Part shown: positions 1-56,488 of the stretch, piece after piece
Position numbering within the stretch: the first letter of the stretch is position 1
Layout: each line of letters starts with the position of its first letter
Source: Verrucomicrobia bacterium LW23
GTDB taxonomy: Bacteria; Verrucomicrobiota; Verrucomicrobiia; Methylacidiphilales; UBA1321
Reading direction: 5' to 3'
Assembly: GCA_003054695.1 (NCBI GenBank)
Contig: QAZA01000020.1
Location: forward strand, 1 to 56,488
DNA length: 56,488 nt
Position numbers and translations under genes: made by a program
Notes under the pieces: model-generated
Seen by the model: only the letters and a program-made list of their open reading frames with translations
The model's database searches: none
Told to the model about the DNA's origin: nothing

Positions 1-64
1 GACATTATACAAAAGCAACTCAAAAAAACCATTCCTTATTACAGCTATTTCTGACTCAGGACAT

Positions 65-224
65 TAGAGCATTTTCCAGATAGCTTGTCGCGAACTCGCC
101 AAGCTCCGAGAACGGCTCCGCCGTTCTCGGAGCCTTGTGCTCGGTCGACTCTATTTGCAAACGCTTGGTTCCGCCGTTCTTGGTGCTTGGAAAATTCGCG
201 ACAAGCTATCTGGAAAATGCTCTA
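65..224. repeat. Composite palindromic element: 30-bp inverted repeat enclosing a 13-bp hairpin
   Basis: Positions 65-94 and 195-224 are perfect 30-base reverse complements. Between them, 103-115 and 121-133 form a 13-bp stem with a 5-base loop (CTCCG). A degraded version of this inner hairpin recurs at about 40141-40164. There is no coding potential inside, and no transposase or terminal target duplication was found. It looks like a small non-autonomous (MITE- or REP-like) element. The pairing is read directly; the class is inference. Confidence 0.7.
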
Positions 225-260
225 GAGGCTGTCGACATTTCGGCGGTCTGCGGTTCCCCC

Positions 261-344
261 TGGCGATCTTTCCGTCCCTGGCGTTATAAATCTGTTCGAT
301 GGAAGCCGAGGGGGATTTTAACGCCAGGGAAGGAAAGATCGCCA
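261..344. repeat. Two inverted copies of a 30-base dispersed repeat (REPIN-like)
   Basis: A 30-base unit lies on the minus strand at 261-290 and inverted on the plus strand at 315-344, the two differing at three positions. A third copy at 40168-40197 differs from the 261-290 copy at one position. The common core reads AACGCCAGGGACGGAAAGAT. Two inverted copies with a short spacer resemble the REPIN arrangement of REP sequences. No RAYT-type transposase is in the window, so mobility is unproven. Confidence 0.65.
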
Positions 345-379
345 GGGGGGACGGCAGAACGTGGGAATGTCGGCAGGCT

Positions 380-1021
380 TTATGTGGATGCGGGCCGGAC
401 AACCGGGTGCCCCATGGCGCTCCGCACCTCCGCCAGCGCCGCCTGGATGGGGGCGTCGTCACCCGGGTGCCACTCAATCGCGGCAATCTCGTTGTCCGAA
501 AGCGGGGCTGCGGGGAGGCGGCTCCAGTATTTTCCTGCAAAATCGCTTTGCACCACAATCATCCGTTCATCCTCGGGGATGGAGCTGCGCACCATAGCGA
601 TGCGCGATTCATCGGCCAGTTGCCGGCAACCGGCCGCGGCCTCCTCGTAGCGGCCGCGCAGGGTTTTCCGGTCGTCCTGAATGGTGCCCCATCGCATTTG
701 CAGCAGAACGACGGCCTGCGGGGTGACGACGTGCAAGTGAATGGCCTGCGACATCAGCCCATAGCCCGCAAAGCCGTGCGCGGCAAAGGGGGGGCGCACG
801 TGGCCGCGTAAAATACTGTAGAGCAACGTGTTGACGTTGTAGAGCGTGGCGCCTTCCGGCAGCGCAGAGGTTCCAAAACTGCGCACGGCAAGGCGGCGAA
901 GGGGCGGCACGCAGGACGGCAGCGACGGTGCCTCCAGCCCTTCCGCATGGTACAGGGCGTCTGCTTCCAGCTTCACCTCGGCCAGCGCCGGATCAACGTA
1001 GGGAAGTGACTCAGGATACAT
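380..1021 (-). CDS. Conserved-looking hypothetical protein, 213 aa
   Basis: I do not recognise the family. The protein has a mixed, globular composition with no signal peptide, transmembrane segment or low-complexity run, unlike the shadow frames on the other strand. It includes a hydrophobic centre around residues 90-110 (HLHVVTPQAVVLLQMRW) and ends in an acidic/Ala-rich tail. It starts at an ATG 73 bases downstream of the dinG stop on the same strand and could be co-transcribed with it. No cofactor or metal-binding motif is obvious. I am fairly sure it is a real gene, but its function is unknown. Confidence 0.6.
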   Translation of the reverse strand: MYPESLPYVDPALAEVKLEADALYHAEGLEAPSLPSCVPPLRRLAVRSFGTSALPEGATLYNVNTLLYSILRGHVRPPFAAHGFAGYGLMSQAIHLHVVTPQAVVLLQMRWGTIQDDRKTLRGRYEEAAAGCRQLADESRIAMVRSSIPEDERMIVVQSDFAGKYWSRLPAAPLSDNEIAAIEWHPGDDAPIQAALAEVRSAMGHPVVRPAST

Positions 1022-1094
1022 GGGTTGAATCTTGAATGCAGTGGAACGGCTTCGCTCTGTTTATGCAAGCAAGATCACGCAGGCTGGCCCGAAA

Positions 1095-3581
1095 TTACGG
1101 CGGCAGTCCCTGGTCGTCTTCCTCCTCCTCGGACGGGGCCGCTTCTCCGGTAGCTTCGGCAGCGTTTGGGCGCGAGTCGCGATGGCTCAGGCCCGGCGAA
1201 GCCTTGCTCTCCTCCACGCGAAGGAAGGGCGAGATCTCCTCATCCGGCCCGGGCCCGCGCGAGGCACGGCGGTACGAGTACGCGGGGCCGCCCGAGCCGC
1301 CGCCCGCTGCGTTTGCCCGCGGCACAGCGCCGCCCAGGAGCATCGCCTCCTTTTCGGACAGGCCGCTGGGCGGCGAGTGAACGACCTCGACCGGGCACTC
1401 GGGAAGCATCGCCAGGAAGGACTTGCCGTACGTTTTGGTAAGCACGCGCTGGTCCAGAATTACCAGGATGCCGCTGTCCGTGCCGGTACGGATAAGGCGT
1501 CCGGCGCCCTGGCGGAACTTGAGGATCGCCTCCGGCAGCGAGTACTCGCGGAAGGAGTCGCCGCCATTGGCCTCAATGCGCTCCATTTTGGCGGCGGTAA
1601 GGGGGTGATCCGGCACGGCGAATGGGAGGCGGGTGAGGATGACGTTGCTGAGCGCCTCGCCGGGGACGTCCACGCCTTGCCAGAAGCTCTCCGTCCCAAA
1701 CAGTACCGCGTTTTGTAACTCCTTGAAGCGCTGAACCATACGATGTCGCTGAAGGTTGCCGCCCTGCATAAGGAAGGGGAGGCCGGCCTGGCGGAACCCG
1801 GGCTCGAGCTCGACGGCCATGGCCTGCAGCATCTGGTAGCTGGTAAACAGCACAAAGGCTTTGCCCTGAGTCATTTCCACAAAATGGCGGATCCAGGCGG
1901 CGAGGGCGCGGCGATAGTTATCGCGGTCCGCGGGCTCGGGCATCATGCGCGGGATGAAAACTTTCATCTGTTTCGCGTAGTCAAAAGGCGAGTCCACCTG
2001 CAGCGTCAGCGCGTCCTCCCCGCCGATGCGATGCTGAAAGTAATGCAGGCCGCGCGAGACCGAGAGGGTGGCGCTGGCCATAATGACGGTGTGCTCCGGC
2101 TTGAATAGCAGGCGGCGCAGGTACGGCGCCACATCCACCGGCGCGCCGATAAGGCTGACGTGGCCGCCGCCTGCAGGTGCTGCGGAGCTGCCCGCACCAG
2201 GCCGGGCGCCTGCGCTAAACGTGGCGTTGGCAACGGGTTGTGCGCCAAAGGCTGCGGAAGTTACGCCGCCGGCGCCCGTGCCGCGCGCAGGCATGGCGGG
2301 CGCGGCGCCTTCCTCACCGGAGTCGTCGGCGGCACTGCCGTCCGCCCCGGGCGCGGGCGCTGTCCAGGCGCTGTCGCCAAAGCGGTCGGGCTGGCGCTCG
2401 ATCCAGTAGACGTGGTCCGCGCGGGCCTGGCTGAGGAACTCGCCAATGGCCTGGCGCAGGGAGGCGACCTGGCGGGCGGAGTCCTGAAGCTCCGCCTTCA
2501 CATACGAGTCGTCGACATCAAGCACGATATCGTGAATCGCCCGGTGCAGACGGGCGAGCGGCACATTGCAGATGTCGTCGACCAGACCCGGGATGGTGAC
2601 TCGCACCTCGCGGCCCTGACGGTTGGCCACGGCGGCCTCCACCATCGCAAAAAACTGGTCGCACGCGGCCACCGTTTCCTGCAGCAGGCGGATCGACTCG
2701 CCCCGGCGCAGCAGTTGAAAGAGGCCCTTGCGGGTGCGAGGGTGGTACAGCCGGTACAGCATCCGCCGCACGCCGGCGGAGGAGATATCGATGCCAAGGT
2801 GTTTGGACGCAACGGCTTCCAGCGTGTGCGCTTCGTCAAACACCACAAAGTCGTCCGGGTAAAGATACCCGGTTTCGGCCCTGTCTTCCTCGTTCATGGT
2901 GGCGAGCGAGGTGAAGAACAGGGAGTGGTTGAGGACGATGATCTGCGCGTCCTCGGCGGCCTTGCGGGTTTGCTGGTAAAAGCAGCGCGGGTCGTGCCCG
3001 CAGGTGCGCGGCGTGCACAGGTGGGGCTCGCTGCACACCTGGGCCCATACGCGGGGCTCGGGCGGCAGGTCAAAGTCGCTGAGGGTGCCGTCGGTGGTGG
3101 TGGCGCTCCACTCCACAATGCGGTCCAGCTCGGCTTTGTCGCTGGAGAGGAAGAGGTCGTGCACCTGCTCGTGGGCGCGGGCCAGGCGGCGGGGGCACAG
3201 GTAGTTTTGGCGGCCTTTGACGAGGACGGCGCGCAGCGGCTGGTTCAGCACCTTGGCCACCAGGGGGATGTCCTTGAGGAAGAGCTGCTCCTGCAGGTTA
3301 ATGGTATGGGTGCAGATGATCGCCTTACGTCCCGTCTCCAGCGCATGTAGCGCAGCGGGAATGAGATACGCCAGGCTTTTGCCGACGCCCGTGCCGGCCT
3401 CGGCAATCAGGTGCGTGCGATGCGCCAGACTCCCCGCCACCGCCTCGGCCATCTCCTGCTGCTGCCGGCGGAACTCGAAGTGTTTGGCCTTGCCAAGCAA
3501 CCCGCGTGGCGAAAAGATCTCCGCCACGCGCTTCGGCAGGTCGTTTTCCCTCGGGTCCTGTGGGTCAAGCGGACTGATCAT
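1095..3581 (-). CDS. dinG: ATP-dependent helicase, DinG/XPD (Rad3) superfamily 2
   Basis: This is a 5'-3' DNA helicase-type ATPase likely acting in DNA repair, such as unwinding R-loops or damaged duplexes. Walker A GTGVGKS lies at residues 63-69 and the DEAH box near 248-251. Between them are the cysteines of the family's 4Fe-4S domain (NYLC, then CSEPHLCTPRTCGHDPRC). The C-terminal helicase half contains FGTESFWQGVDVPGEAL and the arginine-finger region RQGAGRLIRTG. At 828 residues it is longer than E. coli DinG, partly because of a low-complexity Ala/Gly/Pro insertion at about residues 395-475. The tail is acidic (SEEEEDD). DinG is the best fit; other XPD-like bacterial helicases of the YoaA type are possible. 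Confidence 0.9.
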   Translation of the reverse strand: MISPLDPQDPRENDLPKRVAEIFSPRGLLGKAKHFEFRRQQQEMAEAVAGSLAHRTHLIAEAGTGVGKSLAYLIPAALHALETGRKAIICTHTINLQEQLFLKDIPLVAKVLNQPLRAVLVKGRQNYLCPRRLARAHEQVHDLFLSSDKAELDRIVEWSATTTDGTLSDFDLPPEPRVWAQVCSEPHLCTPRTCGHDPRCFYQQTRKAAEDAQIIVLNHSLFFTSLATMNEEDRAETGYLYPDDFVVFDEAHTLEAVASKHLGIDISSAGVRRMLYRLYHPRTRKGLFQLLRRGESIRLLQETVAACDQFFAMVEAAVANRQGREVRVTIPGLVDDICNVPLARLHRAIHDIVLDVDDSYVKAELQDSARQVASLRQAIGEFLSQARADHVYWIERQPDRFGDSAWTAPAPGADGSAADDSGEEGAAPAMPARGTGAGGVTSAAFGAQPVANATFSAGARPGAGSSAAPAGGGHVSLIGAPVDVAPYLRRLLFKPEHTVIMASATLSVSRGLHYFQHRIGGEDALTLQVDSPFDYAKQMKVFIPRMMPEPADRDNYRRALAAWIRHFVEMTQGKAFVLFTSYQMLQAMAVELEPGFRQAGLPFLMQGGNLQRHRMVQRFKELQNAVLFGTESFWQGVDVPGEALSNVILTRLPFAVPDHPLTAAKMERIEANGGDSFREYSLPEAILKFRQGAGRLIRTGTDSGILVILDQRVLTKTYGKSFLAMLPECPVEVVHSPPSGLSEKEAMLLGGAVPRANAAGGGSGGPAYSYRRASRGPGPDEEISPFLRVEESKASPGLSHRDSRPNAAEATGEAAPSEEEEDDQGLPP

Positions 3582-3694
3582 GCGGATGGAATCGCGGCGA
3601 ATCGGACTGAAGTGTCCGCGCGTTCATCGATAATACACATCCATTCGCTGCGTGGAAGGGAATTTTTTGGTGAAAATGCTACTGACCGGCCAGG

Positions 3695-4192
3695 TTACAG
3701 ACCCTTTAGCCGGTCCAAACGCCGTTGCGCTTCCTCCACCAGGATGCAATTTAGTCGAAACTGCGTTTTTCCGATGCGACCGATGTGCTCTGAAAAATCG
3801 ATCCAACCCTTGGCGGCCGCCCGTTCAAGAATGGAAAGCGTCCCGATCGGGACGAGGCCCTTCAGCTTCGCAATCCTTCGAGCGGCCTTGTCGTCAATCA
3901 ATACTGCGCCGATACCGAGTTGGAGCGCTAGCTGCATCGCTTCGGTCTCTCCCGGGCCCAGGCTATCGGTAACCTCAACGGTACCTGATACTTGCGTAAC
4001 CTGCAGCCACTCAGGCGGCTTCTGAATGAAATCTCTGACAACCGCCGGCGTCTGCGCGTGCGACAGCTCAAGCACAACGGCGGTGGGGACATGGATCGTG
4101 GTAAATAGCCTTGGCAATAGCTCCTCAGCTCCGGTGAGGACCAGATAATTCAGCGGAGTTGTGTCCGACACAACGACGTGCCCTTCACTCAC
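3695..4192 (-). CDS. PIN-like toxin, DUF3368 family
   Basis: Predicted ribonuclease toxin of a type II toxin-antitoxin pair. The N-terminal VVSDTTPLNYLVL carries the first acidic residue of the PIN-type active site. Further conserved acids are in VVLELSH, LGPGETEAMQLAL and LIDDKAARRIA, in the order typical of DUF3368 proteins. The length of 165 residues fits the family. It starts at GTG, whose first bases overlap the stop codon of the upstream antitoxin (GTGA), so the two are translationally coupled. No target RNA can be read from sequence. The family assignment is by motif. Confidence 0.8.
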   Translation of the reverse strand: MSEGHVVVSDTTPLNYLVLTGAEELLPRLFTTIHVPTAVVLELSHAQTPAVVRDFIQKPPEWLQVTQVSGTVEVTDSLGPGETEAMQLALQLGIGAVLIDDKAARRIAKLKGLVPIGTLSILERAAAKGWIDFSEHIGRIGKTQFRLNCILVEEAQRRLDRLKGL

Positions 4193-4452
4193 GGGCCAAG
4201 GAGCTTCTCAAGATTTTTCAAGTCTTCGAGCTGGTCCTCGTCGGAAATGTCCGGGCGGGCGTTGTGATCATGCAAAAATTTTTGCACCTCGTAATACGAG
4301 AGGCCGAGCGCCTTGCCAACCTGGCCGGTAGACATCTTTCCCTCCGCAAAGCGTTGCAGAACAAAATCTTGCAGCAGAAGGTGGGCGGGTTCTTCCTGGC
4401 ATTGCTGGAAGTGCGCCGCTAATTCGTCCGGAATATGTACAGTCACGGTCAT
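4189..4452 (-). CDS. Antitoxin, UPF0175 family
   Basis: Small protein of about 87 residues with the UPF0175 layout: N-terminal TVHIPDELAAHF, then a helix-turn-helix-like segment (STGQVGKALGLSYYEVQKFLHDH) and an acidic C-terminus. It is expected to neutralise the overlapping DUF3368 toxin and repress the operon. I choose ATG at 4452 because a GGAG ribosome-binding site precedes it by about 7 bases. An alternative ATG at 4485 would add 11 residues with no conserved look. Confidence 0.8.
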   Translation of the reverse strand: MTVTVHIPDELAAHFQQCQEEPAHLLLQDFVLQRFAEGKMSTGQVGKALGLSYYEVQKFLHDHNARPDISDEDQLEDLKNLEKLLGP

Positions 4453-4546
4453 GGCGTTGCTCCTGGGTTCCCCGTAATCTGCCATGAGGATTTCCAGATT
4501 TCAAGGTAACCTGAGGCCCCCGCTTCAACCGCTCCCCCAACTCCCC

Positions 4547-5209
4547 TTACGCGTGCGCTTTGTACCCGTGGAAGCCCGAGGTATCGTCTTCTGCCGGGGA
4601 CTGCTTGGGCAGGACGAACGGCTTGGTTTTGCCCTGGGCATCGTCGTCGCCAACCTCGCTGGGCAGTACCTGTATGATGTTGAGGCTTAGCAGGTTATTG
4701 AGGTGCGCCATCACCTCGGCAAGGTCGCGGCCAAGGGTGTCGGCAATATCCTTGGCGGTGGGGGCTGTCACGAAAAGCTCCTGGGTCTGATCGAAGAACG
4801 ATTGCAGGTCGGGCTCCAGCCAGATTTCCGGGCTGGCAATCAGGACGAACCGGGCGTTGGGGTCCTGCACGCTTTGGGCGTTCATTTCGTCCACCGCAAA
4901 CACCAGGTTCATCACCATCTGCTGGATGGGGAACGCGCCGTGGCCCAGGATGGCCCGGGGGCTGGATTCGTTAAACTCGAACATGCCGCACTGGGCGCGC
5001 ACCACATGGCACAGCTTGTCCACCACCTGGTTCTCGTCTTCCAGCGCGCCGCCGGGCATTTGAATGGAGCGAATCTCACCGTCGCGCAGGTGAAGCTCCA
5101 TGACGCCGTACTCCGGCACGTCCAGAAGGCGCATCTTGCCCGTCCTGCGGCCGATGAGGTTCAGGATCTCGGGCAATGGAAATTCGGATAAATTGCCGAT
5201 GATGGGCAT
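4547..5209 (-). CDS. DUF4388 (PATAN-like) domain protein
   Basis: The first ~100 residues, from MPIIGNLSEFPLPEILNLI, match the DUF4388 pattern: short beta strands, the GKMRLLDV and GVMELHLRDGEI segments, then VDKLCHVVRA. Such domains occur in bacterial signalling and gliding-type regulators. Residues ~130-200 look like a winged-helix or helical region (ETAPTAKDIADTLGRDLAEVMAHLNNLLSLNIIQVLP). The C-terminal tail is polar. The frame is open to 5323, but residues before 5209 lack conservation, so the ATG at 5209 is preferred; no strong Shine-Dalgarno is seen at either. The role is likely regulatory or scaffold; the partner is unknown. Confidence 0.75.
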   Translation of the reverse strand: MPIIGNLSEFPLPEILNLIGRRTGKMRLLDVPEYGVMELHLRDGEIRSIQMPGGALEDENQVVDKLCHVVRAQCGMFEFNESSPRAILGHGAFPIQQMVMNLVFAVDEMNAQSVQDPNARFVLIASPEIWLEPDLQSFFDQTQELFVTAPTAKDIADTLGRDLAEVMAHLNNLLSLNIIQVLPSEVGDDDAQGKTKPFVLPKQSPAEDDTSGFHGYKAHA

Positions 5210-5918
5210 AAAAGTGGTCGGGTAGAATGGCGGCGAAGTCCGGAGCATTCCCGCATGGCGGCTTCCATGGCCAAAATGGCTGCCTGAAGCGGCTCTGGTT
5301 AGGCTAAGCAGTGAGAGTGCCAAGAATACCGGGTAATATTATCCAAGAGGCAAAGATTGTCCGGTTTGCAAGCGGTTCCTTGATGCGACACACTTGTTCA
5401 TTCATCTGTATCCTTATCTAACTCGCTGATTATAATGGACGCACGTGAGTTCTTATGCAGGTGTTACGAGAAAATGGAGCCCGCAAACCAGCGCTAATCG
5501 GCGACCATCTTTTTTTCTTTAAGGGAATTTGGGGGACATTTTTGCCGAAATATCGGATAATTCAGCCGATTCAATTGCGGAATGCATGAATTGCATGGGC
5601 AGAAATTGCCGTGTACGTGGTCATTTTTTGCGCGAAACAGGTTGGCGTCGACTCCGAATGCACCCTGTTCCTCCGTGTTTCGTGTGACGGACGCGCTCCT
5701 TTTCCGAGGAGAATGGCCGTAATTGCATTATATGCTCAAATCGTTACATGTATCTAACTGTTGAGAGGAATTTGTAAAGATTTACACTAAAGTACCCCAC
5801 GCCCTGCACATGTCAAAAGTGTGATTCTGTTCCCCGCGTCGACGGCCGGAACGAGGTGGCTGGCGCCTTTTGGAGCGACCTTTAGTGCAATTGAATTGCA
5901 TTCTGCCCCCGTTCTGCT
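5210..5918. promoter_or_regulatory. Long intergenic stretch with a TATAAT box and a 14-bp palindrome
   Basis: This 700-base stretch is AT-richer than its surroundings. A perfect TATAAT lies at 5431-5436 on the plus strand, but without a good -35 at 17 bases. TGTAAAGATTTACA at 5773-5786 is a perfect palindrome 133 bases upstream of the metal-permease gene and could be an operator. A 44-codon frame at 5455-5589 was not accepted as a gene. Nothing else recognisable was seen. Confidence 0.4.
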
Positions 5919-6917
5919 TTGCTTGGGGGGACTGTGACCTGGCTGCCCGACGCCCTCCAATACGAATTCTTCCAGCGCGCCCTGCTGGGCTGTCTCCTCG
6001 TGGGCTTCACCAACGGCTTTCTCAGCGCCTATATTATATTGCGCCGCCTGGCCCTGCTGGCCGACGCCCTCTCTCACTCCCTGCTGCCCGGCTTGGCCGC
6101 GGGCGCCATCTTTTTTGGCCTGGCGCCGGCGGGGCTGTTTGTGGGAGCGCTGGTGGCCGGCGTGCTGGTGTGCCTGGGGGGCGTGCTTATCTCCCGCAGC
6201 AGCCGGCTTAAGGATGAGGCGGCCATCGGCGCGCTCTACACCATGGCGTTTGCCCTGGGGATTTTGCTGCTGCGCTACAGCAGCGTGCGGGTGGATCTGG
6301 AACACTTTCTCTTTGGTAACATCCTGGGGCTGTCGGACTTCGATCTGTGGATGAACTACGCTATATCCCTGCTGATTGTCGGCCTCCTTGTCGTCCTGCA
6401 CCGCCCGTTGCTGCTCACCCTGTTCGAGCCCTCCGTCGCGCAGTCGCAGGGTGTGCCGGTCAATGCGTTGCAACTTCTTCTGATGGCGATGATTGTGCTG
6501 GCGATGATCTCCAGCCTGCAAGCCGTGGGCGTGGTGCTGAGTCTGGGCCTGCTGATTCTGCCGGGGGCCACCCTCTATCTTCTCTCCGACGACTTTGGCG
6601 TCATTGCCTGGGGCGGCGGCATCCTCGGCGCCGCCGGCTCATGTGCGGGCCTCTTCCTCTCGCACTGGCTGGATGTCTCCAGCGGGCCGGTGATTGTGAT
6701 GGTGTTGGGCGCCTGCTTTATCGCCAGCTATCTGTTCTCCCCCAAATACGGCATCGTTACCCGCCTGCTGCGCCCGCCTCACCTGCATGAGCAAAGCTAT
6801 GAGCGATGGGGAACCAAAAATCAGCGTGATCATCCGCGCATCGCTGCGTCGGTAGCCGCCGATGCCAAAAACAAGGCGGACGCCCCCGCTTCGGAGAACG
6901 CCCGCCCGTCTGCCTGA
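5919..6917 (+). CDS. Metal ABC transporter permease, ABC-3 (ZnuB/MntB-type)
   Basis: Inner-membrane permease for zinc, manganese or iron chelate uptake. It has about eight hydrophobic segments. The N-terminal half carries the family pattern FLSAYIILRRLALLADALSHSLLPGLAAG, and the second half SLQAVGVVLSLGLLILPGATLYLLSDD. The charged C-terminal ~45 residues are likely cytoplasmic. The frame opens at TTG 5919; GTG 5934, just after a G-run, is an alternative, so the start is uncertain. The usual ATP-binding and substrate-binding partners are not adjacent, which is unusual for this family. The metal cannot be assigned. Confidence 0.85.
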   Translation: MLGGTVTWLPDALQYEFFQRALLGCLLVGFTNGFLSAYIILRRLALLADALSHSLLPGLAAGAIFFGLAPAGLFVGALVAGVLVCLGGVLISRSSRLKDEAAIGALYTMAFALGILLLRYSSVRVDLEHFLFGNILGLSDFDLWMNYAISLLIVGLLVVLHRPLLLTLFEPSVAQSQGVPVNALQLLLMAMIVLAMISSLQAVGVVLSLGLLILPGATLYLLSDDFGVIAWGGGILGAAGSCAGLFLSHWLDVSSGPVIVMVLGACFIASYLFSPKYGIVTRLLRPPHLHEQSYERWGTKNQRDHPRIAASVAADAKNKADAPASENARPSA

Positions 6918-6961
6918 CCGCATCCGCAAGCGCCGTTAATGCGCTAACGCGAGCTCATGCG

Positions 6962-7867
6962 TTAATGCGGAATAGCCGGCGCTCCAACGGCTTCGATCTC
7001 TCCCAGCTTCTCCGCAACCTCCGTGGGAATGCTCACCGCCGCGGCCGCCAGGTTCTCCCGCAGGTGCCCCACCGACGATGTGCCCGGGATGAGCAGGATA
7101 TTGGGCGAGCGCTGCAGCAGCCACGCCAGCGCCAGCTGCATGGGGGTGACGCCCAGCTCCGCCGCACAGCCGTCCAGCACGCCGGATTGCAATGGCGTAA
7201 AGCCGCCGAGCGGAAAGAACGGCACGTACGGGATGCCCTGCCGGGCCAGGTCGTCGATAAACGCGTCGTCGTTGCGGTGTGCCACGTTGTAGAAGTTCTG
7301 CACGCACACAATCGGCGTAATCGCTTGCGCCTCAGCCAGTTGGCGCGGGGTCACGTTGCTCAGGCCAATGTGGCGGATGTACCCCTGCTTTTGCAGGTCG
7401 GCCAGCACGGCCACGCGCTCGGCAATCGGTTCCTCCAGGGGCTCCAGCAGGCCGCCCACGCGCAGGTTGACAATGTCGATCGCGTCGATGGCCAGGTGGC
7501 GCAGGTTATCGTGCACGGCGCTGGTCAGCTCCTCGCGGGAGTAGGCGGGGTTCCAGGACTTGTTCCGCCCGCGTTTGGCGCCGACTTTGGTGACGATAAC
7601 CAGGTCCTTGGGGTAGGGATGCAACGTATTGCGGATCAGCTCGTTAACCACGTGCGGGCCATAGAAGTCCGACGTATCGATGTGGTTGACGCCTGCGGCG
7701 ATGACTTCGCGCAGCACAGCGGCGGCGCCTTCGGGATCGCGGGGCGGGCCAAAAACGCCGGGGCCGGCCAGTTGCATGGCGCCATAACCCATCCGATGCA
7801 CGGTAAACGGCGTGGTGGGGAAGGAATATTGACCGCCGAGAGGGGGGAGCTCGCTCGTTTTCATCAT
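6962..7867 (-). CDS. Aldo/keto reductase (YdbC-like)
   Basis: NAD(P)H-dependent oxidoreductase with the AKR (beta/alpha)8 pattern. HIDTSDFYG supplies the Asp and Tyr of the catalytic tetrad and VTKVG the Lys. The position usually held by His reads DIVNLRVGG, as I recall for the YdbC-type subgroup. LLIPGTSSVGHLREN near the C-terminus is the cofactor-phosphate binding region. The frame is open to 7927, but the conserved part begins after two adjacent ATG codons at 7867 and 7864. The gene is divergent from tetR (ATG 8022) and the candidate operator 7902-7929 lies between them, so TetR control is likely. The substrate is unknown. Confidence 0.85.
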   Translation of the reverse strand: MMKTSELPPLGGQYSFPTTPFTVHRMGYGAMQLAGPGVFGPPRDPEGAAAVLREVIAAGVNHIDTSDFYGPHVVNELIRNTLHPYPKDLVIVTKVGAKRGRNKSWNPAYSREELTSAVHDNLRHLAIDAIDIVNLRVGGLLEPLEEPIAERVAVLADLQKQGYIRHIGLSNVTPRQLAEAQAITPIVCVQNFYNVAHRNDDAFIDDLARQGIPYVPFFPLGGFTPLQSGVLDGCAAELGVTPMQLALAWLLQRSPNILLIPGTSSVGHLRENLAAAAVSIPTEVAEKLGEIEAVGAPAIPH

Positions 7868-7901
7868 AAGGCAGAAGATAAGGCGAAGATGCTGTAACTG
7901 C

Positions 7902-7929
7902 AAATGACAAATTTTGTCATTTGTCATTT
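7902..7929. promoter_or_regulatory. Candidate TetR operator
   Basis: AAATGACAAA at 7902-7911 and TTTGTCATTT at 7913-7922 form a perfect 10-bp inverted repeat with one spacer base. A further TTTGTCATTT follows directly at 7920-7929. The site lies between the starts of the divergent aldo/keto reductase and tetR genes, the usual place for an autoregulatory TetR operator. Binding is inference. Confidence 0.6.
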
Positions 7930-8021
7930 CCCCTCCATTTCCTCCGGCCTGCGCCTCTTTTCTTCCGTGCGTTGCCCCCGGCTTTACCGTAAAGTCAGGG
8001 AAGCAGTATTACCGTCATGTC

Positions 8022-8636
8022 ATGTCCGAGGAAATTCCCGTCACTCAACGCATTCTGGATGCAGCCGAAATCGTCCTGCGCCGCCACGGCGCGGAGAAGG
8101 CCAACGTGGTCGATATCGCCAGAGTGCTGGGGATGAGCCATGGCAATATTTACCGGCACTTTCCCAGCAAGCAGGCGCTGATTCAGGCCGTGGCATTGCG
8201 CTGGCTTCATAACGTCTCCCTGCCGCTGGAGGCCGTGGTGCAGGATACCGCGTCCCCGGCCGGCGAGCGGCTGCGGCGGTGGTTTAACACGCTGCGTAAC
8301 ATCAAGCGGCGCAAAGTGTTGGATGATCCGGAGCTTTTTCGCGTGCACCACCTGATTGTGGAGCAAACGCAGGAGATTGTGGCTGGGCACGTGGCCACGC
8401 TTCTGCGCCAGCTGGAGGCCATCATTGCCGACGGCGTGCGCACCGGAGAGTTTGCGGCAACCACCCGGCCCGCCGCGGCCGCGCGCGCTTTTCTCCTGGG
8501 CACCGCGCCGTTCCATCACCCCGCGCTGCTGCTGCACAATCCCCCTTATGCCGAGGAGGACGCGGCGGCGGTGTTTGCCCTGCTGCTGGCCGGCCTGCGC
8601 GCGGGCGACGATGGCAAGGGGGGCGGCGCCCCATGA
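8022..8636 (+). CDS. TetR family transcriptional regulator
   Basis: About 204 residues. The N-terminal TetR_N domain reads VTQRILDAAEIVLRRHG followed by the helix-turn-helix VDIARVLGMSHGNIYRHF and SKQALIQAV. The C-terminal ligand domain is helical and Ala/Arg-rich. The frame extends upstream to 7914, but the 36 extra residues have no TetR character and cross the palindrome, so ATG 8022 is preferred. It probably represses itself and the divergent reductase. Its stop overlaps the gluQ start (ATGA), so changes in tetR expression may also affect gluQ translation. Confidence 0.9.
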   Translation: MSEEIPVTQRILDAAEIVLRRHGAEKANVVDIARVLGMSHGNIYRHFPSKQALIQAVALRWLHNVSLPLEAVVQDTASPAGERLRRWFNTLRNIKRRKVLDDPELFRVHHLIVEQTQEIVAGHVATLLRQLEAIIADGVRTGEFAATTRPAAAARAFLLGTAPFHHPALLLHNPPYAEEDAAAVFALLLAGLRAGDDGKGGGAP

Positions 8637-9595
8637 CGATGAGCGTGCGCTTTGCTCCGTCGCCAACGGGCCGCTTTCACCTGGGCAACCTGCGCACAGC
8701 ATGGATTTCGCACGAGGCCGCGCGGGTGCTGGGCATGCCGTGGGCGCTGCGGTTTGAGGACATCGACCGCCCCCGCGTGGTAGACGGCGCCCTGGAGGCG
8801 CAGCTGGACGATATGGCCGCGCTGGGCCTGGTGCCGGACGCGTGGACGCTGCAGTCCAGGCGCTCTTCGCGCCACTTTACGCTGTTTGAGGCGGCGCGCG
8901 GGCAGGGGCGCATCTACCCGTGCCTGTGCTCGCGGGCGGAGGTACAGCAGGCGTTGCGCGGCATTGCCTCGGCGCCGCACGGGGCGGAGGCAATCTACTC
9001 CGGCCATTGCCGAAACGTTGGGCCGCAAGAGTTTACGCGCGCGCTGGCCGCATGGCGCGGCACCAGCATCGCCTGGCGCTTTCGCGCAGACGACGCGACG
9101 GGCCGCGACGACTTTATTGTGGCGCGCAGCGATGTGCCGGCCGGTGCGTTGCGGGCGGAAGGTCCGCTTGTCACACCCGGTACATTTGTGCCGGCCTACA
9201 CGTGGGCCTGCGCGATTGACGACCGGGACGGCGGCCACGCTATGCTGGTGCGCGCGTGGGATTTACATGGCGCGCTTGCCCAGCAGCAGGCGGTGTGGAG
9301 CTGGCTGGAGGCGTCCGGCTGTCTGGACCCCGCGATCGCAGAAGCGCCAAGGCCGGCGGTGTTTCACACGGCCCTGGTTACGGCCGACGACGGGGCGCGA
9401 CTGGAGAAGCGAACGCGTGGCGTAACGTGGCCGGAGCTTTGCGGGCGGGGCTGGTCGGCCCGCGAGGTGCTGCAGCGTTTTGCGGCGATGTTTGATGTGG
9501 CTCAGCTGCAAGGCTTTACATCGGCGCGCGTTTGGGGGGAGCCGGCAGCGAGCCTTTCGCTTAAGCAGTTGGGCTTCAGCACATTGCAAATGTGA
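8633..9595 (+). CDS. gluQ: Glutamyl-Q tRNA(Asp) synthetase
   Basis: A truncated glutamyl-tRNA synthetase paralogue that, in the known family, attaches glutamate to the queuosine base of tRNA(Asp). The class I motif is FHLGN at residues 15-19. The zinc site has C97, C99, Y122 and C126, the C-x-C...Y-x3-C pattern of GluQ-RS. A KMSKS-like LEKRTRG lies near residue 258. At 320 residues it is the length of E. coli YadB and lacks the anticodon-binding domain of GltX. It overlaps the tetR stop by four bases. E. coli gluQ sits next to dksA, so this context is different. A methionine two residues in (MSVRFAPSPTG) is an equally plausible start. Confidence 0.9.
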   Translation: MTMSVRFAPSPTGRFHLGNLRTAWISHEAARVLGMPWALRFEDIDRPRVVDGALEAQLDDMAALGLVPDAWTLQSRRSSRHFTLFEAARGQGRIYPCLCSRAEVQQALRGIASAPHGAEAIYSGHCRNVGPQEFTRALAAWRGTSIAWRFRADDATGRDDFIVARSDVPAGALRAEGPLVTPGTFVPAYTWACAIDDRDGGHAMLVRAWDLHGALAQQQAVWSWLEASGCLDPAIAEAPRPAVFHTALVTADDGARLEKRTRGVTWPELCGRGWSAREVLQRFAAMFDVAQLQGFTSARVWGEPAASLSLKQLGFSTLQM

Positions 9596-9803
9596 TCATC
9601 GATCCTGGGCATCTCGAAGTGTCGGCCTGCACTTCTTATAAAACTTGCGCGAATTCTTCAACTTTATTACATTAAATTAACCTTTCAGACCGGTGCCTGT
9701 AAGGCGCTCTGCGGCACAGAGTTGCAGCCTTCCGCGCCTTCCCCGGCTCCCCGCGCCCCATTTTACAACTGGCGCACCCCTGCTTTTCGTGTAGCCTGAT
9801 CGC

Positions 9804-9944
9804 ATGCTTACACCACATGTCGTCCAGCCGGTGAACATCACACCGCCGACACTCTGGGAGCAGGCGCGCGCTTTCTTCCTCAACTTTATCCGCGTGGCTC
9901 CGTCCACGCTGGTGCTCGCCTTCCTGCTCCTCGGGGTGCTTTAA
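9804..9944 (+). CDS. Small predicted membrane protein, 46 aa
   Basis: Reading from ATG 9804 gives 46 codons ending at TAA 9942-9944. The N-terminal half is soluble and Pro-rich (VQPVNITPPTLWEQARAF) and the C-terminal half is one hydrophobic helix (APSTLVLAFLLLGVL) running to the end. It stops five bases before the convergent SGNH esterase ends. No clear ribosome-binding site is visible. The pattern of a helix after a short polar head is typical of small membrane proteins, but a chance frame cannot be excluded. Confidence 0.35.
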   Translation: MLTPHVVQPVNITPPTLWEQARAFFLNFIRVAPSTLVLAFLLLGVL

Positions 9945-9948
9945 CGCT

Positions 9949-10782
9949 TTACGGCTGCGCCGCGGGCGCGGTTGAAGCGTTTTTGAGATACGCGTCCGCA
10001 TAGCCTCTGCCGAGGGTGCGCAGGGACTCGGTGTCGAAATGCAGGTTGTCTCCCCGCGACATAAGTCCTTCTGCGGAAACATAGTAGACGTTCCTGACCT
10101 TGGCGGCCACCGCGCGCAGGGCGGCGTCAATCTTCTCGCGGCTCGCATCCCACGGTTTGGCGGGGAAACGGCCCAGCTGTCCCACAATAAAGGGCACTTC
10201 CGGCGCGTTCAGGTCGGCGCGCATCCGGGCGATAAGCGCAGTCAGCTTTTCTTCGTAAGCATCGGCGCTTCTGGGGTTTGCATCGCCTTCGCCCTGATGC
10301 CACAGGATGGCCTTCAGCGTGCCATCCTGCAGCGCGCGTTTGCTGCGGGCCAGAAAGTCGTCGTAGGGATTGCTTTTGGTCTGGTCCCAGTACTTGCCGG
10401 GCTCCCATGTGGCGATGGGCGAGCCGCCGCACGCCGTGGGCACCAGACCGATCGCGGCGTCCTTCGGCAGCGTTGGTAAGATCTTCTCCGCAAACGGTTT
10501 GCCGAGTCCGGCGCCGGCGCCCTTCTTATCCCAGTGCAGGGGATCGACCGCCGGCTGCCACTGGTTCTCGATGTTGAGTGCGAAGATGCGGGGATGGGCC
10601 TTTTTGCCCTCCTCCTCCACGTTGCCGCGGCCGGCCATGTTGGATTGCCCGGCCAGGATGATGACGTAGAAGTCCTTCTGCGGTGGCAGTTTCGGCGCGG
10701 TGGCGGCGGGCTCCTGAGCAAAAAGAGACAGCGGCGCCATCAGGGCGAAGGGAAAGGCGGCGATCAACGGGCGGATGAACAT
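9949..10782 (-). CDS. Secreted SGNH-type esterase, sialate O-acetylesterase (SASA/DUF303) family
   Basis: Predicted periplasmic or secreted carbohydrate esterase of about 277 residues. The ATG at 10782 starts a clean signal peptide (IRPLIAAFPFALMAPLSLFA, cleavage before QE). Block I with the nucleophile serine is ILAGQSNMAGRG. WHQGEGDA matches the family's central block, and GDNLHFDTES contributes the C-terminal Asp-x-x-His. This family removes acetyl groups from sialic acids or plant-type acetylated sugars; the substrate cannot be told here. The frame is open to 10947, but the extra 55 residues are not signal-like. It stands alone, convergent with the small ORF at 9804. Confidence 0.85.
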   Translation of the reverse strand: MFIRPLIAAFPFALMAPLSLFAQEPAATAPKLPPQKDFYVIILAGQSNMAGRGNVEEEGKKAHPRIFALNIENQWQPAVDPLHWDKKGAGAGLGKPFAEKILPTLPKDAAIGLVPTACGGSPIATWEPGKYWDQTKSNPYDDFLARSKRALQDGTLKAILWHQGEGDANPRSADAYEEKLTALIARMRADLNAPEVPFIVGQLGRFPAKPWDASREKIDAALRAVAAKVRNVYYVSAEGLMSRGDNLHFDTESLRTLGRGYADAYLKNASTAPAAQP

Positions 10783-10993
10783 GATGAAATGGAAGGAATG
10801 AAAGGTTTCGTGAGCGAAGGGAATCGCAAGTTTGCATCGTTGCCGTACGAAAGAAAAGCCAGGAAATGTGCCAGAAAATCGATCGGCGCAATGGTGTTGG
10901 CGCGTCATTGGCTTGCAACATGCTGTGCCTGTTGAAAGTGGGGACATTCGTGCGACATTAGGGGGTTAGCCTGTTTGTCAAAACATTGCAAAA

Positions 10994-11323
10994 GTGAGAC
11001 GCTCCATGAAGAACCATTTGATGCCCTGGGCCAAAGTGATGTTGCAGTGCGCGGCGTTTGTCACGGCTATTGTGATAGCGTGGCTTGCGTTCTCGCTGTT
11101 AACAGGGCTTTGTGTGGTGCTGATGTCACCGTTTCCATCGCAACGCATGTTCCATAGCTACTTCCTCTCCGTAGCTTATGTGCAAATGGTCGTTCTGTTG
11201 ATGGCGTCACTTTACGAAGCAGGACTTGTCTACATGCTGCGGGTGATCTGCAGAATGGAAAGCATTGAGCATCGCGCGGTAATGCGGCTGAAGAATAACC
11301 CGCCGCTACGCGTTAACCCGTAG
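10994..11323 (+). CDS. Small membrane protein, unknown function
   Basis: 109 residues from GTG 10994, or 105 from ATG 11006, which is also plausible. It has two hydrophobic segments (about residues 14-45 and 57-82: AAFVTAIVIAWLAFSLLTGL and YFLSVAYVQMVVLLMASLYE) joined by a short loop, then a basic cytoplasmic-type tail (HRAVMRLKNNPP). I do not recognise the family. It is flanked by the esterase (divergent) and the ABC-2 permease (convergent). Confidence 0.55.
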   Translation: MRRSMKNHLMPWAKVMLQCAAFVTAIVIAWLAFSLLTGLCVVLMSPFPSQRMFHSYFLSVAYVQMVVLLMASLYEAGLVYMLRVICRMESIEHRAVMRLKNNPPLRVNP

Positions 11324-11340
11324 CGCGCCGGCTGCCGCCG

Positions 11341-12708
11341 CTACACCGAGGCCCGGCCGGTGATGCTTATCCAGATTTCGCGTAAACCCATGGAGCGGCC
11401 GGGGTTAACCATGCTGGCGGCAAAAACCCTCGCCGACGCCCAGAGGCCGATTGCCGCCGCAAAGCCCACGCACCCAAGCGCCAGCATCAGCTCCCACCAG
11501 GGGGTATCGTTCACAATCATCCGGTTGATCATGACAAACGGTGCGGTGAGAGGGAAGAAGGCGAAGAAGTAGGAGCCGGCCGTTTGCGGATGGCTGACCA
11601 CATAGACGCTAAGCATGATAGGCATCATCAGCACCATGCGAAGCGGCATGGAAAGATTTTCCGCATCCTTGGGGTTGCCGCATGCTGCGCCGATAGCCGC
11701 ATAAAAGCAGGCGTAAAGCATGTAGCCGCTGATGTAAAACAGTGTGAAAAAGAAGAAGTGCTTGACGTTAAGCAGGTAGCTGACTCCGAACACAAAAGAT
11801 CCCAATATAACCAGCAGGCTTACTCCCGCATAGAGAAGGAAGCCTACATACAAAACGCCCAGCATCTTACCCAGCAGGAGCTCGTAGATGGTGACGCGCG
11901 TCAGCAGTACTTCAATCAGCCGCTTCATCTTTTCCTCCAGCAGGGCGGTAAGCAGGCGCTCCGACTGAAAGCTGATGAGGCCGTAGAGGGAGAAGACCAG
12001 CGCGATGGGGAACAGGAACGCAATGGCGTAGTCTTTCTCGCTGTCGGCGCGCTCCGTGCTGGTCTGGGTAATTTTGCGTGTCTCGATCCTGGCGGGCGAG
12101 ACGAGGGCGTCCACCTGCTTTTCCGTAATGCCCATGGCTTCGGCACGACGGTACAAGATGATGCTGTTGAGCATGTTATGCAGCATGTTGCGCGGCACAA
12201 AGTCGGCCATGGAGACCGAGTTCATCGTAAAAGTTTGCTCGCCGGCCGGCCCGCGTTTTATCTCCACCAGGGCGTAGTACTCATTGGCCCGCACGCGCGC
12301 CAGCAGTTCGTCGGCGGTGGCTTCCGGCACGCCGCCGCGGGGTATGGATTTGGCGGCCTCGCCGAGCGTATCGCCCAGGTCGGTGGGGAGCTCGCCGGTG
12401 GAGGCGGGCTGTTGGGTGGTGCGGCGCGGAGCGTCGACGTTGGTGGGCGGGCGAAACTCCGTAAACTGCATTTGCGCGGGGCGAACGCGGGCGCGCAGGT
12501 CCTCGGTGTAGCCGCCAATCGGGTCCAGTACCGCAATCTTGTAGGTGGACGGGACGCGGCCCAGCACCATCATAATGGGCATAACGGACGCGATGAAAAT
12601 GAACGCGAGCAGGCCGATGAGGAACGATTTGGTCTCCACAATCGCCCAGAAATCGCGCGCGGCAATCAGCCCCAGCAGGCGCGCTCGCACTCGCAGGCTG
12701 CCCTTCAT
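11341..12708 (-). CDS. ABC-2 type exporter permease (NatB-like)
   Basis: Membrane subunit of an ABC exporter, about 455 residues. One transmembrane helix near residues 28-50 is followed by a long extracytoplasmic domain (to ~residue 235). A C-terminal block of five or six helices then begins at FPIALVFSLYGLISFQSERLLTALLEEKMKRLIEVLLTR, the NatB/ABC2_membrane_3 arrangement. The ATG at 12708 has a strong GGGGGAGG site and overlaps the stop of the ATPase gene by four bases (ATGA), so the two are translationally coupled. Known NatAB pumps export sodium, but other members export drugs or peptides, so the substrate is open. Confidence 0.85.
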   Translation of the reverse strand: MKGSLRVRARLLGLIAARDFWAIVETKSFLIGLLAFIFIASVMPIMMVLGRVPSTYKIAVLDPIGGYTEDLRARVRPAQMQFTEFRPPTNVDAPRRTTQQPASTGELPTDLGDTLGEAAKSIPRGGVPEATADELLARVRANEYYALVEIKRGPAGEQTFTMNSVSMADFVPRNMLHNMLNSIILYRRAEAMGITEKQVDALVSPARIETRKITQTSTERADSEKDYAIAFLFPIALVFSLYGLISFQSERLLTALLEEKMKRLIEVLLTRVTIYELLLGKMLGVLYVGFLLYAGVSLLVILGSFVFGVSYLLNVKHFFFFTLFYISGYMLYACFYAAIGAACGNPKDAENLSMPLRMVLMMPIMLSVYVVSHPQTAGSYFFAFFPLTAPFVMINRMIVNDTPWWELMLALGCVGFAAAIGLWASARVFAASMVNPGRSMGLREIWISITGRASV

Positions 12709-13721
12709 ATAGCCTCCCCCTTGCCGGTAAATCCCGCCGGCGCGCCGCCGCCCCCGTGGGCGTAGGCTTTGTGAAAGATCTCCGTGAGGTCCGGCGAGTG
12801 CCGCAGGAAATTCTCCACCTGGCACCCGCGATCCAGCAGCGCGCGCAGGATGAGGTTGGGCGAGGCGGTAGGCCCCAGGGTGAGCTCCGCGATGCCGTCG
12901 TTCCACGTAATTTCCAGCACGCCGGGGAGGCCGTCCAGGGAGGGCGGCGGCTCGCTGAAGGTGACTTCTATCTGGTTCTGCCTGTACAACTTGCGTGCGT
13001 CCTTAAGCGTGGTGTCCAGAATTTTTTGCCCGGCGGCGATGACGACGAGGTGGTCGGCCAGCAGGTCCATTTGGTCCAGGCGATGGCTGCTGAGGAGCAT
13101 GGTGGTGCCGGCGGCGCGCAGCTTTTCCAGGGCGTCGCGCAGCAGCAGGCTGCCTTCCCCATCCAGGCCCGTAAAGGGTTCATCCAGAATGAGTAGCGGC
13201 GGTTTGTTGATGAGCGCGCACACCAGCTTAACCTTTTGCTGGTTGCCTTTGCTAAGCTGAATCACGCGCTGCCTCGCCTTCTCGTGCAGCTTAAAGCGCT
13301 CCAGCCAGCCGGGCATTTCGGCGCGGATGGCCGCCGTTTCCATGCCGGAGAGGCGGGCAAAGTAGGTGACGATGTCCTCCACGCGCATGCGCTCGTACAG
13401 GCCGGATTCCTCCGGCACGTAGGAGAAGAGTGAGTCTGGCCGGTCCGCGCCGCTGCCGCCACTGGCGGGCCAGAGCACGTCGCCGGAGTCCTGCCGCACC
13501 AGGCCCGTAATGACTTTGATGAGCGTGGTTTTACCCGCGCCATTGGCGCCCAGCAGCGCGGTAATGGCGCCGGCGCCCACGGTAAAGGAAACGTCGCGCA
13601 GCGCGGTAAAATCGGCAAAGGTTTTGGTGATGCCGCGCACCTCCAGCACCGCAGTCCGCGCCGTGGCCGCAGCGGCATCGGCGGCGTCCGGCAGGAGGGT
13701 GCGAACAGAGGGGTGTGGCAT
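12705..13721 (-). CDS. ABC transporter ATP-binding protein (NatA-like)
   Basis: The nucleotide-binding subunit for the downstream permease. From MPHPSV (ATG 13721) it has Walker A GANGAGKTT, a Q-loop near YVPEESGLY, the signature LSKGNQQK (LSGGQ variant), Walker B LLILDEPFTGLD and the H-loop SSHRLDQMD. A ~100-residue C-terminal extension after the ATPase domain is common in drug/Na+ exporter ATPases. The frame is open to 13961 and another Met is at 13805, but upstream residues look non-coding and approach gmk. It forms an operon with the permease (ATGA overlap) and may be transcribed from gmk. Confidence 0.9.
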   Translation of the reverse strand: MPHPSVRTLLPDAADAAAATARTAVLEVRGITKTFADFTALRDVSFTVGAGAITALLGANGAGKTTLIKVITGLVRQDSGDVLWPASGGSGADRPDSLFSYVPEESGLYERMRVEDIVTYFARLSGMETAAIRAEMPGWLERFKLHEKARQRVIQLSKGNQQKVKLVCALINKPPLLILDEPFTGLDGEGSLLLRDALEKLRAAGTTMLLSSHRLDQMDLLADHLVVIAAGQKILDTTLKDARKLYRQNQIEVTFSEPPPSLDGLPGVLEITWNDGIAELTLGPTASPNLILRALLDRGCQVENFLRHSPDLTEIFHKAYAHGGGGAPAGFTGKGEAI

Positions 13722-13863
13722 AGCGGGGGATGGAGCTGGGCGAAGGTGCGGGTTGGGTTGGCCCTTGCCAGTCAGGGCTTTACCAGTCTCGCACTTATCA
13801 TGCATATGCAAGCTGCTGATTCGATAAGATTCACTGGAAAAAATCCGGTTACTCAGGCCGCAA

Positions 13864-14535
13864 CTACGCGCCGCCCGCTTGCTCAAACAGGTCGCCGGTG
13901 CCTTCCGCCGGGTGGCCGGTGGGCAGGAGGTTGAGGCGGGAGCTGAGGTAGCGTTCGGCACGCATAATGGCGCGGAATTTGGTCAGGTCCTCCTCCATGC
14001 TGCCGCTGAGGATGGTGTATTTGTAGCTTTGCCAGGATTTCATTTCCTCCTTACCTACTCTCAGGCGGGTGGAGATTTGCTCTTCGGTTTCCGTGCCGCG
14101 CTTGCGCAGGCGGCGCTCCCATTCCTCGTAGTTGGGGGGCATGATGAAGACGTCGACGAGGGAGTTGCGGATGAGCTCGTCGTTGGTCTCGCGGATAAGC
14201 GCGGCGCCCTGCACGTCGATGGCCAGCAGCACGTCGGTGCCGGCGCTGAGGGCGCCGCGGACGGTGCGTTTGAGGGTGCCGTAGCGGTTGCCGTACACCA
14301 GCGCGTGCTCCAGAAACTCCCCGGCGGCAAGCATCGCCTCGAATTCCTCCATGGTGTGGAAGTAGTAGTCCCGCGCGTGTTGCTCCCCAGGCCGCGGCTT
14401 GCGGGTGGTGCAGGAGATAGACTGAATGAAGTCGGGCGTGGCCCGGAGATTGTCGACCAGCGTCGTTTTGCCCGTGCCGGAGGGCGCAGAAACCACAAAC
14501 AGGATGCCCTGCCGCCGGAACTTATGGATGCTCAT
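13864..14535 (-). CDS. gmk: Guanylate kinase
   Basis: Converts GMP and ATP to GDP and ADP in purine nucleotide metabolism. P-loop VVSAPSGTGKTTL is at residues 14-26, followed by the GMP-binding segments SCTTRKPRPGE and DYYFHTMEEFEAMLAAGEFLEHA. YGNRYGT and DVLLAIDVQGA are also as expected, and the lid IMPPNYEEWERRLRKRGTE is present. The length of 223 residues is slightly above the usual ~205 because of a C-terminal tail. It lies upstream of the ABC exporter genes on the same strand. Confidence 0.95.
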   Translation of the reverse strand: MSIHKFRRQGILFVVSAPSGTGKTTLVDNLRATPDFIQSISCTTRKPRPGEQHARDYYFHTMEEFEAMLAAGEFLEHALVYGNRYGTLKRTVRGALSAGTDVLLAIDVQGAALIRETNDELIRNSLVDVFIMPPNYEEWERRLRKRGTETEEQISTRLRVGKEEMKSWQSYKYTILSGSMEEDLTKFRAIMRAERYLSSRLNLLPTGHPAEGTGDLFEQAGGA

Positions 14536-14623
14536 TCTGGATTGTGGCTGGAAACGGGCGCAACGTCGAGCCTCGATTTTTTGGGGGGAGAGGCGGGGGG
14601 GATGGGAGAGGGATGATTATTTG

Positions 14624-14712
14624 ACCACGGGTTTCACGGATTACACGGAGGTGAAGGGGAGCGCGAGGGCGGGATTTGCTTTCCCCTCCGTGTATTCCGT
14701 GTGATCCGTGGT
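14624..14712. repeat. Imperfect 28-base inverted repeat of CACGGA units
   Basis: 14624-14651 and 14685-14712 are reverse complements with four mismatches and are built from repeated (A/T)CACGG(A) units. They lie between the gmk start and the divergent hydrolase. Related phrases occur near 41557-41592, 48365-48410 and 48770-48806. The hairpin could be a transcriptional or DNA-structural element; its function is unknown. Confidence 0.6.
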
Positions 14713-14810
14713 AAAATACTCCCTTTCTGCGCTGCGATTTTGCGAATCTATTTGCTATCAAGGCTGCGCTGGCTGCTGCATAGTGGGGCATGTTCTTTGG
14801 AGCTCCTGTT

Positions 14811-15749
14811 ATGAATGACTCGAACGTGCTCTTTAGCCTTCGTGCTTGCCTCGCGGCCGCAATTGTGGCGGCAACTATTTCTATGTCAACTACTTCTGCG
14901 CTTGCTGATGACCCCAACGCTCCTGCCGCGCCGGCTGCCAAAAAGCAGGAGTGGAAACCCAAAGTGAAGCCCGACGAGACGATCCGCCTGTGGGACGGAC
15001 CAGCGCCGGGGCTGGAGGGCGACCCGGGGCCGGAGGTGCCGGGGGAGGGCGGCCGCGTGAAGAACGTGAGCGTTCCTTCCATCGACGTGTACCTGCCGCT
15101 GAAGGAGAAGCGTAACGGGGTGGCACTGATCGTCTGCTCGGGCGGCGCCTACGCGCAAATCGCGTCGGGTCCGCGCGGGGCAGGGTCGGCGGAAATCTTT
15201 GTGCCGCAGGGCTATACGGTAATCTCGCTGAAGTACCGGCTGAAGCCGGCAAGCAAGAATATCCAGCGCGATACCCTGGCCGATGCCAGCCGCGCCATCC
15301 GCATCGTGCGCAGCCGCGCGGAGGAGTGGGGGCTGAAGACGGTCGGCATACTGGGCTGGAGCGCCGGCGGTAATCTGGTGCTCAACCTCGCCACCCACCC
15401 GCAACCCGGCCAGGCCGATGCGGCCGATCCCCTCGACCGCCTGCCCACGCGCCCCGACTTTGCCGTAATGGCCTGCCCGTGGCCCGCCGGCAAGAAGATC
15501 ACCGACTACCCCGTGCCTGCCGGCGCCCCGCCCGCGCTGTTGCTGCACGCGCGCGACGACGCGTCGGCCCCGTTCAGCTTTTCAGAGGAGATTGAGGCCG
15601 CGTGGAAGAAATCCGGCGCGCCGGTGCGCCTGGAGGCCTGGGACAAAGGCGGCCACAACGCCTTCAGCCCGCCCGGCGGCACCGCCAAGGACTGGCCGGA
15701 GCGGTTCCTGGCATGGCTTAAGACGACCGATGCCGGCAAGGGGCTGTAG
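14811..15749 (+). CDS. Secreted alpha/beta hydrolase (acetyl-esterase/BD-FAE-like)
   Basis: Predicted exported esterase or lipase-like enzyme. The N-terminal ~33 residues form a signal peptide ending near SALA-DD. The oxyanion region reads ALIVCSGGAYAQIA, the nucleophile elbow is ILGWSAGGNLV, and LLLHARDDASAPFS and DKGGHNAF provide the Asp and His of the triad. This order matches carbohydrate acetyl-esterases. ATG 14811 is chosen over 14790 because GGAG lies 7 bases ahead of it. Together with the SGNH esterase at 9.9 kb it hints at use of acetylated glycans, which is inference. Confidence 0.85.
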   Translation: MNDSNVLFSLRACLAAAIVAATISMSTTSALADDPNAPAAPAAKKQEWKPKVKPDETIRLWDGPAPGLEGDPGPEVPGEGGRVKNVSVPSIDVYLPLKEKRNGVALIVCSGGAYAQIASGPRGAGSAEIFVPQGYTVISLKYRLKPASKNIQRDTLADASRAIRIVRSRAEEWGLKTVGILGWSAGGNLVLNLATHPQPGQADAADPLDRLPTRPDFAVMACPWPAGKKITDYPVPAGAPPALLLHARDDASAPFSFSEEIEAAWKKSGAPVRLEAWDKGGHNAFSPPGGTAKDWPERFLAWLKTTDAGKGL

Positions 15750-15859
15750 CACGTGGGTGGTGGGCAGCGCGGCGCGGGGGCTTGCTTTTAGCGCTTGCCT
15801 TTATTGTGATACAAGCGTATTCTTCAGGAGCTTAAGTACACGCTTCCTGAGGAGACGCT

Positions 15860-16369
15860 ATGGATCCTGATCAATACATCCTGCTCGAGCCGGTGCTTGA
15901 TTTCTCCTTCCACCAGTTTTTTGTCTTTGATCCGATCGACGCCGCGGGCGGCCATCACATCCCCAGATCCACGGAGGCCCATCTCCAGCAGGGCTTTGCG
16001 CGGCTGGAGACATCGGTGGCGTTTAACACCATCGAGCTGTTTGGCGATGCGACTGTGACCATCTTCTTTCTGCCCTACGAGAAGTTTGCGGAGTACCAGC
16101 GGGTGATTGCGGTGCCGCTGGAGAATCGGTCGGGCAAAATCGGCGTGGAGAGCGTGGAGGCTTACGTGCGGCATCGGCAGTTCAGCATCCAGCCGGGGCA
16201 CTACCGGCTGACGGCCGCCCAGTGCGTGGTGGACGAGGAGCGCGAGGTCATCGACCTGTTTTTTGAGCGGTTGAAGGCGCCGATGGCCCGCAGCGAGATT
16301 ATTTTGGCCGACGACATGCTGGAAGGGGCGCCTTTCCCCTTGCTGGAGACGTGCGAGCGGCTCCGCTAA
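15860..16369 (+). CDS. ComJ-like protein (competence protein J / nuclease inhibitor family)
   Basis: 169 residues with no signal peptide. Several blocks resemble Bacillus subtilis ComJ (Nin), the inhibitor of the NucA DNA-entry nuclease, as I remember it: FSFHQFFVFD near the start, LQQGFARLETSVAFNTIELF, RVIAVPLENRSGKIGVESV, and FSIQPGHYRLTAAQCV. The order of blocks and the length (about 130-170) agree. No nucA-like gene is adjacent. The similarity is remembered rather than computed, so function as an inhibitor is a hypothesis. Confidence 0.6.
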   Translation: MDPDQYILLEPVLDFSFHQFFVFDPIDAAGGHHIPRSTEAHLQQGFARLETSVAFNTIELFGDATVTIFFLPYEKFAEYQRVIAVPLENRSGKIGVESVEAYVRHRQFSIQPGHYRLTAAQCVVDEEREVIDLFFERLKAPMARSEIILADDMLEGAPFPLLETCERLR

Positions 16370-16473
16370 TCCCCTCGCGCGGGGCGGATTGGGCCGGCCC
16401 CGCACATCCCTTGGCGGGTTTGGTTAAAGAATGCTTGTTTCCCGCGCCTGCCTGTCGCTAGCCTCAGCGCTTT

Positions 16474-18138
16474 ATGGCCGCCGCTCCCTCCCCCGAATTT
16501 CGCTTCGAAGCCGCGTGCTCCGTTATGGAGGCACGGCTTGCGGAGTGGGAGGCCTGGGAGAGAGGCATGGCGCCGCGCGGGGGCGGTGCCCCCGGCGCCC
16601 GCGTGGCCGTACTGGTGGCGCCGTGGCTGCAAACGGGCGTGCCGTTCTTCTCCCTGGAGGTGGCACTGCGCCTGCGGCAAATGGGCTGCCGCGTAACGCT
16701 TCTCTTTGACGCAGCGGACCTTACGTTTAACCGCTACTCCGGCTTTGGCGACGAATGCGCTCTGCTGGAGCACCTTGTCGGCTCCTTCTCGCGCCACTTT
16801 CCCGTGGTGCGTGTGGATACGCTGCCCATCACCCCCCAGTCGCCCGCCGCCGTGGGCGATGACACGTTCTGGAGCCGCCTGCTTTTTGAGAACGCCGTGC
16901 TGACGCTGCGCGGCGAGGCGGCCGGCCGCAACTACATGGCCAAGCATCCGGCCCTGATGACCGACTGGCGCCAACACTCCCGCCTCGTCATGTCGGTACT
17001 GCAGCCGCGCCTGGACGACGGCGTCGCGCTGGAGGGCGACACAGCGCCCGGCGTTGCCAGCGGCACTGCGGCGCACCCGCCGTACGACTGGGTGTTTCTC
17101 CCCGAGAGCGGCCTGGGCCTTACCGGTATTTATATACGCGTGATGAACGAGCTGGGCATGCGCTACACCACGTGCGACTTTGCCGCCGGCGAGCTTGCGG
17201 TGTGCATGGATGGCGTCGCCGCCTTCTTCGACGACCTGCCTGGCGTGCTGCGCACGGTAATGCCCACGCTGGACGACGAGAACTGGGCTACCATTCAGCG
17301 CTGCACGGAGCAGGAGCTGGACGACGCCCGGCACGGCCGCGACGGCCACGACGTTGAGAGCGGTACCCATGCGGACCCCGACGGCCGCAATCTGGACGAA
17401 GAGCTGGAGAGCGACGTGCTGCTGTGCCTGAGCTACCGCCCGGAGACGGCCCTGGTGCTGCGCCAATGCGCCTTCGCCAGTGCGGAGGCGTGGATCCGCG
17501 CCGTTATCGCCTGGGCCAAAGCCAACCGCCGCTACGTGATTGTGCGGCAACACCCGTGCGAAAGCCTTCCCGAGTATCTGGGCACCGACGACTACGCCGA
17601 GATGGTGGCCGATGCGGACCCCAGCGGCAACGTGGCCCGCTACGTGGCCGCCGACGACGAGATCAGTACTTACGCGCTGGTGGAACGGACGCAGGTTGTC
17701 CTGCCCTTCTCCTCGCGCATAGGCGTGGAGGCGGGCATTATGGGCAAGCCGGTGCTGCTCGGGCTCAAATGCTTCTACAGCGGCTTCGGCTTTACGGAGG
17801 CGGCATCCACGCCCAAAGATTATTTTGCCGATCTCGACCGCATGCTCAAGGAGGCCACCGCCCGCAAAGTGCCTGTGGCGCAGGAGGATAACCGCAAAGC
17901 GCGCTTCCTCTACTTTCTGCTCGGCGTCTGCGCTTACCTGGAAAACACGTTTACCCCCATGCCGGAGGATTGCGTCGCCTGGATGGCCACCCCCCCGCGC
18001 CAGCTGTGGGAGACGACCGAGCTGGCCGATTTAACGGAGGCTCTGCTGGAGCATCGCCCCCTGTCCGAAGTCCGCTGCCGCCGCGCACTCTCCGCCGGGC
18101 CGACTTTCCGCGCATCTTTTCAGCGCGCGCCGAGGTAA
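16474..18138 (+). CDS. Capsule-polysaccharide-type glycosyltransferase-like protein, 554 aa
   Basis: The protein looks like a GT-B fold. Near the N-terminus, RVAVLVAPWLQTGVPFFSLEVALRLRQMGCRVTLLFD is a Rossmann-like opening. In the second half, LLCLSYRPET, YVIVRQHPCESLPEYLGTDDY and STYALVERTQVVLPFSSRIGVEAGIMGKPVLLG match the nucleotide-sugar-binding end of capsule-synthesis (Caps_synth-like) proteins. There is no signal peptide. No other capsule genes are nearby, so it may modify a cell-surface glycan on its own. Sugar specificity is unknown. Confidence 0.6.
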   Translation: MAAAPSPEFRFEAACSVMEARLAEWEAWERGMAPRGGGAPGARVAVLVAPWLQTGVPFFSLEVALRLRQMGCRVTLLFDAADLTFNRYSGFGDECALLEHLVGSFSRHFPVVRVDTLPITPQSPAAVGDDTFWSRLLFENAVLTLRGEAAGRNYMAKHPALMTDWRQHSRLVMSVLQPRLDDGVALEGDTAPGVASGTAAHPPYDWVFLPESGLGLTGIYIRVMNELGMRYTTCDFAAGELAVCMDGVAAFFDDLPGVLRTVMPTLDDENWATIQRCTEQELDDARHGRDGHDVESGTHADPDGRNLDEELESDVLLCLSYRPETALVLRQCAFASAEAWIRAVIAWAKANRRYVIVRQHPCESLPEYLGTDDYAEMVADADPSGNVARYVAADDEISTYALVERTQVVLPFSSRIGVEAGIMGKPVLLGLKCFYSGFGFTEAASTPKDYFADLDRMLKEATARKVPVAQEDNRKARFLYFLLGVCAYLENTFTPMPEDCVAWMATPPRQLWETTELADLTEALLEHRPLSEVRCRRALSAGPTFRASFQRAPR

Positions 18139-18240
18139 GGTAGGGGGAGGGGATGTAAGCTGCCAATGTGGCCCCAAAGCGCAAGCGCAAGCGCGCTTCG
18201 GAGCCGTTCGGTACGCTTTGCGCGCGGGAGGGAAGGGGAG

Positions 18241-18696
18241 TTACTTCAGCCAGCTGCCGCTGGTTATCTGCTCGTCGCCCTTCACCACGCGGCAATTCAC
18301 GTACACGGCCTGGTTATCCGTGCCCCAGCGCTGGGCCAGCACCTTGGCAATCTCGGCCAGTTGCTCCTTGGTGGAGGCGGAGATTTTGTCGTCGTGAAAC
18401 TCCACCACAACCGTGCTCATGTCGGCGCGGATCGACTTGACGCCATGCTCCTGGCGGGCCCAGGCGTAGAAGATTTCTTTGGGATCCGGCGCCGGGGGCG
18501 GCGTGGCGGGGGACACCGGCTTGTCCGGCACCGTCGGCATCTGGATGGTGGCGACCGGCTGCGGCGAGTCGTCGGCCGAGCCACCGTTGCTGGTAATCGC
18601 CTTGGCGCCCAGCGCGCAGCCGACGCCGATAACGACCGCGGCGACAATGACAACCATAAAGGAGACGCCGGACTTTTGTTGAGGGGAGTGGCTCAT
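18241..18696 (-). CDS. Membrane-anchored hypothetical protein
   Basis: 151 residues. One N-terminal transmembrane helix (SFMVVIVAAVVIGVGCALGA) is followed by a Pro-rich linker and a ~75-residue soluble domain (KEIFYAWARQEHGVKSIRADMSTVVVEFHD...), likely extracytoplasmic. I do not recognise the domain. It is divergent from rpsO across about 310 bases. It could be a cell-envelope protein. Confidence 0.6.
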   Translation of the reverse strand: MSHSPQQKSGVSFMVVIVAAVVIGVGCALGAKAITSNGGSADDSPQPVATIQMPTVPDKPVSPATPPPAPDPKEIFYAWARQEHGVKSIRADMSTVVVEFHDDKISASTKEQLAEIAKVLAQRWGTDNQAVYVNCRVVKGDEQITSGSWLK

Positions 18697-19005
18697 AATG
18701 TGTTGAGGCGATGGGGGGAGTGTTGTGGTTGCAAATTTCGCGGCTTAAAGACACATTTCATAGCAATCAGTTCCTGGTGAAGAACAGATTGTTGCATGGA
18801 TTGCATGTGTGCCAGCTCGATAACGCAAGACGTAGCTCATTTATTACAACAACATCCCCAAAAATCCACAAAAAAGAAAACACCTGCCATTTAAGCAAAG
18901 GGGCTAACTCTTTGGATGTCCAATAATCGCAACAGCACTTCCACTGTTTTTGCCCTTTCGACATTTTATCGAAAAAAAGCATTGCCTTAATACGGCGTCT
19001 TCTAT
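18697..19005. other. Divergent intergenic region upstream of rpsO
   Basis: AT-rich. A small hairpin TTTCGA...TCGAAA (18956-18974, loop CATTTTA) is followed by an A-run just upstream of rpsO. It could belong to an S15 autoregulatory leader, or be a terminator read on the minus strand. No gene is seen. Confidence 0.35.
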
Positions 19006-19284
19006 ATGGTGGCCGATCTTATGTCGCAACTCGATAAAGGCACTATTACCCAGGAGTTCAAGCTCCACGAAAAGGACACGGGTTCCGCTGATGTCCAGAT
19101 TGCGCTTCTCACGTCTCGCATCACCGAGCTGACGGCGCACATGCAACGCAACAAGAAAGACTTCAGCTCCCGTCGCGGTTTGCTCAAGATGGTCGTGACC
19201 CGCCGTAAGCTGTTGGATTACCTCACGCGCACGGAGCCCGAGCGCTACCAGGCGATCCTGAAGAAGCTGAACTTGCGTAAGTAA
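19006..19284 (+). CDS. rpsO: 30S ribosomal protein S15
   Basis: Small primary 16S-binding protein. The conserved blocks [38 protein letters not shown] and [16 protein letters not shown] are all present. The usual length is 88-89 residues, so ATG 19021 (MSQLDKG) is as likely as ATG 19006. It is followed by pnp in the order known from E. coli and many bacteria, where S15 controls its own translation and the operon makes the RNA-decay enzyme. Confidence 0.95.
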
Positions 19285-19528
19285 CCCAGCGTCCGACCGC
19301 GGTCAGGAGATCTACAGAGTACAATCAAGCTCCCGTCCCTCTCGGTCCTGGGATCTTTATTGTCCTCTGCGTTCTTCTTTGCAGGCTGCGGTCAGGAAGC
19401 ATTCACTGCCCGGCGAGCTTTGCGCGCCCTGCCCTACACGTCGTCAACCCCATAATCGGGCGCGATGATGAGAGGGTGGCGCGCATTGCTCGCCTATGCT
19501 TATCTCACTCACCTGTAAGGATTAACGA

Positions 19529-21817
19529 ATGTCAACCACCGTTTCCCTGTCCGCCCAGTTCGGCCAGCTGCCCATCACCGTCGAAACCGGCAAGCTCGCC
19601 AAACTCGCCGACGGTGCCGTCACCGTCCGCTACGGCGATACCGTCGTCCTCGTCACCGCCGTCTCCGAAACGACCGTTAAGGAAGGCCGCGATTTCTTCC
19701 CGCTCACCGTCGAGTACCGCGAGCGCGCCGCCGCCGTCGGCAAGTTCCCCGGTGGCTACTTCAAGCGCGAAGGCCGCCCCACGGAGAAGGAAATCCTGAC
19801 GTGCCGCATGACGGACCGTCCCCTCCGCTCCCTCTTCCCCAAGGGCTACTTCTACGAGACTCAGATCATCACCACCCTGCTCTCCGCAGACGGCGAGAAT
19901 GATCCCGACATCCTCAGCATCAACGGCGCCTCCGCCGCGCTGGCCGTCTCCGACATCCCCTTCCAGGGGCCTCTCGGCGCCGTGCGCATCGCCCGCGTGG
20001 ACGGCAAGTGGGTCAGCAACCCGAGCCACGCCCAGCAGATCGTCTCCGAGCTCGACCTGGTTTACGTCGGCACCGAGAAGGATATCCTCATGATCGAAGG
20101 CTCCGCCCTGGAGCTGCCCCCCGAGGACTTCAAGGCCGCCCTCGACTTCGCCCAGTCCGAAGTCCAGATCATCATCAACCTGCAGAAGGAACTGGCCGCC
20201 AAAGCCGGCAAACCCAAGCGTTTCGTCACCTACTACCAGCCCAATCAGAACCTCCTCAACATCGCCTACGAAGTCGCCGGCGATCGCATAGAAGGCGCCC
20301 TCTATCAGCCCGGCAAAGTCGCCCGCCAGCTGGCCGTCGACGCGCTGAAGAAGGAAGTCAGCGCCCGCATCCTGGAGAACTTCCCGAGCGCCACCCCCTT
20401 CGAGATCAACTACGCCTTCGACTACATGCAGAAGAAGGTGTTCCGCCGCAGCACGCTGGACCTCAAGAAGCGCTGCGACGGCCGCGCCACGCGCCACGTG
20501 CGCTGGCTCGACGCCGCCATCGGCATGCTTCCCCGCTCCCATGGCTCCTCCATGTTCTCCCGCGGGGAGACCCAGGCCCTCTGCACCGCCACCCTGGCCA
20601 GCACCGAAGAAGCCCAGGAACTCGACGGCTACACCGGCGGCGATACCAGCAAGCGCTTCATCCTGCACTACAGCTTCCCGCCCTTCAGCGTGGGTGAGTG
20701 CGGTCGCGTCGGCGGCCTCAATCGCCGCGAAATTGGCCACGGCGCCCTGGCGGAGCGCTCCATCCTCCCCGTCATCCCCCCTGTCGAGGAGTTCCCCTAC
20801 GCCATCCGCGTCACCTCCGAGATCCTGGAGTCCAACGGATCTTCCTCCATGGCAAGCGTTTGCGGCGGCGTTCTCGCCCTGCTCGACGCCGGCGTGCCCC
20901 TCAAGGCCCCCGTCGCCGGTATCTCCGTCGGCCTGGTAACCGAGTACGACGACTTCGGCAATCTCCTCCGCTACGAGACACTGACGGACATCCTCGGCTC
21001 CGAAGACCACTTCGGCGACATGGACTTCAAGCTCAGCGCCACCCGCAAGGGCATCACCGGCTTCCAGCTGGACCTCAAACTGCCCGGCATTCCGCTCAGC
21101 ATCATGAAGGAAGCCATCGACCAGGCCGTCGAAGCCCAGGGCTACATCCTCAACTACATGGAGCAGATTATCAGCGGCCCCAAGGCCGAGCTGAGCAAAT
21201 TCGCCCCGCGTATCGAAGTGATGAAGATCAACCCCGACAAGATCGGCCTCATCATCGGCCCCGGCGGCAAAAACATCAAGAGCATCGTGGCCGAGACCGG
21301 CGCCGAGATCAACATCGAGGACGACGGCACCGTGCGCATCTACTGCTCCAACCCGGACGGCATGGCCCGCGCCAAGGAGATCATCACCGGCATGACCGGC
21401 GAGATCGAAATCGACAAGACCTACCGCGGTAAAGTTGTGACGCTGAAGGAGTTCGGCGCGTTCGTCGAAGTCTTCCCCGGCCGCGACGGCCTCGTGCACA
21501 TCTCCGAGTGGTCCAGCCAGCGCGTGGAACACATGGACGACGTGACCAAGGTTGGCGAAGAAGTCTGGGTCAAGTGCATCGGCATCGACGACAAAGGCCG
21601 CGCCAAGCTCAGCCGCAAAGTTGCCATGAAAGAGCGCGGCGAAGTGGATAAAGAACGCCCCACCGCCTCCGTTGCCCCCCGCCCCCCGCGCCCCGAAGGC
21701 GACCGCCCCCGCTTTGAAGACCGCGAGCGCGGTGGTGACCGCGGCGGCGACCGTGGCCCCCGTCGCGACGGCGGCCGTGGCGACCGCGAAGCCGCCGGCC
21801 GTGGCCCCCGCCGCTAA
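19529..21817 (+). CDS. pnp: Polyribonucleotide nucleotidyltransferase (PNPase)
   Basis: 3'-5' phosphorolytic exoribonuclease of RNA decay, 762 residues. Two RNase PH domains are visible (first: [17 protein letters not shown] and [17 protein letters not shown]; second: [16 protein letters not shown] and [10 protein letters not shown]). A KH domain follows ([18 protein letters not shown]) and then an S1 domain ([18 protein letters not shown]). The C-terminus is an Arg/Gly/Asp-rich disordered tail ([13 protein letters not shown]) longer than in E. coli, perhaps an RNA or partner-binding tail. ATG 19529 has AAGGA upstream. The 244 bases after rpsO hold no gene. Confidence 0.97.
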
Positions 21818-21867
21818 GCAGTTGGCACCCAACGCATTGCAGAGCTAAGAAATTAGCTGAACCATCC

Positions 21868-21922
21868 AAAGCCGGATTTTTCACCTCCCCTCATATGGGA
21901 GGAGGTGCGAAATCCGGCTTTT
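21868..21922 (+). terminator. Strong hairpin terminator after pnp
   Basis: A long stem pairs AAAGCCGGATTTTTCACCTC... with ...GAGGTGCGAAATCCGGCTTTT, with a short loop around CTCATATG and a T-run at the end. It lies 50 bases after the pnp stop and ends before the next gene, so it terminates the rpsO-pnp transcript. Confidence 0.8.
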
Positions 21923-21979
21923 CGTTTATCCCGATTGCGCGCCCTATACAATGCGTTTGAAGAGGGATAAACTGACGCA

Positions 21980-22678
21980 ATGAAAGTCAATAGGGTGTCT
22001 TGCCTTGAGCAAAACGGGTTCTGCATTGTGCCCTTTTTTCATGAAGAGGTAGTCGACAAGCTGCGCGATCTGCTCACTTTTGACGACAACGCACCTACCC
22101 CAAACCGACGGCTTTTTGGCGAAATGTGGAGCCGAGTCGCAAACGTAGCGCTCCATGGCGGCATGCGCCTGTTTCTTAGCAGTTTCACTCCAGTTGCCGG
22201 AAAGGGACCGCACGTCCGCTGCGTCCGCGCAATTCTCTTTGACAAGACGCCGGACGCCAATTGGAAAGTCCCGTGGCATCAGGACCTTACGATAGCTGTT
22301 GAGAAGCGCGTCGATCTGCCCGGTTACACGGCCTGGACAGAAAAGGAGGGCATCCCGCACGTGCAACCCCCAGTGGCGGTACTCGAGAACATGCTGACCG
22401 CTCGTATCCATCTGGACCCGTGCGGATCCGACAATGGCGCCCTCAAGGTGCTCCCCTGCACGCACCTGGACGGTCGCCTCACGTCTGATGCAATAGGGGC
22501 ACGACGGACGGCAATCGAGGAATACACATGCGCCTGCAAAGTGGGCGACGTGCTATTCATGCGCCCCTTGCTTCTCCATGCCTCCAGCCCGGCCGCGACG
22601 CCCTCCAGGCGCCGCGTCCTGCACCTGGAGTTTGCGGGATGCGATCTGCATAACCCTCTGCGCTGGCAGGAGTTCTGA
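21980..22678 (+). CDS. Phytanoyl-CoA dioxygenase (PhyH)-like Fe(II)/2-oxoglutarate oxygenase
   Basis: 232 residues with the PhyH layout: N-terminal FLEQNG-like SCLEQNGFCIVPFFHEEVV, the metal-binding HxD in VPWHQDLT, and RIHLDPCGSDNGALKVLPCTH. The distal His is in MRPLLLHASS and the 2-oxoglutarate-binding Arg in RRRVLHLEF. It should hydroxylate a small molecule; the substrate is unknown. It follows the pnp terminator and is convergent with the FAD oxidoreductase, with about 30 bases between. Confidence 0.8.
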   Translation: MKVNRVSCLEQNGFCIVPFFHEEVVDKLRDLLTFDDNAPTPNRRLFGEMWSRVANVALHGGMRLFLSSFTPVAGKGPHVRCVRAILFDKTPDANWKVPWHQDLTIAVEKRVDLPGYTAWTEKEGIPHVQPPVAVLENMLTARIHLDPCGSDNGALKVLPCTHLDGRLTSDAIGARRTAIEEYTCACKVGDVLFMRPLLLHASSPAATPSRRRVLHLEFAGCDLHNPLRWQEF

Positions 22679-22709
22679 GATCTGTCGGAGAGACGGAGAA
22701 GCGATTTCC

Positions 22710-24098
22710 CTAGACAGAAGCGCCGATCCCAACCAACGCTTCCGCCTTCGCCGCCGCGACTTCTGCAGCCGTCGCCACAGCGTCTCCCGCAGGAACTTCC
22801 GGCACAATCGCTGCGTTTTGCCGCAGCAAGGCACGGATGTCCTCCAGCGGAACATCTCGTAACTCCTTGCCCGACAACGCACTGAGCGCCGCCACCGCGC
22901 CGGCCGCCTGGCCCATGGCCATGCAGCTGGCCTGCACGCGGTAGGCGGAGTTGGCGAGCTGATCGCCGCTGGCGATGCGCCCGGCGGCCAGCAAATGGCG
23001 GCTCCCCTTCGGCAAAAGCGCGCGCAACGGGATGGTTGGCACGTCCGGCTCGCGCAGCACGCGGAAATCGATGCCGTGGCCTTCCGGTCGATGCAGGTCG
23101 ATGGGATAGAAGGAGTTACACACGGCGTCCGACCAGATGCGGCCGGAGGTGTAGTCCGCCAGCGCCACGTCTGCCTCGCCCTCGATAATAGCTGTTTCGC
23201 GAATGCCGCATTCCGTCGCAAAGCTCAGCAGCTCAAAGTCTTCCAGCCCCGGCTGGGCGCGAAGAAAGCGGATGATGCGGAGCATCGCCGCCCGCGCCTT
23301 CAGATCCGCCGTCGTTTTGCCGGCGCTCGTTTCTCCATCAATATCAACAACATGCATCGAATTACGGCCGCGGGAGTGCAGGAAGGACTTCACCGGATTG
23401 CCAGTGCGGTGAAAATCGGTTGCCAGCATCGTCCCCGCCTCCACTGCAGCGCGGAAGTTGGCCTCAATCACCTCCCAGTCCAGCTTGTCGTAATCAAAAA
23501 CGGGAGTGTCCATCACCAGCGTGCCCGGCTGACGCAACGTGCTGCGGCGCAAGGGGTAACCGGCCATGCGAATGATATTGGCGTCGCCTGTGCAATCGAT
23601 GAGGGTGCGGGTACGGACCCTGCGCATCCCTTCCTTGCCGCAAGTAATTAAATACCAGGGTGTTAGATTCTCCTTTTCTCCGTCAGCCGTAGTGTAGGTT
23701 CGCTGATAGACTACCTCTCCAACCATCGTATGCAGTTGCAGGTCCACCCCGCTGTTTACCACCAGTTCATCCGCCAGCGCCGCGTACACGGCCTTGTCCA
23801 CGGGGATTTGCATCTGCCAGTGCTTCAACGTCTTATACTGGCTGAAGTCCGGAAGCGACTGCCCCATCTCACGAACCGCGGCATGCGTCAGCTCCCACCC
23901 AATACCCGCAATCACCTGCTTGCCCCATGCGTGAAACAGCCCGGGAAAATTCACGCCGGCCAGCACTGTTGTGCCGCCGAGAATGCCGCTTTTCTCCAGC
24001 AACAATGTATGCGCGCCCGCCCTCGCCGCCTGGACCGCAGCGCATATGCCTGCCGAGCCACCGCCCACCACGATGACATCGTAAGTTAAGTGTTTCAT
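22710..24098 (-). CDS. FAD-dependent oxidoreductase (FAD_oxidored family)
   Basis: 462 residues. The N-terminal dinucleotide fold is VIVVGGGSAGICAAVQAARAG with LLLEKSGILGGTT just after. RTLIDCTGDANIIRMAG is the second FAD-contact segment, and LLAAGRIASGDQLA near the C-terminus is the conserved GR-x-A end of this family. There is no signal peptide. The family often oxidises sugar- or polyol-type compounds but the substrate is unknown. It is divergent from an AraC regulator, which probably controls it. Confidence 0.85.
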   Translation of the reverse strand: MKHLTYDVIVVGGGSAGICAAVQAARAGAHTLLLEKSGILGGTTVLAGVNFPGLFHAWGKQVIAGIGWELTHAAVREMGQSLPDFSQYKTLKHWQMQIPVDKAVYAALADELVVNSGVDLQLHTMVGEVVYQRTYTTADGEKENLTPWYLITCGKEGMRRVRTRTLIDCTGDANIIRMAGYPLRRSTLRQPGTLVMDTPVFDYDKLDWEVIEANFRAAVEAGTMLATDFHRTGNPVKSFLHSRGRNSMHVVDIDGETSAGKTTADLKARAAMLRIIRFLRAQPGLEDFELLSFATECGIRETAIIEGEADVALADYTSGRIWSDAVCNSFYPIDLHRPEGHGIDFRVLREPDVPTIPLRALLPKGSRHLLAAGRIASGDQLANSAYRVQASCMAMGQAAGAVAALSALSGKELRDVPLEDIRALLRQNAAIVPEVPAGDAVATAAEVAAAKAEALVGIGASV

Positions 24099-24151
24099 GC
24101 ATCAGAACCTATCGCAACCACTGCTTGCGCTCAATCGGGCGGAGCTATAGA

Positions 24152-24173
24152 AGTTATAGATAAAGTTATAGAT
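24152..24173 (+). promoter_or_regulatory. Direct repeats AGTTATAGAT between divergent araC-type and FAD oxidoreductase genes
   Basis: AGTTATAGAT occurs at 24152-24161 and 24164-24173, a 12-base spacing, with a related GCTATAG just before. The araC-type gene starts at 24175. Direct repeats are a common AraC operator form. Such a site would let the regulator repress itself and control the divergent gene. Inference only. Confidence 0.4.
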
Positions 24174-24174
24174 T

Positions 24175-25056
24175 ATGCCGATGCATGCCGCCGCTCCCAT
24201 CCGCAACCGCCATCTCCGCTTTCGCGACTGGGCCGCCTTGCGCGCCAGCCTCCTTTGGGCATACGAGGGGGAGACGCAGCAGCAGGCGCGCAACTCCACG
24301 GCCACAAGCATGGATACCTCCGTGTGGCTGGTGCGCACGGGGCGCGTTTCCGTCACCACGGATGGAGTGACGACGGAAGTTCTTCCGGGGCAATGGGTTT
24401 TCGTGGCGTCACCCACCCGGCATCAGGTGTTTCACGGGCGCACGGAGATCCTCTCCGTCCACTTTCGCCTTACCTGGCCAGGCGGCGAGCAGGTCATCGA
24501 CCGCCCGCGCAACCTCGTGCTCAACTCCGCCGAGTTCCCCGGCCTTGAGAAGGCTGGCACCGCCGTCGTCCGCCGCCTCGCCCGCCTCTTCCCCGTGGAG
24601 CACGGCTTTCTTCCCGGCATTCCTTGTTCGCTCGACGCCTACCTGCAGGTGCAAAACATGCTCCCCATGTGGCTACGCGCCTACCTGTCCGCCATGGCCC
24701 ACCTTGGCCACCATCCGCGCCGCATCGGCCTTGCGGATGATCGTGTGTTGCAGGGACTTGCGGCGATAGAGGGACACCCTATGTCCCTGCCGTTCTCCGA
24801 GAAGGCCATACTCGCTCAGGCCGGCCTCGCCCGCTCGCAGTTCGACGCCCTGTTCATCCGCGAGTTCGGCGTCACCCCGCGCCGCTACTACGATAACCTC
24901 CGCCACGCCGAGGCCCGCGAGCTGCTCCGCCACACGTCTCTCAGCATCAAGGAGATAGCGATAGCCCTCGCCTTTCGCCACGCCTCCCACTTCACCATGT
25001 GGTTCCGCGCCCGGCACCAGCTCACTCCCGCCGAGTGGCGCCACAGCGTTCAGTAA
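24175..25056 (+). CDS. AraC family transcriptional regulator
   Basis: 293 residues. The N-terminal ~170 residues form a cupin-like sensor domain (VWLVRTGRVSVTTDGVTTEVLPGQWVFV...HQVFHG). The C-terminal double helix-turn-helix includes LARSQFDALFIREFGVTPRRYYDNLRHAEARELL and SIKEIAIALAFRHASHFTMWFR. A sugar or similar small effector is likely. It is divergent from the FAD oxidoreductase, which it probably controls. An alternative ATG lies at 24181. Confidence 0.9.
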   Translation: MPMHAAAPIRNRHLRFRDWAALRASLLWAYEGETQQQARNSTATSMDTSVWLVRTGRVSVTTDGVTTEVLPGQWVFVASPTRHQVFHGRTEILSVHFRLTWPGGEQVIDRPRNLVLNSAEFPGLEKAGTAVVRRLARLFPVEHGFLPGIPCSLDAYLQVQNMLPMWLRAYLSAMAHLGHHPRRIGLADDRVLQGLAAIEGHPMSLPFSEKAILAQAGLARSQFDALFIREFGVTPRRYYDNLRHAEARELLRHTSLSIKEIAIALAFRHASHFTMWFRARHQLTPAEWRHSVQ

Positions 25057-25610
25057 CCTGCCCGCGCTTCGTTTACCCACCATAAAACAACCGCCCGGGC
25101 CGGAGATCCCCTGCCTCCGATTCTCAGGCTCTGGAAAAGTGGGCCAATGTGCTGTAAGATTCTCCAGGGTCCCACCTCCTTCAACCAACCTCCACCGCCC
25201 GCAAATTTGGAGGATAAAACCTGGCGTTTGGAGGTTCGATCCCAGATCTTTATCCATCCATCTAACTATCCTTGTTGCAGTAAATTGTGCATGTTGCTCC
25301 GTTTTTTGTTCACTCTTCCGTAAAAATCTGTTGAATTCATCGATAAAAGCGTAAAAAAGTCGTGCAATCCTTTGCGGACTAGCTTATTCAACAGAGCGGA
25401 ACATCAGTATAGCTCACCGGAACAGCCCGAAGCGGGTCGGGATAACCCTTGCGATGATGCGCCTTTCTCTCCATGCCGCCCCTACTTCTCCCCTACCTTT
25501 TTTACACGCAGGCTTGCTTGCCACACAGGGACGTGGGAGGAATAAAGAGCGGTTTTTGTCCAGCTTGGCACAACAACTGTTCTCTCTAAAGCTTTCGCAA
25601 CTTTCCAAGC
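25057..25610. other. Intergenic region upstream of the parA-giant coiled-coil operon
   Basis: About 550 bases, AT-rich in the middle (25260-25400), with no supported gene. A tRNA-like fragment at 25212-25255 was examined and rejected. The promoter of the ParA operon should lie here; I could not single out one -35/-10 pair. Confidence 0.4.
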
Positions 25611-26426
25611 ATGCGCCTGATCGCCATTACCAGCCAAAAAGGCGGGGTGGGGAAGACCACCATCGCCCTCAACCTTGCCTATGCCCTGGCCAAACGGGGC
25701 AGGATGACGCTGTTGGTGGATTGCGATCCGCAGGGCTCCATAGGCCTGTCGCTCTCCCCGCAAGCTGCTGCGCGCAATGGACTTGCGGAAGTCATCGAAG
25801 GCACCGCCCCGCTGGACAAGGCCATCCTGGCCACCCGCATGACGGAGCTGCGCATCCTCACCGTCGGCCGCCCCACGCCGTCGCAAGTCATTCGCTGGAA
25901 CGATATTATGTCTGACGGCATGCTCTTCCACGAGGTCTTTGCGGCCGCCGCGGAGATGGGTATCGACACCCTGATTGCCGACACCCCCGCCGGCATGTGC
26001 GGCCCCACCCTGGGCGTGCTGCGCAATGCCGATTACGTCGTCATCCCCCAGCAGGCGGAGCCGCTGGCGCTGCGCTCCACCATTGCGTTTTTGGAGGCGA
26101 TTGCGCACCTGCGCGACGAGGGGCACCGCCTGGCCATCGCCGGGATGATTCTCACGATGCTGCAAGTGGAACAGGCAGAATCCGTTGGCGTGTTTCACGA
26201 GGTGAGCAAGCTGTTCCCGACGCATTTTCTTTTTGGCACTATTATTCCCCGTCACCCCCTGATTTTGCAGGCTAGCGCCAAAGGCGTGCCGCTGGGGCTG
26301 TTAACCAAGACGCCGCCGGCTCTGGCGCAGGCTTTTGATCAGCTTGCCGCCGAGCTGGAAGTTCGCGCGTCTCTAAACGCCGGGCAGGAGGAGGCTGCGA
26401 GCGATGTCGTTCCTGTCATGGATTAA
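25611..26426 (+). CDS. ParA/MinD-type ATPase
   Basis: 271 residues. The deviant Walker A KGGVGKTT near residue 10 carries the signature lysine. [15 protein letters not shown] is the A' motif and [11 protein letters not shown] the Walker B. This is the Soj/ParA small type, without an N-terminal DNA-binding domain, so the ATPase likely moves on the nucleoid. Near the C-terminus is [21 protein letters not shown]. Its last 23 bases overlap the start of the giant coiled-coil gene, a strong sign of coupled expression and joint function. There is no parB or parS nearby, so plain chromosome segregation is unlikely; McdA-like or polar-positioning roles are possible. Confidence 0.9.
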
Positions 26427-29400
26427 CCGCGATCAGCTGAAGGATCTGCTGAACCGCTCGGGCTTTCCCGAGGGCACGGCCGACCCCGCAACGGCGCAGC
26501 AGCCGATGTTGCCCGGCGCGATGCCGGTACCGCTGACCGTGCCCACGCAGCGCCCCGGCTCCGCCAATCCCGGGCAGTTTCGCCCGCTCACCAGCCCGCC
26601 GATGCCCGCGGCGGCGCCGGCCACGCAGATGGTGCGCCCCGGCGGCTCCACCATCATCCCCGGCCTGCCGACGGACGACCCGGTGGTGGGCGAGGATCCC
26701 ATTGTGGGAGAGGCATTTCCGGAAGATCCAATCGTACCCGGCACGGATGATCCGCAAGGGCAGGCGGCGGGCTTTGAGGCGCAGGCGCTGCCGCCCGCCG
26801 CCGGCCCGGCGCCCGCCACGGAAGGGCCGATTGACCCTGGCGCGGGCGCTACGCTGCAGCTGCACGCCGGATCGCGCGCGCACCCCAGGCTTGTGCCGCG
26901 CCCCGCCGCGGTGCCCGTGTCGGTAGTTCCCGGCAAATCGTCCGGGGCTACCCCTCCGCAGCTTCCTGGCTCGCCCAAGACGTCGACGGGCTCGCATTTC
27001 ACTAAAATTGGCATTGCCAAGCCGCCGACCGTGCCCACGCCGGCACCGACGCGCACCGGCTCCATCAAAATTCCCGCCAAAAGCGGGGATACCAGCCAGC
27101 TTGGCCCCAGTACGGAGGCGGCCCGCGCGCGCCGCATTGGTACGGGCCGTCTGCCCGGCACCAGCAGCACTGGGGGCACGGGCAAGCTGCCTTTGGCGCC
27201 GGATTCCACCAAGCTGAAGCCTAAGAGTGGTGATACCAGCAAGTTACCTAAGGTGGACAAGAGCTCGCTGCGGCCCAAGAGTGGCGACACGAGCAAAATC
27301 ACGCTGCCCAGCTCGGTGGTCACCACGCAAAAGATGCCGTCCGCCAAACTGCCGACTGCTGCGCAAGTGGCTGCGGCGGAGGCAGAAGCGCGTGAGCTTG
27401 CCGCCTCGCAGCAAGCTGCGGAGCCCATCACCCCGCAGCGGCCGGTGGTGCTGCGCAAAAGCATGCCGCTGACGCAGTCCGGCCCGCTGACGCCCGGGGG
27501 CGGACCCGCGCTTCCGCCCAAATCGCAACTGCCGCCGGCGTTGCCGGCAGGGGAGAAATCGCGCCGGCCCTTTTTGCCGAACGTAGCCCCGTTGACGGCG
27601 CCAGATACGAAGATCGTGCCGATTTCCGAGCAGGCCACTCAGCCGATGCGGCCCAGAAAGCCGGAAGTGCCTTCCACACAAAAGGTTGGGGTGGGCGCCA
27701 GCTCCACGGGCCGCGTGACGCGCGGGCCCTTCCCCAGCGGCGTCAAGCCGCCGCCCGGGGTGCCCGCATCGTCCATCAAGGATAACTCCACCCTGCAAAA
27801 GGGCTCCACACAACGCATTCCGTCGACACAGTCGCTCTCCGCCAACGCCGACATGCTGCGGCAGGTGCGCGAGCTGGAAGCGAATTTTGACGCGATGCTG
27901 GAACGCGCCCGCGTGGCCGAGGACAAGTGCACGGGGTTGCAGAACGAACTGGAGGCGTATCGCATCCAGATTCAGGACACCGAAGAACAGCTTGCGACGG
28001 AACGCCAACAACGCGAAGAACTTGCGGAGATTGCGGCAAACCTGCGTGCCCACGAGGAGCAGGAACGCGCCCGCCTGGCCGAAGACGAACGTCGCCTGGC
28101 CGAGGCCCGCGCCGAATTGGAAGGCACGGCGGAAAGCTTTCAGAAAGAACGACTTGAGCTGAATAATGCGCGACTGATGTTGCGCGAGATGGAGACCAAC
28201 AACAAGCGTCTGGCCCGCCAGCTGGAAGTTCGCGCCAAGGAAGCCGAGCGCGCGTCCGCCCTGATTGAGGAACTGAAGGCGCGGCTGGAGACCGAAACGC
28301 GTGAGATTGACGCCCTGCGCAAGGCCGCCCAGGAGGCCAATGAGGCCCTGGCTCGCGATGCCGTTCTGCGCCAGCAGATTGAGGCCGAGCATGAGCAGTT
28401 GAAGCTGGAGGTGGAGCACACCGCCGCCGAAAGCCTGGCCCGCGAGCAAAAGATCGCCGAGCTGCAGGACGAAATGCGTGCCCGCCTCGAGGAGTTGGAC
28501 CAGGAACGCGCACGCGGCACAGAGCTGGAGAAAAGCCTGGAGAAAATGCGCGAGCAGCAGGCCGAGAGCCACAGCGCGTTACTCGATTATCAGCAACGAC
28601 TTGCGACAGCCCGTGACCTGTTTGAGCGCACGCGGCAGGAGCTGGACAGCGAACGCGCGGACTTCTCGAAGAAGATGCGGGAGATTTCCGCAACGCCCTC
28701 TGAACCAGGTGTTTACGATAACGGTGTTGGCCCGGATCGTTCCGCCGATCGTCGCGAGCTGGAGAGCCGGCTTGCCGCTCTGGAGGCCGCATTGGAGGCG
28801 AGCGAAAGCCGTCGCGTCGAAGCGGTGCGCACCTGCGAAGAGCTGGAGAAGGCTCGCACGGAGGATCGCGACGTTCTCAACCAGGAGCGGCTGTCCTTTG
28901 CAGGGCAAACCGTCGATGAATTTCAGCGGCAGTTTGGCCTGGCGGAAGTATTCCGGCAGACTGCGCTGGTATCGGAACCTGTTGCACAGCAATCGGTTGA
29001 AAAGCCGGCGACCAAAGACGAAGAAGCGGTATGGCTGCACGACGAGCTGATGCGCGAGCACGAAACCGCGATGGCGGAGCTGCGCGGCCTGCGTATGCAA
29101 CTTGCTGAGCGGGAAATGGATGCGGAGAAAGCGCGCGAGGAAATATCGCAGCTGAAGCACGAGTTTGAGGCAAAAAACGCCGCGCTTATCGAAGCGCGCT
29201 TGCAGGCTGAGGCCGAGACGCGCTTCTTTGCCCAGCAATCGCAGGTACAAATCAGCAAGTCCCGCAACGAGCAACAGGCTGCCCTGCGCGTGGTTGCCGA
29301 AAAAGATGCCGAGCTATCGCTAGTGCGCAGCCAGCTGGAAGCACGCCTTACGGAAAGCGCTCAGCTTCAACAGGATCTGGACAAGCTGCGCGAAGGCCAG

Positions 29401-32400
29401 TCGGCTGAAGCCGAATCCGGAGCAACAGCGCTGCAGGCAAGGATTGCCGAGTTGCTGGGCGAGGTCGGCACCCTGAGCGCGCGTCGCGATGAGCTTCAGG
29501 TGCAGAGCGGACAGCTCGGCGAGATGCTGGAGCAGAAAACGCAGGAAGTCGTTCTGCTGGAAGAATCTCTGAAGCAGGAGAAAGAGCGGCTTCAGGGCGA
29601 GGTGGATCGCCTGTCCGCGCAGATAGCCACGCTGGAGCCCGCGTTGAACTCAGCGGTAATGCGGGCAGATACCTCTGCGGCAGAAGTACTTAGATTGCAG
29701 GATGAATGTGCGCAGCGTACCCGCGAGCTGGAGCAGCTGCGAGCCGCTGCTCCTGTTTTGGTCTCTTCGCAACCTGCTGATGCACAACAGGATCTGTTGC
29801 TATCCACCATGGACGCGGACGGCCAGGCAGCCGCCGCCCAGCGGCACATGGAGGAGGCGAACGCGCGCCTGGCCACCCTTGCGACGGAACTTTCCGAGCG
29901 CGAAACAGCCTTGCAGGCGGCGCACCTTCGCCTCGCGCAGGACGAGTCGTGGCTGTTGCGCCTGAGCGCCGATTACGACTTGTACCGCCAGGCGACGGCC
30001 GAGGCCGCCCAGCGCGAGCTGGAGAACGCCTCGCTTCCCGCGCAGCTGCAAATGCTTCGGCTGGAGATGCTTGTGCCGTATATCGAGGACCTTATCCACA
30101 ACGACAAGGCTGCCGAAGCAGCCTCGTTTTCGGGTGACGCCTCGCTGCTGGCGATCGCATCCCACATGGATCGCAAGGGCCAGTCCCTGCAATCGCTCGA
30201 AGGCGAGATTGAGAAGGCGCGCTCGGAAATTGAGGAGCGCGAAAGGAAGTGGAACACGCTGCATGCCGAACATTCGCAAATGCTCGCAGCCGTAGGACTT
30301 ACGGCGAGCGATCTTGACGAGCGCTCGCGCCGCGTGGAGGCTGTGCAGTCGGAGCTTGCCCAGCGCGAAGCGGAGCTGGAGCAGCTTCGCCAGGACGCCC
30401 TCAACATCCGAAGCGAGCGCGACGAGCTTGCTGATCGCCTGAATGCCTCGCGCGAAGCGCTTGAAGCTGAACGGGATAAGCTGTTGCAGGAACAAAATCG
30501 CCTGAGCGAGACGCACGCGCGCCTGCAGGAAGCGAACGATGCGCTTGGCTCCGAGGCCGGCGTCTCCACCAATCTACGTAACCGCCTGGAAGCCAGCGAG
30601 AAAGAAGTGGCCGCAACGGAAGGCCGCCTTTCCGAGCTCCTGCAGCGCTATGAGTCGCAGGTAGGCGAGTCGGCGCAGGCCGCAGCGCTCGCCGAGACGC
30701 TTCGCGAGCGCCTGGAGGCGGCTGCCTCCGAGCACAATGCGCTGATGGAGCAGCTTGAAGGCTCTCGAAAAGCGCTGGATGCTGAGCGCCAACAACTTAT
30801 GTCCGCCCGCAGCTTGCAGGAGCGAAGCGGAAAACACCTCGAATTCGTCAATCAGACGCTCGATTTCGAGGTCAAACATTCGAAGAATCTTACCGGACAG
30901 CTGGCCGAGAAGGCCGCCCTTCTACTCGCAACGGAAGCCCGTGTGGCCCAAGGGGAAGCGAAAGTTGTCGACCTGGAGTCGCAGCTTGTTGCCCTGCAGA
31001 CCCGTTTTGATGAGGAAAGCCGCCGTACCTCCGAAGGCGAAGCGCTGGCCAAAGACCTTCAGGACAAGCTGGAAGCCCTTGGAAACGAGCGGGATGCGTT
31101 GACACGTAGCCTCGACAACGCACGCTCCGATCTTGCCCTGGAGCGCGAGCATATGCTCGAAGAGCAGGCGCGCATGACCGCATCCACCACGCACGTGCAG
31201 TCGCTCAGCGAGGCGATGGAGGCCGAGCATGCCAAAGCGCGCGAGCTTCGCTCGGACATCAGCGCAATGGAGTCGCAAATCGTTGTCTCGCAGGCACGTC
31301 TGGCGGATCTGCTGCAAAAGTACACGTCAGAGGTCCAGCAGGCGGCGCAAACGTCCGAGCTCGCATCCTCGCTCTCTGCCGAGCTGGAAGGAGTTCGCGC
31401 GGAACGAGATGCGCTTGCCGCGCGCCTCAAGGAATCTCAGGCGGCGCTGGATCAGGAGCAATTGCAGCTCAAAGAGGAAAGCGGTCGGCTTGAGGACTTC
31501 AAGCAGCGTTTCCGCAACCAGGTTCGCCTTACAACGGAGTCCGGCGCACAGGCGGATATCCTTCGCTCCCAGCTACTTACTGTTCGCCGCGAGCGCGATC
31601 AGCTCTCCGCCCGCCTGGATGAAACGCGTGTGAGCCTGGGCACCGAGCGCCAGCGTCTTCTCGACGAGCAGGTGCGCATCGGGGACCTGCGCCAGCGCCT
31701 GGATGCGTCGACAGAACGCGTTGTGGTGGAGACGGATGCGTCGGCGCAGCTGCGTGCCGAACTCGAAGCGGCGCGCCTGAACGCTACGGAAACAGAGCAT
31801 CGCCTCAGCGACCTGCTGCAGCGCTTTGACGCGCAGGTTGCAGAGACATTGCTTGTCTCTGGCGTTGCGGAAACTCTTCGCAATCAACTGGATGAAGAGA
31901 TTGCACGCACGGAATCGCTTGAAATTCAGTTTACCGCCAACCAGGGACGTGCGATGTCCCTGCTGGAGCAGGTTCAGGCCCGCCAGCAGGAGGTGGAAGC
32001 TGCCGCAACCGCGCGCATCACTCTCGAGGCGGAGGCCGCCGACCTGACCAAGCGCCTCAACCACGCGCTGGCCGATGCGGCGGCGGTTCGCGATCTTCTG
32101 GTCGAGGCCGAAGCATCGATTGTCAAGCTTACCGGGCATCGCGACGAACTGCTGGAGACTATCAGTCAGCACCAGGATTCGCAACATCGCACGGCTTCCG
32201 CGCCGATCCACGGATTTGCGGATCACTTTGCGCTTGTGCAGTTTATCGAGGATAAGATGCGCGATGCGGACGCCGTCGCGCACGATCTGCACAGCAGTCG
32301 CGAGGACCTGAGCCGCCAGGTGGAAGCCACGGCGCGCCTGCAAACGGTAGCGGCCGATATTGCTGCGGACCTGGAGGCGGCGCAGTCGCGCATCGGCGAT

Positions 32401-35400
32401 GCGGAGTCGGAGATCGCGTGGCTGAAGCAGGAGTGCGAGGCCGCAGGCGGACGCGTGGCCGATCGCGATCGCCAGGTGGAAGCGCTGCGTCTGACCTGCA
32501 TGAACGTGGAGGGCCAGCTTGCTGAGGCGCGCGAGGAGATTCGCCGCCGCGAGGCCGACCTGGCGAAGCGTCAGTTGCAGATCCAACACCTTGAGGCTGA
32601 GAGCCATAAGGGCGAAGAAGCGCGCCGTGTGGAAGGCGTGCTGCGCGCGGAAATTACCGAGCTGCGCCGCGAAGTGGACGAGGCGAACTATAAGAGCGCA
32701 GGTCTTCGCGATCAGTTGTATGTCTTTGAGAGCGAGATGGATGTGAATCGTCGGGCTATTCGCGAGGCTCAGGCCGAGGCGGCCGCCGCACACACCGCCC
32801 TTGCCAGCCTGCACAAGGTCCGCGATGCGCTTCAGTCGCAGTTTACCTTGCGCAGCAAGGAGGCGACCGACGCGCGCCAGCAGATGGACGCCGCCCACGA
32901 GGCGCTGCGCGAACGCACCGCCGCCGCGGAGCGCCTGCGCCAGGAGTTGTCCGTCGCCCTCGAATCCCTCACTGTCAGCGAGCAGCGCCTCTCCGAACTG
33001 GAAGAGAGCAACACGCGCTTTGCGCTGGAATGCAGCGCCGCTACCACCACCGCCGCGGAGAAAACGTCCGCACTGGACCTTATCTCCGGCCAACTGGCGG
33101 AGGCCCGAATTCAGCTCGAGAACAAGCACTCCGAAAACGAGACCCTCAGCCGCCTTGCGGATGAGTACAAACAGCAGGACGCCGTGAACAAATTCCAGAT
33201 TGCCGACCTCCAGAAGACGCTCGCGCGAGTGCATGCCGACTTTGAGAAGGCGAAGCATGATCTTGAGCATGAGCGACTTGAACTGACCGATACCCGCGAA
33301 TCGCTGCGCAAAGTCAAGGCCGACGCCGAGAGCCTGGCCGGGCGACTGGAAAGCGAGGCGCGTCGAAGCAGCGAGGCTACTGCCCAGCTTCGTGACAAAC
33401 TGCGCGCCGAGGAAAGCCGCGCCAGCCAGCTTGCGCAGGAGGCCGCCGAGGCTCGCGCCTCGCTTGCTGAGCAGCGCCAGGCGCTTCAGCAGGTGCGCGA
33501 TGAATCCGCAAAGCTGCGTGCCGAGCTGGCCGATCGTGCTCGTGCCAGCGAGGATCAGGCCAGGCGTCTGGCCGCGCTGGAGGAGGCTGCGAAGGGGACG
33601 TCCGTGGATGCGGAAGTTCTTCGCAAGCGATTGGAAGAGAAGGAGTTGGAGGTGGAGCGTCGCAACGCGGAGCTGTTGGCATTGCAGGAAGCGCTGCGCG
33701 GCAAGGAGGGCGAGGTGTCGTCCGGCACCAGCAACCTGCTGGCTTTGCAGGAGACGCTGCGTTTGCGCGAGTCGGAGCTCTCAAGCGGCGCCATTTCGCT
33801 GCAGGAGGCGCAGGCCTCGCTGGCGGCGCGTGAGAAGGAAGCTGCTGCGGCGATGGAGGAGCTTCGCAAGAAGGAAGCCGAGATTTCGCAGCGGATGCAA
33901 GAGCTTGAGCAGGCGCAACTTGCGGAGAGCCTACTGCGTGCAAACAACCAGGAACTGGCGGGCAGAATCAGCGCGATGGAGGAGGAAGCGAAGCGTTCGT
34001 CGGCGTTTGCAGACGAGTTGAAGAACGAGTTGGAATCGCTGCGGCAATCCTACGACATTGCGCGGAACGATTTGATGGAGGCGCATGCCGCCGTGGAAGG
34101 CACGCGTGCCCCGTTGCAGGCGCTGGAGTCTCGCCGAGAGCAGCTGGAGGCCGAGCTGGAGGCCGCGAAGGCAGAGCACGGCAAGGTGCAGCTGATGGCG
34201 CAAGATCTTCGCGGACAGTTGGATACAGCGATTGCGACTCATTCGACGGATATCGATGCGGTGCGTGCGCAGTTGCGTGACAAGGAGGCGGAAGTTACCG
34301 CCAAGTTGAGCGATTTGCAGGCCGCGCAGGACTCGCTTCGCAGTAAGGACGACGAGATTGCGACGGCGCGCGAGGAGCAGGCGCGTCGCGAGGAGGCGGC
34401 GGCCGGGCTGCGTCGCACGAACGAAGAGCTGAGCGGGCGCATAGCCTCGCTGGAGGAGACGTCGCGCGTGTCGAGCGAAAGCGCTGCTGCGCTAACCTCT
34501 CAGCTGGAAGAGCTTAAGCAGATGCTGGAAGCTGCGAAGGTACAACTGGCGGACGCGAATTCCGCGCACGAGACGACTCGTAAGGCGCATCAGTCCGCCG
34601 AGGAGCAGCGAGTGCAGCTGGCGAAGGATCTGGAGGCAGCGAAGCTGCAGCTGACGCAGGCATCTAACGCGTCGGAAGTAACGCGCTTGCAGCTGGTTAC
34701 GGAGTCTGCCTCCCGCTTTGCGGATCTCCAGGCGCTCACGGCGGATATTGAATCGCTGCGCGACGAGCTGCGTCAACGTGAGACTGAATCGAATGAGCGG
34801 CATGCGCAACTTGTTGCGGCGCAAGAGGCTTTGAAGCAGAAGGAGGCGGAGAACGCGGAGCGCCAGGCGGAGCTCCAGAAGCTTGCTGAGACGCTGCGAA
34901 CCCGGGAGCAGGAGATTTCCGATCGGGCCGGCGAGGTGCAAACGGTTCGTAATGAGCTGATTACGCGCGAACAGGAACTGGAATCCGGCCGGGTTGAGCA
35001 GCGGCGTAAGGATGAGTCCGAGGCGGCGCTGCGGCGCGCCAACGAGGAGCTGCTGGTTCGCATTTCCGCGCTGGAGAGCGAGGCTGCAAGTTCTTCCACG
35101 GCAGTCACTTCGCTGCGCGATGAGCTGGCGAGGCTGACGGCGGGGCTGGAGGCGCGCAGCAGTGAGCTGAGCAATGCGCGCTCGCAGGCTGATCAGTCAG
35201 CGGCGACGGTGGCGGATCTGGAGAGTCGGCGCTCGCAGCTGGAGGCCGATTTACAGGCGGCGCGTGCGATGCACCAGGAGGCTGCGACGCTTGCGGAAGC
35301 CCTTCGTGCGCAACTCTCTACGGATTCTGAACTTCGCCAGAAGCTGGACGCCGAGCTGGAGGCGGCCCGCGCGTTTGGCACTACCCATGAGGCGAGCCTG

Positions 35401-36639
35401 GCGGCGGTGAAGCAAAAGCTTGAGCATGAAGCACATGAGGCGGCCCGACTACGAGACGAGCTGCGGACGGTGAGCGAGAATGCCGAGGCTCTGGCCAAGG
35501 CCAAGGAGCGCCTGGAAGCGGATGAGGCGGCGCGTACGGCGTCGCTGCGCGAGCAGCAGGCCAAACTTGGCGCGCTGGAGGCGGAGAAGGAATCGCACCT
35601 GCGCGACCTGACGACGGCGCGCGAGCAACTGCAGGCGCGTGAGAACGAGCTTGAGCAGCTGCGCTTGCAGGAGGCCAATGCGCGTGCGCAAGCCACTGCG
35701 TCTACGGAGGTTGCGGCGGCGCGACTGGCGGGCGTGCACCACGAGAAGGAGACGCTTTCTCAGGAGGTTTATACGCTGCGCGACAGCCTGTCGCAAAGCC
35801 AGGGCAAGTCGGACGAGCTGCAGCGCGAGATTGATAAGCTACGTGTTGCGCTGCAGGGGCTTGTGCCGACGGACGGCAAGTCTATCCGCGAGGCTTTCCC
35901 GGCGCTGGCGACGCTTGATAATCTGCCGTCGGAGCTGTCGGAAGCGCGGGAATTCAAAAGCGCTGCTGAGGTTGCGGAGCACGCGGGGCGCTTTGTGCGG
36001 TTCCTGACGAGCACGGTAGCAGCCGAGGAGAGCGAGCTTACGCGGATTCGCGCGGAGCTGGCGGCGGCCCGCGAGGCGGCGATGACGCACGAGCAGCGGC
36101 GCACGGAAGTTGAGGCGAAGGCCGCGGCGGAGAGCGGCGAGCTGGCGCGTCTGCGCGAGAGCCTGATGCGTGCGATGGAGAGCAACGCGGCGAAGGATAC
36201 GACGCTGCAAACGCTTTCGGAGAAGCTGCAGACGCAGGAGAACACCATAGGCGAGCTGCGTGCCGAACTGAGCGCGCTGCAATCGCAACTTGCTGAGAAG
36301 ACGGCACTTGTGGCTAAACTGGAACACGAGCTGACGAGCGCGAGGGAGATGGCGGCCGCTGTGTCCGCAAGCGTGCCGGAGTTTGCGGAGGCCACCGGCG
36401 CTGCGGAATCCGACGACGCGCAGGCAATGCAACTGCTTAGCCATGAGGAGCTTGTGGGGCAGGTGGGGCTGCTGCGGGCGGAGAATCGCCGCGCGTTGCA
36501 CAACATGTCCGCCCTGCGGCACCAGATCGGCCGCCTCGAGACGACGCTGGAGGCCGTCCGCCGCGACTACAATCAGGCTGTGGAGGACCGGGAGTACTTC
36601 AAAGCCCGGGCGTCGATGGCCGAGGCCCGGCGGTATTGA
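26404..36639 (+). CDS. Giant coiled-coil protein, 3411 aa, partner of ParA-type ATPase
   Basis: The ATG at 26404 has a GGAGG-rich site 9 bases before it. Residues 1-25 form a short amphipathic helix ([19 protein letters not shown]). Residues ~26-480 are Pro/Ala/Thr-rich and disordered, with KSGDTS at 226-231, 274-279 and 292-297. Residues ~483-3395 are almost continuous Glu/Ala/Leu/Arg heptads with no signal peptide or membrane helix, so the protein is likely cytoplasmic. As one straight coil, ~2900 residues would span roughly 430 nm. Internal modules recur (ERDxL...RL...ER...L near 30420, 31090, 31400 and 31600; LRRxNEEL at residues 2511, 2669, 2876). The C-terminus is [20 protein letters not shown] and ends in MAEARRY. 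I know no named bacterial protein of this build. A scaffold or filament positioned by ParA is a hypothesis. Confidence 0.9.
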
Positions 36640-36852
36640 GGCGCCCGGAACGGGGCTTACGGCTCAGGCACCCTTTCGGAGGGGCGCTGTGGCCGCTTGT
36701 CCCAGCTTTCTTGGAGGAGGAAGTGGAGATGGACTAAGTGCTTGTCGTTCCGGCGCATAGGAAACAGCGGCGGAGTACATGCATAGCGACAAAGCGAAGG
36801 ACGGCACGGACCAGCCCGAGATGTGTGCATCTGACGGGTGACGTCTACGGCC

Positions 36853-37278
36853 TTACAGCCAGCCCTTCAGCAAGCGCCACGCGGGCTTGCCGATGATCAA
36901 AGGTGAGGAACCCCCGGCGCCCAGCAGACGTGCGGCGGCAACATGCAGGAGATCAAGGCTGCGGCTGGAGATGGTGGGCGTGTAGCGATCGCTGAGTTGC
37001 CGGGCCAGGTTGTGCAGCTGGGCGGTATCGACCTTCCGCTCCTCAAGCACCCCGGCGCTGAGGTGAAAGAGGAACGTGGCCCATTGGATATCCCGATCTG
37101 CAGGAGTGATTCGACCGCGCGCAATCGCGAGGTTAAATGCGTTGCGAACTTCAAGAATCCCCAAAGGAACCATGGAAATTGGAGCCGTGAGCGACGCGAA
37201 CGTTGCCGTGGCCGCTTGTGTTGTCGACTCCTTAATGTAGAGGGATACGAGGAAGCCTGTGTCAGCGTAAAAAATCAC
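36853..37278 (-). CDS. PIN-domain toxin (VapC-like)
   Basis: 141 residues. It begins IFYADTGFLVSLYIKES with the first catalytic Asp. GILEVRNAFNLA carries the conserved Glu and SRSLDLLHVAAARLLG the C-terminal acidic residue, the VapC/PIN order. It should be an endoribonuclease toxin. It starts with GTG overlapping the stop of the upstream antitoxin (GTGA). The target RNA is unknown. Confidence 0.8.
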   Translation of the reverse strand: MIFYADTGFLVSLYIKESTTQAATATFASLTAPISMVPLGILEVRNAFNLAIARGRITPADRDIQWATFLFHLSAGVLEERKVDTAQLHNLARQLSDRYTPTISSRSLDLLHVAAARLLGAGGSSPLIIGKPAWRLLKGWL

Positions 37279-37592
37279 CGGTCGCCCCTGTCTCGGATGA
37301 ATGCGGAGTCTTCCTCCGACAGCATTTTGGACATGTCATTCCCGTATACTTGGCGATGTATCTCATCCCAGTCCGGCTTCATGCCATTCGGGGTCGAAAC
37401 CATGGCGGTAATAGGCTTTGCTTCCGGTGCGGAGGGGGAGGTTAGCAGGAAGTTGCTACCCGAAACGGGCGAGCTCTCCTCCAGCTCCACCGTCGCCGTC
37501 ACGCGCAGGCGCTTTTCGCGCAGCTCCTTGGGGATGGGGAGGTGCAGCGTGCCGTCGGCGTCGGCCACCAGGATGGCGGTGATCAGGCTCAT
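37275..37592 (-). CDS. Antitoxin partner of PIN toxin
   Basis: 105 residues starting at ATG. The N-terminal part (ITAILVADADGTLHLPIPKELREKRLRVTATVEL) has the small beta-rich, AbrB-like look of DNA-binding antitoxins. The middle is a flexible linker. The acidic C-terminus with PDWDEIHRQVYGNDMSKMLSE probably wraps the toxin. Overlap with the toxin gene and the order antitoxin-toxin support the call. The exact family is not certain. Confidence 0.7.
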   Translation of the reverse strand: MSLITAILVADADGTLHLPIPKELREKRLRVTATVELEESSPVSGSNFLLTSPSAPEAKPITAMVSTPNGMKPDWDEIHRQVYGNDMSKMLSEEDSAFIRDRGDR

Positions 37593-37790
37593 GACTGTAG
37601 AGTAGCAGAGAGATCAGTGCGAAGCAAACTCTTCGCGGAAGGCGGATGTCGGCATTTGCGTGGGCGGCGGGACAATGTATCTTGCGCTGGGAGCGGGCGC
37701 TGCCCTTTGCGTTGTGCGCCGGCTGCGCGGCTGCTGCGCGAGGCTTCGCGACGCGGTGTATCGCCGCAAACTTTACAACTCTCCATCCCC

Positions 37791-38438
37791 ATGGCTGACA
37801 AATACATGCAGATTATGCTGACGCCTGCTGTGCAGCAGGCGCAGGATCACTACTTTGGCGGACACGATGTGGTGGAGAACGCGCCCGTGGCAGATCCACT
37901 GACGCCGCGCGAGACCGCCTTTATCGGTATGCGCGACAGCTTTTACATGGCGACGGTGAGTGAATCGGGCTGGCCTTACGTGCAGCACCGGGGCGGGCCG
38001 CCAGGCTTTGTGCGGGTGCTGGGGCCCAGCCGCCTTGGCTTTGCCGATTACCAGGGCAACCAGCAGATGCTCTCCACAGGCAACCTGGCGGCCTCCGATA
38101 AGGTGGCGCTGTTTATGATGGATTACCCGCGGCGCGCCAGGCTGAAGATTCTGGGCCATGCGCGCGTGGTGGATGCCCGCGAGCACGCCGAGCTTTTTGC
38201 CGACCTGGCCGATGAAGCGCTGCGCCCGCGCGTGGAGCGCTTTGTGCTTATCGACGTCGTCTCCTACGACTGGAATTGCCCCAAATACATCACCCAGCGC
38301 TTTACCGCCGCGGAGGTGGAGCGCGCCGTGGAACCTCTCCGGGACCGCATTGCGGAGCTGGAGGCCCAGCTTGCCGTGCTTAAGGGGGGCGACGGCAGCG
38401 GCGGCGCCGGAAGCGGCGGGGACACTCCCGGGGCATGA
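37791..38438 (+). CDS. FMN-binding pyridoxamine 5'-phosphate oxidase-like protein
   Basis: About 215 residues. The split-barrel pattern of the PPOX flavin-binding family is visible: FIGMRDSFYMATVSESGWPYVQHRGGPPGFVRVL, then LGFADYQGNQQMLSTGNL and VALFMMDYPRRARLKILGHARV. A C-terminal helix (VEPLRDRIAELEAQLAVLK) and Gly/Ser tail follow. The frame extends upstream to 37542, but the extra residues are not family-like; ATG 37791 is used. It may act as a flavin reductase or protective oxidoreductase. The substrate is unknown. ilvA follows 55 bases later. Confidence 0.8.
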   Translation: MADKYMQIMLTPAVQQAQDHYFGGHDVVENAPVADPLTPRETAFIGMRDSFYMATVSESGWPYVQHRGGPPGFVRVLGPSRLGFADYQGNQQMLSTGNLAASDKVALFMMDYPRRARLKILGHARVVDAREHAELFADLADEALRPRVERFVLIDVVSYDWNCPKYITQRFTAAEVERAVEPLRDRIAELEAQLAVLKGGDGSGGAGSGGDTPGA

Positions 38439-38493
38439 CGGATCTGCGAATTGCGGCTTGTCGCCATATCGGCAAAGCCGCAGTTTAGGCAGC

Positions 38494-40065
38494 ATGATGG
38501 AACGCGACCATTTGCCGCTGGATCGTAAGCTGCGCCAGGAGACGCTGTTTGCGCGGGAGCGTGTGTACCGCTTTGGCAAGGCGACACCGATGGAGCGGCT
38601 GGTGCTTCCCCCCGACCCGGCGTTTGCGAGCGAGCGCGACCCGGAGATATGGGTGAAGCGCGAGGATCTCTCCCCCGTCAAAAGCTACAAGTGGCGCGGC
38701 GCGTGCAACCGCATGGCGCTGCTCTCGGCGGAGGAGGCGGCGCGGGGCGTGGTGACGGCATCCGCCGGCAACCATGCGCAGGGCGTGGCGCTGGTGGCGA
38801 AGGCGCTGGGCATCCGGGCGCGCATTTACATGCCGCGCTCCACGCCCCGGGTTAAGCAAGGCGCGGTGCGGCAGCATGGCGGGGCGATGGTGGAGATCCG
38901 CCTTGTGGGCGACAGCTACGACGAGGCGGTGACGGCCGCGCGTGCCGACGAGCGGGAATCCGGCGCCGTGTATGTGCATGCCTACGACGACCTGCAGGTG
39001 ATGGCCGGGCAGGGGACCCTGGCGGACGAAGTGGTCCTCTCCGGGCACGGCCCGTTTGACGCCGCTTACCTGCAGATTGGCGGTGGCGGGATGGCGGCCG
39101 GCGTCTCCAACTGGCTCAAAACGTACTGGCCGGGCATTCATATTACGGGCGTGGAGGCGACCGGTCAGGCCAGCATGACGGCCGCCCTCGCCGCCGGTAT
39201 GCCGGTGGAGCTGCGCGAGGTGGATATCTTTTGCGACGGCACCGCCGTACGCAAGGCCGGGGCGCTGCCCTACCCCATCTGTGCGGAGAATCTGGACGCG
39301 ATGGAGCTGGTGACAAATGCCGAGGTAAGCGCCGCCATCCGCGTGCTGTGGGAGACGTTGCGCTGCGTCTCGGAGCCCTCCGGCGCCATGGGGCTGGCCG
39401 CGGTGCTGAAAAGCCGTGCCGCGCTGGCCGGCAAAAAGGTGCTCATCGTCATCTCCGGCGCCAATATCGACTTCCTGCAACTGGGCCTGATTGCCCAGGC
39501 GGAGGCGGCCGGCAGCACGGCCGCGCGCACGTTGCGCATCCACATCGCCGAGCGCGCGGGCACCATGCTGGCGCTGCTGGACTCCTGCTTTGCCGGCATC
39601 AACATTACGGACTTTCAGTACGGAAAGCATAGCGAGTCGGAGGCCGCCCCCGTCTTTACTGTAACGTCGGCGGATGCCACGTTGCTGGAGGCGCTGCCAG
39701 GCCGCCTGGACGCTGCCGGGTACGCGTGGGAGGACATCACCGGCGGCGTTGACGTGGCGTTTCGCGCCATTCCGCTGCGTGGGGATCTGCTGCGCCACCC
39801 CTCCTTCCTGCGGCTGGATTTTTATGAGCGGCCAGGCGCGCTGCACGATTTCCTGGGGCAGCAGATTCGCGGCCGAGCCAGCATCTGCTACTTTAACTAC
39901 CGGCAGTCGGGCGAGCGCGTGGGCCGCGCGCTTATCGGGCTGGATTTTCCAAGCGCCCAGGACTGCGAAGCGTTCATGGCATCGCTGCCGCCGGAGCACG
40001 GCGAGGGCTATCGCTCCTGCAAGGCGGTAGACGAAGCGACGCTGAAGCGGCTGGTTTCGGCGTAA
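38494..40065 (+). CDS. ilvA: Threonine ammonia-lyase (threonine dehydratase), biosynthetic
   Basis: PLP enzyme converting threonine to 2-oxobutanoate and ammonia, the first step of isoleucine synthesis. The PLP-binding lysine is in SYKWRGA (about K66); SAGNHAQGVAL and the phosphate-binding GGGGMAAG are present. Residues ~335-523 form the C-terminal regulatory region with two ACT-like repeats (RIHIAERAGTMLALLDSCF and LRLDFYERPGALHDFLG), so isoleucine feedback is expected. Length about 523, close to E. coli IlvA (514). The start is one of two adjacent ATGs (38494, 38497); the open frame to 38158 overlaps the previous gene and is not used. Confidence 0.95.
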   Translation: MMERDHLPLDRKLRQETLFARERVYRFGKATPMERLVLPPDPAFASERDPEIWVKREDLSPVKSYKWRGACNRMALLSAEEAARGVVTASAGNHAQGVALVAKALGIRARIYMPRSTPRVKQGAVRQHGGAMVEIRLVGDSYDEAVTAARADERESGAVYVHAYDDLQVMAGQGTLADEVVLSGHGPFDAAYLQIGGGGMAAGVSNWLKTYWPGIHITGVEATGQASMTAALAAGMPVELREVDIFCDGTAVRKAGALPYPICAENLDAMELVTNAEVSAAIRVLWETLRCVSEPSGAMGLAAVLKSRAALAGKKVLIVISGANIDFLQLGLIAQAEAAGSTAARTLRIHIAERAGTMLALLDSCFAGINITDFQYGKHSESEAAPVFTVTSADATLLEALPGRLDAAGYAWEDITGGVDVAFRAIPLRGDLLRHPSFLRLDFYERPGALHDFLGQQIRGRASICYFNYRQSGERVGRALIGLDFPSAQDCEAFMASLPPEHGEGYRSCKAVDEATLKRLVSA

Positions 40066-40140
40066 GACCTGTTCAGAGCCGCAGAGAATGCCTCGCACAT
40101 GCATTAAACGAGCGCGAGTGGAACCCCGGGCTATGGTAGG

Positions 40141-40197
40141 GAACGGCTCCGTCGTTCTCGGAGCGGGTTTATAACGCCGGGGACGGAAAGATCGCCA
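40141..40197 (+). repeat. Dispersed repeat copy, composite with hairpin fragment
   Basis: 40168-40197 is a 30-base copy (one mismatch) of the repeat at 261-290. 40141-40164 resembles the inner hairpin at 112-133 (AACGGCTCCG...CGTTCTCGGAGC). The two modules thus sit side by side here and near the window start, though in different order and orientation. It lies between ilvA and argJ, in a gap with no gene. Confidence 0.65.
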
Positions 40198-40300
40198 AGG
40201 CGGAAGAAAAGGGGCATCGCGAATTGCACGCCAGGATCTATCCATCCGCTCCGAGCCATCCGTGTTATCCGCGCTTAACTTTTCCCACTGGAAGCCGTGC

Positions 40301-41536
40301 CTACTCGCCTTTGTTCAGCTCCACGTACTTCTCCGTCAGATCGGTGGTGACGATGGAGTACTCGCCTTCGCCGAGGTGAAGCTGGATGGTGATGGTGAAG
40401 CTTTTCTTCTGCGCCACTTTGCGGATTTCCTCGAAGGGCGTTTTGCTGGGCTGTCCGTTGGCGACGGCGCAGATGCCGTCGTAATAGATGTCGACGAGTT
40501 CCTCGCGGATGCGGGCGTCGGAGTAGCCGATGGCGTCCATGAGGCGGCCCCAGTTGGGGTCCTCGCCGCACCAGCTGGTTTTGACGAGCAGGCTGCGGGC
40601 GACGCACAGGGTGGCGCTTTTGGCGTCGCGCATGGTTTTGGCGCCTTTTACGGCCACTTCGACAATTTTGGTGATGCCTTCGCCGTCTTCCACAATCATG
40701 CGGGCCAGCTTTTTCATCACGTACTGCAGCGCTTTCTGAAAAGTCTCCAGCTGCGGGTGATCGGTGGCAAGCGGGGTGTTGCCGGCCTGCCCGTTGGCCA
40801 GGACGATGACGGTATCGTTGGTGGAGGTGTCGCCGTCGATGGAGATGCGGTTGAAGGTGTTATCCACCGCGGTGCTGACGCAGCCGCGCAGGGTGGCCTT
40901 GTCGATCGCCGCATCGGTGGTGATGAAGCTGAGCATCGTCGCCATTTTGGGGTGGATCATGCCTGCGCCTTTGGCGATGCCGGCGATGGTGATGGTGGCG
41001 CCGTCCGCCTCAAACTGCACGGCCAGCTCCTTGGGAAAGGTGTCGGTCGTCATGATGGCTTCGGCGGCCGTGTGGCCGTCGGTGCCCAGGATGGAGGCGG
41101 CATAGGTGATGGCCTTGCGCACTTTGTCCATGGGCAGCTGTACGCCGATGCGGCCGGTGGAGCATACCAGCATTTCGCGCTCCTCCGCGCCGATGGCTTT
41201 GGCGGCGAATCTGGCCATCTCCTTGGCGTTCTCCAGCCCCTCTAAACCCGTGCAGGCGTTGGCGTTACCGGCGTTGACAATAACGCCGCGCATTTTGCCG
41301 GCGCGCTGCATGCGGCGCAGACAGACGCGGACGGGCGCGGCTTTGACCTGGTTGGTGGTAAAGGTGGCGGCCACCTCGGCGGGTACGTCGCTGACGATAA
41401 GGGCCACATCCTTGCGGCCGCCGCCGTATTTGATGTCGCCGCACACGGCGCCGACGCGAAAGCCGCGGGGCGAGGTGAGTGTGCCTTTGTCCAGAATGCG
41501 GAAGGGAAGGGGAGCGGAGGAGTCGGAAGTCGTCAT
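40301..41536 (-). CDS. argJ: Bifunctional glutamate N-acetyltransferase / ornithine acetyltransferase
   Basis: Recycles acetyl from N-acetylornithine to glutamate in arginine synthesis. The Thr-nucleophile self-cleavage motif is AIMTTDTFPK (about residues 160-169), with the nucleophile at one of the two Thr residues. VIVNAGNANACTG and CSTGRIGVQLP upstream, and KGAGMIHPKMATML downstream, are family hallmarks. The length of 411 is usual. It is 111 bases downstream of argC on the same strand, an arg operon fragment. Confidence 0.95.
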   Translation of the reverse strand: MTTSDSSAPLPFRILDKGTLTSPRGFRVGAVCGDIKYGGGRKDVALIVSDVPAEVAATFTTNQVKAAPVRVCLRRMQRAGKMRGVIVNAGNANACTGLEGLENAKEMARFAAKAIGAEEREMLVCSTGRIGVQLPMDKVRKAITYAASILGTDGHTAAEAIMTTDTFPKELAVQFEADGATITIAGIAKGAGMIHPKMATMLSFITTDAAIDKATLRGCVSTAVDNTFNRISIDGDTSTNDTVIVLANGQAGNTPLATDHPQLETFQKALQYVMKKLARMIVEDGEGITKIVEVAVKGAKTMRDAKSATLCVARSLLVKTSWCGEDPNWGRLMDAIGYSDARIREELVDIYYDGICAVANGQPSKTPFEEIRKVAQKKSFTITIQLHLGEGEYSIVTTDLTEKYVELNKGE

Positions 41537-41556
41537 GAGAGTCGGGAAGGGAATGA

Positions 41557-41592
41557 TTTAGCCACGAAGCACACGAAAAACACGAAAATTTA
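41557..41592. repeat. CACGAA/CACACGA repeat phrase
   Basis: GCCACGAAGCACACGAAAAA and the following bases lie between argC and argJ. They share units with the intergenic repeats at 14624-14712 and 48770-48806. No coding use is seen. Confidence 0.5.
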
Positions 41593-41647
41593 CGGAGGGG
41601 AGCAATATGGGGGGAGAGAGTGCCTCGAGTCGGCGGCGGGGGCCGGA

Positions 41648-42700
41648 TCAAAGATCGAGCCCCTCGCTCTCCGGGAAGCCAAAGCGGATGTTCATCGCCT
41701 GCACGGCCTGGCTGCTGGCGCCCTTGCTGAGGTTGTCCAGCGCGGAGAGCAGGATCAGCCGGTCGGTGCGGGGGTCCACCTGCGCGGCGATTTCGCAGAC
41801 GTTGGTACGCGCGATGTTTTTTACCTCGGGCACCTGGCCGACGGGGAGCACGCGCACAAAGGGCTCGTTGCCATACGTTTTGGCGTAAAGCGCCGTCACG
41901 TCCGCAGCCGTAGCGCCGGGCACCTTCAGCCTGGCCGTAATGGTGCTGAGCATGCCGCGATGCAGCGGGATAAGGTGGGGGATAAACGTGACGGTAACGC
42001 GTGTGCCGGCGGCGGTGGCCAGCTCTTGCTCTATCTCGCTAAGGTGGCGGTGTTTAGGCACGCTGTAGGCGCGCATGTTCTCGTTGATCTCGCAGTACAG
42101 CAGGGAGATCTCCGCCTTTTTGCCCGCGCCGCTGGCGCCGCTGAGGCTGTTGATGACGATGGAGTGCGGATCGATCAGCCCGGCGCGCAGGGCGGGTACC
42201 AGGGGCAGCAGTATGCTTGTGGGGTAACAGCCGGGGCAGGCCAGCAGGTCGTACTGGGGGATCTCCGCGCGGTGCAGCTCGGGCTGGGCGTAGATGGCCT
42301 TGGACAGGAGCTCGGGCGCGGGGTGGTCGTGGCCGTAAAACTCCTTGTACACCTCGGCGTTGCGAAGGCGGAAGTCCGCGCTGAGATCCACCACTACCTT
42401 GCCGGCGGCGCGCAGCGGCACGGCGTACTCGGCGGCTACGCCATGGGGCAGGGCCAGAAAGACAACGCCGATGTCCTTGCGCGCGACCAGATCGGCGGGC
42501 TGGATGTCCTCAAACTTCAGCTCCCGCACCCGGGCCGGCGTTCCCGGCACGATCTCGCCCAGAGTTTTACCCGCGCTGCGGCGGCTGGCCACGGCAACAA
42601 GCTCAAGCCGGGGGTGGCGCGCAAGCAGGCGCACCAACTCCTCTCCGGAGTAACCGGAGGCGCCGACAATGGCGGCGCGAAGCAGCGGAGTATCAGTCAT
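41648..42700 (-). CDS. argC: N-acetyl-gamma-glutamyl-phosphate reductase
   Basis: NADPH-dependent reductase of arginine synthesis, making N-acetylglutamate semialdehyde. The N-terminal GASGYSGEELVRLL nucleotide-binding motif and the catalytic Cys in LACPGCYPTS (about C158) are present, and PHLIPLHRGMLSTI is the family's later block. About 350 residues. ATG 42700 is preferred; the frame opens to 42739 only through a TTG and an unconserved stretch. It is followed by argJ. Confidence 0.95.
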   Translation of the reverse strand: MTDTPLLRAAIVGASGYSGEELVRLLARHPRLELVAVASRRSAGKTLGEIVPGTPARVRELKFEDIQPADLVARKDIGVVFLALPHGVAAEYAVPLRAAGKVVVDLSADFRLRNAEVYKEFYGHDHPAPELLSKAIYAQPELHRAEIPQYDLLACPGCYPTSILLPLVPALRAGLIDPHSIVINSLSGASGAGKKAEISLLYCEINENMRAYSVPKHRHLSEIEQELATAAGTRVTVTFIPHLIPLHRGMLSTITARLKVPGATAADVTALYAKTYGNEPFVRVLPVGQVPEVKNIARTNVCEIAAQVDPRTDRLILLSALDNLSKGASSQAVQAMNIRFGFPESEGLDL

Positions 42701-42966
42701 GGCGGGTAGGGAAGGGGAGGGGTTGAGGTGGTGGGACAAAGGATAAAAGGATACGGAATCCCCACCATTTGGAAAGCACGGAGATGGAATGCGACGTTAA
42801 TTTCACATGGCGGCGGCGGCATGGAAACGGGCTGCGGACCGAGGCGGAGCAAACAGCACGGCGTCATCCACTTGTATCCTGCTTGCAACAGGGCGGCGCT
42901 TGATGGGGCGGGGCGGCGTGTGGTAGCCTGCCTGCAGGTTGTTTCAACAGTCCGCGAGGGGCGGAT

Positions 42967-44037
42967 GTGCTTATGGTTACCTACAAATCCCGGATCAAGA
43001 AGGCCCCCCCGTGGGCGGGTTACCTGGCGCTGAGCCTGTTCGGCCTGTTCTGGACGAGCTTTGTCGTTGTTTCGGACGTGGTTGTGGTGGGCAAAATCTA
43101 TCGCCAGCTGCGCACCTACGGTTTCAGCCCTGTCCCGGCCACGGTGCTTTCCAACGAGGTGGGATTCAAAAACACGAGTGATGGCACGAGCTACTTCCCC
43201 AAAATCCGGTACGCCTACACGGTGAATAATCAGCCCTTTACGGGCGATGTCGTGCGCCATACGGTCGTCAGCACGGAGAGCAAAAACGCGCGCCAGCGGG
43301 TGCATGACTTCGTGAAGGCGTACCCGCGGGAATCCACCATCATCGCCTTTTACGATCCCGCCAACCCCGCTGATGCGGTGGTGATGCAGGGGCTTACGGG
43401 TTCCGATCTGTTCATTTTGCTTTTCCTCATGCCCTTTAATATGGTCATGCTGGCCTTTGTATGGCTGGCGTGGAGCCTGCTTTACAAGGCTCGCCAGCCG
43501 CTCGGCGGGCTACCTCATCACGTTGGGCCGCATGGCTTTATGGTGGGTGTAGGCAGGCGTGGCGCATTTGCCTCCGGGGCGGTGACGCTGGGGCTGGTGT
43601 CGTTTCTGGCCATCTTTGGCGTCGGCTTCAGCAGCGGGTTCGATCCCTCGCTCAACACCATGCTGGGCGTGTGGGGCGTTGTGCTAAGCCTCACCCTCGC
43701 CAGCGCCGGCTACGCGGTGTACCTGGACTACACCGGCGTATACGACCTGGAGGCCGACTACCTGCACCAGACGCTCATCATCCCCGCCACCAAACAAAGC
43801 CCCGCCCGCCGCACCTTCGCGCTCCACGATCCGCAGAGCGTCATCCTCCGCACGGTGCACTCGTACGACAGCGACAACGACAAAACCACCAGCTACAACG
43901 TGGAGTTCCGAATGCACGAGACCGCCGAAACGGTCCTGGTTGGCAACATCACCATGGAGGAAACCGCCGAAGCCCTGGCCCGCTGGCTGGCCGACCACAT
44001 GCGCCTGCCCCTGGAGGAGACACGGCCCGTGGCGTGA
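42967..44037 (+). CDS. DUF3592 membrane protein
   Basis: 356 residues from GTG 42967, or from ATG 42973. Hydrophobic segments are at about residues 17-45 (GYLALSLFGLFWTSFVVVSDVVVV), 147-170 (LFILLFLMPFNMVMLAFVWLAW), 200-222 and 230-252. Between the first two lies a DUF3592-type domain (ATVLSNEVGF...FPKIRYAYTVNNQPFTGDVV and YDPANPADAVV). The C-terminal soluble part is beta-rich. The family function is unknown. It is convergent with the higA gene, with a 22-base inverted repeat between them. Confidence 0.75.
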   Translation: MLMVTYKSRIKKAPPWAGYLALSLFGLFWTSFVVVSDVVVVGKIYRQLRTYGFSPVPATVLSNEVGFKNTSDGTSYFPKIRYAYTVNNQPFTGDVVRHTVVSTESKNARQRVHDFVKAYPRESTIIAFYDPANPADAVVMQGLTGSDLFILLFLMPFNMVMLAFVWLAWSLLYKARQPLGGLPHHVGPHGFMVGVGRRGAFASGAVTLGLVSFLAIFGVGFSSGFDPSLNTMLGVWGVVLSLTLASAGYAVYLDYTGVYDLEADYLHQTLIIPATKQSPARRTFALHDPQSVILRTVHSYDSDNDKTTSYNVEFRMHETAETVLVGNITMEETAEALARWLADHMRLPLEETRPVA

Positions 44038-44076
44038 GAGGTGAAGGACAGGGTGGAGGCGGTGACTTGGAGCGGT

Positions 44077-44155
44077 TTCAATACGAGTGTAGACATGATA
44101 CTATCTGAAGCGCCTGTGGCGTTTGAGAGGGTCTCGTGTCTACACGCGAATTGAA
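44077..44155. terminator. Inverted repeat between convergent genes, possible bidirectional terminator
   Basis: 44077-44098 and 44134-44155 are reverse complements over 22 bases with three mismatches. The inner part contains AAGCGCC...GGCGTTT, a second small stem. It lies 40 bases after the DUF3592 gene and 12 bases beyond the higA stop. It may terminate both transcripts, or be a separate repeat. No long T-run is present. Confidence 0.45.
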
Positions 44156-44166
44156 AATGCCTGGCC

Positions 44167-44505
44167 TCACGCTCCAGCCGCGGCTTTAGCCTTCTTGCGG
44201 CGTATCGACACGAACCGGATTTCAACGCGATGATTAAGCGCGGCCGCAATGCGATTCAGCATGGCGAGCGAGTGGCCCTCGTAGTCAGCGTCCTCCAGCC
44301 TGCAGATAACGGATGCGGTTGTACACACAAGCCTGGCCAGCTGGCGCTGCGTTAACCCCGCTTTGGTCCGCAACGCGTAGATCTTGCGAGCAACCTCGTC
44401 ATCGGCCCGCATTTGCTCGAGCTCGGCAATCGCCTCTGGTTTGCCTTCAAAGAATTCCTTCCAGATGATTTCCGTCGCGCTGGTAATCACTTTGCCAGTT
44501 TTCAT
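44167..44505 (-). CDS. higA: HigA-type antitoxin, XRE family
   Basis: 112 residues. The helix-turn-helix is KIYALRTKAGLTQRQLARLVCTTASVICRLEDADYEGHSLAML, preceded by a toxin-contacting N-terminus (EFFEGKPEAIAELEQMRADDE). The ATG at 44505 has GGAGG 9 bases ahead; the frame extends to 44574 but is not conserved. It binds the HigB toxin and the operon promoter in known systems. The tail is Lys/Ala-rich. Confidence 0.85.
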   Translation of the reverse strand: MKTGKVITSATEIIWKEFFEGKPEAIAELEQMRADDEVARKIYALRTKAGLTQRQLARLVCTTASVICRLEDADYEGHSLAMLNRIAAALNHRVEIRFVSIRRKKAKAAAGA

Positions 44506-44579
44506 TCTACGTTTCCTCCATTCTACTAAAGGTATATCTGTCAGGGTCCTTCTCAAAAAGTAACCGTCTTGCAACAGCC

Positions 44580-44885
44580 TTATCGATTTCTTTGGGGGGG
44601 AACCTCGCTCTCCTTTACAATTCCGTGTGATAGCACTGCCGCAACTTCTCCGTGGAAAAAGTAAAGAATTCGGTAGTTTACCCCTTGAAAGCCAATTCTG
44701 AGCTCATAAATCTTGTCTCTCAGGAAATCGGCTTCCGGCCGGCGTAGTTCGTGGCCTTCTGCTTCCAGCCTGTCGATGCGCAGACCACACTTTGTGCGTA
44801 CTTTACTTGGCAGTACTCGAAGCCAGTCCAGCACGGGAACGGAGCCGTCTTTATCCCGGAAAAAGACAACCGTGGTTCGAGGCAT
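44580..44885 (-). CDS. higB: HigB-type toxin, RelE superfamily (phage Gp49-like)
   Basis: 101 residues. VPVLDWLRVLPSKVRTKCGLRIDRL, FLRDKIYELRIGFQGVNYRILYFFHGEVAAVLSHGIVKES and the basic end match Gp49-like HigB toxins, which cleave mRNA on the ribosome. Toxin precedes antitoxin, the higBA order that distinguishes this type from relBE. Its start is 57 bases downstream of the kinase stop on the same strand. Confidence 0.85.
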   Translation of the reverse strand: MPRTTVVFFRDKDGSVPVLDWLRVLPSKVRTKCGLRIDRLEAEGHELRRPEADFLRDKIYELRIGFQGVNYRILYFFHGEVAAVLSHGIVKESEVPPQRNR

Positions 44886-44942
44886 AGCTTGTGCGCTGGG
44901 TGCTCAGGGGATGTTCGCGTATTTGCGAACAAAAGTCAACGG

Positions 44943-46352
44943 TTACTCCGCCGTCACCTCCGACTCCTGGTCAACTTCGGCCTCGGACTCCGCCTCCGCA
45001 GTCACGGATATCGGAAACCTCAGCACAATGGCCGTCCACTTGCCAAACTCGCTCTCCGCGCTTACGGTGCCGCCGTGGATTTGCACGATGTGTTTGACGA
45101 TGCTCAGGCCCAGGCCGGTGCCGCCGAGTTCGCGGCTGCGCGCTTTGTCCACGCGGTAAAAGCGCTCAAAGATGCGGCCCAGCTCGTTGGCCGGGATGCC
45201 TACCCCGTTGTCGCGCACACGGATGACGATGTGCTCCTCCTCGCGTGCGGCGCTTATGGAGAAGGCGCGGGGTGGCTTGGAGTAGGTGAGCGCGTTCTCC
45301 AGCAGGTTAAACATCACCTGCTCCATGCGCAGCGGATCCACCTCCAGCGGCGGCAGGTTCTCCTCCAGCGCCGTGGTAATCGTCACCTCGCGCGCCTCCT
45401 TTTTGGCCTGAAAATCGGCCACCACCTGCTTAATGAACGACGTCAGGTTAATCGCCACCGTGGCCGGCTGTATGCGGCCCGACTCCAGCCGCGCCAGCAT
45501 AAGCAGGTCGTCCACCAGCCGGTTCAGGCGGTTGGAGTGCCGCTGCATGGTGCGCAGGATGCGGTGCACCTGGTCCGGCTCCAGGTCGGGATTCTCCAGC
45601 AGCGTCTCCAGGTAGCCGCTGAAGATGGAGAGCGGTGTGCGCAGCTCGTGCGAGACATTGGCGACAAACTCCTTGCGAACACCCTCCAGCTCCAGCAGCC
45701 GCGAGACATCGTGGAACACCACCACCACGCCATTGACATTGCCGGCCTGATCGCGAATCGGCACGGCGCGAATCTCCAGCTGCATCGATTTGGCGGTTGT
45801 CGGATCAAACTGCAGGCTCACGCGGCGGGTTACCGGAAGGCCTGTGCGTAGCGTCTGCATCACCAGCAGCTCCACCGTCGCTTCGCGAATCGCCTCCAGC
45901 ACCGTCTTGTGCAGCGGGCTCTTCTCCAGGCGGAAGAGATCCATAAACTCCCGGTTGGCCAGGCGGATGACGTGCCGCTCGTCCACCACCATCACGCTCT
46001 CGGCAATGGTGCCCAAAATCGCGTTGAGATTAAAGTCCGCCTCGGAGTACAGCTGCGACACGCGCCGGCTGCGCCTGTGGATCTCCTCCAGGTGCGTGGA
46101 GATGCGATCGAACCAGGGCGGGCCGGTGACCAGAAAGCTGCCGGGATTGCGATTCGCGACGATATCTTCCACAATACGTTCCAGCTGCTGGGAGGGGCGC
46201 TTCCAACGGGAGTGCCACGCGCCGTAGGCGGTGCTCAGGCATAGCACGATCCCCAATGCGATAAGGGCGTAAAACATTGGGGGTTGATCGTAGAACTTTT
46301 GAGGGCGCTCGCCAAGCTTGACATATGTATTGTCGTAACAATTTCTGCTCAT
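44943..46352 (-). CDS. Sensor histidine kinase, PhoR-like
   Basis: 469 residues. There is one transmembrane helix (MFYALIALGIVLCLSTAYGAW, ~26-46) and a PAS-like domain (ILGTIAESVMVVDERHVIRLANREFMDLF). The H-box FVANVSHELRTPLS has H235, and the ATPase motifs include VMFNLLENALTYS, RDNGVGIPANEL and GGTGLGLSIVKHIVQIHGG. This layout is typical of PhoR, the phosphate-limitation kinase. No response regulator is adjacent on its strand. ATG 46277 just before the membrane helix is an alternative start. The acidic C-terminal tail is unusual. Confidence 0.85.
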   Translation of the reverse strand: MSRNCYDNTYVKLGERPQKFYDQPPMFYALIALGIVLCLSTAYGAWHSRWKRPSQQLERIVEDIVANRNPGSFLVTGPPWFDRISTHLEEIHRRSRRVSQLYSEADFNLNAILGTIAESVMVVDERHVIRLANREFMDLFRLEKSPLHKTVLEAIREATVELLVMQTLRTGLPVTRRVSLQFDPTTAKSMQLEIRAVPIRDQAGNVNGVVVVFHDVSRLLELEGVRKEFVANVSHELRTPLSIFSGYLETLLENPDLEPDQVHRILRTMQRHSNRLNRLVDDLLMLARLESGRIQPATVAINLTSFIKQVVADFQAKKEAREVTITTALEENLPPLEVDPLRMEQVMFNLLENALTYSKPPRAFSISAAREEEHIVIRVRDNGVGIPANELGRIFERFYRVDKARSRELGGTGLGLSIVKHIVQIHGGTVSAESEFGKWTAIVLRFPISVTAEAESEAEVDQESEVTAE

Positions 46353-46407
46353 CGTGCCGATAGAGGGAAGACCGGCATAAAATTCCCTCGGGAATCGTCA
46401 CGCGACT

Positions 46408-46420
46408 TGTAATATTTACA
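46408..46420. promoter_or_regulatory. Palindrome TGTAATATTTACA between histidine kinase and cheD
   Basis: A 5-bp inverted repeat (TGTAA / TTACA) with three central bases in the divergent promoter region. It shares TTGTAA and ATTTACACT with the site around 5772, differing only in spacer length. It may be an operator. Evidence is weak. Confidence 0.3.
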
Positions 46421-46456
46421 CTCGTTGCTACAGTATCGCTTTCATCAGTCTCCCCC

Positions 46457-47011
46457 ATGCACAGCCCTCCGCCTCGTCCCTCTTCATCATCCTCGCACCC
46501 ATTCTTTCCCCGCGTAGGGGAGAGCCCTCGCAAAAGGCTTGTAGTAGGCGTCGCGGATATGGTGGCCACTAACGATGTGACGGCGGAGATCGTCACCTAT
46601 TCGCTCGGCTCATGCATCGCTGTAACGATGTACGATCCGGTAAAGAAAGTCGGCGGCATGCTCCATGCCATGCTCCCCAGCTCCGCGGAGCTGAAGCAGC
46701 CGACCCGGCAGTCCCCCTACATCTTTGTAGATGTGGGCATTCCCGCCCTTATCCGCACCGTGCGCGGCTTTGGCGCGCGCCTGGCCCAGCTGGAGGTAAA
46801 AGCGGCGGGCGGCGCGCTTATCATGAACGACGACAGCATGTTCAGCATCGGCGCCCGCAACTGCGAGGCGCTGCGAAAGGCGCTGGAAAAGGAGGGCCTG
46901 CAACTGGCCGCCGAGCGCCTGGGCGGCCGAATCTCCCGCAGCATGCGGCTCGATATCGCCGAAGGCAAAGCCAGCATTCTGACGCCCGGCTGCCCCACGG
47001 AGGTGCTGTGA
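46457..47011 (+). CDS. cheD: Chemoreceptor glutamine deamidase CheD
   Basis: 184 residues. The catalytic Cys is C53 in YSLGSCIAVTMYD and the His is H70 in GGMLHAMLP, the CheD pattern. It deamidates receptor glutamines and in some species activates CheC. The N-terminal ~25 residues are Pro/Ser-rich and probably not part of the fold. Its last base is the first base of cheB (TGATG), so the two are coupled. Confidence 0.9.
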   Translation: MHSPPPRPSSSSSHPFFPRVGESPRKRLVVGVADMVATNDVTAEIVTYSLGSCIAVTMYDPVKKVGGMLHAMLPSSAELKQPTRQSPYIFVDVGIPALIRTVRGFGARLAQLEVKAAGGALIMNDDSMFSIGARNCEALRKALEKEGLQLAAERLGGRISRSMRLDIAEGKASILTPGCPTEVL

Positions 47012-48333
47012 TGGGTGGCGCCGCGGGAGCCAGCTTTAACCCGCGGGGCGGCAAAGTCCGCGTCATGATCGTGGATGACTCCGCGATCGTGCGCCGCATG
47101 ACGAGCGACCTGCTCGCGTCCGACCCCTGCATCGAGGTTGTCGGCACGGCGATCGACCCCATAACCGCGCGCGACAAACTGCCCAGCCTGCGGCCGGACG
47201 TGCTGGTGCTTGACATTGAGATGCCGCGCATGGACGGCATTACCTTCCTGCGCTCCATGCGCGGGCCTTATCCGCTGCCGGTCGTTATCCTCAGCTCCAT
47301 TACCACGCAGGGCAGCTTTAGCGCCATGGAGGCGCTGGCCGTGGGCGCGTTCGACATCGTGCCCAAGCCGGGCGGGCCCCACAGCGTGGCGGATGTCGGC
47401 TCCGAGCTTATTCGCAAGATAAAGGCCTGCGCCCAAAGCCGCGCGGCGGCCGGGTGCGGCGGCGTGCTGGAGGCCATGATTCCCCACGAAAGCGCCCTGT
47501 TGCGTGGCGTGGGGCGCGCCGCACCCGCGCGGCCTCGTGGCGCCGGCCTCATGTACCGGCCGGTCTCCCTCGCCCAAACGCGCGTTCGCGGCGGGTTGCC
47601 GCGGTCCGAAACAGCTGTGCGCCTGGCGCGAGGCGGCGCGGGCCGGGAGGGCAGCGCGAGTGCAAGCGCCCTGGCGGCCGCCGTGCCTCCGCAAAAGCCG
47701 GCCCTGGCTATCGGGCGGCTGGCCGGCTTTCACCCCCGCCAGGTCATCGTCATCGGCGCCTCCACCGGCGGCACCGAGGCGCTTGCGCGCATTTTACCGG
47801 CGCTGCCGGAGGCGATGCCGCCCATCTGCATTGTGCAGCACATCCCCGCCCACTTTAGCCGCTACTTTGCGGAGCGCCTGAACGACCTGTGCCGCCTGGA
47901 GGTGCGCGAAGCCGTCGACGGCGACGCCGCACTGCCCGGCCGCGTTCTGCTGGCACCCGGCGATTACCACATGCGCCTGGTATGGCAGGAGGCCCACGGG
48001 GGCGAAGCGGCCGGCCTGCGCGTGCGGCTGGACCAAAGCGAACGCGTCTGGCATCAGCGCCCGGCGGTGGATCCCCTGTTTGCCAGCGCCGCCGAGCTGT
48101 GCGAGCGCCGCACCCTGGGCGTCGTTCTCACCGGCATGGGCACCGACGGCGCCGAAGGCCTGAAAGCCATCCACGAGGCGCGCGGCCAGACGGTTGCGCA
48201 AAACGAGGCCTCCTGCGTCGTCTTCGGCATGCCCCGCGCCGCCATCGCCCTCGGCGCCGCCGACCACGTCCTCGACATCATGGCAATCGCCCCGTTTATG
48301 GAGCAACGCGTGCGCGCCCTGCTGCCCGGGTAG
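47011..48333 (+). CDS. cheB: Chemotaxis methylesterase/response regulator CheB
   Basis: 440 residues. A receiver domain with phospho-acceptor D68 (VLVLDIEMPRMDG) is joined by a long Ala/Arg/Gly-rich linker (~145-240) to the methylesterase domain. The triad is Ser251 (GASTGGT), His277 (QHIP) and Asp379 (GMGTDGAEG). It demethylates or deamidates chemoreceptors. The linker is longer than in E. coli. It is coupled to cheD by TGATG. ATG 47011 is used; the open frame further upstream overlaps cheD. Confidence 0.95.
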   Translation: MGGAAGASFNPRGGKVRVMIVDDSAIVRRMTSDLLASDPCIEVVGTAIDPITARDKLPSLRPDVLVLDIEMPRMDGITFLRSMRGPYPLPVVILSSITTQGSFSAMEALAVGAFDIVPKPGGPHSVADVGSELIRKIKACAQSRAAAGCGGVLEAMIPHESALLRGVGRAAPARPRGAGLMYRPVSLAQTRVRGGLPRSETAVRLARGGAGREGSASASALAAAVPPQKPALAIGRLAGFHPRQVIVIGASTGGTEALARILPALPEAMPPICIVQHIPAHFSRYFAERLNDLCRLEVREAVDGDAALPGRVLLAPGDYHMRLVWQEAHGGEAAGLRVRLDQSERVWHQRPAVDPLFASAAELCERRTLGVVLTGMGTDGAEGLKAIHEARGQTVAQNEASCVVFGMPRAAIALGAADHVLDIMAIAPFMEQRVRALLPG

Positions 48334-48892
48334 GGAAGTGGCGAGGCTGTCGACATTTGGATATTTCTCTCCTTCGCGAACTCTGCGTCCTTCGCGTCTT
48401 TGCGCGATACAGCTACCCGGCGTGCCAATACACCGTCGTGCTGCACTACATCAAATCTCATCCCCTCTTTCTCCGCCATCCGCGGTTACTCTTCCCCCCC
48501 CCCCTGGCGCTAAAAGGAAAATGTTGCCAATGACATTTTGTGATGGCGCGATGGCAAATATGCGGCAGAGTGGAGGAAGAGGGGCGATAAGAGGGGCGAT
48601 GTTTGCCGCAACAAACGGCTGGCCACCTTGTTTACATCCAAGCGATAGAAATCAAAAAGATAAAGACGATCAACTTTTCTTCCCTTCCAGTTCCCCCCTT
48701 AATCCCCCATCCCTCTGTGGTCACAAATCTTCCTCCGCAATTCCCCAACTGTAAAGAGGCGGGGAGATTCACCACCAAGGCACAAAGACACGAAGGGGGG
48801 AGGAGACGGAAGAAACCTCATGACACTTCAAGGTCGTTGCCGTAAGAGTTGTAATTTCCTTTATCTCCCCCCAGGATGTCTATATCACGTTT
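48334..48892. other. Intergenic region with several repeat phrases
   Basis: About 560 bases between cheB and cheR. It contains GAGGCTGTCGACATTT (48343-48358, same as 225-240) and a 'ctccttcgcgaactctgcg' type phrase near 48370. CACCAAGGCACAAAGACACG lies near 48773-48792, a member of the dispersed phrase family seen also at 14624 and 41557. No gene or terminator is clear. cheR probably has its own promoter. Confidence 0.45.
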
Positions 48893-50017
48893 ATGGCGAA
48901 ACACGGTCCATCGCAACCGTTTACGCGTAACCCCGCCCCCAGTCTGGAGCCGGGAGTGAGCGACGCGATGCCGCCGTCGCCCGCCGCCGGGGATGCGGCC
49001 CCGGGTGTCCCGCCGCAGCACCCGCGCCCCCGCATCATCAGCAGCGGCCACGAGCAGCCGGGCACGTCACGCCTGCCCTCCGGCGTCGCCGCGCATCTTA
49101 CGGAGTCTCAACGCCTTAGCGCGGAGGAGCCGCTGAGTGACGCGGATTACAACTACCTCAGCCGCCTGGTTTACGAGCTCAGCCGCATTCACCTGGGCCC
49201 CAACCGCAAGGAGCTGGTGGCCGCCCGCGTGCGCAAGCGCCTGCGCCACCTGCGGCTGACGAGCTACGCCGACTACCGGGCCTACCTGCAAAGCGGCCAC
49301 GCGGAGACGGAGTGCCAGGAGCTGATCGACGTGGTCTCCACCAATTTCACCAGCTTCATGCGCGAGCCGCGCCACTTCACCTTTTTGCGCGAAACCATTC
49401 TGCCCGACTGGCTTGCCGCGCACACGCGCCAAGCCGGCTCCGCCCTCAACCCGCCCGGCTTCCGTGCCTGGAGCGCCGCCTGCGCTACGGGGGAGGAGAC
49501 CTACTCGATGGCGGTAGCGATGTCCGAAGTCTTCCGCAACGTCCCGCACATCCCCTGGCATGTGGAGGCGTCGGACATTTCCTCGCGCGTGCTGCGCTGG
49601 GCGCGCCGCGGCATTTACGAGGAAAACCGCCTCGACGTCGTTCCGCGCGAATGGGTTCAGCGCCACTTTGAGTACGGCGTCAACGGCTGGGCCGGCCACC
49701 TGCGCGTCTGCCCGCACCTGCGCTCACGCGTCACGTTTCATCACCACAACCTGCTGCACCCGCCCTACCCGGTCTCCGGCAGCTTCGACGTGATTTTTTG
49801 CCGCAACGTGATGATCTACTTCGACACCGCCACGCAAACCGAGCTGGTGCGCCTCCTCACCTCGCACCTCAACCCCGGCGGCTGGTTCATTACCGGCCAC
49901 GCCGAAACCCTCATGGCCATCGACCACGGCCTGGAGCGAGTGGAGCCGAGCGTTTACCGCAAACCCTTTGCACCGGGGATGCAGCCGGCGGCTGCGGTAC
50001 GTGGGCGGAAGGTCTAG
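48893..50017 (+). CDS. cheR: Chemotaxis protein methyltransferase CheR
   Basis: 374 residues. After a disordered Pro-rich N-terminus (~80 residues) comes the CheR N-domain (LSDADYNYLSRLVYELSRIHL...KELVAARVRKRLRHL). The SAM-binding methyltransferase domain follows, with FRAWSAACATGEETYSMAV and FDVIFCRNVMIYFD. It methylates receptor glutamates. It is 560 bases after cheB on the same strand. Confidence 0.9.
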   Translation: MAKHGPSQPFTRNPAPSLEPGVSDAMPPSPAAGDAAPGVPPQHPRPRIISSGHEQPGTSRLPSGVAAHLTESQRLSAEEPLSDADYNYLSRLVYELSRIHLGPNRKELVAARVRKRLRHLRLTSYADYRAYLQSGHAETECQELIDVVSTNFTSFMREPRHFTFLRETILPDWLAAHTRQAGSALNPPGFRAWSAACATGEETYSMAVAMSEVFRNVPHIPWHVEASDISSRVLRWARRGIYEENRLDVVPREWVQRHFEYGVNGWAGHLRVCPHLRSRVTFHHHNLLHPPYPVSGSFDVIFCRNVMIYFDTATQTELVRLLTSHLNPGGWFITGHAETLMAIDHGLERVEPSVYRKPFAPGMQPAAAVRGRKV

Positions 50018-50085
50018 GAGCTCCCCTTCCGGGGCAATGTGTTGAAAGCTCAACTTTTTTGTGGGAAAGCAGTATGCTTTAGCCT

Positions 50086-50325
50086 ATGAAATCGCAGAGC
50101 GGGCTACCCGGCATAAGCAGCATTATTTGGGTGGATCCTGACCGCCCGAGCGGGGAACCCTGCTTCTACGGCACCCGTGTCCCTGTCCAAACGTTGCTGG
50201 ATAATCTGGAAGACGGGTGCACAATCGATGAATTTCTGGAAGGATTTCCCTCAGTCTCACGGGAGCAAGTCATTGCATTTCTGGAGCTTGGAAAGAATGA
50301 GTTACTCAAGTGCGTATCCTGTTAG
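50086..50325 (+). CDS. DUF433 antitoxin
   Basis: 79 residues. The family pattern is GEPCFYGTRVPVQTLLDNLEDGCTIDEFLEGFPSVSREQVIAFLELGK, a small helix-turn-helix. It overlaps the following DUF5615 gene by 16 bases and should be its antitoxin. Confidence 0.85.
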   Translation: MKSQSGLPGISSIIWVDPDRPSGEPCFYGTRVPVQTLLDNLEDGCTIDEFLEGFPSVSREQVIAFLELGKNELLKCVSC

Positions 50326-50624
50326 AATGCGTTCACGCAGGCCTAAGGCGAGCTTTGCCAGGGCATGATATTATGACCGTTCAGCGCGCGGGCTGGAGTG
50401 GCATAAAGAACGGAAAGTTGCTTGCACTTATTGCCGGCAGTTTCGACGTTTTCATTACGATCGACAGAAACATGACATATCAGCAACGGATGGAGAATCT
50501 TCCCTTTGCGGTAATTCTCATCCAAGTCAGCAGCATTTCTCTGGGATCATATGCTCCCCATTTTGAGGCGCTTAGGCTGGCCGTGGCAAATTCATCCCCT
50601 GGCGCCGTTGTTACGATTGGTTAG
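50310..50624 (+). CDS. PIN-like toxin, DUF5615 family, with altered first motif
   Basis: 104 residues from GTG 50310. GHDIMTVQRAGWSG, NGKLLALIAGSFDVFITIDRN and TYQQ match DUF5615 proteins. The usual N-terminal LLDECV reads RILLECV here, so the first active-site Asp seems to be missing by one codon. It may be a weakened toxin. It is coupled to the DUF433 antitoxin. Confidence 0.75.
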   Translation: MRILLECVHAGLRRALPGHDIMTVQRAGWSGIKNGKLLALIAGSFDVFITIDRNMTYQQRMENLPFAVILIQVSSISLGSYAPHFEALRLAVANSSPGAVVTIG

Positions 50625-50679
50625 ATAGGGATCTGTCTCCGCACTCGCCAAGCGGCGGAAAACCCCTTAAAGTAGTAGC

Positions 50680-51327
50680 ATCGCTAATTCTCCATCCACA
50701 ACTCCCGACTCAGCTTCCGCCCCGAACTCCCCGGCGGCCCACCCCGTCACCATCGTCACCTCCCGCCGCGTTAAGCCGGGGCGCGAGGCGGAGTACGAGG
50801 AGTGGGTGCGTGGCATCAGCGAGGAGGCGATGCGCTTCCCCGGCTCGCTGGGCATCCGCATTTTGCGCCCGCCCGGCAACCCCGGCGCCGCGCACGAGGC
50901 CGTCTTTTTCTTTACAACGCGCGAGCACCTGGCCGCCTGGGAGGCCTCCCCCGAGCGCCAGGCCTGGCTGCGCAAAGCGGAGCCCTTTACCGAGGGCGAG
51001 CCCGACTTCCGCATCTCCACCGGCCTGGAGTTCTTCTTCATCCCGCCCGAAGCCGGCGCCACGCTCAGCGCCACCGGCACCGTCGGCGGCCCCGGCCCCA
51101 CACCGGCCCGCCCGCCCGCGTGGAAGCAGGCCTGTGTCGTCATGCTCGCCGTCTACCCGTGCACCCTCGTCGCTTCCCTCATTCTACACCCGGTTGTGCA
51201 CAACTGGCCCTACTGGCTGGCCACCTTTGCCCGCAGCGGCACCGTGGTGCTGATGATGACCTACGGCGTGCTGCCCTGCCTTACCCGGCTGCTCTCGCCC
51301 TGGCTTTACGGGCCGCGCAAAGTGTGA
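50680..51327 (+). CDS. ABM-domain membrane protein (antibiotic biosynthesis monooxygenase-like), start unclear
   Basis: The conserved ABM sheet begins at VTIVTSRRVKPGREAEYEEW (from about 50750), upstream of the first ordinary start (GTG 50806). The frame is open back to a TAA at 50668-50670, with no ATG, GTG or TTG until 50806. I give ATC 50680 as the first possible rare start. After the ABM domain come two hydrophobic helices (ACVVMLAVYPCTLVASLILH and GTVVLMMTYGVLPCLTRLLS). Proteins of this build are widespread and of unknown function. The 5' end may have been damaged. Confidence 0.6.
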   Translation: MANSPSTTPDSASAPNSPAAHPVTIVTSRRVKPGREAEYEEWVRGISEEAMRFPGSLGIRILRPPGNPGAAHEAVFFFTTREHLAAWEASPERQAWLRKAEPFTEGEPDFRISTGLEFFFIPPEAGATLSATGTVGGPGPTPARPPAWKQACVVMLAVYPCTLVASLILHPVVHNWPYWLATFARSGTVVLMMTYGVLPCLTRLLSPWLYGPRKV

Positions 51328-51370
51328 GACACTTGACCTGCCGCGGCAACTGACCCCCCTCTTTACAACC

Positions 51371-52207
51371 ATGCGCATTCCCTCCGCCGCAACCGCCCCG
51401 GCCACCATCCTGTCCTACGGGCTGATGCTGTGGATCAGCCTCGTCGCCACCCCCGCTCCCGCGCCCGCGCAGTCCCCCTTTGCGGAGCCCCCACCCGCGC
51501 CCGCCGGCACCACCAACGCCCCTGGCGCCGCGCCGCGCCCCAAAGTGGAGGAAATCTCGCCCGGCGTTTTCAGCTTTGGCGATATCCGCTTCTCCAAACG
51601 CCAGGGCTGGATTGAGGTGCCCTGCAAAGTGGAGAAGCACGACCTGCCCCTGGAGTACGTCCTTGTCGGCCCCGGCGGCAAAAAGCACGAGACGCTGCTC
51701 TCCACCCACGTCGACGCCACACTTTTCCACGCCGTTATGCTCCTGCTCGGCGTCAAAAACTCCCTGCAAGGCGCCGATGGCTTTGCCAAACCGCCCGAGC
51801 GCCTGGACGCCAAATACCTCGCCACCGCCCCGCGCCTGCCCGGCGTGCGCGTGCGCCTGGAGGTACGCTGGGAACCCGCCGACGCCCCCGGCGCCACCCG
51901 CACCGCCCCCATTGCCGACTGGCTGTTGCGCACCGACCCCGAAGCGACGGCGGCGCCTCAGGTGTGGACCTACACGGGCTCGCTGTTTATCGAGGGCGTA
52001 TTTATGGCGCGGCTGGAGCAAAGCTACGTGGCGATTATTACCGACCCCTCCGCTCTCATCAACAACCCCGGCGACGGCCGCGACAAAGACCGCGTATGGC
52101 GCCCCAACCCCGCCAACGTACCCGCTGCGGGAACCACCGTGCGTCTGCACATCGCGCTGGACGAAGCCGCCCCCGCGGTGCCAGCATCGCAGCCGCAGCC
52201 CCGCTGA
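51371..52207 (+). CDS. Secreted protein with YdjY-like domain
   Basis: 278 residues. A signal-like N-terminus (LMLWISLVATPAPAPAQ) and a Pro-rich linker precede the YdjY-like domain: ISPGVFSFGDIRFSKRQGWIEVPCKV, LEYVLVGPGGKKHETLLST, TLFHAVMLLLGVK. The E. coli relative YdjY is uncharacterised. A prenyltransferase-like repeat gene follows after 28 bases, probably an operon. Confidence 0.75.
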   Translation: MRIPSAATAPATILSYGLMLWISLVATPAPAPAQSPFAEPPPAPAGTTNAPGAAPRPKVEEISPGVFSFGDIRFSKRQGWIEVPCKVEKHDLPLEYVLVGPGGKKHETLLSTHVDATLFHAVMLLLGVKNSLQGADGFAKPPERLDAKYLATAPRLPGVRVRLEVRWEPADAPGATRTAPIADWLLRTDPEATAAPQVWTYTGSLFIEGVFMARLEQSYVAIITDPSALINNPGDGRDKDRVWRPNPANVPAAGTTVRLHIALDEAAPAVPASQPQPR

Positions 52208-52235
52208 CGCCTCCGTTCCGTCATCCCCCCCTGCC

Positions 52236-53534
52236 ATGAAAAACATGCCTTGCCGCGGCCGTTTCGGTCGCACCCGCTTCCCGCGCGGAATCTTCCTCGT
52301 TGCCGCCGCCGCCCTCGCGTCCATTCTCCTTGGTGTCGCGTTACCCGTTGCCCCCCAGCTACTTGCGGAGCCGGAAGCTCCCGCGCCCGCCTCCACCAAC
52401 ATCCCCGGCACCGGCACGCTTCCGCCCCTCAGCGCACAACCCGGCAGCACCAAATCGGTGGAGAATCCCTCGCTTAAGGAGGAAATTCGCCTGGCCATTG
52501 AGCGCGGCCATAAATTCCTGACCGACAAACAGGACCCGGCCGGCTGGTGGAGCACCAAAGATTACCCCGCCATTACCGCCCTCATCCTGCAGGGCTACCT
52601 GTACGAGCCCACCAACACGCTCCGGAAAAATCCGCCCGCGCACGTGGTAAAAGGCTATGAGTATATCATGTCGTGCGTAAAGCCGGACGGCGGTATTTAT
52701 ATGGAGCGACTGGGTAACTACAATACCGCCATCTCCCTGTGCGCTCTGGTAGCTGCAGATGATGCTAAATACAACAGCACCATCCTGCAAGCCCGTAACT
52801 ATATCATTGGCCAGCAATCCCCAAAACAGGTAGCCGGCGCACCGCATGATCCCTGGGCAGGCGGTGTAGGATACGGAAGCCATGGCAATCACTCCGATCT
52901 CTCCAACACAACATTTGCGCTGGAAGCTTTATATAGATCCCGCTACGTACTAAAGGCCCAGGAAAAGGCGGCAGCAAAAGAGCTGGATTATGAATCTGCC
53001 ATCGACTTTCTGCAACGCTGCCAGAATCTCGAAAAGTACAACAAAGAGCCCTGGGCCAGCGATGATCCCGTCAACAAAGGCGGCTTTACCTACAGCCCCG
53101 TAGAAAGCAAAGCCGGAGAAATGGAAGTAGGCCCCGCAAAGAAAGGCCTGCGCTCCTACGGCAGTATGACATATGCCGGCCTGATGAGCTATCTCCACGC
53201 CGATATGAAGAAAGACGACCCTCGTGTCGTAAGCGCCGTAGATTGGGTGCGTCGTAACTACACATTCAAGGAAAATCCAAACGTAGGACAACAAGGCCTC
53301 TACTACTATTACTTCACCGTGGCCAAAGCCCTCTCTATCCTGGATGTAGATACACTTGAGCTCCCCGACGGCACCAAAGCCAACTGGCGGCACGACCTCG
53401 CCAAGGAGATCCTCAACAAGCAGAAGGGCGATGGCTCGTGGTCCAACGACACCGGCCGATGGATGGAAAGCAACCCCGTCCTCGTCACCGCCTACGTCAT
53501 CCTCACCCTGGAAATGATAGAACGCCGGCTTTAG
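52236..53534 (+). CDS. Secreted prenyltransferase/squalene-oxidase-repeat-like protein
   Basis: 432 residues, ATG 52236. An N-terminal membrane or signal segment (GIFLVAAAALASILLGVAL) and Pro-rich linker are followed by alpha-toroid repeats: AIERGHKFLTDKQDPAGWW, YIMSCVKPDGGIYMER, YIIGQQSPKQ, FLQRCQNLEK, EILNKQKGDGSWSND, each with a conserved (Q/C)..DGG(W)-type element. Such repeats form terpene-cyclase-like barrels, but the catalytic DxDD motif is not visible, so the role is probably binding or structural. It follows the YdjY-domain gene. Confidence 0.75.
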   Translation: MKNMPCRGRFGRTRFPRGIFLVAAAALASILLGVALPVAPQLLAEPEAPAPASTNIPGTGTLPPLSAQPGSTKSVENPSLKEEIRLAIERGHKFLTDKQDPAGWWSTKDYPAITALILQGYLYEPTNTLRKNPPAHVVKGYEYIMSCVKPDGGIYMERLGNYNTAISLCALVAADDAKYNSTILQARNYIIGQQSPKQVAGAPHDPWAGGVGYGSHGNHSDLSNTTFALEALYRSRYVLKAQEKAAAKELDYESAIDFLQRCQNLEKYNKEPWASDDPVNKGGFTYSPVESKAGEMEVGPAKKGLRSYGSMTYAGLMSYLHADMKKDDPRVVSAVDWVRRNYTFKENPNVGQQGLYYYYFTVAKALSILDVDTLELPDGTKANWRHDLAKEILNKQKGDGSWSNDTGRWMESNPVLVTAYVILTLEMIERRL

Positions 53535-53568
53535 TCGTAAGGCCGCCGCAGCTGTCTCCATTAGCTAC

Positions 53569-55752
53569 ATGTTCAGGATCAGCACCCGCCCTCTCCAGGC
53601 ATCATGCATAAGCTGCAGGGTGCTGATCCTTGCCTTTATCTGCAGCCTCCTCGCCTGCAGCCTGGCGCTGCCCGCCCACGCGCAAACCCGCACCCCCTCC
53701 CGCGCCCCCCGGCCCCAGCCTCCCGTGCCACCCGCCCATGGCACGCCCGGCGACGTCCGCCTCTACCGCGTGGCCCGTACCGACGGCCGCTACGAAATTG
53801 TTGGCGCCTACCCTCTTAGTCCCGAAAGCGTAACGCCTCACAGTCGCATCCGCTATTACAAGTTCTACTATAATAGCGAAGGTCGCCTCATCCGCATTGA
53901 ATCCTACAAAGGCAATGCATTGCATCAGGACGACAAGTACTTTGATGCCGTCCAGATTGTCATTCAAAGATATACACCCCACGCAGGCAATCCCGGAACC
54001 GAGATCCGTTATTTCCTCGACGCCGCCGGCGCCCCCATGCGCAAGGATGACGGCGTTTATGCAGAGCACCTGACGCTGAACGAAAAGGGCCATTGCATAC
54101 GCATCACCAATCTGGATACAAACGGCCAACCCATGCTGGATCATTCCGGCATAGCTCATTACAAACGCACACTGGATGGAGAAGGACGAGTGGTCTCGTC
54201 CCATTTCGAGGATCTCGATGGCAAACGTTGCTTTGACAACAAAGGCCACTACGAAATCCGCCACGCCTATAATGAACAAGGCCAGCGCATCTCCAAAACC
54301 AACACGGGCCCCAACGGAGAAACACAAAATGATACCGATGGTATTGCCATAACGCGCTGGAAGTACGATGCCCAGGGCAACGTTGCTGAAGAAACTTACT
54401 TCGATAAGGATAACCATCCCGCCCAACGCAACAAATACGGACCCCACCGTGTTACCTACACGTATGATAACGCCGGAAATCTCACAGAAGAATCCTGCTA
54501 TAACACAAGCGGAGCCCCCTCAACCGATGAAACGCATAACGCCTCCACAATCATTCATCGCTACGATAAAGACGGCAACCCAACAGAGATATCCTTCCTC
54601 GATACAGAAGGCTTTCTCACGCGAAGTAATGAAACAGGGTACGCCTCCGAGAAACTGACCTATAACGAAAAGGGCGACCTTACCCAGCGTACAACATTAG
54701 AAGAACACGGCCGCCCCGTCCGCGATCCCGCATTAGGCGCCGCCACCCAAAAGCTCTACTACAACGCGGATCGCAGCATCGCCTCCATACAGTACCTCGA
54801 CGAAACCGACCAGCTCACCGAGCTCCCCCTCTACAACGCCGCCATCATCAACTTCGAGTACCTGAAAAACGGCAGCATGCGCACCAGCTTTCTGGACCGC
54901 TACGGCATGCGCTGCGAGCACACCATCTTCGGCTTCTCCATTATGGAGCAGCCCGGCCCCGCCGGCGGCCGCCTCGTCTTCTTCGACGCCCAGGAACGCC
55001 GCGTCAGCTCCCTCCGCGTCTTTCTCCTAAACCCCTACGTGCGAGTGGTTTGCGCCGCGCCGTTTCCCATCCTACGCAACGCCCTCCTCGGCACCTTTCT
55101 CCTCGTCCTCGGCTTCTTCATCTCCGGCCTGTTCACCCTGCGCGACACCCTGCACGCCCTGCGCGGCAAAACGGTACTCCCCTCCAGAATCGAGCGCTGG
55201 CTCGTCGCTGTCGGGACCTTGTGCATCGGCATCGGCTACCTTTTCTGGCTTACCAGCGTGCGATACGTGCACCACGCCGTCGGCGGCGAAGCCCCTGTAG
55301 CTACAAGCACTTACCTCAGCGTGCTCCTCTTCCTCATCCTCTACGCCTATATCATTACACGCCTGCTCCGCAGCATCCACATCCTTAACGTGGAGCGCGA
55401 AAGCCTCCTCCACTGGATCCGCACCTACCTGCGCGCTGCCCAAATCCCCTTTACCGAGCGCGGCGGCCGCTTCCTCCTCCAGCCAGGGTCGTCCGAAATC
55501 CGCGTCGCCTACTTTCCACTCACCCGCCACGCCTTCGTTTTCTACCCCCTTCGCAACAGTCCCAAGGGCTTTGATCCCAACCACTTGCGTCGCCACCTCC
55601 GCCAATGCGTGTGGGAGGCCTACGCCAATGGCCGCTGCTGGTTTGCCGCCTTCGCAAATTTCCTCGCATGCGGCTTCTTCTTCGCCAGCATGCAAACCTC
55701 CAGTTACTTCCTAATCCGTTTACTACGAGGCATTTCTGGCAACTTCGAGTAA
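53569..55752 (+). CDS. Membrane protein with signal peptide and RHS/YD-like repeats
   Basis: 727 residues. A signal peptide (LILAFICSLLACSLALPAHA) and Pro-rich linker are followed by ~9 repeats of about 43 residues (e.g. RYDKDGNPTEISFLDTEGF, TYDNAGNLTEESCYNTSGA, KYDAQGNVAEETYFDKDNH), the YD/RHS-like beta signature. Three membrane helices follow at ~500-610 (LLGTFLLVLGFFISGLF, VGTLCIGIGYLFWLTSV, YLSVLLFLILYAYIITRLL), then a ~120-residue C-terminal domain with a last hydrophobic stretch. RHS repeats joined to membrane helices is not a layout I recognise. The repeat part is less GC-rich than its neighbours. Confidence 0.7.
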   Translation: MFRISTRPLQASCISCRVLILAFICSLLACSLALPAHAQTRTPSRAPRPQPPVPPAHGTPGDVRLYRVARTDGRYEIVGAYPLSPESVTPHSRIRYYKFYYNSEGRLIRIESYKGNALHQDDKYFDAVQIVIQRYTPHAGNPGTEIRYFLDAAGAPMRKDDGVYAEHLTLNEKGHCIRITNLDTNGQPMLDHSGIAHYKRTLDGEGRVVSSHFEDLDGKRCFDNKGHYEIRHAYNEQGQRISKTNTGPNGETQNDTDGIAITRWKYDAQGNVAEETYFDKDNHPAQRNKYGPHRVTYTYDNAGNLTEESCYNTSGAPSTDETHNASTIIHRYDKDGNPTEISFLDTEGFLTRSNETGYASEKLTYNEKGDLTQRTTLEEHGRPVRDPALGAATQKLYYNADRSIASIQYLDETDQLTELPLYNAAIINFEYLKNGSMRTSFLDRYGMRCEHTIFGFSIMEQPGPAGGRLVFFDAQERRVSSLRVFLLNPYVRVVCAAPFPILRNALLGTFLLVLGFFISGLFTLRDTLHALRGKTVLPSRIERWLVAVGTLCIGIGYLFWLTSVRYVHHAVGGEAPVATSTYLSVLLFLILYAYIITRLLRSIHILNVERESLLHWIRTYLRAAQIPFTERGGRFLLQPGSSEIRVAYFPLTRHAFVFYPLRNSPKGFDPNHLRRHLRQCVWEAYANGRCWFAAFANFLACGFFFASMQTSSYFLIRLLRGISGNFE

Positions 55753-56456
55753 CCCGGCGCCGGTTCCAGCAGTTACAGCTCGCACTCCACAAAAACGCCC
55801 CCTTTCAACCATTCTCAAAGCGCAGTTAGGTCAAAACCCAAAAAATTCCTCAAATTGTAACACTTTGCAAATCAACAGATTGCGTGCCAATCTTCATCCC
55901 GCCTTCAAGATTTTTCAAAAAAGACATTGACCCTTTTTATCCGATTCAATAAGGTAATAACACTTCGAACGGCACACCAACCGAACGAAGCGAAAAGGAA
56001 AAGCGCAGGACACCGATTGGCTGGTGTTTCATCGAAAGATGGCAACAGCGGTGCTTTCGTCGTCTCATATGGCGAAAACACCGGAAGAAGCGCAAGTTTG
56101 AGCGAATCGCTCCAAACTGTTTTCCTTCAAAACGATCTTTGGCAACGAGATGGAATCATGCGATGCATGGATTCTGGTGGAAATGGGTGCTTGACCTCTA
56201 CATGGGGCGGTGCTTGTGGAAGCCGGATGGATTGCAACGGTGATGGAAAATAGATAGTGAAGTCAGCAAGTTTGAGTTGTGCGGAACGTTGATTTTTTTG
56301 AGAGCCATTGTGTTTCACACCACGTGGCATCTTTTGAATAGTTGATTGACCGGAATTGGTCAGAAGGCTGGTGTCTTTGCCGACACTGGCGCTCAATATT
56401 CTTATAAAAGTCCTTGGGGGTTAGCCTCTTGCAAGAGAGTCTGCCTGTGAGGCATT
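55753..56456 (+). promoter_or_regulatory. rRNA upstream region with two candidate promoters
   Basis: About 700 bases with no supported protein gene. Candidate P1: TTGACC at 55927-55932, 17-base spacer, TAAGGT at 55950-55955. Candidate P2: TTGCCG at 56377-56382 with TATTCT or TATAAA near 56397-56408, about 50 bases before the 16S start. Double promoters are common ahead of rRNA operons. A small hairpin (GCCTGTGAGGC, about 56444-56454) precedes the 16S 5' end. Confidence 0.5.
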
Positions 56457-56488
56457 TTTACGGAGAGTTTGATTCTGGCTCAGAACGA
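56457..56488 (+). rRNA. rrs: 16S ribosomal RNA, 5' fragment
   Basis: The universal 16S start AGAGTTTGATTCTGGCTCAG is at 56464-56483. By alignment to E. coli numbering, position 1 is about 56457. The gene runs off the window, so only about 32 bases are present. The following AACGA fits Verrucomicrobiota and many other phyla. Confidence 0.95.

Follow-up and report, generated by a model that had tools for sequence, protein, structure and literature searches.

ParA-type ATPases have such varied partners that many of the ATPases have been termed orphans (PMC10241942). Among the described partners, PomX has a 22-residue N-terminal activating peptide, an Ala/Pro-rich region (27-182) and a coiled coil (222-401), and forms filaments (PMC7993993); in McdB, the first 20 residues are enough for binding (PMC12204374). 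McdA is without the signature lysine, its motif being SGGQGKT (PMC9178275). The activating peptides known so far depend on a positive residue (PMC13170346), and ParB contacts ParA chiefly via hydrophobic residues of its N-terminal helix (PMC12462528).

The locus described here lies in a window of 56,488 nt (the whole stretch of DNA analysed). As in the PomZ/PomX pair of Myxococcus xanthus PomXYZ, a ParA/MinD ATPase is combined with a partner made of an N-terminal peptide, a Pro-rich linker and a coiled coil. Comparison with relatives showed that the dedicated ParA-partner pair is real and old.

The ATPase and its clade

The following features were assigned to the ATPase gene:
25611-26426 (+): parA, ParA/MinD-type ATPase of 271 aa (Pfam AAA_31, 2.2e-24; CbiA; AF2; tree)
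25635-25661 (+): deviant Walker motif with signature Lys10 and P-loop Lys15 (lysines invariant in 48/48 paired ATPases)
25725-25727 (+): Asp39, counterpart of the catalytic Asp60 of M. xanthus ParA (alignment with 8ray)
26259-26261 (+): Leu217, replacing the DNA-binding Arg238 of M. xanthus ParA (clade/Soj alignment)

The AF2 model of the ATPase (pLDDT 92) had Soj (1wcv) as its nearest fold (Z 33.4, rmsd 1.7, 239 residues), while the scores against BcsQ (Z 26.3) and FleN (Z 24.8) were both lower. The Walker A sequence was KGGVGKTT, with the signature lysine present, and Lys10, Lys15 and Asp39 were invariant in the clade (48 paired ATPases); the retention of the catalytic lysines and Asp39 counted in favour of the mechanism proposed below. 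In the phylogenetic tree, the clade of window-type ATPases from the class Verrucomicrobiae was split from chromosomal Soj with support of 100/100, nine Soj sequences lying on the opposite side, and the window ATPase clustered with other ATPases paired with coiled-coil partners (support 94/89). A separate Soj gene was present elsewhere in the window genome.

Arg238 of M. xanthus ParA is required for non-specific DNA binding (PMC12462528). The equivalent position was Arg in every Soj compared but mostly L/S/A/I in the clade (basic in 0/48 members), and at positions 187, 226 and 243 the clade was without the basic residue present in most or all of the Soj compared. The loss of this Arg and of three other usually basic positions counted against the proposed mechanism, and, because the whole clade has another residue in place of the DNA-binding Arg of canonical ParA, nucleoid ratcheting is a candidate mechanism only. 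The same losses, including Leu217 in the window, favour an ATPase that works off the nucleoid and, like BcsQ or FleN/FlhG, serves as an ATP-dependent switch for partner assembly or recruitment; it would set the time or attachment site of scaffold assembly and would not ratchet over DNA. However, the conserved basic residues 76, 155 and 252 could form an alternative DNA surface, and the fold is nearer to Soj than to BcsQ or FleN; the switch is a possible reading, but not a probable one. When the ParB-binding pocket positions of M. xanthus ParA were mapped on the clade, the Soj of the same genome was found to vary there too.

Since the ATPase belongs to the ParA family, a chromosome or plasmid segregation module was also considered, in which the partner would act as ParB or as an SMC-like protein; the coil of a relative in genus g2 matched SMC profiles weakly, through its heptads. 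Against this, the ATPase falls outside the Soj clade and the genome has its Soj elsewhere, a tblastn search of 72,556 plasmids with the ATPase had zero matches, and the partner has neither a ParB domain nor an ATPase head, which makes a segregation role very improbable. The first-pass annotation had noted that no parB was nearby, and this held: no ParB was found in the 56,488-nt window, and the only strong ParB_N match of the genome was on another contig.

A plasmid origin was rejected on the tblastn result, and a phage origin because viral contigs yielded just generic ParA with ~30% identity across long stretches. Scanning named genomes for the ATPase revealed one true orthologue (Verrucomicrobiaceae SSF29, L026) and otherwise ordinary ParA/Soj; the scan used a single query sequence, which gives little weight to absence elsewhere. 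No tRNA or Rfam RNA was found in the window.

The partner family and its overlap with parA

The junction of the two genes and the start of the partner comprised:
26386-26394 (+): strong ribosome-binding site AGGAGGAGG, within parA, with a 9-nt spacer to the ATG of the giant partner gene
26404-26426 (+): overlap of parA and the giant gene, 23 bases, with the parA stop TAA at 26424-26426
26404-26463 (+): residues 1-20, helix motif W-[IVLF]-[DN] at the N-terminus, proposed to dock on ParA (46/51 ParA loci)

The loci compared came from some 50 genomes of the class Verrucomicrobiae. The N-terminal motif of the partner is a helix of ~20 residues with conserved hydrophobic positions 0, 1, 6, 9, 10 and 13, and a partner bearing it directly followed ParA in 46 of the 51 loci, compared with 7.4% at other gene ends (control). 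Two ParA loci had no adjacent partner, and one partner was decayed. The partner profile matched in 40 of the 53 genomes with the ATPase and in none of the 331 genomes without it; in g3 and G004, neither ATPase nor partner was found. The earlier proposal that the giant is a dedicated partner of ParA was thus borne out by conserved adjacency and exclusive co-occurrence: no partner occurred without the ATPase, and the ATPase did not cluster with Soj.

The 23-base overlap and the strong internal ribosome-binding site reported at first were confirmed by their coordinates. The parA stop ends 7 nt past the first base of the partner Trp codon, and this register was equal in 19 other overlapping loci; counting the giant, the 20 motif-bearing loci that do not belong to family f11 thus all place the stop at one and the same base with respect to the Trp codon. 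The parA/partner overlap is ancestral. Family f11 keeps the motif with a different register and overlap, so the motif is not merely a by-product of dual coding.

Elsewhere, the partner was 168-605 aa long, compared with 3411 aa in the window, and most partners ended in a roadblock/LC7 domain (AF2 model of one relative; HMM in 36 partners). The view that the giant coil defines the system had to be given up, since relatives pair ParA with these shorter partners, usually with a roadblock and not a coil. The roadblock HMM gave a nil score for the giant and for the coil-type partners, and a coiled coil replaced the roadblock only in the order of the window (the window, a sister genus, and G020). 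No Pfam or NCBIfam name was assigned to the non-coil partners, and no cargo gene was consistently adjacent to the ParA/partner loci; this, the two loci without an adjacent partner and the decayed partner counted against the proposed mechanism.

The N-terminal peptide had no net charge in the window, carried +3 to +4 in genus g2, and was negative in most of the roadblock partners examined. Unlike known activating peptides, it is not reliably basic, which counted against the proposed mechanism. The helix had been described as amphipathic; it is conserved across relatives, but its hydrophobic moment was not above that of shuffles, so the term refers to the conserved positions only. The sequences compared strongly suggest that this conserved helix of ~20 residues is the ParA contact.

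The giant and its coiled coil

The giant and its remaining regions were located as follows:
26404-36639 (+): giant partner, 3411 aa, ~376 kDa, without Pfam domain
26464-27828 (+): Pro/Ser/Thr-rich basic linker of ~450 residues with repeated KSGDTS (pI 10.3 for residues 26-455)
27829-36630 (+): residues 476-3409, coiled coil with heptads, divided into 22 segments and containing internal duplications that are old and diverged

The disordered N-terminal region that had been predicted was supported by the composition of residues 1-400, which contain 70 Pro and few aromatics. In a Fourier test of the sequence from residue 480 on, the 3.5-residue hydrophobic period had a mean power of 4.2, compared with 1.0 (max 1.3) for shuffled sequences. 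COILS-type scoring placed 87% of the residues from 480 in coiled coil, compared with 32-43% when shuffled; its matrix was entered by hand and checked against the zero coil score of every roadblock partner and the independent Fourier test. The ~2900 residues of heptads first described were therefore recovered, but not as a single coil: because the coil falls into 22 segments, the giant is a broken rod and not one continuous helix. Breaks were located near residues 829-872, 1180-1249, 1815-1849, and 3155-3197, and several breaks contained prolines.

The giant is a coil expansion through old, diverged internal duplications, its coil of ~2900 residues being nearly ten times the length of those in coil-bearing relatives (about 160-340). 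The coil probably builds a large scaffold or meshwork. Also weighed was the idea that the giant spans the cell as a filament, ruler or tether with one end anchored to ParA. The residue count does give the length of ~430 nm estimated at first (~2900 coil residues x 0.15 nm per residue), though only as an upper bound, and the internal duplications have stayed coiled coil while their sequences diverged, which suggests selection for length or rod form. The segmentation of the coil, with prolines in several breaks, argues against such a filament, and relatives manage with the shorter coils or none. In addition, Pfam revealed no anchoring domain in the giant, and so far a single genome has yielded the giant form. 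A filament or tether is therefore unlikely.

The giant was seen in one assembly, and no relatives of its C-terminus were found in 62 genomes of the order, as would suit a misassembly or a gene in decay. However, the gene is a single unbroken 10.2 kb frame with coding-type third-position GC throughout, the coil periodicity continues to the last residues, no DNA-level tandem copies (recent duplication) were found within the gene, and the N-terminus and C-terminus are each single-copy in the window genome. An artefactual or decaying giant is hardly credible.

Proposed mechanism and comparison with known systems

The preferred reading, which we consider probable though far from certain, is a two-gene ParA-type system of subcellular organisation in the class Verrucomicrobiae, working as follows. 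ParA-ATP dimers would dock on the W-I-N/D helix formed by the ~20 N-terminal residues of the partner. A disordered stretch would join this helix to a self-assembling C-terminal module, and self-assembly of this module would make the partner multivalent. Partner binding would trigger ATP hydrolysis and release by ParA, which would keep the partner assembly dispersed or in position within the cell, resembling PomZ/PomX and McdA/McdB. The module is roadblock/LC7 in most lineages, a coiled coil in the order of the window and, in the window genome, a coil lengthened by internal duplication to ~2900 residues. The computations show the pair, the motif, the fixed register of the overlap, the exclusive co-occurrence, the catalytic residues of ParA, the swap of modules and the expansion of the coil; helix docking, stimulation of the ATPase, self-assembly and positioning are inferred.

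More tentatively, the loci may represent a Verrucomicrobiae-specific class of ParA organisers with the nucleoid-binding Arg lost, a fixed docking helix and an exchangeable roadblock/coil module, in which one lineage has a cell-scale coiled-coil scaffold of >3400 residues. These results point to a family of systems for organising bacterial cells that has not been described before. The partner is recognisable from sequence alone in some 50 genomes by a compact motif, an ancestral overlap and a clean two-module swap; therefore, the independent evolution of docking and assembly parts is directly testable. The giant raises the question of what a bacterium gains from a scaffold coil nearly ten times longer.

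Compared with SMC/Rad50-like proteins, the 3411-aa giant is without ATPase head domains (no Pfam match). Streptomyces Scy/ParA and bactofilin/PadC/ParA likewise pair ParA with long coiled-coil or scaffold proteins; those systems are described as using the chromosomal ParA, whereas the window has a separate ATPase clade with its own co-encoded partner.

Roadblock domains are best known for polarity GTPase control, and the literature searched contained no link between them and a co-encoded ParA. The modelled C-terminal domain of the relatives' partners resembles MglB-type roadblock/LC7 proteins (Z 12.4 to 3kye and 6hjm) but is joined to a proposed ParA-docking N-terminus and co-encoded with ParA; the giant has no such domain.

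The ATPase shares its fold (1wcv, Z 33.4) and catalytic residues with Soj/ParA, and the hydrophobic N-terminal helix of the partner, as the putative contact, resembles that of Spo0J/ParB. The differences are the separate clade (100/100), the non-conserved Arg238 of M. xanthus ParA, and a partner without a ParB domain. McdA/McdB, which positions carboxysomes, is likewise a two-component system of a ParA-type ATPase and a disordered adaptor; however, the window ATPase keeps the signature lysine (KGGVGKT), and no microcompartment genes were seen in the window. Compared with PomX, the window peptide has Trp-Ile-Asp/Asn and is not positively charged overall, and in most relatives a roadblock domain takes the place of the coil. 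Unlike PomZ/PomX, the two genes of the window are adjacent and overlapping, and the coil is far longer.

The ParA-type ATPase and the giant coiled-coil gene

The window, with a GC content of 62%, was one whole contig (C20, 56,488 bases) of a 6.6-Mb genome (G000), and the closest named relative by the ATPase was SSF29 (Verrucomicrobiaceae, metagenome genome), which points to the phylum Verrucomicrobiota. The gene pair was located as follows:

25611-26426, ParA, ParA-type ATPase of 271 aa
26404-36639, giant, coiled-coil protein of 3411 aa

The two genes shared 23 bases, and AGGAGGAGG was found 9 nt ahead of the ATG of the giant. Codon-position GC showed that the giant was a single steady reading frame; Pfam matched no domain in it. 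The ATPase had the fold of Soj, the chromosomal-type ParA (Z 33.4), and retained the signature lysine, the P-loop lysine and the catalytic Asp. No parB was present within the window. The sole strong ParB match in the genome (C5:51383-51682) and the Soj gene (C39:120156-120932) were on separate contigs, and soj had no adjoining parB.

Upstream of parA, a stretch at 25200-25262 (GGTTCGATCCCAGATC) resembled a tRNA T-arm, and no tRNA was called there by ARAGORN or Rfam. Just downstream of the giant, a PIN-toxin-like short ORF (36853-37278, minus strand) and the short ORF directly upstream of it (37275-37592, minus strand) resembled a VapBC-type pair; neither was matched by Pfam.

Distribution of the pair and the N-terminal motif of the partner

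Within the sister genus g2, 7 of the 8 genomes had an orthologue of the ATPase, as did 53 of a class-wide sample of 384 genomes; in the phylum sample, orthologues were confined to that same class. The phylogenetic tree separated the ATPase clade from Soj at 100/100 and grouped the window ATPase with those of g2 and G020 (family f6 of the same order) at 94/89. The arginine biosynthesis gene argC was located some kilobases downstream on the opposite strand in the window and shortly downstream in the g2 loci, which fits vertical descent.

Among 51 orthologous ATPase genes that were extracted, 46 were followed by a gene whose product had a short helical motif at its start, Trp-[Ile/Val/Leu/Phe]-[Asp/Asn], with hydrophobic residues at +6, +9, +10 and +13. 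When 908 other gene ends were treated identically, the motif turned up in 7.4% of the ones followed by a reading frame. One further partner was decayed, two ATPases had no adjoining partner, and the two remaining loci had a related helix without Trp. The latter were two tandem ATPase-partner pairs in G020 (L070:1547-5185), and both partners were coiled-coil proteins.

Outside family f11, the motif was carried by 20 loci from at least five families, the giant's among them. In every one of these the parA stop codon ended exactly 7 nt past the opening base of the Trp codon; this overlap is the strongest sign of homology. In f11 the spacing differed but the Trp-x-Asp motif was kept, so selection acts on the protein motif itself. 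The roadblock-type partner profile matched 40 genomes of the class, all among the 53 with the ATPase (0 of 331 others). The matches adjoined the ATPase gene except in G351, because there the ATPase contig ended inside the partner gene and the C-terminal piece was on another contig. The ATPase and its partner are a dedicated, old pair. The G351 partner (L082:3825-4940) passed into a long Glu-Gln-Pro repeat where the contig stopped, and the roadblock part was on the other contig.

Beside the chromosomal Soj of the window genome, at the place expected for parB, a gene (L024:8034-9689, minus strand) encoded a protein that begins MQSSKWPDIFF and has an extended Pro-rich region. In a g2 genome, a protein starting MRWPDIFF (L020:2403-3563, minus strand) was encoded just upstream of the nadC-parA-partner locus. 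Pfam matched neither protein; they are possibly another Trp-headed ParA adaptor.

Roadblock and coiled-coil modules of the partner

Outside the window's order, the partners were 168-478 aa long, and AlphaFold2 predicted a C-terminal alpha-beta-beta-alpha-beta-beta-beta-alpha domain resembling roadblock/LC7 structures (3kye and MglB 6hjm, Z 12.4 each). A roadblock-domain HMM matched 36 partners but neither the giant nor any other coil partner. No roadblock partner had a predicted coiled coil; this was confined to the partners in the window, in G020 and in g2, where they measured 440-605 aa and had 159-338 coil residues. The modules are therefore mutually exclusive and distributed along the tree; the partner is modular.

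The giant had 70 prolines within residues 1-400, and its coil began at residue 476, with 2568 coil residues. The coil was made up of 22 segments with short breaks between them, several of the breaks containing prolines. Past residue 480, 87% of residues were coil-positive (32-43% in shuffles), and the 3.5-residue periodicity was 4.2 (1.0 in shuffles). Within the coil there were diverged duplications, such as the one linking residues 1388 and 1780 (24/50 identities), with a top score of 111 against at most 76 in heptad-preserving shuffles, and no DNA tandem repeats apart from one trivial pair. The giant therefore grew by old duplications and then stayed coil. Its C-terminus had no relative among 62 genomes of the order.

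Proposed action and comparison with known systems

The N-terminal helix of ParB contacts the ATP-bound ParA dimer chiefly via hydrophobic residues and one arginine (PMC12462528). PomX contacts its ATPase dimer with an N-terminal peptide of 22 residues, behind which come an Ala/Pro-rich linker and a coiled coil that forms filaments (PMC7993993), and McdB does so with its 20 N-terminal residues (PMC12204374). The window pair shares this layout, and by this analogy the W-I-D/N helix is proposed to dock on the ATPase. Joined by their roadblock or coil, the partners would form a multivalent cluster or scaffold, and the ATPase would govern its place or assembly; we infer docking, stimulation and positioning by the pair.

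Known activating peptides depend on a positive residue (PMC13170346); however, the partner peptide was non-basic in the window and in most relatives examined. Arg238, which M. xanthus ParA needs to bind DNA (PMC12462528), was replaced in 48 of 48 aligned clade members (Leu217 in the window), and basic residues usual in Soj were also lost at 187, 226 and 243. These two facts, the non-basic peptide and the lost arginine, argue against a plain PomX- or ParB-like nucleoid ratchet and make an ATPase acting as an assembly switch the main rival. Basic residues newly conserved at 76, 155 and 252 might make up for the loss, or might not.

In the literature searched, which covered few subscription journals, there was no description of this ATPase clade, no ParA paired with a roadblock protein and no ParA partner of the giant's size. 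A ParA with a co-encoded partner docking by its N-terminus is already a known kind of system; within it, this ATPase-partner family merits description, and the giant, so far from one genome, is its striking extreme.
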